DNA of 64,000 nt from Purpureocillium takamizusanense (lineage: Eukaryota; Ascomycota; Sordariomycetes; Hypocreales; Ophiocordycipitaceae): contig NC_063076.1 in NCBI RefSeq assembly GCF_022605165.1, positions 558,001-622,000 of the forward strand, given 5' to 3'. Under the pieces are notes generated by a model. That model was not told the origin of the DNA. It saw only the letters and a list, made by a program, of their open reading frames with translations, and ran no database searches. The number at the start of each line of letters is the position of its first letter. Position 1 is the first letter of the stretch. Both the position numbers and the translations under genes were made by a program. This document shows, piece after piece, positions 1 to 64,000 of this stretch.

Positions 1-3000
1 AGCGTCCCCGTACATCAGCGCAGGCTTGGATGGCACCTCTCTAGGCGTGAAGCTCGGGTGCCAGAACGGGCGCCAGGCGTTGCCCGGCTCCACCAATCCG
101 ATGCCATGGAGACCACTGCTATGGAATGGTCCAATGGACCCGACGGCACCTCATGTCCTCTGGGAACCCTCTAGCAAACCTCTGGAGTTTGCAACATCCC
201 TCCCACCTCTTTTGCCGCCGCCGCCATGGGAAGCGAGGTGAACGCACCGAGCCTCGACCTCGACGGCAGGGCAGCGAAAACGCACAACCTGCCTCCGCAA
301 CGAGCCGCATCGTGGCCCCGAGCACAGCCCTCTGACGACGCCGGGCGCGAGAGACAGCGAACACCGTCAGGGCGCGACCTGCATTCGCCGTGTGCGAGAC
401 ATGCCAGCGATTGAACGTCACGGGGTGGTCTCGACGGGGGACCTGATGCCGCTGCTGCCCACTGGAGGCCATGCCTCGCGCAACGTGTCTGTTCGAAGCG
501 TGCGACAAAGGGCAAAGGCCCGGTCGTCACGCAGCCTTTGTCGGACAGGTGGCAGCGGGCTCCCATTGTTATATCATGCTACCAAGTTAAAGTACCTACT
601 GCTACTACTACCACCTTTCATCTGGTCCATCTGCGACGTCCGTGCCAGGCGCCAGCCATGTGAAACACCCACCTGTGTCTTGTCTCGTCTGTCTTTTGGG
701 GCGGTGGAGCATGATGCAAGACGGGCGTCGTGGCGTGGAGCCGAGCGTATAAACTGGGGAAACGGGCGAGAGAATGCTGTGCTGTCTGTACGACTTCTCT
801 TCGTCGCTGGGTCACATTGAGCGGCGCGGTCCGACGTACCGGGTTTTTGAAGAAACCCGTCCTCCGCATTTGTTTCCTGCTGCACCCGACTCTCGTCTCG
901 CCCCCCCCTCCCCGGCGGCCACATCGCTCGCAGCTTCGCCTCCGGTCTTGGCTCGCTTGCGGAGCTCGTGTTGGAAGCCCGCCCATCTTAGTACTACTAC
1001 TAACGTTACTACATGCCGAGCCCAGACCCAGACCCGGACGTAGTGGCCCGGCGTGCCCCGTCCGTTGCCCCGTCCGTCGTCCGCCCCGTCCGCCGTTGAC
1101 TTGATAGGGGCGCGGATAACGGCACGCAGCGGGTGGACATGCGAGCTCTCGTCGTAGTAGTAGTATAGTACTACTGGACTTGGACTTGTAGTCGTGCAGC
1201 CCCGGGGCTTTGTCCTTCGACGCCGGTGGCGGGACGGCAGCATCCATGCTCCTCTCGCCATCACAAGCAGTCCCGAACCCGAGGCCACCCCGCCGCCATG
1301 GTGCGGCGGCGATTCTGCAGCTATACTATGCAGCGGGGGCGGTGTCATGCATCTGACAGCCGCTTTTCGCATCCGGCCCACGCCACTTGGGGCCCCCCAC
1401 GTCAAGAGACATCCACCATGAATACTCATACGTAGCATCTCGCAGTCAAATATGCGCCGACGACACGAGCTTGGAGTGGCTGCCGGTTCCGCTCGAAAGA
1501 AAGAATTCCAAGGCTGCCGTAGCACCACTTTATCGAGCAGCCCCCTTGGGCGAACCAAGCCCGTCCCCGGGTGGACGGCACCGTTATCTGCTCCTGGCCG
1601 TTTGCCTTCGAGCATATTGCCCTCCGCCTGCCAGCCCCCTCCCGCGGTGCTCGCTCGCTGGGGTGTCCCTCCCCCTGGCCCTGCGCAGTTTCTCGTGTTC
1701 GACGGGCGGCCTGGCCGTGGCGCCGCGCGCATCGCACCCCCCTCACTTACTGCTGGCCCTGTTCGAATGGTTGCTCGCAGCTCGAGAGGGGGAAAGTGAG
1801 GGGCTGGTGGGAGTGGGCTTGGCCGCTGGTGGTTGACGATGCTCATGCGGTCAGCGGTTGGTGGTTAGTCTGTAATCGTGCACTAATAGTGTCTGGGCGG
1901 TCTAGTCCTCTTGGCAACAAACACCTGGAATGGGTGCATCCGATTTACGAAGTCGATGTTCGTGAGAGCTCCGGTATTGGGGCCCCTCGCTGCAGCTACA
2001 GCATTAGCTTGTGGCGGTGGACGTTGGATGGGGGACCCTCCGTGCTTCTGACGACACTGCCGCGGGCGCCTCATTTCCCACTCCATATGGGTGGGTGGTG
2101 GTTGTGCATGGCCGTAGGTAGCAATTGGATCGCGGATGCAACAATGAAGGCAAATACGAAAGGATGGGCGGCCCCGCGCCGCGCTGGTCCCGCTTGCGGT
2201 AGGTGGCACCGGGGGAGGTTTCAATGAAGATTCGGATCAGCGGGAGAAATGCTCATGGACGAAGCCGTCTGGGCGACCAGGGAACCCGTCATCTATCTCC
2301 AACGCGGACGATGCCTTTGTTGGCATCCGGTGCCGGGGCGGCTCTGGGCCACCTCTACTAAGGTACAGCTCAAGCTCCTAGCTGGGATGGAGCTGGGGCA
2401 GTAGCCTCCAGTCGACGACGCCAGCGGACAACGTGCGCCGAATTCGCCGCGGCGGCGCTGCTTGGACTGATTCAATCCATGCCTCTGTGGGCCCTGGAGC
2501 TGTCCCATTCTTCTTCTAGCGTCTGGCAGCTCACTGAGCCTCCCCCACCCGTGGCCCTGGAACCCAACGGTGTCACTTATTGTGGCTGTCCGTCGTGGGA
2601 GCTTGGCATCTGAGACAGGGACGCACAACCATGACAACCCTCCAGCAACAAGCAATTACATACCTGGGCGATATAACTTTTTTTTCTTGCCCGTGCATCA
2701 ATGGGACGACGGGAGGGAGGCCCCCAACGGCTGGACCGCTCGTTTGTCCATTGTCCACGCCCGTCTTCCCGTCACTTTTGCACGTATTCGGGGGGACATG
2801 ACCGCTCGCTGTTGCATTTTTGTTCCATTCCATCCCGCGCCCGCCGGCGTGGTGGTGTCGTCTCTCGTCCGTCTCCTTTCTCTCTGTCGCTCGCCCCCCC
2901 CTGGAGGAGAGAGGGTCTGGGCGCGCAGAGGCCGCATGAGAGCCCAGGCCGAGCAAGTGTCCGCGTCGCTGACCCTCCCCACACGCACACCCCGACTCTT

Positions 3001-3658
3001 TGGCCACCGCCCGCCACCGAGTGGATAATTTTGGGCTTGGACGTAGCGAGATGGGCTGTTGAGCTGTGTGTTACGGCATGTATGTGCGTACGCACTCGTC
3101 GTAGTGAGTGCCTACTAACGTACTGTACTTCGTACCTACTACGCCTCTGATGGAGCTGCCAGCCCAGGTATCGAGCCAAGCCAAGGGCAGGGGTCCGGAT
3201 TGGGGTTTCAGACGCCCCGGCCGTTTGGTGCTGGAGGCGTGTCGGCGGCCATGGGACATGGGGGAGCTACTCCTACTACAGTACAAGTACCGGCCCATGC
3301 CATGCCGGCTTGCTTTTGCACAAGCTTCTCTTCTCCCCCCCGTCCCGTCTCTGTCTTTCTGTCTCGTCTGCCTGCCTGCCTCTCGTTGCATCCTGGTGTT
3401 GTCTGGCTGCTGCCGGTGGCTGTTGAACGCTCGCTACCCCATAAGCCCGGCATTGTGCTGTCGCTTCTGCTCGCTCGCTTCCCTCGTCTACCTGTGAGCA
3501 TCAGCCCCAAACGCCCGCCCCCCTCGACAAGCAGCGGCCTCCCCGGCGATGCCCCAGTGAGCATTGGACACTGACAGCGAAGTGAAGCCTAGCTTGATCT
3601 CAGCACCATTCTATTCACGAAATCCCCGGAGCTCCTCTTCCGCTTACGGCCGTTCACG
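1..3658. other. GC-rich intergenic region, no supported gene
   Basis: This 3.6 kb stretch contains only overlapping open frames of low complexity, typical of GC-rich non-coding fungal DNA. No frame shows a recognisable domain or an intron-compatible extension. It holds pyrimidine-rich tracts and GTA/TAC-rich microsatellite-like bits near 1150-1170. One copy of the 11-mer GTACTTCGTAC lies at 3125-3135. The last few hundred bases are presumably the promoter and 5' UTR of the DUF7707 gene that starts at 3659. Confidence 0.6.
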
Positions 3659-4364
3659 ATGCACTTTCTCCGTTCGGGCGTCCTGGCCGTCGTGGCCACC
3701 CTTGCCGCCGTGGCACAGGCCGACTACAGCATCGACCCGGATAGCGTGCCGCTGGGCACCCGACGTAAGCTTCTCCAGCAAGCCCTTGAGCTGTTGAGGA
3801 CGAGACTGACGGCCAAAACCAGAGGCCTGGTGCGCAAACGAGAAGAACACTTGCCCCATCATCTGCCAGCAGATGCAGCCCCAGACGACACTCATCAACA
3901 CCTGCGACCCCGTGCGTGCCCCCCCGTGCTGCCAAAACGAGAGCGTCTTTGCGGCCAGGCTCCCTCGCTAACACCCATTGCAGAAGACACTCACGTATGG
4001 CTGCCTGTGCGGTAACAACCAGCGGCCCAACGTGTCCGAGTACACCCTGACACTGCCCTACTTTGTCTGCCAGGAATGGGGCAACCAGTGCGTCAAGGGC
4101 TGTGGCGGCGACAACAAGTGCTCCGCGGCGTGCCGCGAGAAACACCCCTGCGGTGCCACCGATCCCAAGAAGTACACGTCGACGGCCTCGACGGCGACGC
4201 CCACGGCCACGACGACCAATGCCAACGCCATCTTCACCGCGCCGGGCAGCACTGGCAGCGCGAGCGGTGACAAGAAGGGCGCCGGCGTGGCGCTCCAGGT
4301 CGGGCAGGCGTACGGCCTGGTGGTGGTCATGGCGGGCTTCTTCGCGGGCTTTGCTCTGCTGTAG
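3659..4364 (+). CDS. DUF7707-family GPI-anchored secreted protein
   Basis: Exons 3659-3764, 3823-3911 and 3984-4364 give 191 residues. The protein has an N-terminal signal peptide (MHFLRSGVLAVVATLAAVAQA). A Cys-rich domain of about 100 residues begins with YSIDPDSVPLGTR, has paired cysteines (TCPIICQQM, TCDP, YGCLCGNN), and ends with a CxxxC/CRE-HPCG segment. A Ser/Thr/Ala-rich linker and a hydrophobic C-terminus without a charged tail follow, which is a GPI-anchor signal. This layout fits the DUF7707 family of fungal cell-surface proteins, whose function is unknown. Both introns fall between conserved Cys blocks, and splicing restores the motif NTCDP-KTLTYGC. A cell-wall or plasma-membrane location is inferred. 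The start is the only in-frame ATG before the signal peptide. Confidence 0.88.
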
Positions 4365-6385
4365 TACCAGCCGCACGTCGGTCGGTCGGGGCAAGGCGGT
4401 ACATACACCTTCGTGTCGCACCACAGCAGCTGCGGTGAGGACTGAGTCAGGTCGAGAGCACATACCTTACACAGCGGGGCGGGGCGTCGCCCGGGATGCC
4501 TCTGCCCGCCGGCGGAGACGCGGGTGGGCGGGGGAGGAAGTTTGCATTTGCCAGTCTGGTACTACTACCTTTGTTTCTTCTCCTCTTGTGTGTTTTTCGG
4601 TTTGCATGGGACAGCCGCGGGTGTTTGGACTCGTACCGGCGTTTTCGGGTCAATTGGCAATGGTCGGTTCCGTGCAGGGCCAGACGGTCGGGGGGCATGT
4701 AGGTCGTGTCCGTTGTCGTGTTGTGCTGTGGCGGATAATTTCTAATGGCGAGCCCAAGGTGGATTCTGGGTTTGATTTGATTGAGCGATGCACGAAGCGA
4801 GTTTTTTATTTTATCCCTGATGGAAATGAGGAAGAAGATTTCGACCATTTGCGTTGGCCCCGTCGGCATGGACTGACTTTCTCAAGCTCTTAAGGTTGTC
4901 TGTAGCTGTCTGCCCTCGCCTCGCTGGGCGTGTACTTGGCGCCTAGCATTGCATTGCTTCCACATGCGCTTCGTATAAGGAAAATAGGGGCTGACGTCAA
5001 CAAACTACAAACCGGCGATGCGTGTGTTGCCTGTTGGCTGCGTTTCGGCAGGACCCCGACGGCAGCGCAGGCAGGGATCCATCGCACGAATCATATCGAT
5101 GATGTTGTTGTGTCTGGTCGAGTTGGTGGAGCTGCATCCTTCGCCCATTGCTGGCCCTGCCTTGCCTGCGTGCCTACTTGCCGACTTGGTACTAACCTAC
5201 CTGTAGGTGCTGCTGTGCTGACTTGCTGAATGGAGCCGACAATGGCCGCGTGCTTCACGTGCACTAAGATTCATGCCACTGACTTCATTAGCTACCTTGG
5301 GTATCCTCGTTTGAACAAGTGACCCTCGGCTTGGGCCGGTTTCCCCTCGCGCCAAACAGGCCTGGTGACCCCCCGATCAGAGGTGGTCGCTGGAAAGGGG
5401 GAGTGGAGGAGCCCGTGACCTCTGGTTAGCTGGGCCGGGTGCGCCATCCCGAGGTACATGCATTTGATGGCTGTTGGCCAGCTGCTCGATGGGGATCAGC
5501 ATTGCAGGCAAATGTGGAGCCTGCCCGTACCCGGGCCTCAAGGCAAGGGCACGTTCCTGTACCCAGGCGTACTTCGTACTAACCAGGCTTGCCAGACATG
5601 ACGGGACGGGAGCACAGCCGCTGGCAGCTTCCGCTTGGGGATCGACCCCGTGGGCTGGCCGTTCGCCAGTGGAAATGGATCCATGGATGATGGATGACCA
5701 GCCCGCGCCGTGCCGGAGCCCTAGGTACGTATCACCCATCGAGTCCGCCTCCTGGGCTGCTGCCCCGTCGTCCCCTGATGAACAGCCCTGAAAGGCTGGC
5801 TGCCCAGATTGGATGCCAGTGGAGGGCTGTGTGCAGCTGCTTGGGCGGATATGAAAGTTAGCTGCGTCCACAGGGGATCGCTACCCAGGGGCCACTCCTA
5901 ACATTGAACCTGAACGCCATGCAGCCGCCTCTCAACGAATTAGTGGCGAAGGAATCTGCGAATCTGGCCGCCGACCCCGTCTGACGGGCCAATCACCCCC
6001 CCACTCGTCGACCAAGCGGCAAAGGGCGAAAAAGGGTCAGTCCGACGAGTGACCCTTTTGCGCGCGCGCGCACCGCACCGCCGCCGCCGCTGGTTAATTT
6101 TTGGGAGTCCCTTGCGAGACACCACCATCCCCGTCCATCCATCCACCGTCTGTCCATCCATGCGTTGAAGGTTTAGCCAAGGCGACTGACTGCTGCCGCA
6201 CCGTTTCACCCCGTCTGTCCACGTCGCTCATTCACGCACCACCTCGCCAGCAGAAGCCGCCGCCGTCGCTTCTCCTGCAGCCCACGTTCATTGCCTAGGT
6301 TGATATCCTGCCCCTCCACCCGACCACCCGTCTGTCACCAACCGTCTTCTCCCCGTCCTCTGCCCCCCCGTTCCTGCTGCCGGCC
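4365..6385. other. Intergenic region
   Basis: No coding region is supported. One GTACTTCGTAC motif lies at 5569-5579. The last 270 bases before the phosphotransferase start are strongly pyrimidine-rich with CCATC/CCGTC repeats, a common fungal core-promoter and leader composition. Confidence 0.6.
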
Positions 6386-8016
6386 ATGTCTTCCAACACC
6401 GAGACGCTGCCGCTGTTCGAACACGACGACCCGAGCACCATGGCGCCCAACACGAGTGAGTCGTGTCCCGGTCCCCTCGCGTCGCGCCTGTTCCATCTTC
6501 GATGCCGCCGCCGCGGCGCTGGCGTCGCCCGTGCGCGCGGTCGAACTTGGGGCGTCTCGGCGCATGCCGACCGCTTCGTATGCAACGGCTAACGCTACCA
6601 CCACCACCGTTAGAAAAAGCCACGGCAGAATGCATCTCGGACGAAGCGCTCATCCACCTCAAATCGTACAAGTACTCGAGCGTCGACAAGTCCCCCGTCT
6701 CGAAATACATTCTCGGCCCTTGGGTACGCGACCCCCGGTTACCCCACGAGAAGGCCAGCTTTGCATAGCTCCCGCCGCCAAGACTCTACGATGGAGCATC
6801 AAGACAAGACACTGACGACGGACTAGTGGAATTTCTTCGTCGAGCTCCTGCCACTATGGCTAGCCCCCAACATGGTCACCCTGCTGGGATTCTTCTTCAT
6901 TCTCGGCAACATTGGCCTGCTGGTCATCTTCATGCCCGACCTGGTCGGCCCGGTAAGGAGCCCTGCACGGGAGCACGCGACCACGCGGCGCTGAGCTGAG
7001 CTGACGCGGCGGTGGGTGTCTAGGGACCGACGTGGCTGTACTTTAGCTTCGCGTTTGGCCTCTTCATGTACCAGACCATGGACAACGTCGACGGCAAACA
7101 GGCCAGGCGGACGGGCACGTCGAGCGGGCTGGGGGAGCTGTTCGACCACGGCATCGACTCGCTCAACTGCACCCTCGCCAGTCTGCTCGAGACGGCGGCC
7201 ATGGGCCTCGGCACCTCGCCCGCCGGCATCTTCACGGCCCTGGTCCCTTGCCTGCCCATGTTCTTCTCGACGTGGGAGACGTACCACACGCACACGCTGT
7301 ACCTGGGCGTCTTCAACGGGCCGACCGAGGGCCTGCTCATCGCCTGCGGCATCATGATCCTGTCAGGCATCTTCGGGCCCGGCATCTACACGCAGCCGCT
7401 GGCCAATCTGTTTGGCGAGTCGCTGCCTGGGCTACGCGAGTGGCTGGGCAAGACGACGTTCCGGGACATTTGGGTCGGCATCATCGTCTTCTCGCTCGTC
7501 GTGGGGCACATCCCCTTTTGCGTTCTCAACGTGGTCCAGGCGCGGCGCAAGAGGAACCAGCCGGTGCTGCCCGTGTTTCTCGAGTGGACCCCCATGGCCG
7601 TCTTCACCATCTGCATCGGTGCCTGGGTCTTCTCGCCGTACAGCACGCTGATGCGCGAGAACCACCTGGTGCTCTTCTGCCTCACCATGTCTTTTGTCTT
7701 TGGCCGCTTCACCACCAAGATGATCCTCGCGCACCTGACGCGCCAACCCTTTCCGTACTGGACCGTCATGCTGTGGCCGTTGGTCGGCGGCGCCATTGTC
7801 GGCAATCTGCCTCTGTTCGGCCTGCCGGAGGTCAGCCCCCTGGCCGAGCTGTACTACCTCTGGGCGTACTTTGCTTTTGCGTGCGTCGTCTACTTCCGCT
7901 GGGCGTACCTGGTGATCACGAGCATCTGCAACTTCCTCGGCATCAACGCCCTCACAATCCCCAAGGAGAAGCAAATCGCCAACAAGCAGGCCCGCGATGC
8001 GACCAAGCTGCACTGA
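6386..8016 (+). CDS. EPT1: CDP-alcohol phosphotransferase (choline/ethanolaminephosphotransferase)
   Basis: Exons 6386-6455, 6614-6723, 6827-6952 and 7024-8016 give 432 residues. The enzyme transfers phosphoethanolamine or phosphocholine from the CDP-alcohol to diacylglycerol, the last step of the Kennedy pathway, in ER/Golgi membranes. The family signature D-G-x2-A-R-x8-G-x3-D-x3-D is complete at residues 125-147. The protein has multiple hydrophobic segments before and after it and the conserved N-terminal block (LKSYKYSSVDKSPVSKYIL, WNFFVELLP, LAPNMVTLLG). Length matches yeast Cpt1/Ept1 (about 390-410) with a short N-terminal extension. Choline versus ethanolamine preference cannot be read from sequence, so the symbol is by family. 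All three introns sit in the N-terminal quarter. Confidence 0.93.
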
Positions 8017-10108
8017 GCGCGCGTCGACCCCTGCATCGAGGATCTCGGCAGCTTTGCACCCTTTCTGCGCCGAGTCCAGCGCGTCCGAATATAGTATTAA
8101 TTGAAGGGGGGCTGGAGTCATAGCCCGCCAAAACCCAGCGAGCGAAGAGCATGATGAGACGTTTTGTTTCAACACACTGGCCGAATGAATTGGCCCAGCG
8201 TTGCCGCAGCGCCTTGACCCGAAAGCCGCACAGCGGGATTGACACCCGCGCTATGAACGCGCCCCCCTTATCCACTTTGTTTGATCTTCTTCTATTCTCA
8301 TGTGTTATAAAACGGAGACCGGACAGAGTGTGCGGCGGCATGAAACATCGGAGATGTGGCGTTTGGGTCGTCTGCTTATTCGTGTGCAGCTGCGTCGTCG
8401 GCGCCCGTCAGTTGAGCCCCAGCGCGCATGAAGCAGGCATTGGTTGAATACAAGGGACGGAAAGTCCTGATGCATATGACACTTGTATGAAGGTTTTGGC
8501 CCGCCGTCCGCTTTGGTCCTGTGACTTGGTGAGACCGTCCCCGCACGATCCCGTGTTACGCACGTATATGTTGTAAAGTCAACCGCCGGCTACGGGTATA
8601 GCACCGAGCGCAACACTTGTTGCTTGCAGTTTCAGAGAGCTGATCGTTCTACACGCGGCTCTGCCGTCGAGGAGACGGGGGGTGCAGGCCCCTGTTTTTA
8701 CGAAGGCCCGAAACGCCTCCTAGCTCGGAGGGCGTCCAACACTTGCTCCGGATCTTAGCGGAAGCAGCAAGAGCGCAGCCTCTGCGTGCTGATGCTACTT
8801 TGTGCAGTCTAGTCAACTACTTGAGTTGGTACGTAGGCACCCTACCTCCGGACGAAGATGCGGCGGCGGCGGCGGGCTCGGTGATTCGCGAGCAGGACCT
8901 CGCCCAGCAACAATGACTGCACGTTGGTGTTGTTGTTGGGTGTTGGTCGTTAGAGTGCGCGCCCAGTGTGCAGTACTATGGAGGATTAAGGCAGGAAGCT
9001 GGCAAGGCTGGTAAGGAAGGCCAGGGCGGGCGGCAACCAGAATCAGTCAGCAACAAGCCGCTCGGCACATCTTTCGTTCAGTAATCGAACCCCCCCCCCC
9101 CAACAGTTCAGGAGGAGGACGATTAGAAACAAGATATATACGTGGAAACATTATGCTTTTTCTTCTTGTTATCTCAGCTTACAAATTGAGCATGACGTCG
9201 CGAGAGGAAAAAAGAAGAGGGTCAATCTTCTCCCTCCCAGATCTCGATACTCTGTCGGCGCTGGAGACGCCTTGACGACGACTCGACGAGCTGTCCTGGG
9301 ATGATGATGGATGTACTGTTTGGAAACAGCAACGTCATGTCTACCTACCTCCGACCATTCCCACCCGGCCCAGCTGCAAACCCCCTTCCCTCCCTTATCC
9401 ACCTCGCCCCCTCCCCCCCACCCCGCCGTTCCGTCCCTCGGCCGCCCTCAACGTCACGGAAGGCCCGGAGCCGGGAAAGCGCCAGGCGTGTGCCACGCCG
9501 CAGCCCCGGTCCGGACCCTGGAACGCCCGCCTGCAGGCGCCTACCTTGGCCGGCAAGGTAGGTTTGTATGGGTATGTACAGTGGTGGCTGTATGTAGGAG
9601 GGGGAAACAGGCTGTTAGGCGTTGCGCAGGAAGGGGGGGCTTGGTGGGTGGCGCCATCGTCGCGAGAGCCCTGGCGCTTTGCATCGAGGTTTATTGGTGC
9701 CGAGGAAGAAGAGACGACGGCGTTTTCAGCTCGTGGAAAAATAGTCGCCCGTCCGTGGAACGCTTTTCAAGATGGGGGTGAGAGCTGCTGCGCGGGTTTC
9801 TGTCTGTCTGTTTGATTGGAAATCGCATTGCTTGCGCAATTGGGGCCCGGCGCCTCGGCCAGCGCGATGAGGGTGGCGGTTGAACCCGCCGTCGAGTATA
9901 AAACATCCGTGTAAGCCGTCGTGGAGCTTCATACACGCAGCATCAACACGAATATCCGTCGTCAAAAAGCCCCTTGGGTTATACGACATAGCCATCGATC
10001 AAGCTCCTAGCCTGCACTCACTCGTTCCTCGCCTCTCACAACCTCTCCCCCAGCTACTCGACTCACCCACCACCTCCCGTCCAAGCTCCTCCATCCATCA
10101 TCAAAACC
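8017..10108. other. Intergenic region
   Basis: No supported gene in about 2.1 kb. It contains a poly-C run near 9091-9102 and CT-rich stretches (9360-9430, 10010-10100). The CT-rich part next to 10109 is the likely core promoter of the reductase gene. Confidence 0.6.
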
Positions 10109-11188
10109 ATGGCTGGCGACCTGGTGCTCATCACGGGCGCGACGGGCCACATCGGCTTCCACGTGCTGGTGCGGGCCCTCGAGGCCGGCTACAGCGTCCG
10201 CGCGGCCGTGCGCTCGCAGGCCAAGGCCGACTCGCTGCGCGCCGTGCCCGCGCTGCAGGCGGCCCTAGGCGGCCGCTCAGACTCGGATCCGGACCGGCAG
10301 CTCTCCTTCGTCGTCGTCCCGGACCTCATGGCGCCGGGCGCCTACGACGAGGCCCTCGCCGGCGGCGACGTCCGCTACGTCGTCCACATCGCGTCGCCGC
10401 TCGCCCGCGACGACATCGGCCCGGCCCAGTACGAGAGCGACCTCATCGAGCCCGCCGTCAAGGGCACGCTGGGGATGCTCGAGGCGGCCAAGCGCGCGGG
10501 CGGCGGCGTGCGGCGCGTCGTCATCACCTCGTCCATCGCCGCCCTCATGCCCTCCGGGACGGCCAACCGCTCCTCCACCGACGTGTACACGGCCGACTCG
10601 CGCTTCGAGGCGCCCGCCGTCGGCGAGCTGGAGAACGCGCTGCAGGCCTACGGCGCGTCCAAGCTCTCAGCCTTCAACGAGACCGAGGCGTGGCTGCGCC
10701 GCGAGAAGCCCGCCTTTGACGTCGTCAACGTGCATCCCAGCTTCGTCATGGGCCCCGAGGAGGTCCACCCCACGCCCGAGAGCCTGCTCGCCGGCGGCAC
10801 GAATCGCATCATCCTCGGCATCGCCCTGGGCGTCAAGTCGCCGGGGCCCTTCTCCAACATGACGGTCCACGTCGACGATGTGGCGCTCGTGCACGTCGAG
10901 GCACTGAACCTCGCCATCCCGGGCAACACGAGCTACATCCTCTCGTCCAACAACCCACCCGGCACGCTCAACGGCTCAGATTACGCCGAGATCCCCAAGA
11001 TTGTGGCCAAGCACTTCCCCGAGGCCGTTGCGTCGGGCCTCCTCCCCAACAACGGCAGCCTGCTCTCGGTGCCCGTCAAGGTCGATGCCAGCAAGACGGA
11101 GAAGACGTTTGGCTTCGTTCACACGTCGTTCGAGAAGCAGGTCAAAGACGTTGTTGGTCAGTACCTGGATCTCGTGCAGAAGAAATAG
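10109..11188 (+). CDS. Extended short-chain dehydrogenase/reductase (aldehyde or ketone reductase, GRE2/DFR-like)
   Basis: This is an intronless 359-residue protein. It opens with a Rossmann strand and the extended-SDR dinucleotide motif TGATGHIG (residues 9-16). The catalytic Ser pair is at 141-142 (ITSSIAAL), with Tyr181 and Lys185 in YGASK. The middle of the protein (VHPSFVMGPE) is typical of the NAD(P)-dependent epimerase/dehydratase superfamily, dihydroflavonol-4-reductase/methylglyoxal-reductase branch. It is probably a cytosolic NADPH-dependent reductase of carbonyl compounds; the substrate is not predictable. It ends about 200 bp from the convergent GDP-mannose transporter gene. Codon use is very GC-rich in the third position, like its neighbours. 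Confidence 0.9.
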   Translation: MAGDLVLITGATGHIGFHVLVRALEAGYSVRAAVRSQAKADSLRAVPALQAALGGRSDSDPDRQLSFVVVPDLMAPGAYDEALAGGDVRYVVHIASPLARDDIGPAQYESDLIEPAVKGTLGMLEAAKRAGGGVRRVVITSSIAALMPSGTANRSSTDVYTADSRFEAPAVGELENALQAYGASKLSAFNETEAWLRREKPAFDVVNVHPSFVMGPEEVHPTPESLLAGGTNRIILGIALGVKSPGPFSNMTVHVDDVALVHVEALNLAIPGNTSYILSSNNPPGTLNGSDYAEIPKIVAKHFPEAVASGLLPNNGSLLSVPVKVDASKTEKTFGFVHTSFEKQVKDVVGQYLDLVQKK

Positions 11189-11396
11189 GCGCGCTTCACT
11201 GCAGTGGCCCTGCGGAGGAAATGGAACCCCAATTGTCTGGCCGTACAAGTCATCTATTGTAATTAAAAGCTGCTACCAACCAATCTTGTTAATACACATG
11301 GCCCTCTATCCTGAAATGACCAACTCCGTTTTCCCAGTCTCGTGTACTCGTGCACCTCTGGAGGAATGCTTGGCGTCACGGCTTGATCGAGCGTCT

Positions 11397-12741
11397 TTAT
11401 GAACTGGCGGCATCCTTTTCGCTGCGGGCGCTGGCGCTCATCGGCGCCTGGTTCGTTGTCGGCAACGTAGGGCCCGAGTGCTTCGACTTGTTGTTCTTGG
11501 CGAGCGTGTAGAGAAGGCCGCTGACGAAGCCGAGGAAGATGGCCGTGACGCCGCCAAAGGTGACCGGGTCGGAGAAGAAGATGAGACCGGCCACGGCCAC
11601 GGGGAGCTTGTTGAGCGCGCCGGCCATGGCGTACGTCGTCGACGAGGTGGCGCGGATGCACCAGGCCGTGCAGTAGGAAATAAAGATGGCAGCCAGGCCC
11701 GAGTAGATCATGCCAATCATGAGGCTCTGACGCGTCTCCACGGGGAAGTTCTTGATGAGATTGGCACTGGACCAGTCCTCAATGACGAGCGAGCCGACCA
11801 GCAGCACGGGGATCGTGAGCAGGTTGTTGTAGAACATGACTGTGCAGGGTTAGTCCTGTGCACGGGGAGACATTGACATGTGGGAACTCACCATCCCAGT
11901 TCTTGAAGTTGGTAAACTTGATGGCCTTTCGCATGCTCAGGACATACAGGGCAGAGCAGAAGACGTTGATGAGCATCCAGGCATAGCCGGCGTTGAGGGT
12001 CGAGACAGCAGGGGCACCGGCCTTGAGACCCGCCGAAGCGATCGACTTGGCGTTGCTAAAGTCGGCCCAAGCCGCCACCATGGAGCTGAAGACCATGAGG
12101 CAGAAGGAAACGAGGCTCAGGGCGCTGACGCTGCCACCGAACCACATGACCTCACCGTAGGCGGTGACAATAATGGCCAAGTTCTTGAAGATGGTGTAGA
12201 CGGGGACTGAGAGGTACTGGAGGGCCTTATTGCCGGTGAAGATCATACCCACCAGGAGGAGTGAGATGGGGAACCCTAAAAGGTCAGCGACGAGATCCAT
12301 GCCAAGATGAGAGCGTTATGAGGCGCATACATTTCTTGGCCCTCTGGGTGTCAAAGTCATCGAGCTCCCGGATCAGGCCCAGCTGTTTACCGGCCACGAT
12401 AGTGACTGTGCTGACGATGGACTGTTCCGATCAGTAGGAGTGGGTGAGTAGGCTTGAGACGGCGCTCAACTCACCTGAATCGCGAGGTACAGCAAGTGAA
12501 GATTCCACGAGTTGCCCGACACGACGTACTTGTTGACAAGCGTCATGCTGATGGAGGACAGGCAGTAGGCGATGACGGAGACACCGCCGCTGCCCTCGAC
12601 GGATTTGAGCCACGAGGGTGCGGCGGGGCTCGAACGCCGGGGCGGCGAGAGCGAGAAACGGCCCTTATCGGCGGCGCCGTTGAGGCCAGTGGCCGCGTCG
12701 GGCACGCGCACCACGAAGTCGTCGGTCTTCTTGTCCGCCAT
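11397..12741 (-). CDS. VRG4: GDP-mannose transporter, Golgi
   Basis: Exons in transcript order: 12741-12475, 12421-12331, 12275-11892, 11839-11397, giving 394 residues, the usual length for fungal Vrg4. The protein exchanges GDP-mannose for GMP across the Golgi membrane and so feeds mannan and GPI/sphingolipid mannosylation. About ten hydrophobic helices are visible. The nucleotide-sugar signatures FYNNLL (residues 250-255) and GALNK (321-325) are intact. The C-terminal tail is hydrophilic. The start is the ATG of MADKK; an upstream non-ATG extension was rejected. The downstream neighbour is convergent. Confidence 0.95.
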
Positions 12742-13640
12742 GGTGCCGACAGTGGGGGGGAGGGACGAGAGGTGCACTTAACGAGCGACGAGTTGCATCC
12801 GCTGGGCGCGAGGCTGGCGATGGGCGGCGCGCGACTGACGCTGGGACTGGACAGGACGGGGAGCGCGAAGGTGAAAGTGAAGAAATACGGGAACACGTAA
12901 AAGGACCAGCTTTTGATGAGATGGATGGCGGACGGCGGATGGTGGTTGGCTGACGGGCCTGCGCCACACGAAGGGGACAGGCACCGCCACATTCAGGGGT
13001 GCGTGTAACTTGCGCGAGCGGGCAGATGGGGCGGGTGCAGCGGTACGTACCCGCCAAGCACGCATCCTTCCGGATGGGCGTTTCTCCCGCAATTCGCAAC
13101 CCCATATTTTTCGTATCGCAATGAAAAAAATCAGAAAAATCTCAATTGGTGGGCCAATCAGCCCCAGTTGCTAATTCTGTCCGCGACAGTGCCTTGGTCT
13201 CGCAACTTACTGTGGGGTCTGCTTCCATGATCGCCGGGACCTCAGTTACGAATGCGTCAGGCGCTTCTCGTCCAAGGTGCGGGATGCTTGCGCACGCCGT
13301 GCATAGCCTGATGGCCGACCCTTTGGGTACCAAGTACGCTTGACTGAGTACCTTATCCCAACACCAAACAACGGTCTGCAGTGGCGTGGCGAGGACTGGG
13401 TGGCCACACCGTGCCGGGACCCGGAGGCGCTCCAGCGTGCCGTACCCAGCGGGCCCGGAAGTGACGCGGAACTACTCTGTAACCGGTCCGTGATGACATT
13501 CACGGATGCTTCTGCGGGCAGTGGGACTATCATCGCGCATGCAGCAGCAGCTCGGACCACGCTGCGCTCGCCGGGCCGACCCGGGGGCTCGGGTGCTACG
13601 CGCCAAGGCTTTGCATGAATTTACCATCCTGAAACTCAAA
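12742..13640. other. Intergenic region
   Basis: It separates the start of the GDP-mannose transporter (minus) from the stop of the next minus-strand gene. An A-rich patch lies near 13105-13145. No coding sequence is supported. Confidence 0.55.
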
Positions 13641-16300
13641 TTACATTGCGGACTGGCTGGAGACGCTCAACACCGGAGCGTCCTTGGTCGGGAGGAGGCT
13701 CTGCTGCTGTTCGGCGGGATCCTTCTCCGGCGTCTGGTCCTCGCTCGGGAGGCCGGGGCTGTCCTCGGCGACGACCTCCTTTGTGACTACGACCTGCCGC
13801 GGGCCGATCCTCTTCACCCATTCCTTCGTGTTCAGGCCATATGCCTCCTCGGGCCACAGCTTCTGCGATATCAGTCTGCCAGGCGACGTGGCGTCAATGA
13901 GCCGCCTCAGCCTGGTCAGCCCTGTCCTGCCCGTAACCAGCAACACCGACATGGCTACGATGATTGCGAGAGCCACGGCGAGCACGACGAATGCCGGCAC
14001 CGCGAACGGGATGCGGTACCTGACCTGCTTTCGGAACGCCGTTACAGGCACCATGTCATGCTGGTCGCTGTTCGTCGCGCGCTTGGCTAGACCGGCGGCG
14101 ACAGACGTCAGCCCCCAGCCCTTGGTCCCGACGACGGCATTGGCAGCGATATCAGTCCAGACAAGGTTGATAATCTGGGACGCTTCGTCGGCGCTCTTGG
14201 ACAGCTGCTGCCATTTGGCGAAGAGAGCCAGACCCGTCTGCCCCGAGTAATCGCCGTAGGCGTTGCCACCGGGCCTCGCGATGCTAAAGGCGTTCTGCAG
14301 TGCCTGAGCATAAAAGGTGGCGCCGGGCAGGTTCTGACCACCGCGGGTGCTGTCTCGCAAGCGGCCTGTGAGCAACATGGTAAGGTCGTCTACGAGCCCC
14401 GGAAGGCGCAACTTCTCCTGCGCAATGGTGGTGATGTTTTGCTTGATCGAGTCCTCGATGGTCGCGTTGGCCCTGCCGAGGACTCCCCAGAGCGGCTGGG
14501 CGTTGCCGATGGTGAAGTTGTGCATGTCTTCGACCCCCCACAGCGGCAGATCAGAGGGGCTGGGATACTTCTTTGGCTCAACATTGGCCACCTTCAGGGC
14601 GGACAAATCTGTGCCGTTGTACTGGAACGTCACTGTCTTGATGCTGGCTATGACAGATGATGCGCAACTGTATACTGGGAACACCCACTTGGACCCTGGA
14701 TCGGGCACCAGCGGGTTACCTTGATCTGTGCGCTGAGCGGCGCCATAGACGAGACCACATGCTATCAGTGTGCTGTTGATGTTGGCTGGGTCCATGAGCA
14801 GGGCGCCTCGGCACTGCTGGCCTATCGAATTGTCAGCCAGCTCAGCCCAAACACATTGACGACGCAATGCTCGTACCGATTTGTGAGAACTGGTTTGCTG
14901 TGATGTTGTAAGGGTTTATGCCTTTGTTTGTGGTTTTGTTGAATGATAGATACTCGCCAAAGGTAGTGCTGGATCTGATGGCCTGATACAAGAGGTTGAA
15001 TGTGGTCGCGTTTGTGCTCTGGAAGGACGAGTTGCCCTGTATCTCCATGTCCGGCTTGGAATCAATCCATTTGATATTGTTCATATCTGGATTCGTGAGG
15101 TTGAAATACAGCAGTGTCAGGTAGTTGTTCAACCATGCGGCGTTGTACGCTCGCGATTTCAGATCGATGTCGCCTTGGCCATTGTACGCCCACGGGTCCG
15201 TGAGAGTTGGGACCGGTGCCTTGCGTGATAGGTTCCAGAACCCCCCATTGTCTACGATGTAGGTGCGGCCAAGCGCGGGAAACCCGTCGTACTCTTCGAG
15301 TTGGAAATGAAACGTCAAGTTGAGGTCCACGCACTGCGTCTCGGGCTCGATGAAGAGGAGATCCTCGGACCAACTGCTGCCGTACCGGTACGTGGTGCCG
15401 GGGACCGTGTGGTTTCGGAAGCCGATGCCACCGGTGATAGTGTCGACAATGACCCCCTCGACAACGTGCCTGTCCGGCTCGAGAATGAGCGTCGTGATTT
15501 GCCGATACGCGGACCTGAGGGCCCATCCCAGCTTGCCGCCCGCATCCGTCGCGTTGAAGTACGCCCTCCACTGGATATCGAAGACGCTCGAGACGGATGG
15601 CGAGAAGGCGGTGGCCCCGCCGCCGAACAAATCATGCAGCGAGCTCGGTATGGCGCGGTCGAATTTGACGTCGAGGCATACTTCTGCGAGGCCCTTCTTC
15701 TCGCATGTCTGGGTTTTCACCGTCCCGGGGCACGGGTCGGGGCCACACACCCGGCCGAACGGGGCCGAACTCCGCCACGGAGTGCCGGCGCCAAAGGGGG
15801 ACAGGTCCTTGAGATATGTGAAGTGCTCAAGCTGCGCGTCGCCGCGTGGCGTCACGGTGTCGTACAAGCCCAGGGGCGTCACGATGGACGCTACGGAGAT
15901 GAGGGTGAGGGCAACGGTCTGGAAGATGCCGATGAAGCTGACGTGCTTCGTGACGCCATGACCGCCCGCGGCGGTGTCGGTCCGCAGAATGCTAGGCCAC
16001 AGTGACGTGTGGAGGAAACGACCGAGGACAGACCTTGTTCATCAGTTGGCCGGTTCAAAAAGGAAGCTGGGGATCGTCGGAGGGGCGCGTTACCAAGTGA
16101 CTACCGAGTTCTTCTCTGCAATGTACGCGGCCAAGAGGATCGGAAGCGCCAAAGGAATCAGGAGTTGCACTTGGAGGTGCCGCTGTCAGTTTACAAGTTA
16201 TACACACAAAGTACATATATCGCACGGTTTGCGACTTACACAGGAACACGCCCGTGGCGATGAGGCCGGACGCCTCCCCGACGGATATCTCCAGGACCAT
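13641..16300 (-). CDS. Fungal multi-pass membrane protein with large N-glycosylated ectodomain (function unknown)
   Basis: Exons in transcript order: 16300-16240, 16169-16094, 16033-14877, 14821-13641, giving 824 residues. There are hydrophobic segments at about residues 12-38 and 78-100. A long lumenal or extracellular domain with many N-x-S/T sites follows, then one strong C-terminal helix (IPFAVPAFVVLAVALAIIVAMS) and a charged cytosolic tail. The junctions restore TWSVLGRFLHTSLWPSILRTD and SIVTPLGLYDTVTP, blocks I know from a lineage-expanded family of uncharacterised ascomycete membrane proteins. The first splice acceptor used is an AAG, 12 nt past a CAG; the CAG would break the frame. 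The first exon is short, so the exact start is the least certain part. No function is assigned. Confidence 0.82.
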
Positions 16301-16775
16301 TATGAAGTCGTTGCGGGCGCACCCGACGGTGCAAGATTCTCAATCAACCCCATGAGGCTCGGTGATTTGGAGTTGTCCGCCTGGACTTGGGCTGGCAACA
16401 ATTGCCCCGAGCGGCCGAAACCAGCTCGTTGCTTACGGTCGGCTGGTGCAGGGGTATTTCACGCTCTGCAGGGGCGGCGGCCAGGGTCGCGGGGGAGACA
16501 CGCGAGGATGGCGCCCGTGTTTGAGGGGTCGAATGCTACTCTTTCAAGGATGTGGGAAGTACGAAGACGTTTTTGCAGAATCAGATCTTCTGCCCTACAG
16601 CCCTAAACAACATGTCTCTCCTCCTGATGATGCCGTGGCGTGCAAGGATCAACACGACGATTCACCTGCAATGCAACAACCGCGAGCACAACTGCGACGC
16701 TGCAACTCCTACAGCACTTCGTATACTGTACTTGGTATGCGAACCATTCACGCTGTAAATGACTAGTTTGGACTA

Positions 16776-17744
16776 CTACAGCAGCAGGACGGCGCCAAGC
16801 AATGATCCCAAAACCCCTGCAAAGCCCAAGTCGGCAGGCCCCATGACGGCGCCGACAGCCTTGGAAGAGCTCGTTGCTTGCGCCCCCGCGCCGCCGCCGC
16901 CGCTCGTCGTCGCGGCGGCTGTTGTGTCCGGCGCGCTCGTGATCGAAGAGTCTGCAGTCTTGGAGTCGGTCTGCGTCGCCTTTGCCTTCCACGGCTGCGT
17001 CGTCGACAGGCTCTTTTTCCCACCACGGTCAGCAAACAAACGGGCAGTGTTTCGCGGGCTCGGCGACCGGTCTGGAACACTTACAAACAAGTCCTTGCAG
17101 CAGTTTTCCTCGTCGCAGACGGTCCCGTCCGTGCAGCACCATTGGTTCTTCGCGTTGTAGCACCGATAGTAGGGGAACGCGCCGCTGCACCAGTGCATGT
17201 CTTTATGCGCCTTTTGACAGCAGCCCTCGCCCGAGTCGGCCTTTGTGCACTGGAAAACCCCGGAGCCCGTGGGACTGATGGTCGAGCGAGTCGGTGAGGC
17301 TGGCGCGCCGGCTTTGCCAGTCTCTCCCGGGCCGCCCTAGAGACTCGTCGTTAGTCGTTGTCCAGGGCTCTTGGAGAAGGGGGAAGGGAGCCGGCGTGCG
17401 TACCCAGTCCTTGCAACAGGCGTTTGTCTTTCCGACGCAGAGACCTGTGATGGCTGTGAGAAACCTAGCGCCAGGCGACGATGATGAAGGGAAAGAGTCC
17501 TGGGAGTCATACTTGCGGCGTTGCAGCATTGCTGGCCTTTGTCTGGGTTAAAGCACCCAATGCGTGCGCAGATGATGTAGCCCTCGCCGAAGCATTGCTC
17601 GCAGGTGCTTCCGAGGGTGCAAATACCGTCCCCAAAGGCGCGCGGCGAAATGTCCCCTTGCCCGCCGAACCCCGGCAGCAGCATCTTGTACTGCGCGCAT
17701 GCCGTGCTGGCGGCAGCAAGAACCGCGAGTATGGAGCGCCTCAT
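16776..17744 (-). CDS. Secreted cysteine-rich GPI-anchored protein
   Basis: Exons in transcript order: 17744-17513, 17453-17404, 17336-17085, 17012-16776, giving 256 residues. A signal peptide (MRRSILAVLAAASTACA) is followed by a Cys-dense region with repeated CC pairs (QQCCNA, NACCKDW, EGCCQKA, QWCCTDG, ENCCKDL). A Ser/Thr/Gly-rich stalk and a hydrophobic C-terminus (GFAGVLGSLLGAVLLL) give a GPI signal. The CC-rich pattern recurs in fungal extracellular proteins of unknown role. The last intron (17013-17084) is 72 nt and in frame, so a retained form would also be translatable. The surface location is inferred from the ends of the protein; no enzyme motif is present. Confidence 0.8.
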
Positions 17745-19369
17745 TCTGGAATCGGCTTTTGGTCGTGAGCGGCGCAAGCTGTCGACAAACAAAGGAGGAT
17801 CGGGCAGAGGTGAAACGTGCGGTTCTCGCGACGACACCTCCAACACTGCCCAAATGATCGCCAACCACCCATCGCCCTAAAGCTCAAGGCCGCAATTTCC
17901 GAACCGGTCATTGAGGCTCAATTGCTGCCTCGCCCGTTTCCTGTGCCCGCTGTCACGTTCTCGCGGTAAGCATGCATCCACCGCGGGGTGCGATTCCACC
18001 GAATGTACCAGGGTGCGAGAGTCTTCAGCTCCTGCAGGAACCGTCAGGGGCTTCAACTTGCTTGCGGGGATGAGCTCCCGACTGACCAAAAGGATACAGA
18101 ATGTGAACACGGGGAGAGCGACTAGACTAACAATACCGCTGGGATGTCGCTGTACCATTATACCAAGAGTCAGGATGATGCGCATAGCTGAAAGTCGTTG
18201 AGTCTGGCATCAATGTCTAAATTCCGTAATAGGAAATTGCAACCTCTCTGATTGGGCGCGCATCGACGGTATGGCGATGCATGTCTGCACGGCCGCTGTG
18301 AAGACTCACCAACAGCGTGCCTGGCAAGAGGCCCGTGTTCTGTGTCATGAATTGAGACCCCAGAGAGTGGCGTGGAGCATTGGGCGCAAGGTACCAAGAC
18401 AAGGACCAAGAGCGAGCATATCGGTGTCAATGACATGATGTGTTTCCGGTGCTGGCATTATGTGCCTTCACCTCAACCTCTGGCTGGTGCATAGGATAGT
18501 TATGGCTTCGGTGCGTCTGGGACGGAGATGCTGCTGCCGTAGGGGGTTAACAGAAAGACATGTTTAGATGTTCTCGCTACAACGTTGACCGGCAAAGAGG
18601 TTCTCAGCTATGGAACTCAAACATCATGACTCAAAGTGACCGCTTCCAACACTGCGGAGGGGAGACCATGAAGGTCCTCTAGAGGGCCGACAGGCCGAGC
18701 TTGTGGGAGGCAATGTCTGTTGCTCACCATCCCGTGGGCACTATAAGAGCTTCATTGATACGCGGTTTCCCTCGATAAAACCGGACGGTCAGCTCGTGTT
18801 CTCAAGCTGTTTCCGTACTGGGCGCTCGATGGATGTGAATGCCAGCAACGCAACTGGTCCTGGGCCCTGGGACGAAAAAAGAGCTGATTGGCATGGCACA
18901 ATTGGCATGCTCAAGCATGGAGCCCGACTGCCGAGCTGGGCCGGCAATGGTACACCACTGTACATAATGTAGCAGGCCCTTAGGTTAGTACCGGCCGCTT
19001 GTGAGTGATGGTGGTTGCTCCAGTTTGGGGATTCAAGTTTTGCGACAGAGGACGCTGGGGGATAAGCCTGGAGCCCAGCACATGCCGTCGGCAGGCCCCT
19101 GATGAACGGGCAGGTCCAGCCCCGATATGAGAGGCCCAGGCCCCCAATTGGTGCCCCGCAATCGGCGACGCCAGGTCCTCCACTGCCCAAGCCACGCCAC
19201 GCCGCAGCGGCCCCCAGTCCACTTCCGATCAGTGTCTCGCATCTGTCTTCAAGCACGACGTGGCCGCGTCGCAGCAACTCCGTGCCAACCACCGCTCTTT
19301 ATCACCGCAACCTTTGCTTTCCCGTCTCCCGCCTCTCTCCGCCATGTGCATTGCCATCAAGTGCCGGCG
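17745..19369. other. Intergenic region with one weak minus-strand ORF
   Basis: An ATG-initiated minus-strand frame at 17877-18185 (102 codons) begins with a hydrophobic N-terminus resembling a signal anchor. It has no recognisable domain and no clear exon continuation, so it is not called as a gene. The rest shows no supported feature. The last 250 bp before 19370 are pyrimidine-rich and probably belong to the glutaminyl cyclase promoter. Confidence 0.4.
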
Positions 19370-20583
19370 ATGCCCATGAGAATGCCTCTGCGCACCAGCG
19401 CCGTCCTGCTGCTGGCGACGCTGCTGGCCCTCGTCTGGCCGGCGTGCGCCCTAACGACCCTCGACGACGATGACCTGCGACATATCCCCTCGCCCGGCGA
19501 CGACTTCGATATTCACAATGGCAAGCTGTTGGCGCCGATACTGATCCCCCGCGTGCCGGGAACCGAGGGCTCAGAGAAGACGCAGCGCCACTTTGTCGAT
19601 TTCTTCAAGAGTAACTTGCCGGAATGGCAAGTCCTCTGGCAGAACTCGACATCAAGGACGCCCGTGACGGGTGACCGGGACGTGCCGTTTGCGAACCTCA
19701 TTTTTCGGCGCGATCCGCCCGGAGCGCCGGCGGGAGAGGTCTCGCGGCTGACGCTCGTCGCGCACTTTGACAGCAAGTACGAGCCGACGGGATTCATCGG
19801 CGCCACCGACAGCGCCGCGCCGTGCGCCATGCTGATGCACGTTGCGAGGAGCATTGAGAACGCGCTCAAAGCGAAATGGAGCGCCGACGGGGACCATGAT
19901 GGGCTTGACGTGGCACACGGAATGCAGATTGTGCTGCTGGACGGCGAGGAGGCATTTCTACACTGGACGGACGACGACTCCCTGTACGGCGCAAGGTGAG
20001 GAGCAGCTCCCTACGCGGATGGTCTGCATTAAATTGACAGCACATCAGGTCTCTTGCTTCAGAGTGGGAATCTCACTTCCATTCTTCCATGTCTACATAT
20101 CGAACGCCGCTCGACTCCATCAGCCTCTTTGTGCTGCTCGACCTGCTCGGCTCGGCGGGCCCCAAGATCCCCTCCTACTTCCTCACGACGCATTGGGCAT
20201 ACAAGAACATGGCCCTCATCGAGAAGCGCATGCGCGATCTCGGGCTGCTCGAGAGCAAACCGACGCACGCCTTCTTGCCCGAAACCGATAAGCACCCCGA
20301 CCAATTTTCGGGGTGGATGACCATTTCCGACGACCACGTCCCATTTATGCACCGTGGCGTGGACATTCTCCATGTCATCCCGTCGCCCTTCCCGGAAGTC
20401 TGGCACAAGATGGAAGACGACGGCGAGCACCTGGACCTGCCGACCGCGCGCGACTGGGCCAAGATCGTAACGGCCTTTACAGCCGAGTGGATGGACCTCA
20501 AGGGTCACATGCCGAAGCAGAGCTCAACAAAGGAGAAGCGAAGCGTGACCGCCGCTGCTTCGAGCTCGAGGACTGAGTTGTAG
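19370..20583 (+). CDS. Glutaminyl-peptide cyclotransferase (M28-fold zinc enzyme)
   Basis: Exons 19370-19995 and 20049-20583 give 386 residues. The enzyme converts N-terminal Gln (or Glu) of secretory proteins to pyroglutamate. A signal peptide ends near residue 27. Zinc-site motifs of the glutaminyl cyclase/M28 fold are in order: HFDSKY (132-137), GATDSAAP with Asp147, DGEEAF (191-196) and SDDHVPF with His305. Length fits secreted or Golgi QCs of animals and fungi. The intron restores YGAR-SLASEW, which is conserved in the family. The C-terminus after about residue 362 is Ser/Lys-rich and looks disordered. A lumenal location is inferred from the signal peptide. It lies 400 bp upstream of SWP1 on the same strand. 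Confidence 0.9.
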
Positions 20584-20987
20584 GAATCGTATCCTAGACT
20601 TTTTGCATGGAATCTCTGGCGTCGGCGTTCTTTGTGCGTGTGCGGGCCAGGCTTGGTCTAATAGAAGACAGCGAAGCTTGCAATCACGGCCACTAGAGCG
20701 GCACGTAGATTGCTTCTGAATACGTACAGCCCTTGATTTCTCTTGAGGGAACATGCCAAATAATTCCCCAAGGTTTGGGCCCTGATCAATGCGCACTTGG
20801 CATCGTTCCGCTCCGTGGGCATGACAGTGTGCGCTAGTAAGCGCACAGTACCCTCACAGCATTAGCCAATCAGGACCCACCTGGCGCAACCACGTAACCC
20901 TCAATTGGAACTGGAGCTTCTTCGAGCTGTCTGTCTGTCATCTTCCGTGTCGCCGTGTCCCACCACCCTCGCAACACGCAACGCACA
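20584..20987. other. Short intergenic region upstream of SWP1
   Basis: No gene is seen in these 404 bases. They contain the 3' end of the cyclase transcript and the SWP1 promoter. Confidence 0.5.
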
Positions 20988-22025
20988 ATGCGCTTCCTGA
21001 CAGCATCGACGCTGCTGGCCCTTGCGGGCGCGGTCCACGCCGCATCGCCATGGACATTTTCTGACGGTATCGTCACTGTGGTGTCCAAGGCCGCCGACAA
21101 CGTGGTTGAGAAGTACGTGGAAGCTCTCGAGCATGCGTGGGGGGTGGAAGGTCCCAGCTTCCATGAACCTAGCATCGCTGACCCGAACGCTTCACAGGTT
21201 CTCCGATACCGATCGAGCAAAGAAGACTGTCACGCTAGGCCACCAGGACACGCTCAAGGTGTCCCTGACCGCCCAGGAGGGCTCCAAGGCGAGGAGGCCG
21301 CACCAGGCCTTCCTCGTCCTCAAGGAGGCATCTGGCTTGGAGGCGCCGTTTCCCCTGACAGTAAAGCCGTCCGGCAAGGGAAGCGTGCAAATCGTGCGTG
21401 CAATTCAAGTCGACCTGACTCATCAACGATTGCTGACACGGATATAGACGCAAAAGGACCTGCCCGTGCAGCTCCTGCTCTCGCAGTCGCCGCTCGAGGC
21501 CACCCTCATCATTGGCTCCCAAGGCTCGACCAAGGGCACCGTCACGCCCGTCTTCAACGTTGCTGTGACGCTTGACGTCAATGGCCCGGCGCCAGCGTAC
21601 GAGAAGCCGCTGCGATATGGGCCGTTGGCGGAGATCCACCACATCTTCCGCGCCGGCCCCAAGAACCCACCCAAGATCGTCTCGCTGGTGTTTTCGCTGG
21701 CCGTCCTCGCCACCGTGCCGGCTCTCCTGGTTGGGGTGAGTGTTGACGCCGATTCGACGTGGTATGCGTTTACTGACAGCATTAGTGGCTTGTGCTTGGT
21801 GCCAACGTCAGCCACATCTCCAAGGCTCTTGGCAGCGCGCCCATCTCCCACGCCGTCTTCTTCGGCTCGATTGTGGCCATGGAGGGCGTCTTCTTCCTCT
21901 ACTACAGCAGCTGGAACCTCTTCCAGGCGCTGCCGGCGATGGGCGTTGTCGGCGCCGCGGCTTTCCTGAGCGGAACCAAGGCCCTGGGCGAGGTGCAGCG
22001 CCGCCGTGGGGCGGGCGAGCGATGA
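20988..22025 (+). CDS. SWP1: Oligosaccharyltransferase subunit, ribophorin II / Swp1 family
   Basis: Exons 20988-21112, 21198-21393, 21448-21735 and 21786-22025 give 282 residues, close to yeast Swp1. It is a subunit of the ER complex that transfers the lipid-linked glycan to Asn of nascent proteins. A signal peptide covers residues 1-18. A lumenal beta-rich domain carries the RFSD/KTVTLGHQDTLKVSLT block. The conserved cytosolic-face approach (FRAGPKNPPKIVSLVFSLA) precedes three C-terminal membrane helices at about 184-208, 224-244 and 247-266. All three introns have canonical ends and keep the frame. The basic C-terminus (RRRGAGER) would face the cytosol. Confidence 0.92.
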
Positions 22026-22627
22026 GCCGTTGCGGGTGCCGAGCTAGACGTGCTTGGGAGTGTAGCGACCGGGTCGCTTGCGCGGCGCGGACGATGTGGC
22101 GTCGTCTACGAAGTACGTGAGATACAAATTTGGGCGGGATCGGATGACAACTTTCATGTCAAAGCGATGTAAGATACGTACTTAAAATGGCATAGACTCT
22201 GGATTTTTGCACATTGAGTAATCCCGGTTTCTACTGTCGCTGGCGGCGGGTTTGGGCCTGGCCTGCTCGCCGCTCGGCAGAGTGGACCACAGGTACTTCG
22301 TACTAGTGTTGGTCGCCCGATTGGGAACGACGTCACAACTCCGAGGTACTGCTTCCAAATCGCCATGTCTCTTGCCATGCAGCCTGCCACACCACCATCT
22401 GCATCTGCATCTGCATCTATCTAGCCGCATTGCCATCCAAGTGACTGACAGGCTGGAGTGGTCGCGTGCTTCTACCCCTTGCGCTGACGCCGGACTCGAG
22501 CCTCGGGACACTATTAGCACCAGCCACGCGTTCACTCTTAAGCGCCAGGCTCACCAACCTCGACCCATCCGCCGACAACCTCGGCTGAGCTGCACAAGAC
22601 TCCACGCCTGTTGGAAACGCTCACAAA
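22026..22627. other. Intergenic region
   Basis: It contains a GTACTTCGTAC motif at 22293-22303 and a short (ATCTGC)n repeat of about four units near 22397-22420. No coding sequence is supported. Confidence 0.55.
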
Positions 22628-23911
22628 ATGGTAGATGTGTACGTGCTCGGCTCCTGTATTCACCGAGGGGGAGCAATGGGTGTCATCGGCGAAATGTTGC
22701 GGTTGGGACCGCGAAAGAAAGCTGACTGAGCGCACGCAGCTCGCGAGCCTTCCCCTCGGTCGAGGAGACACTCCGGCACCCTGCCTATCCCAGCGCCATC
22801 TGGGCCCTGGAGCCTCACAGACATGGCGTCCTCGGCGCGGCCGTCAACCGCGGAGGGCCCGTGAACATCGCGTGGGCGATTCATGGGTCTGGTCCCATTA
22901 AGCTGGTGGTATGTTTCTCTTCGCTCCCCCCGCCCCTCGGCCTGTCTCTTCATCCTCTCTCTCTCTGGTGTCTTCGCGTCGTACAAGACACACACACGTG
23001 CTGACACAAGTCGTCCATCGCCGGCATTAATGCAGATGATCATGGGCCTCGCCGGTGTCAAGACGTCGTGGCAGCGACAGACGCGGTACTTTGGGCACGA
23101 CCGCGGGGACGCGTACTCGGTACTGCTCATCGACAACCGCGGCATGGGCGGCAGCGACAAGCCGCTGGCGCGGTACTCGACGTCGCAGATGGCCCTCGAC
23201 GTGCTCGACGTGCTGGACCACGTCGGCTGGACGGCGCCGCGCAGCGTCAACGTCGTGGGCATCTCGCTCGGGGGCATGATCGCCCAGGAGCTCGCCTGCG
23301 CGGCGCCCCAGCGCGTCCAGTCGCTCTCCTTGCTGTGCACCTCGGCGCACGTCCGCAGCGGCAAGTCGCTCCCGCAGACGCTCGTCGAGCGCGCCGGCAT
23401 GCTCAAGCCCAAGGCCGAGGGCGACGCCATTGCCGACACGGGCCGCTCCATCTTCGTCGACGAGTGGCTCGTCGCCCCCGACGCCGAGGACCTGCCCGTC
23501 CCCGGCGTCACGCCGCGCTGCGCCGACGTCGTGCCCGGCGGGTACCGCAGGTTCGACAGTAATTTCCAGCGCTTCCAGGCCCAGGAGCTGGCCAAGAGGC
23601 GCGCCGACGGGGCGTTTACCCTGCGCGGGTTCCTGTGCCAGCTCGTCGCCGCGGGGTGGCACCGCAAGTCGGACGAGCAGCTGCGGCGCATGGCCGACGC
23701 GGTCGGCCGCCAGAGGATCATGGTCATGCACGGCACGGGCGACAACATGATTACCGTGGCCAATGGGCAGAAGCTCATCGACGTGATTGAGCCGGGCACG
23801 GGGCTGATTGTCGAGGGCATGGGGCATGCGCCCATCATGGAGCGGTTCAAGTGGTTCAACGACCTGCTCGAGGAGAAGCTCAACGAGTGGACGAAAATCG
23901 TAGAGCCTTGA
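22628..23911 (+). CDS. Alpha/beta hydrolase fold protein
   Basis: Exons 22628-22638, 22740-22908 and 23036-23911 give 351 residues. The first exon is only 11 nt (ATG plus 8 nt) but has a near-perfect donor and gives the only consistent start. The fold shows the oxyanion HG (52-53, IHGSGP), DNRGMGGSDKP after strand beta-4, and the nucleophile elbow GISLGGM with Ser137. Asp296 (HGTGDNM) and His324 (GMGHAP) complete the triad. A hydrolase or esterase of the general abhydrolase_1 type is indicated. The substrate cannot be read. It has no signal peptide, so it is likely cytosolic or organellar. It is convergent with the N-myristoyltransferase gene 145 bp away. Confidence 0.88.
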
Positions 23912-24056
23912 GGGAAGCCTTTGAATACTTTTTTATTTCTTGTACACGCGTTTTGCCATCCTTTTTACATGACTTGTGAAGTTGGCTACGTAGGCATGAA
24001 AGTTGAGGACAACATGCCACATTACACGTGTCTATGGTAAGGGGCCCCCTTTTCGC

Positions 24057-25920
24057 TCACGGCATCACCAGGCCGATGCCGCTGAGGTTCTCCTCGTCCA
24101 GCTGGTTGCGCTTGTCGACGCCGCCGGCGATGGGATTCATTTGGTAGTTGAAGAGGTAGTAGTGCAGCTGGCCGTCGCCGCCGCCAAACTTTTGCTGCTC
24201 GAGGAAGAGCGCGTTGTCCATGAGGGTGAGGGCGTTGAAGACGTCGAAGCGGGCCTTCTTGGCCAGGATGAGAGCGTCGTGCATGAGGCCGTTGAGGCGC
24301 GTCTTGAGGGCGGCCTTGTCGAAGGGCTGGGCGACGCCCGTCTCGGAGGCGTAGTAGAAGAGGTAGGCGACGCGCAGGACGTCGTGTTTGGGGTTGTTGA
24401 TGATGGACGACTCGACGCAGAAGAAGGAGAAGAAGTCGGTGATTTTCTTGTCCACGTCCTGTCGCAGGTGATCAGTACTGTGAAATATGAGGCCAACAAG
24501 TGAGGGCGAGTGTGATGCGGCGCGCTTACCTCGACCACGTAGGACCAGATGACCTGCTCCACGTTGGGCTTGGGGATGAACCAGTGCAGCGCCTCCTCCT
24601 CGGTGAAGTCGGGTGCCATGTCGAACCGCCCGAGGTAGCGCTTCATCAGCGCCAGCACGGCGGGGATGTCCTTGGGCGTCATGGCGCGCAGGCCCCTCGT
24701 GGAGGTGCTGTCGGGCAGCGCGTACTTGCGGATCTGGTACTGGGGCTTGCTGCCGGCGGGCAGGGGGCTGAAGCCGCACTCGTTGAGCTTCTGCCAGTTG
24801 ATGGAGCGGTGGAAGTAGCGGCACGTGCTGACAGGCTTGGGCAGGACGATGCCGGCCGTGAAGAGGCCCTGCCAGACGCCCTCGGTGTTGCTGATGCGCG
24901 TCACCTCCTTGATGAGCACGGGCGCGAGGCGCTTGCCGCGCAGCTTCTTGTGGATGCACAGGAAGTTGACCTCGGAGCACATGATGTGCTTGTCGCGCAC
25001 GCGCAGGCGGCAGGGGATGGCGGAGATGAAGGCGACGAGCTTGCGCGACTGCGAGGCCCGCACGCCGACGTGGTACTTGCGATTCCAGCCGGGTGCCATC
25101 ATGGCCCTGGAGACGGTGAATGATTTAGCATATGAACAGGAAAGCTGCGAAGGAGGGACCTCTGGGGGGGGTCTTACCATCGCAAAATCTCGGGCGAATA
25201 GTTGAAGCGGAACATGGCCTCGTCGTCCTCGACGTAGTGCCCGTTGAGCAGCTCGTACACCTCCTTGATCTCCTCGTCGCTGGTCAGGTCGACCGTCACC
25301 CACTCGAAGCCCGGGACGAGAGCCGCGGGCTCCTTGGACACCTCGTCGATGGTCTGGATCTTGAGGGGGCCCTCCTCGGCTACCTTTTCGTTGTCGCCGA
25401 AGCGCGGGACGGGCTGCGTCTGCCAAAACTTGTACGCACCCATGTCCTTGACGTTCTTGCCAGCGGCGGCCAGCCCCGTCATGATGTCCTGCAGGTTCAT
25501 CTTCTTGAGCATCTCGGCCGCCTGCTCGGGCGAAGGGTCCGCGCCACCGCTGCCCGAGGCCTGCGACAGCTCCTGGCGGAGGCTTGGGTTCAGCGCGAGC
25601 AGCTCCTTCATCTGCTGTGGCGTGAGGCCGCCAATGGCCTTTTTGATCTCCGACTCGTGATCGGCGGCGGTGGTGCCGCCGCTGGACTTGTGGCCCGTGA
25701 GCAGCTCCTTGGCCTTCTTGCGCTTCGACTTCTTCTTCTTGCTTGACGAGGACGAAGACCCCGCGGCGGCGGCTGCGGCGCCTTCGGCCGTCGTCGTGGC
25801 ACCGGCTGGCGCATCGTCGTCGCCGTCTTCGTCGGACTCCATCTCGGCCTGCTTGCCCTTGAGCTTGGCGTCGGTCTCGTCGACGACGGGCTCCACGGGC
25901 TTGGATTCCTCGGGCGGCAT
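24057..25920 (-). CDS. NMT1: Glycylpeptide N-tetradecanoyltransferase (N-myristoyltransferase)
   Basis: Exons in transcript order: 25920-25178, 25106-24530, 24458-24057, giving 573 residues. The enzyme moves myristate from myristoyl-CoA to the N-terminal glycine of proteins and is essential in fungi. The N-terminal 100 residues are acidic then Ser/Lys-rich, with a polybasic ribosome-targeting stretch ([10 protein letters not shown], 61-70). Conserved NMT blocks follow: [67 protein letters not shown], and the C-terminal [13 protein letters not shown] and [10 protein letters not shown]. The catalytic C-terminal carboxylate region is intact. The start is the ATG of MPPEES; the upstream in-frame extension has no ATG. 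Confidence 0.96.
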
Positions 25921-26390
25921 GGTTGCAGCGGTGGCGGCGGCGGGCGTGGATGGTGCTGGAGGGGAATACACTGGCGCGGTCCGGGACGAAGACGTGCCAC
26001 AAGGTGGAAAGGTTGGTCACCTTGCTTGGTGGGATGGTGGGGTCAACGGCTCGTGTGCCTGGCGCTGCGGGGGCTATCGAGCTGCCCCGCAACCACGGAG
26101 TCCTGAATCCCGATGATGGCGGCCAGGCGGACATCATTATTCCATGGAAATGACTGCCGGAAAACCTATATAGGACACGTGTGCAAAACTCCATAGCTCA
26201 GAAAGTAAATTAAAGTTAACTTTGTCTATTAGTGTGTAGCACGTGGATTGGATGCCTCTGCTTCGGTCTTTCCGCTACAGAATACTCAGTTCAATCAGTC
26301 CTCACAACAGAGTCTAGCAGTAGCTAATGCCATCATCGTCCGAAACTCCGAGGATAGGGCCGCGCCGTCGGTCTATGATATCCATCGATT
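25921..26390. other. Intergenic region between two minus-strand genes
   Basis: This is the NMT1 promoter on the right of that gene and the 3' flank of the ABHD12-like gene. An ACACGTG site lies near 26175. No coding sequence is seen. Confidence 0.5.
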
Positions 26391-27848
26391 CTATTCGTAG
26401 GCGGTCCCGTGAAGATCAAATGATCTCATCACGGCTAGCGACACGGGTGCAAATCCGTTGATTGGGTCGTGGCCTGCATCGGTCAGGAAACGTTGCACCG
26501 CATCGCGGGCTGAACGACTCACCGCCAAAAGGGAACAGTTCCTGCCGGATGATGATATCTGGATCGGCTTTCCACGTCGTGACAAACGCATCCTTGCCCT
26601 TGTGGATGGTTCGCTGCTCTTTCCACGCTGCAAACTCGGCGTCGTCCAGGCTTCCGACAGTCTCATTCGCGGCCGCGCGGAACAATTTGTTGTCCTCAGT
26701 CCAGGGAATGTCCCAATCGTCTTTGGCATGCACGAGACTGAGGCGCAGCCGGGACTTTGTGTGCCGCACAATGTTGGTCAGTCGGTTCGCGGAATGCCAC
26801 TTGTCCACAATGAAGCGGTCGAGGAGGCGGATGAAGCGAGGCCACGCCGCAAAGGGCCCCAGCAAGGGAATGATGCCGCCGATACGGTAGCCGCTTAGCA
26901 TTGAGGCCAGGTCGCCGAAGCCGGAAACGAGGACGATGCCCGCGAACTCGACCCCTTTGAGTGCGAATCGCTCGGCCACGCCGCTGACCACTGCAGTTCC
27001 GAGGCTGTGCCCAAGCAGGACGATGCGGCTCGTCGAGATGCCCGCCACATTGACGGCCCAGTCGACGACTGTGGACGCATCCGTGATGAGGCCATCCTCG
27101 CTAGGCACGCCGGTTGAGTGGCCGAAGCCACGGTAATCGATGGCGATCAGGTGGTAAGAAGATGTGTCGGTCAGCGAATGGTACGTGTCTGGCCTGACTG
27201 CCTGAGCAATGTGACCTGCATTCTGTCGTCTGTCAATACGTCTTCCTTCCATACGCGCATTGAGGGAGCGAGGGGAGACAAACCCCGTGGACTGCCGCAT
27301 GTCAGTATGATCAGCCGGGATGCCTCATTCACGAGTCCCACTTACAGTACAGAACCAGGCGAGCCTCGGGGTCGCGCTTGAGAATCTTGAACGACTCGAA
27401 ATCTTCAAACCTCGAATCAGCCTGTGCCGGCTGGCTGGCCAGAACGGCTTCATTCTTCAAGTACACGGGCAACGGTAAGACGTGCCAGGCATATAGGCTG
27501 ACGCCATCGGGCGTGCTCAGTCGAAAGGGCGTGACCTGATTACCTATCGCTCACGGATCCTTTGGTGTCAGCTGCGGTTTATGCGGCACGAGCGTCAAGG
27601 AGGACTGACTGGCGAAGCCCCATGCCTCGGGCCGGTCGACGTTGGACCAAAGGAGAGTGTTGATCTTGTGGGCGTAGAGAGCGCTGCGAGGGTGTGAGGG
27701 CCGTCCCAACTCAAGGCAGGGAGGGAGCAACTCACTGTCTCTGGAAGAAGGGCGTCACCAGCAGGCCGAGAAACACGGTATAGAAGGCGAACGGCGCTGC
27801 AACGAGGGCGACGCCCATCCATAGCAGTGAGTGCGTGGGCACGGCCAT
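26391..27848 (-). CDS. Membrane-anchored alpha/beta hydrolase (ABHD12-like lipase) with an 8-nt microexon
   Basis: Exons in transcript order: 27848-27736, 27683-27610, 27543-27346, 27291-27284, 27222-26523, 26473-26391. They sum to 1176 nt, 391 residues. The N-terminus is one hydrophobic anchor (about residues 8-33). The hydrolase core shows NQVTPFRLSTPDG, the oxyanion motif HGNAG (130-134), DYRGFGHSTG, the nucleophile GHSLGT with Ser204, and His366 (GGHDP) near the C-terminus. The His-Gly of the oxyanion hole is encoded by an 8-nt exon; without it the frame or motif is lost. One donor is GTCAGT and one is GTTTGT. The family includes lysophospholipid and monoacylglycerol lipases of the ER; the substrate here is unknown. 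Splice choices around exons 2-5 are inferred. Confidence 0.82.
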
Positions 27849-28934
27849 GGTTGTAGCCGGCGGAGCCAGCCGGGGCTCCGTTACGGTTGCTCGGTGGAGA
27901 GATGAAGATGCAGCGCGGTTCGCGCAGCAGCAGTGCTGCAGCCTGCACTACCTTGTTCTTCGTACTACCTGTCGATGGTCTCCCTTGTTCGTCGACGGCA
28001 GGATGTGAGTCAATTCACTCGCTCGGACTGGTGTTGGCAGGAGACTGGCGCATGATGTCAAAGTGCGGGCTGTGGCGGCAATTGATGGATTTGAAGCATA
28101 TCAGCTGCTCCTAACTAGGCCATGGCGCGAGTGACGAAGGTTATCTCAGGAGGTAGGAGTCGGGAGGAACTGGGGTGCCTGCCCTGAGGCCGACTCGTAG
28201 TGGAGATGAGATCTGGAGGGAGGAGTGTGGGCGGGGGCCAGTGCGGCCAGTGCGCTGCGGCAACGGTCCCTCCGCTCTGGCCCAGGGAGCCCCGGGCCAG
28301 GCCGCTGGGCCGCTATATTTAATCCTTGGAGCCCATATCACTTCCAGAGAGAGGTAGGCTCTGGCAAATCGAGCTACATAACGTACGTAGGTGAGTACTA
28401 AGTTAAGTACTGTAGGTATAATTCGTTCTGTGTACATGTAGTTATGTCAACCCTTGACGCTACTTGCTCTTGTATGCTTGTCCAAGAAGTCAAACGAGAT
28501 GTGACTACTTCGTACCGATTCGTTGGCGCAACGCGCCCGCGAGTTCCCAACGGCTAACACGATCGTAGCCCACATCCTACATGTACAAGTGCGCACGCTT
28601 CACGTAAAGGAGCCCCCCTATATCCTACTCATACGAACAAGAGTTCCATTTGTCACGCCATTGCAGTGAACATATAAGGCGCAATCTCGAATGTGACATC
28701 AATCCTGGCGGTAATGGCAGTCGAGGTTAGCACTCGCAGGCATAGCACGGAATAGGCGTCACGGGACGCACGAACTGAAGCAGGGTTGAGGCCGGCAGCA
28801 AATTCAGCTACATCTAACGACATAGTCTCGTAGGCATCCAAGGTGTCTGTTAAAAGAGCGTCAAAAAGTAGTCGAAAACTATAGGCACCCTACCAGATTG
28901 TCTTGTAGTCGACGCCGGCGCCCGTTGCATCGGT
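27849..28934. other. Intergenic region at the left edge of the RiPP cluster
   Basis: No gene is supported in about 1.1 kb. TACTTCGTAC (one base short of the 11-mer) lies at 28506-28515. Base composition becomes AT-richer from about 28300, marking the change from core genome to the cluster. A cryptic coding-like unit at 28893-28934 directly follows the stop of the precursor and is listed separately. Confidence 0.55.
28893..28934 (-). other. Cryptic in-frame core-like unit after the precursor stop codon
   Basis: After the TAG of the precursor the same frame stays open for 14 codons and then meets a second TAG at 28890-28892. It encodes GAGVDYKTIW, which matches the first unit of the precursor (GADIDYKKLW) in position, length and the Tyr-x3-Trp spacing. 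Even the bases before it (GCCTAG) match the intron acceptor before the first unit. It is either a relic of a duplicated exon start or an alternative terminal exon: exon 1 ends in phase 0, so splicing to this CCTAG would be in frame. Confidence 0.5.
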
Positions 28935-29446
28935 CTAGGCGATCCAATTTGATGGAGCATAGACCCTACCATCCGTTCCCGCCGGAGCCTTTCGCTCCAG
29001 CTCACCTCTCTTGGTACCCCAGTTTGCTGGGGCATAAAGCCCAGTATCCGGGCCGACCTCTTTATCAGCCTTTCGCTCCAGCTCATCTCTTTTAGTACCC
29101 CAGTTTGCGGGAGCGTAGAGCCCAGTGTCCGTGCCGGCCTCTTTAGCAGCCTTTCGCTCTAGCTCACCTCTCTTGGTGCCCCAGTTTGCCGGGGCGTAAA
29201 GTCCAGTATCGGTGCCAGCCTCTTTGGGACCCCTCCGCCACAGTTTCTTATAGTCGATATCGGCGCCGCTCTCTCCCTAGGCAAGATGTCAGCATCCATC
29301 AGGTAGCCCACAGACAGATACGGAGATGCCGCAAGACAATGACTGGTAAAACAGGCTCTGGATCACGGCCAACTCACCGGCTCTGCCACGGGGGCAGCTA
29401 CGGCAACGGTAGCAACGGCCGCCAAGGCCAAAACAGAAGCCTTCAT
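28935..29446 (-). CDS. RiPP precursor peptide with Kex2-spaced repeats (dikaritin/UstA-like)
   Basis: Exons 29446-29378 and 29276-28935 give 136 residues. Exon 1 encodes a signal peptide (residues 1-18) and short pro-segment. Exon 2 encodes a unit with YKKLW (32-36) closed by Arg-Arg. Three units each contain GLYAPANWGTKR (Tyr50, Tyr77, Tyr104), and a last unit carries YAPSNW (129-134) without a following KR. Units 2 and 3 are exactly 27 residues (81 bp). KR at 58-59, 85-86 and 112-113 fits Kex2 cleavage in the Golgi. Codons for the core differ between copies while the peptide does not change, which indicates selection on the peptide. Signal peptide, KR-spaced repeats and an adjacent UstYa gene define fungal dikaritin-type RiPP precursors. 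The family assignment is inference; the repeats are direct observation. Confidence 0.9.
28938..29231 (-). repeat. Imperfect tandem repeat of the RiPP core units
   Basis: Four in-frame units lie at 29169-29231 (first, 21 codons), 29088-29168 and 29007-29087 (27 codons each) and 28938-29006 (last, 23 codons). They share the core Tyr-Ala-Pro-(Ala/Ser)-Asn-Trp and, in units 2-4, a spacer beginning (G/D)ELERKA. Copies differ mainly at silent positions within the core, so this is an old functional repeat rather than a recent slippage product. Confidence 0.92.
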
Positions 29447-30247
29447 TATGAGTAGTATGAAACGTTGGAACTGAGCGTTGAGTAAGGGGAGTTATGGATG
29501 TTAAGATTGATGTCCGAGGAACAGAGGTCTGGGGAGGGAAAAAGCATCACCTATATATACACATCAGGACTCTCGCTCGGTTTAACCATACGATTTGCGG
29601 GATTTGCCCACGCAGACAGTATCCTTCCGGTCATGCTTGTGGAGACTTGGCACCACAATCATTGATGGTTGGATCGAATGTATTCTGCTTCATTCAATCA
29701 GATATTCACACTGTTGAGGTAGTGTTGACGCCAATGTCTAACAGCACTGCGATCGACGCTAGGATCTCCGCAAAGAGACCCAACATCTGTTGGTGAGTTC
29801 CGCTCTTGCATATTTGGTCAGACAGCGTTGCATGTTCTCCTTTTGCAGGAATCGCCGTGCAGAGACGACGGGAACTTCTGAGCAACAGAGCCTCGCACGC
29901 CATGCCGCGATACCAGACATATCGTGTCCTCCACCTTCCTCTTATGCCTTTGCGCTGCCGGGAAGCCGACTTTGGAGTGAGGCTAATGCTCCCGGCGCAG
30001 CCGTAAGCCCAACCTGCATGTGGTGACGCTACGCATGTTGAGTTGCGGGGAGGAACTGGTGACGAGCCACGGACCGATGTAACCGAACGTGAAGTTAGTC
30101 CATGTCCTCGACCCTACCTTTGCCTCCTTTTCGCCCAGTTCATCTGGCTTTTCAAAACCTTCTTGTTTCCATACTAAATCATCCTGATACACCTTGCCCT
30201 GCAAACATTGAAGTTTCAGGCGTCGGTCCTTGCACCGCGAATGCACT
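29447..30247. promoter_or_regulatory. Shared divergent promoter of the precursor and the UstYa-like gene
   Basis: These 801 bases separate the two divergently transcribed cluster genes, so one region can drive both. A TATATATA box at 29552-29559 lies about 105 nt upstream of the precursor start and suits the minus-strand gene. No coding sequence is supported here. No cluster-specific regulator gene is seen nearby. Confidence 0.6.
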
Positions 30248-31383
30248 ATGGAACACGACCGAGAAAGTGAAGATGATGAACGGTGGGATGAAGATGCGAA
30301 ACTGGTCTCATCACGGCAATGGGAGCGGCGGTCAAACACGAAAGTGTCGCCAACATCTATGTACTGGGCATCATTCTCATGGACCCTAAACGTCGTTATG
30401 GCGCTCATCAGTGTTTCTTTCTGGTGGCGTGCACGACATGAAACGTGCCCATACATGTGGGACAGCAGGAACAAACCTGGCGCATACTGTGGGTGAACTT
30501 CCGACGACGCGGCGTGGAGGCGCAATCAATGCTTATCCATGATGCGATGCAGCACCGGCCAACGATGCCGTTGAATATATACCCAAGATATTTCATAACC
30601 GCTTCGACGGCGATATCTCCCCATTTCAAGGCTGGCCGACGGACGAGTCGGACGCCCTGTGGGTTGACTTATATGACAGTCAGTGCACATCTCGTTGCGA
30701 AGACAACGTTGCTTGACGGCTGACAGACAACGATCTTGCGCGAATAGAGGGCTCCAGCGTGCGGATAGGTAAAGAGTCACATGACCAACTGCTAAACAAG
30801 ACGACCCAGATCCCTTTGGCCGGACACGAAGAAGACTACTTCCTAGGAATAGATGTCTTCCATCAGCTCCATTGCTTGGTACGTGCTACGGATCCTCAAG
30901 TAGAACCCATACGCTTACATGCCGCAGAACGTGATCCGAAAGGCATTCTATCCGCGCCGCTATAACATCACCATGGTGAAGCCGGACGGCACCATAGACT
31001 TTCTCGAATGGATGCATGTGGGCAAGTAAACCAATCTCAAGAGGAACACTGTGCTTTTGCTTGTCTTCTAACGTCGCACAAAAGACCATTGCATCGAGTC
31101 CCTCCGGCAGTCTGTCATGTGCCACTCGGACATTAGCACCGTCCCGTTCCGTTGGTCGGAAACGTCCCAGGCTCTGAAGCCCCGACTGGACAGCGTGCAC
31201 GTGTGTCGCAATTTCACAAAGATTCGGGAATGGGCGCTCGAGCGACACGTTGACGTCGGCAACATGCGGGCGCAGGTGGAGCACGGACAAGTTGTCGACT
31301 ACAGCTCGACAGCGCCGGATCTATATAAGCTGGCGGAGCAGAAGATTCCGTATGATTGGAATAAGACGGTAGACGATATGTGA
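30248..31383 (+). CDS. UstYa-like oxidase/cyclase (DUF3328)
   Basis: Exons 30248-30488, 30553-30678, 30727-30878, 30928-31021 and 31085-31383 give 303 residues. UstYa-family proteins are copper-dependent membrane oxidases that cyclise ribosomal peptides such as ustiloxin and asperipin. An acidic cytosolic N-terminus is followed by one membrane helix (about 38-60). The family blocks come next: YSPANDAVEY (80-89), FDGDISPFQGWP, the first HxxHC (HQLHC, 168-172), the second HxxHC (HVDHC, 203-207) and IESLRQSVMCHSDIS. The intron after EWMHV has a GC donor (GGCAAGT), and only this splice restores the second HxxHC. It diverges from the precursor gene, so a role in cross-linking the core is the natural inference. 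Confidence 0.92.
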
Positions 31384-31715
31384 GAGGCGTGTGGACTACA
31401 GTAGACATTCGCTTTCAAACATCGGAACATCCCAATCTGTTTTCTTTCTCAGCCGTGAGTAATGAAGTACAGTATGCTCTTGTCAGTGCTCACATTGAAG
31501 TGTAGGAGATCCTGATGAAGGGAAGAGCGGGTTTCCTACCAACTGTAGTATTCTTTGCAGGATTCAATATAGCCTATCCGCGAATGCAACGCTGTGTCAA
31601 TGTCTGCCCCCGTTACCGAAAATGACCACTTGAGGAGTAAACGACCTGCGACTGAATTGAAGTCATCTTGACCACTCACTAACTCGAACCAGCGAGTTGG
31701 GTGAAGTGGTCAAAG
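31384..31715. other. Convergent intergenic spacer
   Basis: It lies between the 3' ends of the UstYa-like gene and the P450 gene. No feature is seen beyond presumed terminators. Confidence 0.5.
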
Positions 31716-33604
31716 CTAGCCACCCCTTCTCCGGATCTTGACCGGGACCTTGCCAGCTACAGCCATAGTGCCCAGACCGAAACCACGCATATCCATCTGG
31801 AGAGAACGTACGTCCGTAAGGATCTCAATATCAAAATAAGTAACCATAACCGCTGCCGTGAATATAATATCACGCTTGGCAAAATGACGACCCGGACACA
31901 TCCTAGGTCCTCCACCATAGGGGAACCATATCCCCTGAACGTCTTTAATAGCGTAAGAGGCTTTTCCCACAGGACATTGACCCGGCATTCCGTAGCCACC
32001 AGAAACGGATTTTGTTTGAGACAGATGAGTAGGCTTAAGTGGTCCACTAATGGGATTTCCGTCGTACTGCAGGAAGCGTTCGGCCCAAAAGGTATCGAGA
32101 GGATGCTCATTGTTCTCGCCAGTATTCCATACTTCGGAGTCCATATGAGCAACCGTCGAACTCATCACCAGCAACTTTCTGGACGGCACTGCCCAATCTT
32201 GGATACGCAAGTCATCGAACTGCGGGATGCGCGTGATCAGCATATGCACGCGCATGCGAAGGACCTCGGCGTAAATCGACTGGAGAACGGGATTCGCCAG
32301 CAACAAGTCGATATCAAACCCACTGCCAGTAGCAGTTGTGCATTTTCCCACCTCCTCCCTCACCCTTCTGAGAAGGGCGGCATCGTTGAAGATTTCAAGG
32401 ACGGTCCAGAGGCCAGCAACTACAGAATTGCGTGTCGACCTATGTGATGATCAGTCTCCTGGGTACACACACAAGTTCCGTATGATTACTCACGACCAGA
32501 TTACACCAAAGTCCTCTGATGCCAAGGCATCATGGTCCATGCCATCCATCTGGGAGAGGACATTGTCTCTGTCGCGAAAGATTCTGCTCCCCCAGAAAGG
32601 GTCATCCCCGTTCTCATCAAGAGCTGACTCGTCAAAGTTCTGACGTGCGTAATTTTGCCAATCCTTAACCGCAGCGAGTAGCCTGTCTCGCCTCGCATAC
32701 AACCACGGTGCGAGAATACGAGGCATGCCTCTGAATAGCACGTCGATTCCACGATCGAGCTTCCATAGTTCCTCGAGAAAGTCCGGGTTGCGCTGCAATA
32801 GATACGGCCCACAGAGAGCGTTAGTGTTTGCAGCTGAGACATCAACTTCGAAAATCTGCGTTAAATCGGGTAGATGTGTCCAATCTGTATTAAATGGCAG
32901 ATCGTGAAGACGTTTTGTGAGCTCTAGCTCGTACCGGAACCAGAAGGCTCTCATGCCAGCGCCAGAGAGGAATCGAGTTATAGGCCCAAATGAAAGGTAG
33001 TCGATCCGATTGCGGGGCTCGACATGAGTGCCAGGGCGAGGTTTGCAGCGATAACCCGAATTGTCTCGGTCATACAACTTGAGGGCTTTCTCAGGCATGC
33101 CAAAAACCCTTCCAAGGACGAACTTATGTAAGAAGATCTGACTGCATATCGACGAGTTCCTAAAGACGTCTCGAATATTCTCGGGCCCCTGGGCGAGGTA
33201 TAGCTCCGTATTCAACATATTGACGCGGATGGGATGTGTCTGCCGAAATATACTAACGCTCTAGTCAGCTCATGCCACGTTAAAATTGAAAGTAGACAAA
33301 ACCCATGGCACGTATACCTTGATCGTAGAATCCACCGAGATGGGTCGCGGCAGGTCATGTATGACAAGACCGTGGCCACGGGGCCGACCACGGGCACCAT
33401 GTATGGCCACACGGGCGGCGACTTCCGTGAAGTGTTTTGTTTTGGCAGTGTCTTGTAGGTCCTCCATGTTACTAAACCATTCGCTAAAACAAGGCAGAGT
33501 AAAAGAAATAATAAATGTGCCCGTGTTATTCCAGATTCAACGAGCATCAATATCAGTCTGCCTGTGAGTGGCGAGGCAATCTCAGGGTCATCATCAGACA
33601 CCAT
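31716..33604 (-). CDS. Cytochrome P450 monooxygenase of the RiPP cluster
   Basis: Exons in transcript order: 33604-33318, 33252-32494, 32439-31716, giving 589 residues. An N-terminal membrane anchor is present (AHLLFLLLCLVLANGLV, residues about 29-45). The ExxR of helix K is EVLR (407-410). The haem-binding loop is FPYGGGPRMCPG with the ligand Cys530. Splicing restores the block HPIRVNMLNTELYLAQGPENIRDVF, which is typical of CYP7/CYP8-like fungal P450s often found in secondary-metabolite clusters. A second ATG at residue 20 would give 570 residues and place the anchor nearer the start; either is possible. It is likely ER-bound and acts on the peptide or its cyclised form; the reaction is unknown. 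Confidence 0.9.
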
Positions 33605-34862
33605 AACTGTTAAGTATCAAAGAAAAGCTCCAAAGACTTCACCTAAAGACGTTAGAAAGTTACGTGAATGAGAGCTTCTGGCTTCAACCCAGTCCCCCAA
33701 CTCTTTATGTGCTTCCGATTTGCTCTCTCGGACGAAAACAGGGTTTTTAATCCGAATGTATGACAATCTAATAGTGGGCAGCCGATATCGAGCCGACCAG
33801 TCGTCGGTACTCCATCAGTGATGGAACAAACCACGTGTCATTCCTGTCCTGCACCCTGCTCATGCTTTGTGAGCCTATTAGGGAATATACCGCCCTTGCT
33901 GCGACTCATCGTCCGCCAATTCGTATCCGATCAACTTATGACAATCCATGCTGACAGGAATTTCTTATTAGAGACAATGCCGTAGTGGGTCGTCATGCCC
34001 GTCATCGTGATGCCCGGGCTCTGTGACAAAAAGAAACAGGGAAAGTAGCGACTCATATGCTGGAAGATTCCTGAGACGGCGTACAGTAGCGGCGACCTGA
34101 CTTAGCCACCATCTTGGAAGTAACATTGAAAGCGGGGTATACGGGATGGCAAGTGAGGGAAGATGCACGGACTCAGACTCTGCAGTGGCTTCGTCGCACT
34201 CTTCATCACATTGGTCCCGCGAACAACAAACAGCGGTGTGGGTTTCGTAAAGAAATGCCTTGATGCAATCACAGTCATTTATACTTACGTAAGTTGTAAG
34301 CAATGATAAGAATTGAGTCGGACGGTGATATCATGAGACAGTAAACCACGTAACGGCCCTGATAGGCGCCTTTCCGTCTAGTTGTTTCACTGCTGTTTTA
34401 CTTCTTCCTTTTAGTGTGTACGTTGCAAACAAGAGTGTGAAGAGGATGTGCCAAGTCTATATTGTAGTACGTGGATTATCCCGGATTACTGGAACTTCTA
34501 CTGGGCACAATAGTCAAAAGGCACATTAAACCGGTTCTGATGGGGGACACTCGACGTCCGCTACCCGGTTGGATCGCATCTGCGACAAAGTAAAAAAAAA
34601 AACAAGGAATTCCTCAATGATCTGTAGCGTTCTGGTGTAACGTTGTCCAGCCCAGTCTCACTCTCTCCTGTCCCAGGGATGAGTGCCTCGCCGATCTTCA
34701 GAACGGCCAAACAGTACGTAGCAGTGCCTTAGGTACAAACTCTACAGACACGATATATAGCCGCCAACGTGCCAGCGGGGAAGAAAATTACCTGCACGCC
34801 TAAGGCCTTTGACCAATCCTCTTACCCTGTGTTTGAGTGGCTACAAAACAGGATCTGAAAGC
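33605..34862. promoter_or_regulatory. Shared divergent promoter of the P450 and the methyltransferase
   Basis: This is a 1.26 kb non-coding region between the divergent P450 (minus) and O-methyltransferase (plus) genes. TATATA at 34754-34759 lies about 105 nt before the methyltransferase start. An A-run sits at about 34592-34601. No gene is supported. The layout (two divergent pairs, converging in the middle) makes the cluster symmetrical. Confidence 0.55.
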
Positions 34863-36143
34863 ATGGCAACCTCCAGCGTCAGCAGGGCTGATATTGGCGA
34901 CGCTCTGAGCAAGGCTAGGACCTTGACAGCTCTACTTGAAGCGTACGATGGAACCTCGGCGAGCCACCTGTCGCTGTTAAAACATACCAACCACATTCGT
35001 GCTGCGTTGGAAGAGCCGTACGACATAGGTATCCGGTGGCTAGACAACTTCAGCGCCGCTGCAGCTCTATACGTTCTCATCCAAATCAAAGCCTTTGAGA
35101 ATATTCCAGAGGAGGCAAGCGTAACCGCCACGGAACTTGTGGGCAAATGTAAAGTCGACGTCTCGGTCATCACTAGAGCTACGCGCGTCCTCGTGGTGAA
35201 CGGCATCTTCGACGAGGTCGGCTCTGATGAATATAGCCATAATGAGCTCTCGCGGGCATTTGCACCCACCCGGTTGGGAGGCTTCGTCTGCTTGCTAGGA
35301 GACTTCATGGGGGTATGGAGTGCATTCCCCAACTACGTCAAGAGCCACAAGCCCGAGGATTTATACGACACCAAGAAGAGTCCGTTCGCTTATTCCAGGG
35401 GCTACGAGCGCAAGTCGTGCTACGAGGTACTCAACTTGGATCCTGAACGGCGCATGCAATTCAACGTCGCGATGCAATATTTAAACAAAGACTTTCCAGT
35501 CTTAGACATGTTTCCTTTTAGGGAGTTGGAGGACTTTGTTAGGAAAGAACCTGACCGGCCGTTCATTGTGGATGTTGGCGGGGGCCGAGGCCAAGCCCTG
35601 GTCGAGATAAGAAAACATTGCGGGGGTTCCTTTGGGGGAAAGCTCATCTTGCAGGATCTACCCATCGTAATCAACACTTTACGAGCAGAAGATGTTCCCG
35701 GGATCGAGCTGATGGCCTACGACATATTCACACCGCAACCAGTCAAGAGTAAGCTTCCGCTGCATGCAGTGCATACATACTTTGTCTGGAACTGCTGAAG
35801 CTAATCGGTGTCCATGGAAGATGCTCATGTATACTTATTACGTCGCCTTCTTCATGACTTCTACGATCCCTCTGCCATACGAATCTTGGAAAACAACGTA
35901 TCCTCAATGGGGCCCGACTCTCGACTCATTGTTTGCGAAACGTTAGTACGCGATCGCGTTACGGTTGGCGGGTCAACGACATCGTACTGGCTGGACTTTG
36001 GCGTCCTAGGTTTCGGTGGAAAGGCGCGATCGCTAGGCGACTTCAAAGAAATATTTGCTCAAGTTGGCTTGGAACTAGTCACCATCCACACATCGAGTGG
36101 TAGCCAAGTCGTCATGTTGGAGACTCGGCTTAGGTCCATGTAA
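34863..36143 (+). CDS. SAM-dependent O-methyltransferase (plant-type/COMT fold)
   Basis: Exons 34863-35748 and 35821-36143 give 402 residues. The N-terminal half is a helical dimerisation domain (LDNFSAAAALYVLIQIKAFE; a winged-helix segment with VITRATRVLVVNGIFDE). The SAM-binding motif I is VDVGGGRG (236-243), followed by LILQDLP and ELMAYDIF. The spliced RRLLHDFYD carries the catalytic His seen in this family. Length and order match fungal O-methyltransferases of secondary metabolism. In this cluster it may methylate a phenolic Tyr or a hydroxyl made by the P450; that role is inferred from position. Just right of it the decayed zone begins, so it is the likely cluster edge. Confidence 0.92.
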
Positions 36144-36249
36144 CTCTACAAATCTCACATACAGCGCCGAAATAAACACCGATAAATGGGTCTTTCACGT
36201 CACATTGTTGAGCTACGACATGACATGCTGTAGGATGTTTCGGGCAGTT

Positions 36250-36905
36250 GCGCGACAAGACATCTTGTTTAATGAAGTCCCACGCGACAACAACGGCCGA
36301 ATGCCAATATTTGCCTTCTTGTTGACCACCTTGATGCCATACAATGTGGCCTTCGTGGCGACGCCGTAGGTGGAAGAGCCAATGGTGCCGGCACAGTGCG
36401 TGTCGTGACCATCATCGTCAATGACAGAGCCGTTGACAAAGCCCTTGATTTGACTGGCGCGGCCATCGAGATCCTGGTCCGGTTCATTGGTGATTTTCCC
36501 TTTGGTACTGTATTTTGGCCTGCACTCGACACCGTTGTGCAGCCTATATTTGTGCTTTGCTTACAGGATGGGTCTCATCAACACCAGTGTAGGGGATGTA
36601 CATGCAGACGCCGTTACCGGCGGACTCATGATAGACGTAGTTGGTGGAACCAGCTGTGCGGTGAAGCCACGGAAGAGATCTTGGTAGTGGTGGAGGATAT
36701 CACCGGAACTGATGCATTCCAAGGCCTCTTGCACAGCGGAACAAGAGCTGCCTGGCTTAAATTTGACAATAAAACTGTCACTGTTGCCACGAGCGGTAAT
36801 CTCTCTTTCTTTCTGGCGGAGGTAGAGGGGGGCAGGCTCGGCACGCTCAGCGACGGGATTGGCAAGGGCCAGAGGCAATAAAGCGAAAAGGGTATTATAA
36901 AGCAT
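36250..36905 (-). pseudogene. Subtilisin (proteinase K-like, S8) pseudogene
   Basis: A secreted subtilase is recognisable but broken. The signal peptide and the first part of the I9 propeptide (SDSFIVKFKPGSSC, FRGFTAQL) read in one frame. After a large internal deletion, the catalytic-domain start continues in another frame. In that frame the position of the active-site Asp (DTG in the family) reads PYTG, and the GHGTH motif reads GHDTH before CAGTIGSSTYGVA. The sequence then stops well before the Asn and Ser motifs. Deletion, frameshift and loss of active-site context make it non-functional. It sits beside the RiPP cluster, but the break makes a current processing role unlikely. Confidence 0.85.
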
Positions 36906-37361
36906 GGTGTGTGATGGGATTTGTACCTTTGGCTTGGGTCAATTGCGGATTGGCAAAGATAAATATCAGCTCCAAGTCAACCACGGGAACATTCTTGCTG
37001 GGTATCAGGCTTCTGTATAGTAAAACCGAGTGGACGCCTGTTGATTCTTGATGGCGGTCATGGTGACCCTGATGGGCAAGTCACGAGAGTCGATTAGGTG
37101 AAAGGGCGCAGCCAAGACGTTTGGCGGCGAGCATGTAATGTAATGGTCTGCTTCTACACATTCGAACATCGGGACTAGCACGTACGGTGGCCACAATGTA
37201 CAGTGGTCGTACTGAAGATACAGTGCAGCATCGGCACATACTGTCCAGAATGCAATTGCTTCACAAGGCTTATGGGTTCCATTCGCATGACTACTTAATC
37301 ACCTGCTACACTAGTTGCCTCGCCCTGATCGGCTTGATCAAAAGCATAAGGTATAGCCAAT
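36906..37361. other. Short gap between two pseudogenes
   Basis: No coding region is recognisable; composition is moderately AT-rich. Confidence 0.4.
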
Positions 37362-38076
37362 CTACGGACTTCTTTGTAGGAAGCAGGTGGCGTGTCCAGT
37401 CACAGTGTAAATGTATAGATATAATGAGAAATCTGTTGTTTGTTGATGGGACAATGTCCATATGTCTCGACCGAGTCCGTTCGCGACTCCTCCAGCCACA
37501 CCGAGGGCAGTGGCCGGGATCTGAAGAGTGGTAGTGATCAACGCGAACCAGTCGTCAAGGCCCACTGGCAGAGTTTGAAAGTACACCCTGGATATAAACC
37601 GCTGGACTATTGCCGCAATTGATAGTGTAAGAAAGACAACTGCGACGATAGTGAATTGTCCGCCGCGGTCACGGCTCGTACGACCGCAAATTGTCGAAGT
37701 ACTGTTTTGCACGGCTACTGGATATTAGAAAAGTCTCCTGCTTTACAGAGTTATACTTGCATCGTAATTCCATCAATTTGCAGCTTCCGGCCAAGCAGCT
37801 CGAGGGAGCTGCCCCGCCTTGCGAAGGGATCAATCCGCAGAAACATCCTAGGTCATTCCCTGCGCAAGCAGTGGATCCTGAACCCGAGAAAAACTCGTGT
37901 TGAAAGGGTTAACGGCTGTCTGAAGATGAGAGTTCGGAAGCCTCCTACGGCGCATGGGGGGACGGCCTCGAAAGCGGTGAGTCCAGGGTGCTCAGGCTGG
38001 CCGATAGCCAGCGCTAATCCACTGAGAAGCACGCCGCCCAGAAGGCATGGCCAGTGTCGGTTTGGGACTGGCATTA
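37362..38076 (-). pseudogene. CFEM/PTH11-like integral membrane receptor relic
   Basis: The 5' part (from 38076) encodes a signal peptide and the start of a CFEM-like segment (FEAVPPCA). The expected eight-Cys pattern is interrupted by stops and frame changes. The 3' part (37362-37712) encodes the first membrane helices of the fungal rhodopsin-like domain (GGQFTIVAVVFLTLSIAAIV, FISRVYFQTLPVGLDDWFAL, and NGLGRDIWTLSHQQTTDFSL). The frame ends before the remaining four or five helices. The family are surface receptors sensing host or nutrient cues in plant- and insect-associated fungi. Truncation and frame breaks support a pseudogene. Confidence 0.72.
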
Positions 38077-38598
38077 TTTGCCGAGCTGAGTGATTCTGGC
38101 ACTGATTCTGGTAGGAGGGAGCTTGGGGACTCGCTGATAGCAATAATGCGAGACACGTTCGCCGACCTTTGAAAAACGTCAAATTATATACTGCCGACGC
38201 GCCTGACCATGTACTGCATTTTTCTGAGGATGAATCTATTCCTGGAAACGCCGGAATAGTTCTCGTGTCCTTAAGCAACGCAAGCCATGCCAACCTAACA
38301 CTGCCAAGATCAGGCCAGTAAATAACACACTCGTACGATTTCTAGCGGTGATGGAAATGACGAGTCGGTGTACTAAGTGTTATCGCTCTGCAACCAGCAT
38401 GTAGCATCCTCGTGACTTTCTGTGTCTCGCTTCGGGTCGTAAATCTCTCAGCGCTGCTTACTGGATATTGCTGACCTGGAATACTCGCTTCCAATAAGCG
38501 CACGGTGTCTATCATGATGGAAGGTGGCACTATATCTGGACATTCTGCAATTGTGTGAGTAGCCGGCCGGAACATCGCTACCTTCTATGTCAGGCTAT

Positions 38599-38884
38599 TT
38601 CTTGCGACGGACGTAACGGACGTTAACCCACCTATATTTTGGTCTAAAATATTCACTATCGGGCATCTATATCGCGGGCCCGGCGTAGGCTCGAGGGCTA
38701 CGCCTAAGTAAAGTCCCATTCCTCTTGAGATACCCGTAATTACTTTATTTCCTAGACGGAATTAAGGTTAGGGAGGTATCCCTATAGTCTCTCTATATAT
38801 AAATAGTCTTAGAGGAGATCCTATAAGATGGGCTCTTTAGCGCAATATACGTCTGTTAGTGCAAACAGTACGTTCTATATAACA
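38599..38884 (+). mobile_element. Solo-LTR-like dispersed repeat, copy 1
   Basis: This about 286-bp element is homologous, in inverted orientation, to 60960-61228. Shared blocks in order are GACGGACGTxACGGAxGT, GATACCCGTAATT, AGGTATCCCTATAG, TCCTATAAGAT and AATATACGTCT. The other copy runs from TGTTGTGACGG to CATAACA, the TG...CA ends expected of a fungal LTR. No coding internal region adjoins it, so a solo LTR or a MITE-like element is the best reading. Differences between copies are largely transitions, consistent with RIP. Confidence 0.68.
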
Positions 38885-40234
38885 CTAATCTGGTCATGGC
38901 GCCGCTTTACTCAGCCGCCAAGCGGTATCGAGGGGATTATGACATTGTATGGCCGGCAGAAGGAAGACTGACATGCTCTAGATGTCCTGGCTGATGGTTC
39001 GCCGCCAAACACGGAGAGCTACGGTTCCCTCATCAATGGGGGCAACTGTGCCTACCCAGCAGAAGGGAACGTTTGTTCAGCTTCAAAATTCGCCCTGCTG
39101 CTCGGGCTCCAACTGAACCCCTCACCTAAGGTAGATCGTACGCAAGGATCAAGACCCGTTCCATACTCGCTCAGTTCTTGTAACCGTGATGCAGGCCACA
39201 ACAAAGACGCCACGGCCGCAAAGCTTATTTGTAGGGACCTCACAAGAGGTTCGCGCTGCCGCGCAAGATTGGGGTCGTATGATTAAGAGTTCACAAGCGG
39301 CTCACTGGCACTGCAGCTCATCTCACGCAACGACGTCCATAACGACCCGGCAATCGACGTGGAGTGGCAATGATTGTCCACGGAGCAGTCATTGGGACAT
39401 CTCACTCTTGTTGCTACATGATACCGTCGTGAAAGAGCAGCCAGCACCTTGTCACTATCTTTAGAAAGCCGCCCACATATGACCGTATCCTGGTTTAGGA
39501 CCCTATGGAAACGTCGCCGCAATATCGACCAAATGACAAACAGTGCCTCGCAGCGCCAGTACCTTCACTTCGAACCGAGCAATCGTCTCAATTAAATCTA
39601 TCGAGAGGTTCCCTTCATACAGTCCATAGTCATGAAGACGTTCCACGCACGCTTGCACGCCCAAGGGCATGACTGGATGACTTGGAGCAAGCCTTTCGGC
39701 CAAACTCGCGGAGCTTGCCTTACTGATCAAATGAGCCCGGAAAGGCCTACGCCCAATCTAACACGGTTATACTATGCGCTACGTGTCATCAAGCACCATC
39801 ACTGTTGAGGTTCAGGGTGTTGTGTCACCATAACTACGTATGAGTGCCCATGCCTGCTGGGCTGCCGGCGACTGGACTCTGTGCTTCGTCGCACTGCATC
39901 ATTTTCTTCCTGGCGCCTGTAACACTTGAGCTAACACAGTCTGATTTGCCCCTGACCTGTGCCTCTTGACGTATTTGCTGGGATTTTGCCTGTCAGTCAT
40001 GGCGTCTTTGTGGTGTACATGCCGAATATAGAGGTGTTTTCTCTTTTTTAACCCATATCTGTATCGGAGGTCTGACGGCAGTCGGTTGCCAGTCTCCGGT
40101 CATTCACGCAGTGAGGGAGATAGCGTGCGAGCGGCGAGGGGCCTTTGTCGACTGACGGCCGCGAGAATCCAGACCTGACAGAGCACATGGCATATTGTAA
40201 GAATTTCCTGGGTGTAGAGGCGTAAGATTGCTTC

Positions 40235-40745
40235 AAATCACTATGTCTATGACGAGGGTAGTGAGATTTGAACTGGCCCAGGTTAGTAAATCAGCGAAGG
40301 AACTGATCAAGGACCTTCCATCTTTATGCTCGAATAAGCCGATCTTTGGCTTGCCATGCTCCAGCTCGAAGCCAAGGCTGTACTTTCTGCCTTCCACGAC
40401 GGAAGCAACCTTTTGCCCTTTGGCATATTCCCTAGCTTCGCTATCAATCGGACATTCGACGTATACTACTCCATCGTCTTAGTAGAAGCGTCCCAACTTA
40501 AATCTCTCACAACTCATCACCAACCTCTCCTTATTTTTTCCCGGTAAAGGGTCGGAACTGCCCAAAAAATTCTTCACTGGAATGTCTTGAGCTCCAGTGT
40601 CTGCTGGGTTGATGCAGAACTGGATACCAGTCTGTGCATTATCGTAGCAGAGCTCTTGTGGCGTTGCATTGAAGACATCGCCGACAGCCACGGCCATGGT
40701 GGCGTTTAACTCCTCCCTCTCGCAATAGAAACTACAAAGATTCAA
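40235..40745 (-). pseudogene. Unidentified protein-coding relic or small gene
   Basis: On the minus strand two frames read like real protein. The first (40745 down to about 40530) includes NATPQELCYDNAQTGIQFC. The second (about 40478 to 40235) includes EGRKYSLGFELEHGKPKIG. They are in the same frame but separated by a TAA near 40486, and no convincing intron removes it. I recognise no family. A relic is more likely than a live gene, but an unrecognised intron cannot be excluded. Confidence 0.35.
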
Positions 40746-42080
40746 TTTCTCTGTTGCCCAACTATCGACAGACCGTCGGCTAGGTTGACGTTAGTCTTCG
40801 AGAAAGTGAGCCATGCCGTAATTCAACGCGCACGGGGCGTGCTTTATCGACTCACATGGTTTAGGAGGTCGTAGGATGTTCGAGAATCCGTGAGACTGCA
40901 CTGAAAGAGTAATCTGATGCAGTGCTTTTGTACAAAGCACCCGTACCGCCCGGTAATGCGGGAAGTCAAGAGTTGTCTGACATTGTGCCCAATCGCTGAG
41001 ATGCGCACGTTTTACAATCCGGCTACTTTGATACCCCAAGCCGCAACATCATCGTGGGCTTATTAGCCAATGTGGATATAGCCCACAAATGGGCCGACAT
41101 GGCCCATTTCAGTGAACCCCTAGACAGCAATGATGTAATGCCCCAGTCCTTGCTCTAACAATAGACTTTCAGAAATCCGAAGAAGATATGATCCACTGCT
41201 ACGCCTGAGATCGGATGAGATAGCATGACAGAGTGGGCTTTCCGACCGGGGTCTCCCAGAAAACAGCTCGTGTCCATTTTTTTGCGACATTCTCAGCCAC
41301 AGATATGGCAGTAAAATGACGCGTTGGGCTGCACCTCAGTGAGTGTAAGTGTAATGACCAGCATGGTGCCAGCCAAACGAAGGCTTGCGAAACACCATCG
41401 TACGATAGACAATATAATGTCTGGTGCCATCACGACTTCTATAGGCCTCGGAACTGTTGACCGAAGTTGAGCTGCGCCTCGTTACCATTATAGCAGAATG
41501 ATAGCAGAATGACGAGGGACCCAAGGCCACACCTAGCAAGGTGAGAATGCTGTTACTAAAACGTCGACTCTGGGCAGCTTTCGAGATCTTCGACACAAGA
41601 TAAACTGGTATGCCAGGCGCTACCCAAGGTCGTAGAAATTTACTCTAAGACATCGAAGCCAAAAAGCTAAGACGCTAAGATATAGTAGCGCAGCTCGGCT
41701 ATCACAGAGAGCTCTAGCCAGTAAATCCATTAGAGATCTCTTTCAAAGGAATATATGAACCTTCGACTATAGTCGTACATCGCTTGCCCGCCTAACGTTT
41801 ATTATGTGTGTGGCGCGTCATTTACAGGCCCCCCGTCTCTGTATCTGCTTTGCCTACCGTCTGGTGTTCGACAAGTCAGCTTGCGTGGTGGTCGCCCTGG
41901 GTCTGTAGCAGACAAGTCCTAACTTATGCTTGAAAGATCCGCGGCCTCCTTAGTCGCAGGCTCACTAGGTACGCAGCCTCTGGCTCCTTTCAGTGGTCGC
42001 ATAGGACAGGGATAGCGGGCCAAAGACAAGACGGAACTAAAAGGCTTGGCAGCTAGGTGAGCTCATATTGAGGAACGAAG

Positions 42081-42240
42081 TTCCGAAAGGATTTCTATGG
42101 TTCCGAAAGGTCTTTTATGGTTCCGAAGGGATTTCTATGGTTCCGAAAGGTCTTCTATGGTTCCGAAAGGTCTTCTATGGTTCCGAAAGGATTTCTATAA
42201 TTCCGAAAGGTCTTCTATGGTTCCGAAAGGATTTCTATAG
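42081..42240 (+). repeat. 20-bp minisatellite, 8 copies
   Basis: Eight head-to-tail 20-bp units of the form TTCCGAAAGG(A/T)(T/C)TTCTATGG fill this interval exactly. Units alternate between an ATTTC and a TCTTC version, so a 40-bp higher-order period is visible. The open frame that runs through it is a by-product of the repeat. There are no spacers, so it is not a CRISPR-like array. Confidence 0.95.
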
Positions 42241-42868
42241 CCCGCTTTTATTATACTTTAGGTAGTTAAGAGAGTAGCTTTTAAAGCTTTATTACTATTA
42301 GCCTAACTCTTATCTTTATCTCATAATCTACCGGCGTTTTTCCTATTATTAGTACTATATTATTTCCCCGTTCCCCTTCCATAAAGGCCGGAGGACGGTG
42401 CTACTACTAATGCCTCTAAGCTAGCTTAATAGTTAGAGACCCATATTAATAGCAAGACCGCTAAGGACCCCGTTCCTTAAGGTTCGGTATGCAAGGCAGA
42501 CGGGCTGCCGTGCATTACCCTATGCTAAAGGATATGTGGGACCAACTATGTCTGGGTGGCTGGACTGTACGATGTCATAGTGTCATGGCGGGCCAGGCGG
42601 CAGGATGCTTCGCCTCGTTTGGCCAAGGATTGCAGGGGCAGTGGGCTGATATGCCCAGACTTCGACAGGCACTGATTGATAGGACAATAAGTTTAGCCAT
42701 CGTACGATGCTACGCGAGCAAGCAAACAACTTCTTGAGACACAGTGGTATAAAACAGCCTTGACCTGGAGTTGTCACCTGTGATGGCTTTGGTGCTTCTT
42801 TTGCATCGAGACTCAGCAGCGAATACTCAAGCAACGATACAAGCTTTCTCCTCCTACTACTCACGATC

Positions 42869-43067
42869 ATGCGCGTCGCTATGCTAGCTTCTATTATCGC
42901 CTCACTGGCCCTCGCAGGACCAGGTTTGGGTGAGTTCACTTGGACAAGCATTGTCGTTCAGTTCTGATTTCTCTCTCTTTCTAGCCTGCCGCAGTTCGTA
43001 TGACTGCCCAAAAGGAAAATCCTGTGACCAGCAGAGAGGGTCCCCAACATTTGGACAGTGTATATAG
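42869..43067 (+). CDS. Very small secreted cysteine-rich protein (effector-like)
   Basis: Exons 42869-42929 and 42985-43067 encode 47 residues. A signal peptide of about 21 residues (MRVAMLASIIASLALAGPGLA) is followed by a 26-residue mature part with four cysteines (22, 28, 34, 46) in the pattern C-x5-C-x5-C-x11-C. The intron has a GTGAG donor and a CTTTCTAG acceptor after a pyrimidine tract, and splicing joins the signal peptide directly to the Cys domain. The size, the Cys pattern and the isolated position in AT-rich DNA are typical of fungal secreted effectors or antimicrobial peptides. No homologue is recognised. Confidence 0.7.
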
Positions 43068-44388
43068 TATCTGTCGAATGACACATGTCGAGTCTCGGTG
43101 TGGGTTTTTCCCCGGATCACAGATCGGGTTTTCCCCACACTATAACGCAAATGCGGAGAATCATCCTTTAAACGTTTCATAAGCCCAAGAAGCGTATTGA
43201 AATAGAGATATGTCAAGCCTAATTGGGCGAATCAGGTTGAAATATGCGTATTGCGTCCGGCCTCCCAGCTTTATGGGGCAGGTGATCGAAGTCCTACGTG
43301 GGCATGTTTCGACAGTCTATTGTGGATATAATTTCTCACGCAGGACTTTCTTCGACGAGAACAGTAGTGTAAGATATATGCAGAGCGTGACCAGCCGAGG
43401 GAGCGCAACGGCTTGCTCGCGGGAAGCCATGTTCCCTCGAGGTACTTACCAGCTTCTCTGATACTACTGCGCAGCCCAGCGGAGACGTGCTAATGAATAT
43501 ATCCGTGTCGTAACGAGATTCACTGTAGGACCTTGGTCGTACCCGTAGATGGTATGCAAAAGAGCTTGCTGATGGCGCGCGCGGTAAGTATCGAATCGTT
43601 TTGCTTCTCGCATCTAGGCCTCGCACTCTGGAACTTGAGCCAGCGCCAATCGAACGGAGACCTTTAGGTAAGATTAGGATACGAATCAGGCAATTTCCTG
43701 GCAAACACGCCCGTCTAATGTGCAGCCGTCCGGTGAGTGACCTTTCTGACATGTGCGTCCGGCCACTGCTATTTATGGCAAGAGCCGTGCTCCGCGGTGG
43801 AGGCGGCAGCACGCAAGCATGGCGCATTCAGAACGAGCCCTCTGTGTTTCGAGCTGACATCAAAGTACTTATGGTGCGAGACCACGCGGCGTCATCTATA
43901 AAACACGAGACAGCAGGCTCGGATTCTCTTCTGCAGGCGCACAGCGGCCTGCCGCCTTTGGTCCAGCGGCTGTTATTGCAGGATACATCGCTGCCTGGAA
44001 TGAGGGTACACCGTGCCTGTTCGCACAAGTTGCAGCGCAGACGAACGGCCCCGCTGATCGAACAAGATCGACAGGAGCTTTGACATGACGGCTAGATTCT
44101 GGTCAGAGCATGGGTTCGTCACGAGCATCATATTTACCAAGTACGCCGTTTCGCTTCGGGTGCTTGATTTGTCTAGATAATCAAACTGGCACGAACTCCG
44201 CATCATCGAGCAGTGCCCTTGCGGACTTGAAGGCATGTCCGCTCCGCAGCGTCCTCCCGCAACAGCCATGTGGGGCGCAAGTAGATGCCGTTGGTCCTGT
44301 CGACTGTATATATAACTCTGGAGTCCGAAACGCTACCGTCCTCCTTGGGGAGCTGCTGCATCGGAACATGCAGTGTCACTTCCTCAAC
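43068..44388. other. Intergenic region
   Basis: No supported gene in 1.3 kb. Short overlapping frames on both strands lack domains. A TATATATAA stretch lies near 44308-44316, about 75 nt before the SDR start. Confidence 0.5.
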
Positions 44389-45491
44389 ATGCCAACCAAC
44401 TCAGGCAAAACCGTTCTCATCACTGGCTGCAGCGCCGGAGGCATCGGGTCCGCACTGGCGCAAGCCTTCCACGACCAAGGCTGTCGCGTATTCGCGACCG
44501 CGCGGGCTTTGCCCAAGATTGCCCACCTTAGAGACATGGGCATTGATGTGCTGCAACTAGATGTAGAAGATGCCGCGTCAATTGCCAGCGCGGTTGACCG
44601 AGTCGGCGTCGCCACGGAAGGGACGCTGGATCTACTGGTCAACAACGCGGGCCTCGGTGTGTATCTGGCTCTCACATCAGTCGCAACAACTTGTCTTGAA
44701 GTTAATATGACCCTGTCAACTGAGTGGCGGCTGATAATTAGCTTGACAGGCCAATCCGGTCCAATCATAGACTCGAACCTGGCCGACTCGCGAAAGATGT
44801 TCGAGGTAAACTTTTTCGGGCGCGTTGCCACCACGCAGGCATTCGCACCACTCCTTATCAAGGCCAAAGGTACCATTGTCAACATTGGGAGCATCGCCGG
44901 CGTCTGTCCACAGCCGTGGAAGGGAATGTACAATGCCAGCTCCGCCGCCGTGCACCAGTGGAGCGACACCTTGCGGATCGAGCTAGAGCCGTTTGGCGTG
45001 CGAGTTGTACTTGTTCGTCGACCCCAATCCTCCTGCACTTCAGCTCGAGTACGTGACGGTCTAACGGACTGTTGTCGACACCCAAGGTTGTTACCGGCGC
45101 GGTGCGTACAAATTTCCTCACGAATCAGGCCGGTGCCAAAGTGGCGTCCGACTCCATCTATGCTCCGGCCAAGGAGTCTATAGAGAGCGCAATGAACGGA
45201 AAATCGGTAGACAAGAACTTTGTTGATGCGCATGGCTACGCGCGAGAGGTGGTCGCAAACGTGCTGCGCAAGCATCCCGTGAAACGGCACTGGGCTGGGG
45301 GCGTCGCGAGGCTCATTTGGGCGGTTTCTGTTGCTCTGTGGGCGACAGCATGGGTGAGCTGGTGGCCACGATTGATGCTTGAGGGCTGACACTATGTTAA
45401 CATGTGAGTACAGGACTTCCTGCTGGCGGAGCAGTTTGCGATAAATGAGCTGAGGAAGAGGTTGGCGTTGAAGAATGTAGCTGAACAGTAG
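44389..45491 (+). CDS. Short-chain dehydrogenase/reductase, AYR1-like, with altered active site
   Basis: Exons 44389-44656, 44750-45012, 45087-45353 and 45414-45491 give 291 residues. The cofactor motif TGCSAGGIG (12-20) and NNAGLG are intact and the Ser-containing NIGSIAG block is present. The C-terminal half has TGAVRTNF and a final hydrophobic segment (LIWAVSVALWATAW), as in yeast 1-acyl-dihydroxyacetone-phosphate reductase Ayr1. The canonical Tyr-x3-Lys reads Tyr150-Asn-Ala-Ser-Ser154, so the catalytic Lys is replaced by Ser. The second intron donor (GTTCGT) is weak, but the family length around GVRVVL-VVTGAV supports it. An earlier ATG at 44369 is possible. Function is uncertain because of the missing lysine. 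Confidence 0.82.
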
Positions 45492-46250
45492 TGCTCAGTG
45501 CTGGGAACGTGACAAGTTCAAGGACAAGGTTATAGCTAGTAACTTAGTACTTCGGGTGGCTGGAGGCCAGCCCCACCCCCACCCCTGACGAGGCACTGGC
45601 GGCTGACTAACACAAGAGCCGCCTGCCAACCTCCGTCGAGGTTGGGGTAGACTCAATGAGCGTCTGATCTTCTTATTCTCTTAAATCACCTATTACATCC
45701 TGCAACCGGACGCTGGGGATATTTCTACCGGAATCACCAAGCGGCCGTGCCGTGGACAAAGCTTAATCAGCTAGCTAGCGACGCTGCTCAGGCACACTTC
45801 ATGCAGCATTGCCTGTCATCTTGCCTCGCGTAGTACGAAGTACCTACGGGCTGAGCTCCACGAGTCCAGGTACCTGGTACAGTGTACTCGCAGACTCCGC
45901 CTTCGGCCCTGGGCCAATCACGCGGCGCGTCCTCGCCGACCTCGACCTTGCTCGGCTTGACCTCTGCTCCTCCAGTCATTCATCAGCTTCCACTTCCTTC
46001 CTGCCATCCAATTCACCGACCGACGACAGCCTCGCCTGCGCCATTCGTTCTTCCTTGTCCTCGTTGAAGCTTCTCGCCACGCGTGCGGCGCGTCGTTCGC
46101 TGCCGTCGCATCCAGCTGCCGCTGCGCTCTGCATCCGCATGGCGCCCTTATGATGATTTGCCCACCTCCAACGCCAGCTTGAGTCGACCCCGTCTCGCGT
46201 GCTATATCACAGCAGCGTGGCCTGGTCTGTCGCGACCCTCGTGCGCCGCC
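45492..46250. other. Intergenic region upstream of SWC3
   Basis: It contains the reverse complement of the GTACTTCGTAC motif at 45833-45843 and a CT-rich leader before 46251. No coding sequence is supported. Confidence 0.55.
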
Positions 46251-48600
46251 ATGGAGAGGAAGAGGAAGCTGCCGCCGCGGGCCGCCGCCCGGCTCGAGCA
46301 GGCGGCCAAGAGGCGGCAGACGACCCCTCGCGAACCGTCCTCGACGCCTGCGCCCCCGGAGCCCGTTCGAGAGCCGACGCCGCCGCCTCCTCCTCCCCCG
46401 CCTCTACCCACGTTCATTCAAGTTGGCCAGCCGCTGCCCACTGTCGATGACCCGCAGCCGCTGGACCTGTCGGCCAAAGATTTTCAGTCTCTTTCAGAGA
46501 GGTAAGCACAGCCGCTCGACCCCTCGCACCCACGGCCCAGTCCAGCATCTGACATGGCCTAGCGGCGTCCTCACCGAGTCCTTATCTCGCTCGCGACACA
46601 AATGGATCAACGAAGGCCTATTCGAAAAATACTGGACCAAACCCTACAAGCGGAAAGGCGTGGTGCACCAGGATCCCAACAACCCACCCAAAGACAGCAT
46701 GACCAAGGTCGGTATCGTTACGATTACCATTGAGCCTCATATTGTCGAAGCCACCATGTTCGCCGTCAAGGCGCCGAAGCTACCACCGCAGGACCAGTCC
46801 CCGTCCTCGGCGCAGAAGCAATCCCCGTCGCCGGCAACGGCGTCGAAACCACAGAAACAAAAGCAGCCAAAGCAGCCACAACTAGCACGGCCGGTCCTGC
46901 AGTATGGTCCTCCCAATGGGTCGATGCCCCCTCCGCCGACGCCGCAAACTCCGGCGGCAGTCTCGCCAGCGGTGGCCTCGCCAGTGTCCGTCCCTTTGTC
47001 CGCGCCCGCGCCCGCGCCTCCCAAGCCTATTGCTTCCCCTAGCCCGGCACCGCAACGCGCTCTGCAATCGCCGTCACCGACTCCGCAGGGTCGATCCCCT
47101 GCTCAAGCTGCCGCTCCGAGGCCCATTTCGGTCCAGCCTGGCGCTCAACGACCTGTTCTCTCGCCGAGTCCAGGCGCTCCGCCTCGGCCGTCGCCCGCAC
47201 CCGCGCCATTGCCGCCGACAGCGATTTCGCACAATCCCGGCACACGACCACCATCGAACCCGGCGCCAAGACAGGCAGTGGCCCCTCCGCCCGCCGCTCA
47301 TCAGCCGTTGCAACCTGGCAATCGTCCTCCTGGGACACTTGCGCCTGCCGCCCCGCCCGCGGGCGTCGTTGGCGCGAAACCGGCCCCGGTCAAACCGGCC
47401 GCCAATGATCCGGTCATTGCCCTCCTCGCCCAAAAAGCGTCAGTGGACCCGGAACTTCGCGACCTTATGAAGCGGGTTGCCGCTGGACAGGCCAAGGAGG
47501 GAGAATTGGCCAAGTTTCAAAAGATCATTGATCAGCTGAATGCAGAATACAAGTCCAAGGGCGGGCAGCAAGGGCCGTCCGCGGACAGGCTGCTCGTCGA
47601 TGGACGTACTGTCAAGTATTTTGCGGATGAGGTCCGTACCATCCTGGACATTGTGCTCGCCTCGAATCCAAATCAGAAATCCAGCGAATTGCGACCACCG
47701 CCACGGAGCGACGCTCTAGTCGTCCTACTCGTCAAGACAGCCCTGGAAGACCAAAGGACCAAGGACATGATTCGCCGCATTGCCGAAGGCCGCCCTGGTT
47801 TCACCGATGCGCAAGATCTCAAAGAGATCCTAGATCGACTACATCGCGACGCAAAGACGGTTCCCAAAGCACCTCCGCCGACCCCTCCCCCGTCCAAACA
47901 GCCGACACCAAACGGGGTGCACAACGGCCATGGCAAGCCCGCGACGCCTTCTGCCGTACAGCAGGCCAACCCACAGGCTTTGCGCTCGAAAGGACCGCCG
48001 CCTGCTGCGAGGCCGGACATATCAGCCGTTGTTTTCGATTTTGGTACCGGAGACCGGTATCTTTTCCCCAAGTTTAGCATATTGGAGTTCCTGCCCTCTT
48101 CATCCGGGCAGCAAGTCGTGGCTTCGTTCCTGATTGTCCGCAAGGGCAGTATTTCGGATTATGGCGGAGACCCGACTCTAGACTTCTATCAACCCGTCAC
48201 CATGCGTATTCAAACAAGCTCCGGCCGTCACTTGGAGAATCTGGCGCGGGTGGTGGCGCCCCAGGATGAGGTACGGCGCTACATGGATGATGTCATGGAC
48301 AACATGACGCGCGCAGAGTATGTACTGTTGGCCATGCGTCTGCCGCGAGCCGAGCCGGACGATGATGAGGACGGACTCGCAGTTGTTGAGGAGCCCAGAA
48401 CTGGCGTGTCGACGCCAAAATCAGAGACAGAGTCGGAGCCAGCGCGGCCAGCAAGATTGGGAGTGCTTTGGACCACAAACACGAACAAGCCGCCGGACTC
48501 GAGCGGCACCATCAAATTCAGAGATCCCGAGCAAGAGGCCCAGTCAAAGTATGAGCGGTTGATTCGGTCTGTCGCCGCCAAGGAGACGGAGCCCATGTGA
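46251..48600 (+). CDS. SWC3: SWR1-complex subunit Swc3-like protein
   Basis: Exons 46251-46501 and 46563-48600 give 762 residues. A basic N-terminus (MERKRKLPPRAAARLEQAAKRR) and a poly-Pro stretch lead into the Swc3 domain. Its hallmark block includes SRHKWINEGLFEKYWTKPYKRK and KVGIVTITIEPHIVEATMFAVK. A long Pro/Ala/Gln-rich disordered region follows. Helical segments (PVIALLAQKASVDPELRDLMKRVAAGQA, repeated in related form further on) precede a C-terminal globular part (VFDFGTGDRYLFPKFSILEFLP). SWR1 exchanges H2A for H2A.Z in nucleosomes; the location is nuclear. Domain placement is from recognition of the family. Confidence 0.85.
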
Positions 48601-49669
48601 AAATTAACGTGCGAGCGGGTATGGCGCATCGTGGTGCAGCGGATACATAACCCTGAGCTTAGGAGTGTGCTTTTTATTGTGTTTCAATTGGGGCCTTAGG
48701 GGCTGACGAAGGTGTTGGATTTTGGGGTACTGGGCGCCTGGGAGTCCCGTGATGTCTGGGACGGAGACGGACAATCGATTGTACAGTGACATATCAATCG
48801 TGCAACTGGCATAATGAAGAAAGGGGTACGGCTGCCATTACAAAAGCGCCATGGTTTGCCTTGATCGCAGCTGATGGTCGAATTTGCGTCGCCCGGCTCA
48901 AACTTATTGAAGCAGTAGCGTAGCCGAGCGGACGCCACCGGGAGTTTAAGAAACGCCAAAATCTTGTCCGCGTTATAGGCCTCGTCTTACCAGAATCAAA
49001 GACATACGATGCGCGTCCCATCATTGCCGCGTTGCTCTTGTAACCGTGTTTACCTTGCCGGACAAGGAGCCTCTTGTTACTCTGGAGGCGGCGTCTTCGT
49101 CTTCTTCTGGGAGCGACGCGGCCGAAAGGGATGGGGGGGGGGCTGTTACCACGGCGGTTGTTCGTCAGCGCAGGAGTTGTCCGTCGGATTCGCTGAATGT
49201 GGTGTGCCTTAATAGCTGAGTGAGCAGGAGGGAGGGCACTGGACGTCGTGATAAGACATGGCGGACGAACATGATGTGCACGGACGCCCGGTTCTGTTTA
49301 CACGGGAAGCCCGCCCCATTTGAGGTGCAATGGTCGAAGTTGAATGTTGGGGAAATTCGCGGGAAGTCGATGAATGCTTTCGGATGGTGACATGGATGTG
49401 TTTGCACGGCATTGGCAGCCTGGACACTCGGACTGGCGTTTTGACGGAGAAAAAGTTCCAAATTGGGTTGTTGCTTGCTCGCTCTTTGCAGCAACAAGGG
49501 AAAATCGTAAACTCATGCACCCTATGAGCCGGCCCGCTCTGTCCGGCGCACAGCAACCCTCGGGATATTGGGCATTCTTTGCCACCAAGTACATCCATTT
49601 CCATGCCTTCCATCTTCCCGACATTAAGTCCGGCCCAGTCTCATCGCCCCAGTACTGCGCCCCCCCTGT
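48601..49669. other. Intergenic region
   Basis: This is a convergent spacer between SWC3 (plus) and the Hsp70-like gene (minus). No supported gene; short frames on both strands are not conserved-looking. Confidence 0.5.
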
Positions 49670-52121
49670 TCAAGATAGCCACTCGCTTTCGTTGACCGTC
49701 ACCGTCGCCGGTTTGTACCTTTCCTTGCCTCGTCCGAGGTTGAATGTGAGCTCAGCCGAGTTCAAAGTCATGTACACCTCAAAGGCGACGTCGTAGTGGT
49801 GCCGGCCGTCCTCTTCGACCTCGTACGGGAGCGAGTCAATGGTTCGGAGGTCGATGGTGAGAGTGGCAAGGGGCGTTTCGAGAGCTGGACGCGGGTCAGC
49901 ACGTGTTGTCTGAGCAACGAAGTCATGAATGAGACGTACACGGGACGGGGCGGGCCGCGGTGTGCGGACGCGACGGAGGCTTGTCTGCCTTGTGCGAGTA
50001 CACGTCGCAGTAGATCACCGATCGCTCTTCCCACGGCTCGAGGTACACTTCGTATCTTAGGCGGAAGGTTTTTGGCTCGCCGTCTAATATTTCATCACCC
50101 TATCATCTTTGGTTAGTGTCGCCGTGCCCATGACGTGGTAAGGTGGTATCGGGACGACCCAGGCGATTACTTTTTTGACAAACCATTTCATGACCTCAAC
50201 CTCGCGGGATCCACTGGTTCTGCATGCTGTCAGAAAACGACGGAAAGACTGGTGTGCTTTGTATAATCCGTACTTTCGGTTTCTCCCATTCTTACGGGCG
50301 CTGCCGTTGTCCACCTCCTCGTAGATGCGCGTCCCGTAGTGACGAGGTGCCTCCCTGGCCGTGACACGCGCGGGCTTGCGAGCGTAAATCTTTCCGAGCC
50401 TTTTAGGCTTTTTGTTTTGCTTCTTTTGCTGCTCCTCTCCGGAATGCACCGCGCCCTCCGAGCTTACGCTTTCTGAGACGTCTTCTTCTGAAGTATAGCC
50501 TTCCGAAGTTGCGCCCGCTTTGGTCAGCCCGGCCATCAACGCGCCTCGCACGATGGCAGTGGGGCTGCAGACATGAACACTGTTAATCAAAGCAGTGTGC
50601 GGGCAACGGTCAGAGTGTATCGGAGGACAAACCTGTTGTCGACTCTGCGGACCTTGATGTCGTCGCCGACCTCTTGTTGGACCCGACGTTCCAGGTAGGT
50701 GTTCCGCCCGAAGCCTCCCGCCAGCAGAATCCTCTTGACGCTCCCCGTGGCTGCCACCGTGTCCTTGATCTGGTCGCGGACGAGGCTGCATATCTTGGAG
50801 ATGACAAGGTCAAAGACCTTTTCGCGAATGTCCTTGACGGGAATCGCGAGCTCAGATCCGTCGTCGCTTGGCCGACGGACGGGCAAGGGCGTCGTGAGGT
50901 AAAAGGCACCAGTCTCGTTTCCTGTAAACTGCGGCTTGATCGTCGTCTCAAACTCGTTAACGGCCGCTCGCAGGAGTCGCATGTTCTGCCTGGCCGTCCA
51001 GTCTACATGTGCCAGCTCCGGTCTCTTCGTTAAATAGTCTTCAAAGATTCTATTGAGGAAGCTGCTTCCGCATAGCTCGCCGGAGATGGTCGAAACGCGT
51101 CTCAGACCGATGAAGTCTTCCATTGAAGTGATTTTGTAGGAAGACAAGTCAACAGTGCTATAAACAAGCGAAGCGGTTAGTTCGCTTTAGAGCCTGTACT
51201 GTCGAACACATGCAGGGGGCACTGACCCTCCGCCCGCGTCGCATATCACAAATGTGTCGTCTTTCTCGAGGCCAATTTCTTGCATCGAGGTCAATGCGTA
51301 GATGCCAGCCGCCTCAGGCTCAGCAACCATCTGGAGGTTTTCCTTAAGGCGCCGGTCTCCCAAAAACGCCTCTGCGGCACACTTGCGCATCGTCTCTTGC
51401 GCACCGTGGCTCCACATGGCAGGGACAGTAATGATGTACTCGCGAGGATAGTTCACCATGTCGTCCGTCATAGAGGCGAAGAGCCTATCGACAGCCCCCT
51501 TCAGTCTGAGCAGGTAGTCAATGACGAGCTTCTCGCATTTGTCCTGGGAAACGGGAGGCAAGGCGACTTTGCTCGGGTACTTCCTCAGCAGCTCGGAATG
51601 AGCCGCGCGGGACTCTTCGAGCTCGGGACAGAGGCCCAGCTTGAACCACTCGTGGACCTGCTTGACCGGGCTGCTTTTGCTGACGGCATCGAAACCCCAG
51701 TATGCAATACCGCTCGTGCCGCCATTTTCGTATCTCAGAACGCTGAACAGTGTCACTCAAGACCTGGTGTCGACCACAATGGCGGGTTCGGAAACTTACG
51801 TCGGCACCTTTTCAGCGGTAAGGCCTGGACCCCATTCTGTGACGAGGTTTTCGCCTTGACCCTTTTCGCAAAGATTTATCAGCCAGACGCGCATATGAGG
51901 CCGTTTTCCTCCTACCCGGAGCGTACCTCATCCGCGTTGGCAAATGTGTAGGCCACGCCCGAATACGTGGTACCTGTGGGGTTGTATGTAAGAGCATGGC
52001 ACTAAAATTGTCTCTGCGTCTTGTCCATGTCTTGCTCACCAAAATCTACCGCCACGAGTATCCTCGAATGACTCCGGGCGGACGTGACAACAGCCCCAGG
52101 AGCGACAGTATCTTTCGCCAT
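49670..52121 (-). CDS. Hsp70-like (HSPA12-type) ATPase
   Basis: Eight exons in transcript order: 52121-52040, 51973-51927, 51861-51800, 51742-51227, 51157-50633, 50564-50171, 50099-49940, 49884-49670. They give 666 residues. The actin-like ATPase fold shows phosphate 1 (VAVDFGTTYSG, starting near residue 24), phosphate 2 (CDAGGGTVD) and the adenosine loop (LLAGGFGRNTYL). NSPTAIVRGALMAG follows. The C-terminal part (EEVDNGSARK to the end) is a beta-rich domain specific to this fungal family, not the canonical substrate-binding domain. Such proteins are often multicopy in ascomycetes and sit in accessory or heterokaryon-incompatibility regions; their clients are unknown. One donor is GTCAGT and one is GTTTGT. 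Confidence 0.9.
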
Positions 52122-52763
52122 GAGGCTAAGGACGACTAGGATGAGAAGACACGCTTGGGAAAGACTAAAGCCTTATCTGAAGCACGACGACGAATCGATC
52201 ATTGAGAGAGGCTCACGTCTTGGACTTCCATCCGCTGACGCTTTTACCTTGAGCCATTGGATGTGCGTGAGGCTCTGCTGGTGCTGCGGCTGAGGATCAC
52301 ACAAGGAAGGCGACCTATCAGGCAGAAGTCAGCGACTGCGTGTCACAGTGAGGGGGCCATGCATGCTATGCATCGAGAGCACAGCAAAAGAACCGGTGAG
52401 GAGAGCCAGCGAGTCAAGGGTTGATGCACGTCTCCCACCCTCCTCGAACTCTTCGGGTCATCCGGCAGGTCGACAGAGCCAGCTGCGAATTGACACATCA
52501 GCTGCATCAAGGTTCCAGTTGTGGCAACAACACCTTTTTTCCATTGCCCCAAAGACAGTGAGGCTTTGGTACCGTGTCTGACCACGTCTCGTTGATCCCC
52601 CTCGCCCGTTGGGCAGGAAAGTGTGTGTGGTGCTCTTGCCTGAGCCAACATAGCTTGTGCCCGCACACCCCATGAGCGGCAGGTGCGGGAGGAAGAAAAA
52701 ACCTACTTGGGTCAAATTCTCCGGCGCGGTCTGGGTTAACGACATCACTTATCCTTGGCAGCG
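52122..52763. promoter_or_regulatory. Divergent promoter region
   Basis: It lies between the Hsp70-like gene (minus) and the Ser/Arg-rich gene (plus). No coding sequence is seen, so it presumably holds both promoters. Confidence 0.45.
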
Positions 52764-54745
52764 ATGGAGCCTCCGACGAACTGGCCAGACGATGCAGTCA
52801 GTCGGCTACAAGAGCTCGAGCGAAAGAATGGCGACCTCCTCGCTCGACTGATGAGGGTCCAAGGCGACACTGGTCAGATTACAGACGTTGATATAAAAAA
52901 GGAATTTACGAAGCTTCGAGACACCATCTTCGGCTGGATACAAGCTGTTGTTCGACACGTCAGAGACACTCAGCCGGAGTGGCAGCCCAGGGACGTTCTT
53001 CTCCGCCAAGCTCGGCAGCACGCGACTCCAGGCGAACGCAAATGGATTGAGTGGCTGGTCGAACATAACAGCACTTTATCCGTACCCATTGTTCTCTCCA
53101 GGGTCATCTGGCGACACTTGAACAACAACATCTTCAAGACCAAAGAACGCAATAACTGCCAGATGTGGCTCCCAATCGGCATAAGTGAAAATATCCAGGC
53201 TATTTTTGATGAAATATTCAAAAGCCTCAAGGCGACTGACAATGGAGAGGGTATGGGAACTAATCAATACGTTCGACCTGCGCTCATAATGACTGACTAC
53301 GTGCGGAGCACGATCTAGTGGCCGCAAACAGGTGGAGGTCAACAACGTTGACGGCCTTCATTAAGACTGAACGAGCCCAAGAAAGTAGACGCATTCGAAC
53401 AGGACGGGTACGTGACGAGATACTACAATCTCTACAGGACTACTTGGACATCACCGACGGGACGAACACGCTGGCAGAGCTCCTGCCGAGGCTCAAAGCG
53501 AACGTCGTTGAGTTTGCGGCTGACTTGTATGAACGAATATCGTGCTCCCGACATCAGTATTCCCTTGAGACGCCAGATGTCAAGTGCGGGCAGCCACTAA
53601 GTGAGATTGACTTGTCACCATGGCATTTGAAAAGTACCAAGGACTGGATCGACGTGACTAGCGAGGAGGATGCCCATGGCGTGCTCCGTCTTCTCTTCCC
53701 GGGCATTCGCCGTCGCGCGACTGCCAACGGACAGGATACTTCAGTCGTCAAACCACTCATCTTGGTCTATGACGAATCGAGTCCGGACCCCCCCTCGGGC
53801 TGCGTATCCGAGACGGACAACGACGGCGATTCTGGGTCTGATGATGACGCTTCCGAGGCCAGTAGCAGCGCGTCAGAAGCAAGCGGCGAGGAAACAGGTC
53901 CGCACGACACCACCAGACAGTTGCGCGAGAGCAGTCGACAGCCAGACACTGCAATGGACTATGCGAGAACGGCCCCTCAAGAGAATCAGAGTCCTCCCTT
54001 GCCTGAGCCAGACCGGCTCGTTCAGCCTCTGCCTGCCGGTCCGAAAAGCGCGGCGACCGATCCAGGGGCGTCAGGGCGCCGAGCCCCATCAAGGCGGAGC
54101 CGCGAAAAGGGCAGAAGACACAGCGGAAGCGCACCCTCTCTATCATCGAGTTATTCTGGAATCAAGGACTCTCTCCATTCTATCAAGCATAGGTTTGCAA
54201 ATCCTGGACCCAAGCCCGTGTGGAGTCGCAGTCGAAGGTTGTCCAAAGACTCCGAGACAGACTCGCGGGCGTCACCCACCTCGCCTTCGCCGATACGAAG
54301 TCGGTCTCATGCCAAACGTAAAGGAACGCCATCCGTATCTAGCGACGACTCGTCGCAAAGAGCGGACGAGGCGACATCGCCCAACGGATCACGCTCGCGA
54401 CATCGCCGCGAACACCATGATAGACGATCGCACGATCCGGACAGGACCCCGCGCGGGACGAGTGAAAACTTACAAGAACTGCCCCCGAGAGAGCGGTCTG
54501 GCTCATTCTCGAGCAGAGGCCTGATGGATCCGAAACCGGGCGCGCCTCCTTCGTCGCACGCGCGCGGGAGATCAGGAAGCGCGGAGATGGGCCAGAGGAG
54601 AAGTAGAACGTACCCTGCTGAGCCGCGCGTAGAACGATACCACCATTTCACCGAGGAAGTCTATGCCATTCCGGTGGAGAATGCTCAAGAGCTTCAGTCC
54701 CAGGGCTTTAACATCCGCGTGTTGTATCAGAGCTCCGGAAGCTAG
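52764..54745 (+). CDS. Hypothetical protein with folded N-terminus and long Ser/Arg-rich disordered tail
   Basis: Exons 52764-53250 and 53319-54745 give 637 residues. The first 330 residues are helix-rich and look globular (a coiled-coil-like start AVSRLQELERKNGDLLARLMRV, then WLPIGISENIQAIFDEIF). The remainder is acidic-Ser (SDDDASEASSSASEASGEE) and then RS-rich (SRSRRLSKDSETDSRASPTSPSPIRSRS, cited in part). A short ordered C-terminus (VYAIPVENAQELQSQGFNIRVLYQ) closes it. I recognise the layout from uncharacterised fungal proteins near Hsp70-like and NLR genes, but no named domain. The intron (GTATGG...TCTAG) keeps the frame. Confidence 0.75.
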
Positions 54746-55012
54746 GCAGTGTCTCTCGCGAGAAGCGTACTAGGGTCGGACTGGCGTATGGCGATGCAAG
54801 TCAGATAACGATGCACATGATGTATTCATTCTTGACATATATCGTGTCACATCAAACCTTCGTAAACTCCGTCGCCATGCTCTCCTGGGCCTCATGATCC
54901 CCATATGCCTGGACGTACCCTTGCCGCAGGCCATCAACGTTGTTGTCGCTCCTCCACACCGAGTTCCGCCTCCAATATAGCTTTACTATCTGGTTGCAGC
55001 AGAAACCTCTGA

Positions 55013-55468
55013 CTAGTCTCCCCTTTCGTATATTCTTCCTTTTCTCTCCTGCTCCTGTGCGGGCCGGTACACCGGGGACGGGGGTCGCATAGGCGGCACA
55101 ATATCCGGGTTGTTGCTCGGAGTGCTGGATCTCGAGCTCGTGTATGTAGTCGAGCTCCCGGGACTCACCGGGTTTCGAAACGGCCGAATGCAGCACCACC
55201 AAACCAGCGCCAGGATCACCACCACGCCCAGGAGCACGCCGACCACGATGAGGGCGGTTTGTGCCGAGTCCCTTCCTCCTGATGAGGAGGAGTCCGACGG
55301 ACTTTCCCCCCCGGCAGCGGTCTCCTCGGGCGGCGTCGGTGTCTGCGTGATGGAGCCTTGTGGCCCGGTCGTTTTGGTGCCGAGGAGGATCGTGGTGTAT
55401 CTTGTGGTCCCGTCCCGCGTGATTGTCAGCGTGACGTAATAGAGGATATCCCCACGTCGCACTTTCAT
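55013..55468 (-). CDS. Small single-pass membrane protein, mid2/WSC-like layout
   Basis: A 151-residue frame starts at an ATG (55468). A Thr-rich extracellular-type segment (VTLTITRDGTTRYTTILLGT) and a Ser/Pro/Gly linker precede one membrane helix (TALIVVGVLLGVVVILALVWWCC). A Pro/Ser-rich cytosolic tail ends in RKGRIYERGD. The order resembles fungal surface sensors, but no signal peptide is visible, so a first exon may lie upstream of 55468; I could not place it. Function unknown. Confidence 0.6.
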   Translation of the reverse strand: MKVRRGDILYYVTLTITRDGTTRYTTILLGTKTTGPQGSITQTPTPPEETAAGGESPSDSSSSGGRDSAQTALIVVGVLLGVVVILALVWWCCIRPFRNPVSPGSSTTYTSSRSSTPSNNPDIVPPMRPPSPVYRPAQEQERKGRIYERGD

Positions 55469-56428
55469 TGTAACTTTTCGGGAGAGGTCTGATCGAATGC
55501 AAGTTAAAAGGCCCCCCCGCTCTCCAGTCCGCTTCACCCGTTGCTGGTACAGTCGGTGTGACACGATCGTGGGATAGATAGCATGGTATACTGTACAGAC
55601 CGGAGTAATTCCTGCAAGAGGCCGATTGAAGGGGATATCGAGACACAAATGGCAGGAGGAGAAGCTAGTTTGCGCCCGCGCCTCGATGATGCTTGGAAAG
55701 CATTATATGCACATTGTTGGAGAGCGGCTGAGATCGTGCCCGCAGGTGAGGGTGTTCAAAGGATGGCTGCTGCCTTGAGCAGATCTTTGCCCTCTCGACA
55801 CCCGTCTTGCATGAAGTGCGCATCGAGAGCGTAGTGCAAACTTCGGTCTTGGCCCCCAATATAGGACTGCTGCATAAGCCATGCAGCTGCATGTCGCAGT
55901 TCGGTATGGGCTTTCGCGCAGGCGCAGGACGCATGTTGAGGTCAGCATTTGCCCACCAGCAGGTTCGTCACCGAAAGCTGGCCCAGTTTTGGACTGATGC
56001 GACACCCTGCAGGGATCAGTGCTGTCGACATTTTTACGTTTCCAGCGGAGATGCCGCCGCTTTGTTACACCCTGCGAGAGAATGGCTGGCGTGGGATTGT
56101 AGCCAACGAGCATCTGCGGACTGCCACTGCGTCCTCGCTCCTACTATCAAGGAGATGGGTTTAATGACTTTGGGGAGCACAAGGCTTGACACATGATGAT
56201 CCGCGGCGGTGAAATTGTGTGTTACATTTCAGGACTTCTGAGTCTATCGGGATGCGTGGAGAACACGTGGTGCTCCTGCAGGAAGACCGTGTATAGATAA
56301 GGACATAATGACTTCTAATTAATACAGGTCAGTTCAGTTCAGTTCGAATGGCCTAAACGTGTCTATTCCAAGTGACAGCCACGTAGGATACTGTTAAGGA
56401 ACCTCATCCCAGCTGCAACTCAGCGAGA
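55469..56428. other. Intergenic region
   Basis: Nothing supported in 960 bases apart from short domain-free frames. It should hold the promoter of the gasdermin-like gene. Confidence 0.5.
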
Positions 56429-57366
56429 ATGGCTAACAATGTCTTTTACTTTTATTTCGCGCCGACGTGGGACTGGCCCCCGGATGGTCCCATAAAGTTG
56501 GGGAATGTCCTCACCTCAATAAAGAAGCCGGAACAGCCACTGTACACAGCCCCGCTGCCTGCTGCGTCCGAGGTGTTCTCGTCGGAAAAGACCGAGGTCG
56601 AGTACAGTCAGGAGAAGCTTGCAGAGGGCAACTTCTCTATCTTGACGAAGTTCCTGAGCATTCTTGGCGTGGGTGTCGATGTCGGTGCCGACTGGCAAAC
56701 CAGGTAGGAATGCGACTCCCGCGCCCATTTGACATGCACGACACTGGGCACTTTCTCAAACGCGGCAGCTGATTGAGATCTAGCAGAAACGAAGAGTACG
56801 CCTTCGAGCGGGTGATTACAATGCAATTCGTTCCGAAAGAAGACTACATCCAGACGTGCATCGAGACCGAGGCGGTGCGACGCTATTTGGACCGATCTCG
56901 CTATCGCAAACCCCTCTACGTCATAACTGGGATCAAGACCGTGTACGGGGCCAAAGTCAAATCGCACAAGTCCCGAGCACACAGCGGCAAGCTCGGGGTC
57001 TCGGTCGACGGCACCTTGTCTAGCGGTGGAATCGTCCCGGTCAGCCTTGAGCCCGGAGTCGGGGGCAAAAGCGAGGCGAGGACAGGCACGAGCTGGGAAG
57101 GGAGCAGCGACTTCGTCTTTGCCTTTCGGGTCCGTAAGATCCATGTCAGCAAGAAACCGCAAACGATCGACAAGAACGATGACTACAACAAGGGTGCTTT
57201 ACTGGACGGTACGAAAGACAAGATCGAAGAGGACTTCCCGGATCTTCTCATCTCGTTGCAGGAAGATCCCAAGCCAGAGGACGAAGGATACCTCGAGGGC
57301 GAGTTCATCGAAGGTGACACGGTCGTCGCTTGCGCCATTCCCAAGGTCGAGAATGATGATGAGTAG
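56429..57366 (+). CDS. Gasdermin-like pore-forming cell-death protein (HET-Q1/RCD-1 type)
   Basis: Exons 56429-56703 and 56784-57366 give 285 residues. There is no signal peptide. The N-terminal two-thirds has alternating strands and a glycine-rich part with KPLYVITGIKTVYGAKVKS (134-152) and GVSVDGTLSSGG (163-174). This is the region I associate with fungal and bacterial gasdermins. After about residue 220 the protein turns into a strongly acidic tail of some 65 residues ending ENDDE. Fungal gasdermins are kept inactive by such a C-terminal tail, which a protease removes so that the rest can form membrane pores. The convergent neighbour is a subtilase, as in the Podospora het-Q1/het-Q2 pair. 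The assignment is by pattern, layout and context, not by alignment. Confidence 0.7.
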
Positions 57367-57517
57367 GAAAAATGATCTAACCCCTCCCTTGAATGATGCC
57401 GAAGCCCACCCTTAAGGATCGTTGGCATCTTCTACGAATTACGAACACATAACTATATCGAGCATCATTAGGATGTGCTGTGATCACGCGTTGGATATTA
57501 AAGCCTGCCCTCGTTCC

Positions 57518-60500
57518 CTAACTGTTCAAAAGGTCGCAGAGTGTCGGGTCTATCAACTCCCTACCCTTGCCAAAGAGGTTGTCCGAGTACAAGCTCAAAG
57601 TGATATAGTGATAGTCATCGCGGCTTATGGACTTCTGGGTCTTCTCGGCTAGTCTCAGAAGCACCTCTTTCATCTTGGACTGGCGCTTGAGCATGTCTGC
57701 CTGGTCCGGCAGATGGAGCCGTGCATATTGCAGAAGGAACGCTGCAATGCCTACGGCGATTGGCGTTGCGTAAGAGGTACCCGACTTGTATTGGACACAG
57801 TCTGGATTAGCGCTCGGATCGCAGAGGTTAACCGGCCATGCCGATTGTACTGCCTCGCCTATCGTGGCCAAGTTGACGTCGCAATGGAGCGCCGTGGGGC
57901 TGAACCTGGACCGGTTCCCCTTCGAGTCGGTCGAGTGAATGCATATAACGTGCGAGTCACGAGTGGGATACGCTCGGTCCAGATTCGCACCGCTGTTCGA
58001 GGCTGCCGCAAACATCAAGACGTTCTTGGAATGCGCGTAAAGGAGTGCGCTTTCGAGTTCGTTATAGCCGTCGATCTGGTTCGTGGGGTATCCGAAGGAC
58101 ATAGAGATTATGTCGACCTTCCAATCGTCCACGGCGGTTCTGATAGCCTGTGGCCCCGAATCAGCCAAAGCCATGGAAATGCCGACATGAATCACACAGA
58201 CCCATATACATACCTCTGCAACGACTCTGGGGGGAGAGGGCTCTTTCTCGGCAATCTTAGCTATGTAGAGCTTGGCATCAGGAGCGTAGTCGATGACCAA
58301 ACTGGCTGTAAAAGTCCCGTGTCCATCGAGGTCACGAGCCGACTTTTTGAAGTTGGCCGACGTCCAGTTGCGCTTGGCCACGATCTGCCCCGTGTCGAGG
58401 GAGTTGTGCGTGTCGTCGACACCAGAGTCCAGAACCGCAATCTTCACGGGAGAACAATTGGGCTTGGGTAGGTATGGATCTATATATGTACGGTAGACGG
58501 CTGCATACTGTACCTTCCAGCTCAAGTAACTCTCGACACTAGGATTCAATATCAGCGTACCATTAGCGGAAAGGATTCTCGGCTCGACCACGACCAGACA
58601 GGTGATGAAAATCGTAAATAAAAAAAACATAATCGCGCACGTACTCTGCACGTGAGTGAGCCTCCGAAGGTTTCTCATCGTCGTAGAACCTGGCAGACTT
58701 GTAGTCGGATTCCCGGGGAGGGTGTTGCCCAAGGCCCGGTGAGAGAAGAGAGCGTCCTGGATGACCCCGGTTCAAAGCATTAGATGGAGGATACCGGAGA
58801 GATGCTTGAGTCGCCACGAAATATAGATGCTCTTGGAGCCTTGCTCCATCGCTTGGAGGGAGGGAAGTCTCGATTTGAGGCTGGGCCAGCTGATTCTGGA
58901 TCGTCTGCCCCCAGCTGCCGACGTCTACGGTTTCGGCGATCTGATCGAGCTCCTCGATGGTGATGAAGGTGAAAGCATCGCACAATTCGTCCTCTAGGGG
59001 CCGGACAACGTCTCGATATATCATAACTCTGAGCGCTTGATCGTCGATTCTCTTTCCCCACTCGTCTTCCCAAGCCCTTGGATCGAGGCACTTTTCTATG
59101 GAGTAGTAGAATTGAGAGTTCTGAGGGATTTCGCGCCTGTACTCGTCAAACACAGAGGCAACATCGAGGAGTCTGGTGCGACTGTCCGGTCGTTCTGGCA
59201 GCCCAAGGTCACGGTTCTTCGCCAGCTCCTCGAACGGCGTCGCCATGTACAGTTCCATCAGCATGATGGCGAGGGTGACGAGTGTGGGAAACGGATGCTC
59301 GATGTCGTCGGGATCTATGTCGCCCAGGTCGAGATTGTCGGAATCGAGACAATCCGAGTCATTTTCTGCTGACGGCGAGCCTTGAGCTGCGTGGTCGTCG
59401 CTTTCCTGCCCGGAAGTCCCAAAGTCGAGCTTGACGTCGTCGCGGACCAACTGCGTCTGAATGAAGGGCCGTAGCGGGATCTTGGACGACGAGGTTCGGA
59501 TGAACAGGATTTTCGAGGAATCCCAGGTTGGCTGGAGCCAAGGAGTACCGTGCAGATGCAGAACCGCGTAGCTCAGCAGCACGGCCAGGATCCGCTTCGT
59601 CTTCTCCGTCAGGGATCGGGAGCCCTCCTTGATGAACTGCTGCAGCGACACGGTGGGTTTCGTGCTGTCGATCGACGTCGTGGCCTTCTTGGACCGCAGT
59701 TTCAAGAGACGCCCTCTCTCGACCTTGAACTCGAGCCGGTCAGACAGATTCCGCTTCATCTGTATCTGCTCGCACAGCTTCTTGACCAGCATGGGCTTGT
59801 AGTTCAGCGTCGTGCTCTGTGACGGTGGCGTTTCGCCGTCCACGACAAATCGGACCACGCTGTCCCGGACGGTGTTGACATGAGCCGCCTGCCAATGCTT
59901 TTGCAGAGAAAGAAACATGTAGAAGTAGTTGGTGTCGTCTAGATCGGGCTTCCGGTAAGTGCCCAGCCCGAGCGTGGCATCGACCTCGTGCTTCGGCGTA
60001 CAACAACACGCGATACGACGGCTCGTCACGTCCCTTCTTCGGCGGTGGACGGTCGTCTGTCAGCCGCTGCGAGCCGTCTTCTGGGTACGCTGCGATGACG
60101 TCCTCCTCCCACGCGTCGAAAGTCTCGTCGAATTTTTCACCTGGACGCGATCCCGGGGATTGCGCCACGCTCAAGCACTGCTCGGCAAACTCAAGCTTCG
60201 CGCCGTTTCCTTGACTCCGTAGAATTTCCCAGCGCCGATTAAGCGCGCGCTGCCTCGCGTGAGCGCCGGGCGTCAGATCTCCGGGGGCTATCCAGTCGGC
60301 GACGAGAGACTCGAATAGATCCAGAATCCGGGTTAAGAACTCGTTTCCTGTGCCTAATGCAGACCTGATGCGGTTCACATGGTCCGTAACAACGATGCAG
60401 TGGACCATCAAGTGACCGTAAACCCACTTGAGGTCACTGTTCGTTTGCCGACCCTTAAGCAGCTTGGCGATCTGCAAAATCGACTTGGACGTCTCTATCG

Positions 60501-60552
60501 CCAGATCCACGCTCTGCTCGTCCCGGCCAGCAGCTCCCGGAAACTGTGCCAT
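57518..60552 (-). CDS. DUF7580-subtilase (HET-Q2-like S8 protease), apparently frameshifted
   Basis: Segments in transcript order: 60552 to about 60010, then in a shifted frame about 60009-58644, then 58538-58214 and 58147-57518. The N-terminal 500 or more residues form a DUF7580-like domain (TNYFYMFLSLQKHWQAAHV; LSYAVLHLHGTPWLQPTW; YYSIEKCLDP). The C-terminal S8 domain has Asp in VLDSGVD, His in DLDGHGTF, the oxyanion Asn in AASNSG and Ser in SGTSYATP, all intact. The two parts of the DUF7580 domain lie in different frames, and no GT-AG intron of suitable length joins them, so one indel near 60010 is the simplest reading. The gene is tail to tail with the gasdermin-like gene and could encode its activating protease. 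Either a null allele or a sequence error is possible. Confidence 0.78.
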
Positions 60553-61526
60553 GCATGCAGCCCCGGTCGAGGCTCGAGGGCAGCGCCTCCGGTGGAGTTG
60601 CGGTGATAGGATACGGTGCTCAGTGGGAAAGTCGAAGCACTCCAGTCGCAGGAAACGACATGGACTAAGCGCCAGGCCCAGCTGGTCCCCGGCTCGACGC
60701 CCCAGAACTGCGGAACAAACCAACCACCGTAACTTCTTGTATGCTGCAGAGGTGCGTAATGGCTGATAAGTGGGTGTTCTGCGGTTGTTTATCCACTTGT
60801 GAACAGACGTAGTGCCCACGAACAGAGTCTGTCAGCAGACGTTGGCAGTCAATTGCGCAGGATGGGTGAGATGCGGGGTGATGATTGCGTTCATTTGATG
60901 GACCGTCAGCTCAGCGGTTCGGCCCGTTCCAAGGCCCTGTAGGCAAGGGGCTGCAGGCCTGTTATGTGGAACGTAGGGGTTGCACCAAGAGACGTATATT
61001 ACGCCAAGGAGCCCTATCTTATAGGAGCTGCCTCTAACGCTATTCATATCAATGATATGAATACTATAGGGATACCTTAATGATCTTAATTTCATATAGG
61101 AAAAAAAGCAATTACGGGTATCCCGAAGGAATATAACCTTATTAAACCCGGGCCTCGGGCCTTCGCTGGCTCGTGACAGTCGTGATGTAGGTGCTCAACA
61201 GGGGACATCCGTCACGTCCGTCACAACAAAACCTGTTGAGCGATATAGCCCTCTCTCTTCTTAGTCAGCCGACCCACGCGCCGGGCCCGGGCCACATATG
61301 CCCCTCTTCCCTCTGCTGTAGCCTACTTCGTAGATAGCTTTTCCCTCATACACACACACATCTCTTCTCTCTCTGCTCCACAAAACCCTCACCTGAGCCC
61401 AACTTCATTGCTCTCAATTCCGCAAAGCACCTCGCCCCTTGTGTAGTTACCATCGGACCGTTGACCACCACTCACTCGGTCGCCATTCTTTTGATTCCGG
61501 ATAGCACGGTGCTCCGCCATGCCGAT
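60553..61526. other. Divergent intergenic region carrying an LTR-like insertion
   Basis: It lies between the subtilase start (minus) and the C2H2 gene start (plus), with the repeat at 60960-61228 in the middle. A CACACACACA/CTCTCTC microsatellite lies at about 61350-61375. The repeat may have brought or disturbed regulatory sites. Confidence 0.5.
60960..61228 (-). mobile_element. Solo-LTR-like dispersed repeat, copy 2
   Basis: This about 269-bp element is homologous to 38599-38884 on the opposite strand. Read on the minus strand it runs from TGTTGTGACGG to CCACATAACA, so it has TGTT...AACA ends. The flanking five bases are AGGCC and AAACC; they differ by two G-to-A changes and could be a mutated target-site duplication. 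No internal domain is attached. Confidence 0.7.
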
Positions 61527-64000
61527 ATGGCGACGGGGGAGGCGACGACAATAGCAGGCGCGGCTGAGCTGGCCCTCAGCGACTTCCAGCGGTGCCTTCA
61601 CCTGTCCGCACAACTCCATCCACGAGAGTCTGCGTTGGTGGAAGATCAACTTGCGAGATTTTCCCTTTGGATGTCCGAAATCGGTGTCTTTGCGCGAGAA
61701 CGAGCCTCTGTCGATCACCGCCTTCGCGAGGCCCCGGATGTTCGTGATGCAGTCATCGGCCTCTTGGAAACTCTTGCGGACAGCGTCCAAAACTGTAGGT
61801 GATCAATCTATTATTGACGGCTTTACATGCGGTATCACGTTTGGAAACGTGTGAGACGGTCGATAGCTCCCAACACGACACAATTGATTATTGTATCTGG
61901 TGCTTGTATATCCGGGTTGGTTTTATCATCCGGGATGGCTTCGTACCCATTGTTGGTTCATTTCATCCGGTGCTGGTTTCATCTGGTACAAGATAAGGTC
62001 GCCGTCTCTTGAACCGAATCTCTGACCAGAAGCAGGTTCGCTTACTCTACAGAGCATACTAGACTCGCGAAAAGAGACGGCCGAAAGTCTTTCAATAGCC
62101 GAAGCGAGGGTGAGCTCGTCCGTGCGAGCTATTGCCGGCGAGATCCATCTACTCTACCGGCTCTCGAACACGATTCGAAGAGCCGGCAGAGAATCGCAAA
62201 ACATCAGGTGTTAGGACCCATAGAGGGGTTACGTAAGGTGGCTTCCTTAAAAGCCCACTATAGCATATACGATTAGCCTAGCCTAGCCTCTCTATTATTA
62301 TTATATTATATATATAGACGAGCTATTTAATCTATGCTATAAGCCCTATATTACGTCTCTCGCTTCTCTCGATATACGTAAGACCTTATATTAGGGCCGC
62401 GACGTCGTATCGTATCCGGGACGACGATGGGAACGATGCGGAGCCGATGCTACAGGGGCTCTTCGCCAACTACATTTCGAGCCTTTTTCCTAACATCACC
62501 GACAGTCTTCGTCTACGCCTCGCGTCCTCCGTGGTTCTTCGACGGAGGAGGATCTTGTACAGGCGGTCACGTTATGGAGACAGTCCAATTCGAGCCAAGA
62601 AGACAGTGTCACAACCTCAAATCGACATGCCCCAAAGCCAACGCCAGGATCCTCTCGTGCTGGATCTCGCGGATGAAGCCGCACCGGCTCCGGTGGTGGA
62701 ACATGCTTCGGCAAAGAGCATCGTGCGCTCTCTTGCGCCCAGCGCCACGACATTGGCCGTCGAGGACTACAGAAAGGCCTCAACACCATCCGTGATTTCG
62801 GCCGCGAAGACGGTTGCCCTGGAAGATCACGAGGATCTCAATTTTCCGCCACCGCCAAACGGTCGAGTCAAAGGCCGTTATAAAGTGCTGACGAGGCAGC
62901 GCTGGGAGTCTCACCAGGAATATCTCAACTCTCTCCCAAACCCTTTCCAGCTCGTAAATGATAAATCTGTGACCACTAGCCCATACCTCGACAGTCAAGG
63001 CAATCATGTCACAATGGATACCCTCGTAGAACACTTTGACAAGGTCAATGCAGCGAAACGAAAACTCAAGGCTGACCTGCATTCCGATTGGAACGAGTGT
63101 CACAAGATAGTGCCGGAACTAATCTGCCCCTTTTGCCTCTACGCTCTCCCGAGTCTTTCTATAAGCGACGACGAACAATGGAGGTACGTGGCGCGCTGTT
63201 GCGCGGCTGAATCGATGCTGAATGATTTCCAGAGCCCACATCACGAACGACCTCCACGCATACGTGTGTCTGTTTGACGAGTGCGACAAGCCGGAAGAGC
63301 TGCACCGTCACAGTAGCGACTGGCTGCAGCACATGAGAATGCACACGTTGCGTTGGCGCTGCAACTCGAAGTCACACGGCGCGCAGACTTTCCTCACAGA
63401 GGAACAGTATCTGAGACACATGAGAGGAGTCCACACAGGATGTTTCACGGAACCACAGCTCCGTGCACTCGCCGAGAGAAATGCCCGGCCGATCGGGCCG
63501 ATGTTCACGCTTTGCCCAATCTGCGGCGCGACAGAGGCTACAGACACCCTGGAGGCGCACATCGTAGGCCACTTGCGGGGTCTCGCGCTCAGATCTCTGC
63601 CGCCATTCGAGGATGTGGGCTCGGAAAGCTCCAAGGAAAACGGCTCGGGAGCTTCCAGACCGATGAGCAGATCCACAATCAAAAACGATCGCGACAGATA
63701 TACCACCCCGAGTTTTGCAGACGTTGGTGGCAACTGGACCTGGGATTTCGACACACCGGACCCGTCTAGTCCTTATGCGCGGTCGGGAGGTTACAGGAAT
63801 TATATTGCCGCGATTTCAGACGATGCCGGCTCCGGGCGGCAGAATGCACCACCCGGATCGCATTTTGTCCCGCCTGACAGCATTGACGCGGAAAACGAGT
63901 TTTCTGCAACTGCAGGCAGCTTCTCGGACGACCCATCGAGCCGCTTTGTAGAGGGGTCGCTGTTCGATGGCATACGGACTGAGGACCGCATGAATTACGA
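61527..64000 (+). CDS. C2H2-type zinc-finger protein, 3' end outside the window
   Basis: Exons 61527-61794, 62036-62207, 62395-63183 and 63233 onward are open to the window end. The N-terminal helical region (LALSDFQRCLHLSAQL; LARFSLWMSEIGVFARER) and RLSNTIRRAGRESQNIR-AATSYRIRDDDGNDAEP are hallmarks of a large ascomycete family. These proteins have degenerate C2H2 units in mid-protein; here ICPFCLYAL, YVCLFDECD, WLQHMRMHT and FTLCPICGATEATDTLEAHIVGHL. The family is expanded and often lies near NLR or cell-death genes; its function is unknown. The third intron (62208-62394, 187 nt) is extremely AT-rich and looks like decayed repeat DNA. The second intron uses donor GTAGGT. Confidence 0.82.
62208..62394 (+). 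repeat. AT-rich decayed insertion inside an intron
   Basis: This 187-nt intron contains TATTATTATTATATTATATATATAG and similar TA-rich DNA, in contrast with the GC-rich exons on both sides. Its ends are GTGTTA and TTATATTAG, which still splice in frame. It looks like a RIP-mutated repeat that landed in an intron, though simple AT drift cannot be excluded. Confidence 0.5.

Follow-up and report, generated by a model that had tools for sequence, protein, structure and literature searches.

We analysed a 64,000-nucleotide stretch (the window) of the Purpureocillium takamizusanense strain PT3 assembly, lying on the contig that we call C9. Between positions 28935 and 36143 it contains four genes arranged as two divergent pairs, one composed of a repeat precursor and a UstYa-family oxidase, the other of a cytochrome P450 and an O-methyltransferase (OMT). 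Dikaritins are defined by a KEP precursor and UstYa cyclisation (PMC10512285), and the locus raises the question of whether it encodes such a product and which of the four genes take part. The original prediction had named the four genes and their motifs, which are confirmed by the gene models, the repeats and the Pfam matches. Its dikaritin-type pair, unfamiliar core and enzyme set hold, whereas a single four-gene pathway is not supported as given and the limits of the core are probably wider.

28893..28934, minus strand: in-frame tail after the precursor stop, TDATGAGVDYKTIW, then a stop codon; presumed remnant unit
28935..29276, minus strand: precursor exon 2 including the stop, with DYKKLW-RR, three copies of YAPANWGT-KR (27 aa period) and a terminal YAPSNWIA
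29277..29377, minus strand: precursor intron of 101 nt, GTGAGT...CTAG, with a CTGAC branch-like site (predicted from sequence)
29378..29446, minus strand: precursor exon 1, MKASVLALAAVATVAVAAPVAEP, with a signal-peptide-like N-terminus (sequence reading; signal peptide judged by eye)
29447..30247, no strand: promoter region between the divergent precursor and UstYa genes (gene models)
30248..31383, plus strand: UstYa-family oxidase, 296 aa, exons 30248-30488, 30553-30678, 30748-30878, 30928-31021 and 31085-31383
31716..33604, minus strand: cytochrome P450, 589 aa, exons 33604-33318, 33252-32494 and 32439-31716 (PF00067, E=1.1e-12)
34863..36143, plus strand: O-methyltransferase, 402 aa, exons 34863-35748 and 35821-36143 (PF00891, E=3e-14; PF08100, E=3.5e-6)

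All four genes lie within one lower-GC stretch (28-44 kb, 49-54%), whereas the 28 kb to its left have 58-64%. The precursor and UstYa genes are 0.8 kb apart, and only 332 bp separate the UstYa and P450 models.

The precursor and its repeated core

The precursor is composed of 136 aa encoded with a single intron. By eye, the N-terminal MKASVLALAAVATVAVAAP shows charge at its start, a run of hydrophobic residues and AVA|AP. The array that follows, a TRF match with a score of 361, carries YAPANW at residues 50-55, 77-82 and 104-109 and YAPSNW at 129-134. Dibasic Kex2 sites, at which cutting is predicted, separate the three repeats ending in YAPANWGTKR and the terminal YAPSNWIA. The proposed core YAPANW is indeed present, repeated and KR-spaced, but the block unchanged across repeats 1-3 ahead of KR extends to YAPANWGT, the fourth copy being YAPSNWIA-stop; YAPANW is thus probably too short, and YAPANWGT is the better reading of the core. 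In addition, DYKKLW-RR near the N-terminus represents a second type of possible unit.

Within the ten codons of YAPANWGTKR, pairwise comparison of repeats 1-3 gives 5, 3 and 5 synonymous changes and 0 non-synonymous ones, which suggests selection on the core block. In the 17 codons ahead of the core, units 2 and 3 (the best-matched pair, the unit 1 stretch being only partly comparable) differ by three synonymous and four non-synonymous changes. Units 3 and 4 differ over eight codons by five non-synonymous and two synonymous changes, therefore the last copy appears less constrained. RNA folding of exon 2 has a z of -1.81, with equally good folds in 2 of 100 shuffles.

The start at 28893 given in the original prediction lies too far out, because it includes the tail beyond the precursor stop at 28935-28937. 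This tail carries DYKTIW, related to DYKKLW, and matches the N-terminal element at 23 of 30 nt, whereas 2,000 mononucleotide shuffles reached 20 of 30 at most. From a reading of the sequence only, we rejected splicing that would bypass the stop at 28935 in frame: GTGAGC, the good donor, and the acceptor located there do not share a phase.

Searching 5.8 billion proteins with the precursor gave 2,179 candidates, none of them at E<=0.001; this does not speak for absence elsewhere, because short repeat genes often lack annotation. No second copy was found in the genome, where only the own locus matched at E<=10. The precursor has no Pfam match at E<=0.01, and so none to a mating-factor family. 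With this result and with UstYa adjacent, it does not fit a Kex2-processed pheromone or mating factor, near which a UstYa gene is normally lacking. The core had been called unfamiliar, in line with the absence of YAPANW from the literature searched, which likewise does not name the UstYa locus tags or the guessed neighbours.

The UstYa oxidase and sister loci in the genome

The UstYa gene has five exons, with a GC-AG fourth intron, and its model is identical to the protein P0001. The PF11807 match (E=1.4e-49, obtained when the model was 7 aa longer than the final one), the two HxxHC motifs (HQLHC at residue 161, HVDHC at 196) and the divergent position relative to the precursor bear out the claimed neighbouring UstYa/DUF3328 gene. 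The protein is intact, and both His and the Cys of each motif occupy invariant or nearly invariant columns among 30 aligned sequences. Orthologues occur in P. lilacinum (PCL_09936, 76%) and Tolypocladium paradoxum (TPAR_02205, 63%), and the three form the clade (T. paradoxum, (P. takamizusanense, P. lilacinum)) with support of 100/100. The predicted structure (mean pLDDT 82, pTM 0.69) has an N-terminal helix at residues 35-64; no solved structure was related at E<=1.

A scan for at least three similar dibasic-bounded repeats found a precursor at 7 of the 17 UstYa loci in the genome, therefore the pairing of precursor and UstYa recurs. No match occurred in 85 mononucleotide shuffles of the 17 loci (841,580 nt). 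The scan also flagged 24140-26197 (arginine-rich) and 42041-42262 (a 20-bp tandem repeat) in the window, and is therefore not specific by itself. Four of the seven precursor-holding loci have Tyr...Trp cores, namely YAPANW and those of three sister loci:

L019: YNNQAGWG-KR/KKR, 6 copies, two UstYa genes
L020: YPVTWPS/G, 4 copies, two UstYa genes
L024: YALRSGW-YYT type, 3 copies

As at the YAPANW locus, Tyr and Trp have 3-5 residues between them, UstYa is adjacent, and most copies have a dibasic site shortly past Trp. Unlike it, the sister loci have other core letters, and their UstYa proteins sit elsewhere in the tree than P0001. The tree has 67 rows, comprising 15 gene pieces from the genome (those below 110 aa dropped) and 52 of 58 homologues (those below 180 aa dropped); it leaves 22 of 64 inner branches open, and many rows from the genome are either long or partial. 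No single clade of Tyr...Trp UstYa proteins was found in it, the rows of L019, L020 and L024 being placed away from P0001. YNNQAGW, YALRSGW, YPVTWPS and NNQAGWG are absent from the literature searched.

Which genes belong together

The precursor and UstYa carry the sequence features expected of a dikaritin-type RiPP, the signal peptide as judged by eye, and we consider it likely that they form such a unit. The lack of a precursor relative at E<=0.001, the less constrained last copy, the ten of 17 UstYa loci in which the scan found no such precursor (including L021, which bears the closest paralogue found, P0006) and the occurrence of UstYa-family genes in non-RiPP pathways (PMC12048977) all weigh against this reading. 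In a survey of 7,878 KEPs, the 15 genes closest to the KEP gene included one for DUF3328 in 1,758 cases (22%), most often as the immediate neighbour (PMC7329392). The remaining 6,120 had no nearby UstYa gene (PMC7329392), which, together with the low copy number of four, would suit a Kex2-processed peptide that stays linear and acts in signalling or at the cell surface, beside a UstYa whose substrate lies elsewhere. This is improbable, given that the precursor shares its divergent promoter region with UstYa, that every repeat contains Tyr, and that a PKS/NRPS match as an alternative substrate source is absent from the contig. We give slightly less credence still to a decaying precursor, in which the stop at 28935 would have removed an ancestral terminal DYKTIW unit from a disused locus. 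The resemblance of the tail to the N-terminal element, a relic protease nearby and the absence of the precursor from the protein set searched would agree with decay; against it, the core block of repeats 1-3 changes only synonymously, UstYa is intact and annotated, and the last core finishes exactly at the stop codon, in register with the others.

The P450 and OMT reading frames look complete. The P450 distantly matches bile-acid/cholesterol hydroxylase P450s (CYP7A1), one such match being, we assume, CYP8B1. The OMT is adjoined by a decayed S8 protease. Its absence from the deposited proteins was considered and rejected, P0059 (311 aa, 100% over 74%) being an unspliced form. Among 120 of its 391 matches listed, the best named ones come from Cephalotrichum (60%) and Lomentospora (59%); Ophiocordyceps sinensis (56%) is a match within the family, P. 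lilacinum is named once (53% over 66%), and no row is named Tolypocladium, some rows being without a species name. Its PDB relatives include ApiI, OxaC, LepI and MpaG', presumably enzymes of other fungal pathways.

The joint function proposed for the four genes is unsupported as stated, and the P450 and OMT are possible members of the pathway. The reading to which we lean slightly, though at somewhat less than even chances, is that the two are a separate pair, or the remnant of another pathway, placed beside the RiPP pair by chance. The patchy OMT relatives listed above and the adjoining S8 relic point this way; the completeness of both frames does not, nor does the contig, which has no match to either kind of backbone gene searched (ketoacyl synthase, condensation domain) that a P450 and OMT might serve. 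Those two observations speak instead for one four-gene pathway to an oxidised, O-methylated cyclic peptide, as do the contiguity of the genes in 7 kb, the 332-bp gap and the common lower-GC stretch. In addition, O-methyltransferases accompany UstY genes in lichen Clan R1 clusters, although the paper cited notes that no characterised dikaritin cluster has ever been reported to carry one (PMC12048977). The four-gene pathway is nearly as plausible as the separate pair, but the OMT, unlike UstYa, has no close P. lilacinum or T. paradoxum orthologue among the 120 of 391 matches listed, its PDB relatives presumably serve other pathways, and the longest promoter motif common to both divergent pairs is an 11-mer; 62 of 200 shuffles gave a shared word at least as long, which puts it within chance.

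Proposed maturation and comparison with known dikaritins

For the dikaritin-type pair, the signal peptide would direct the precursor into the secretory pathway, where a Kex2-type protease would cleave after KR and RR, followed by trimming of the basic residues. The released segments would end in YAPANWGT (three times), DYKKLW and the C-terminal YAPSNWIA, whose end requires no cut because it is C-terminal. UstYa, presumably anchored in the membrane, may then oxidise the core, most likely through a bond between the side chain of Tyr and a second residue, with Trp as the likeliest partner. The P450 may oxidise and the OMT O-methylate the product, or both may belong elsewhere.

We know of no described dikaritin with a Tyr-Trp cross-link, and the titles and abstracts of the literature searched hold no such case by UstYa. 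Speculatively, non-sister UstYa enzymes could form a dikaritin-like set that joins Tyr and Trp across 3-5 intervening residues (YPVTW, YAPANW, YNNQAGW, YALRSGW), with the P450 and OMT decorating the product here. One genome with four parallel Tyr...Trp precursors makes the residues that UstYa can join directly testable. The YAPANW locus itself is a compact pair, with a single UstYa gene and a single conserved core, and comes from an insect pathogen for which public RNA reads exist (SRR16888993; PMC9302088). Only five dikaritins had been reported by a 2022 review count, in which victorin and epichloecyclin are included (PMC10512285), compared with the 22% of 7,878 surveyed precursors that lie near UstYa (PMC7329392).

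Like ustiloxin, phomopsin and asperipin-2a, the locus combines Kex2-bounded repeated cores, a Tyr in the core and a neighbouring UstYa/DUF3328 gene that encodes two HxxHC motifs; unlike known dikaritins, among them asperipin-2a with its core FYYTGY, it has YAPANWGT, with Trp at the far end. The ustiloxin cluster contains UstYa and UstYb, a tyrosinase, two flavin monooxygenases, an N-methyltransferase and a PLP enzyme (PMC12048977). As predicted, the tyrosinase of the ustiloxin/phomopsin type and the flavin monooxygenase of the ustiloxin type are missing here: at E<=0.001, tyrosinase (PF00264) has 10 matches in the genome and PF00743, the only flavin-enzyme family searched, has 25, none of either on the contig. 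Asperipin-2a matures with the help of a reductase and a multidrug transporter (PMC12048977). A Pfam scan of a few frames of the window recognised neither; the neighbours here are a P450 and an OMT. The locus resembles the asperipin-2a cluster in having one UstYa gene (PMC7329392, PMC12048977), and the ustiloxin B cluster in combining the UstYa family, a repeat precursor and a P450.

Precursor gene and its repeat units

The gene model predicts the precursor sequence MKASVLALAAVATVAVAAPVAEP-GESGADIDYKKLWRRGPKEAGTDTGLYAPANWGTKRGELERKAAKEAGTDTGLYAPANWGTKRDELERKADKEVGPDTGLYAPANWGTKRGELERKAPAGTDGRVYAPSNWIA, and its intron has the best donor among the introns listed, together with a branch-like site and a CTAG acceptor. 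Over the ten codons of YAPANWGTKR, repeats 1–3 differ pairwise by 5, 3, and 5 synonymous changes and by no amino-acid change. The 17 codons 5' of the core show 7, 2, and 3 synonymous and 11, 15, and 4 non-synonymous differences; the pre-core stretch of unit 1 is only partly comparable, and the fair contrast is that between units 2 and 3 (synonymous/non-synonymous, 5/0 in the core block versus 3/4 in the preceding 17 codons). These counts, though small, suggest that the core and its dibasic site are under selection, and synonymous-only change in the core block would in turn suggest that the precursor gene is translated and used.

The fourth core copy, YAPSNWIA, is more changed than repeats 1–3, and its end coincides with the stop in the same register as in the other copies. 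The N-terminal DYKKLW, which precedes an RR site, may be a further core. The in-frame tail 3' of the precursor stop, TDATGAGVDYKTIW followed by another stop, matches the DYKKLW element at 23 of 30 nt (at most 20 in 2,000 mononucleotide shuffles of the downstream 300 nt), and may represent a terminal unit that has been lost.

The core directly abuts the Kex2 site in the precursors of ustiloxin and phomopsin. By this analogy, the released C-terminus is likely that of YAPANWGT rather than of YAPANW, the core of the original prediction, although carboxypeptidase trimming could still yield the latter. The claim that the core is unfamiliar agrees with the literature, as YAPANW occurs in none of 5.39 million open-access papers (subscription papers, supplements, and MIBiG lie outside that scope), and its novelty is provisional. 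No precursor relatives were found at E ≤ 0.001 in a set of 5.8 billion proteins.

The UstYa enzyme

The UstYa model requires four introns, of which the fourth starts at a GC donor, and its product is exactly the database protein P0001 (JDV02_009009, Purpureocillium takamizusanense). Two HxxHC motifs are located at residues 161 and 196; H161, H164, C165, H199, and C200 are invariant in an alignment of 30 UstYa sequences, and H196 is nearly so. With repeats, dibasic sites, and both HxxHC motifs present, the predicted dikaritin-type pair of precursor and UstYa is real, and it is probably functional.

Among 58 homologues at E ≤ 0.001, the nearest besides the fungus's own protein are from P. lilacinum (76%) and T. 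paradoxum (63%). Since these closest homologues form one clade with the window's UstYa (support 100/100), vertical inheritance would fit. The T. paradoxum protein (P0003, TPAR_02205) carries, as annotated, an extra stretch immediately preceding the second HxxHC, as though the GC-AG intron of the window's UstYa gene had been missed there.

P450, O-methyltransferase, and genomic setting

All three enzymes are backed by Pfam (10 proteins scanned, four of them these gene models). The P450 and O-methyltransferase (OMT) models were built in this analysis, and both reading frames are complete. Solved structures related to the P450 are all distant, and the genome contains no close copy of it. A search with the OMT, in which 8,000 candidates were scored, yielded 391 proteins at E ≤ 0.001; the matches listed are the best 120 of these, some of them nameless. 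The top match, P0059, is the window's own frame, unspliced. Among the matches listed, the best named relatives are from Cephalotrichum gorgonifer (60%) and Lomentospora prolificans (59%), with Ophiocordyceps sinensis at 56% and a single named P. lilacinum match (53% over 66%); no Tolypocladium-named relative occurs among these best 120 of 391. This distribution speaks for an OMT that did not travel with UstYa in P. lilacinum and Tolypocladium, where unannotated or nameless genes would escape the search.

The genome searched comprises 35.57 Mb in 14 contigs, of which contig C9, the source of the window (positions 558,001–622,000), has 2,226,199 bases; the published PT3 assembly totals 35.6 Mb in 14 scaffolds (PMC9302088). 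None of the genome's 29 ketoacyl synthase matches and 42 condensation-domain matches is located on contig C9; a rival backbone of either kind is thus not near the P450 and OMT. Of the proposed four-gene cluster, the precursor–UstYa pair stands, whereas the P450 and OMT are only possible partners, the relatives of the OMT being patchy compared with those of UstYa. We regard a joint pathway of all four genes as tentative, somewhat more doubtful than probable.

GC content is 49–54% over 28–44 kb, against 58–64% in the left and 53–64% in the right flank. The stretch 28001–44000, which is at about 50% GC and in which few complete genes were recognised, resembles an accessory island. Pfam identifies an N-myristoyltransferase and an alpha/beta hydrolase as left neighbours and a short-chain dehydrogenase as right neighbour. 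No Zn-cluster domain was matched in the window (150 of 285 candidates scored).

Further features of the window
36216–36938, minus strand: broken S8 (subtilisin-like) protease piece adjoining the OMT; signal-like start, stop between its two parts
37365–37724, minus strand: fungal rhodopsin-domain piece (PF20684, E = 1.9e-8); signal-peptide-like stretch upstream, PTH11-like receptor by eye
42079–42238: 20-bp tandem repeat GTTCCGAAAGGACTTCTATG, about eight copies, apparently non-coding
about 42869–43069, plus strand: candidate gene for a small, secreted, cysteine-rich peptide, with a single intron, by eye

Sister UstYa loci in the same genome

The genome holds 35 UstYa exon matches, grouped into 17 ten-kb loci. 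When all 17 were scanned in the same way, seven of them (L018, L019, L020, L022, L024, L026, which is the window's own, and L031) yielded a precursor with at least three dibasic-bounded repeats, and the other ten yielded none.

Repeat precursors at sister UstYa loci
L019:4520–5101, contig C5, minus strand: six YNNQAGWG-KR/KKR cores, between two UstYa genes; signal-like start in frame
L020:5074–5529, contig C14, plus strand: four LYPVTWPS/G-K cores, flanked on either side by a UstYa gene; signal-like start in frame
L024:3004–3351 (locus C9:16500–26400), minus strand: three SYALRSGW(Y/T)Y(T/S)-KR cores, adjoining a UstYa gene; signal-like start in upstream frame
L018:2167–2889, minus strand: HQAYI-KR, without Trp, 13 sites flagged; no signal-like start located
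L022:2212–2844, minus strand: LAYNKPASPE-RR, without Trp, 8 sites; no signal-like start located
L031:6391–6675, plus strand: GEATVF-KR, without Trp, 3 sites; signal-like start in upstream frame
L029:3402–3755, minus strand: further precursor, IVIKAA(S/A)(Y/N)Y-KR, without Trp, 2 sites

L019 also holds a carboxylesterase-family frame.

Tyr and Trp occur together within the repeat in four of the seven precursors (LYAPANWGT-KR, LYNNQAGWG-KR, LYPVTWPS-KK/KR, and SYALRSGWYYT-KR). In one survey, 65.6% of the repeats of UstYa-associated Kex2-processed precursors contain Y and 20.5% contain W (PMC7329392). Four of seven is thus more than expected (about 13% if the two residues were independent), but the sample is small and the pattern was spotted after looking. 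Because the UstYa proteins of L019, L020, and L024 form no clade with P0001 in the tree, a Tyr-Trp chemistry common to these four loci is only a hypothesis.

At another UstYa locus, L027, a tyrosinase match and a UstYa gene lie about 1.2 kb apart (C1:1930691–1931406 and C1:1932630–1933263), a pairing like that in the ustiloxin and phomopsin clusters. The dikaritin-type precursor–UstYa pairing of the window, whose core was not found in print, is itself of an already known kind.
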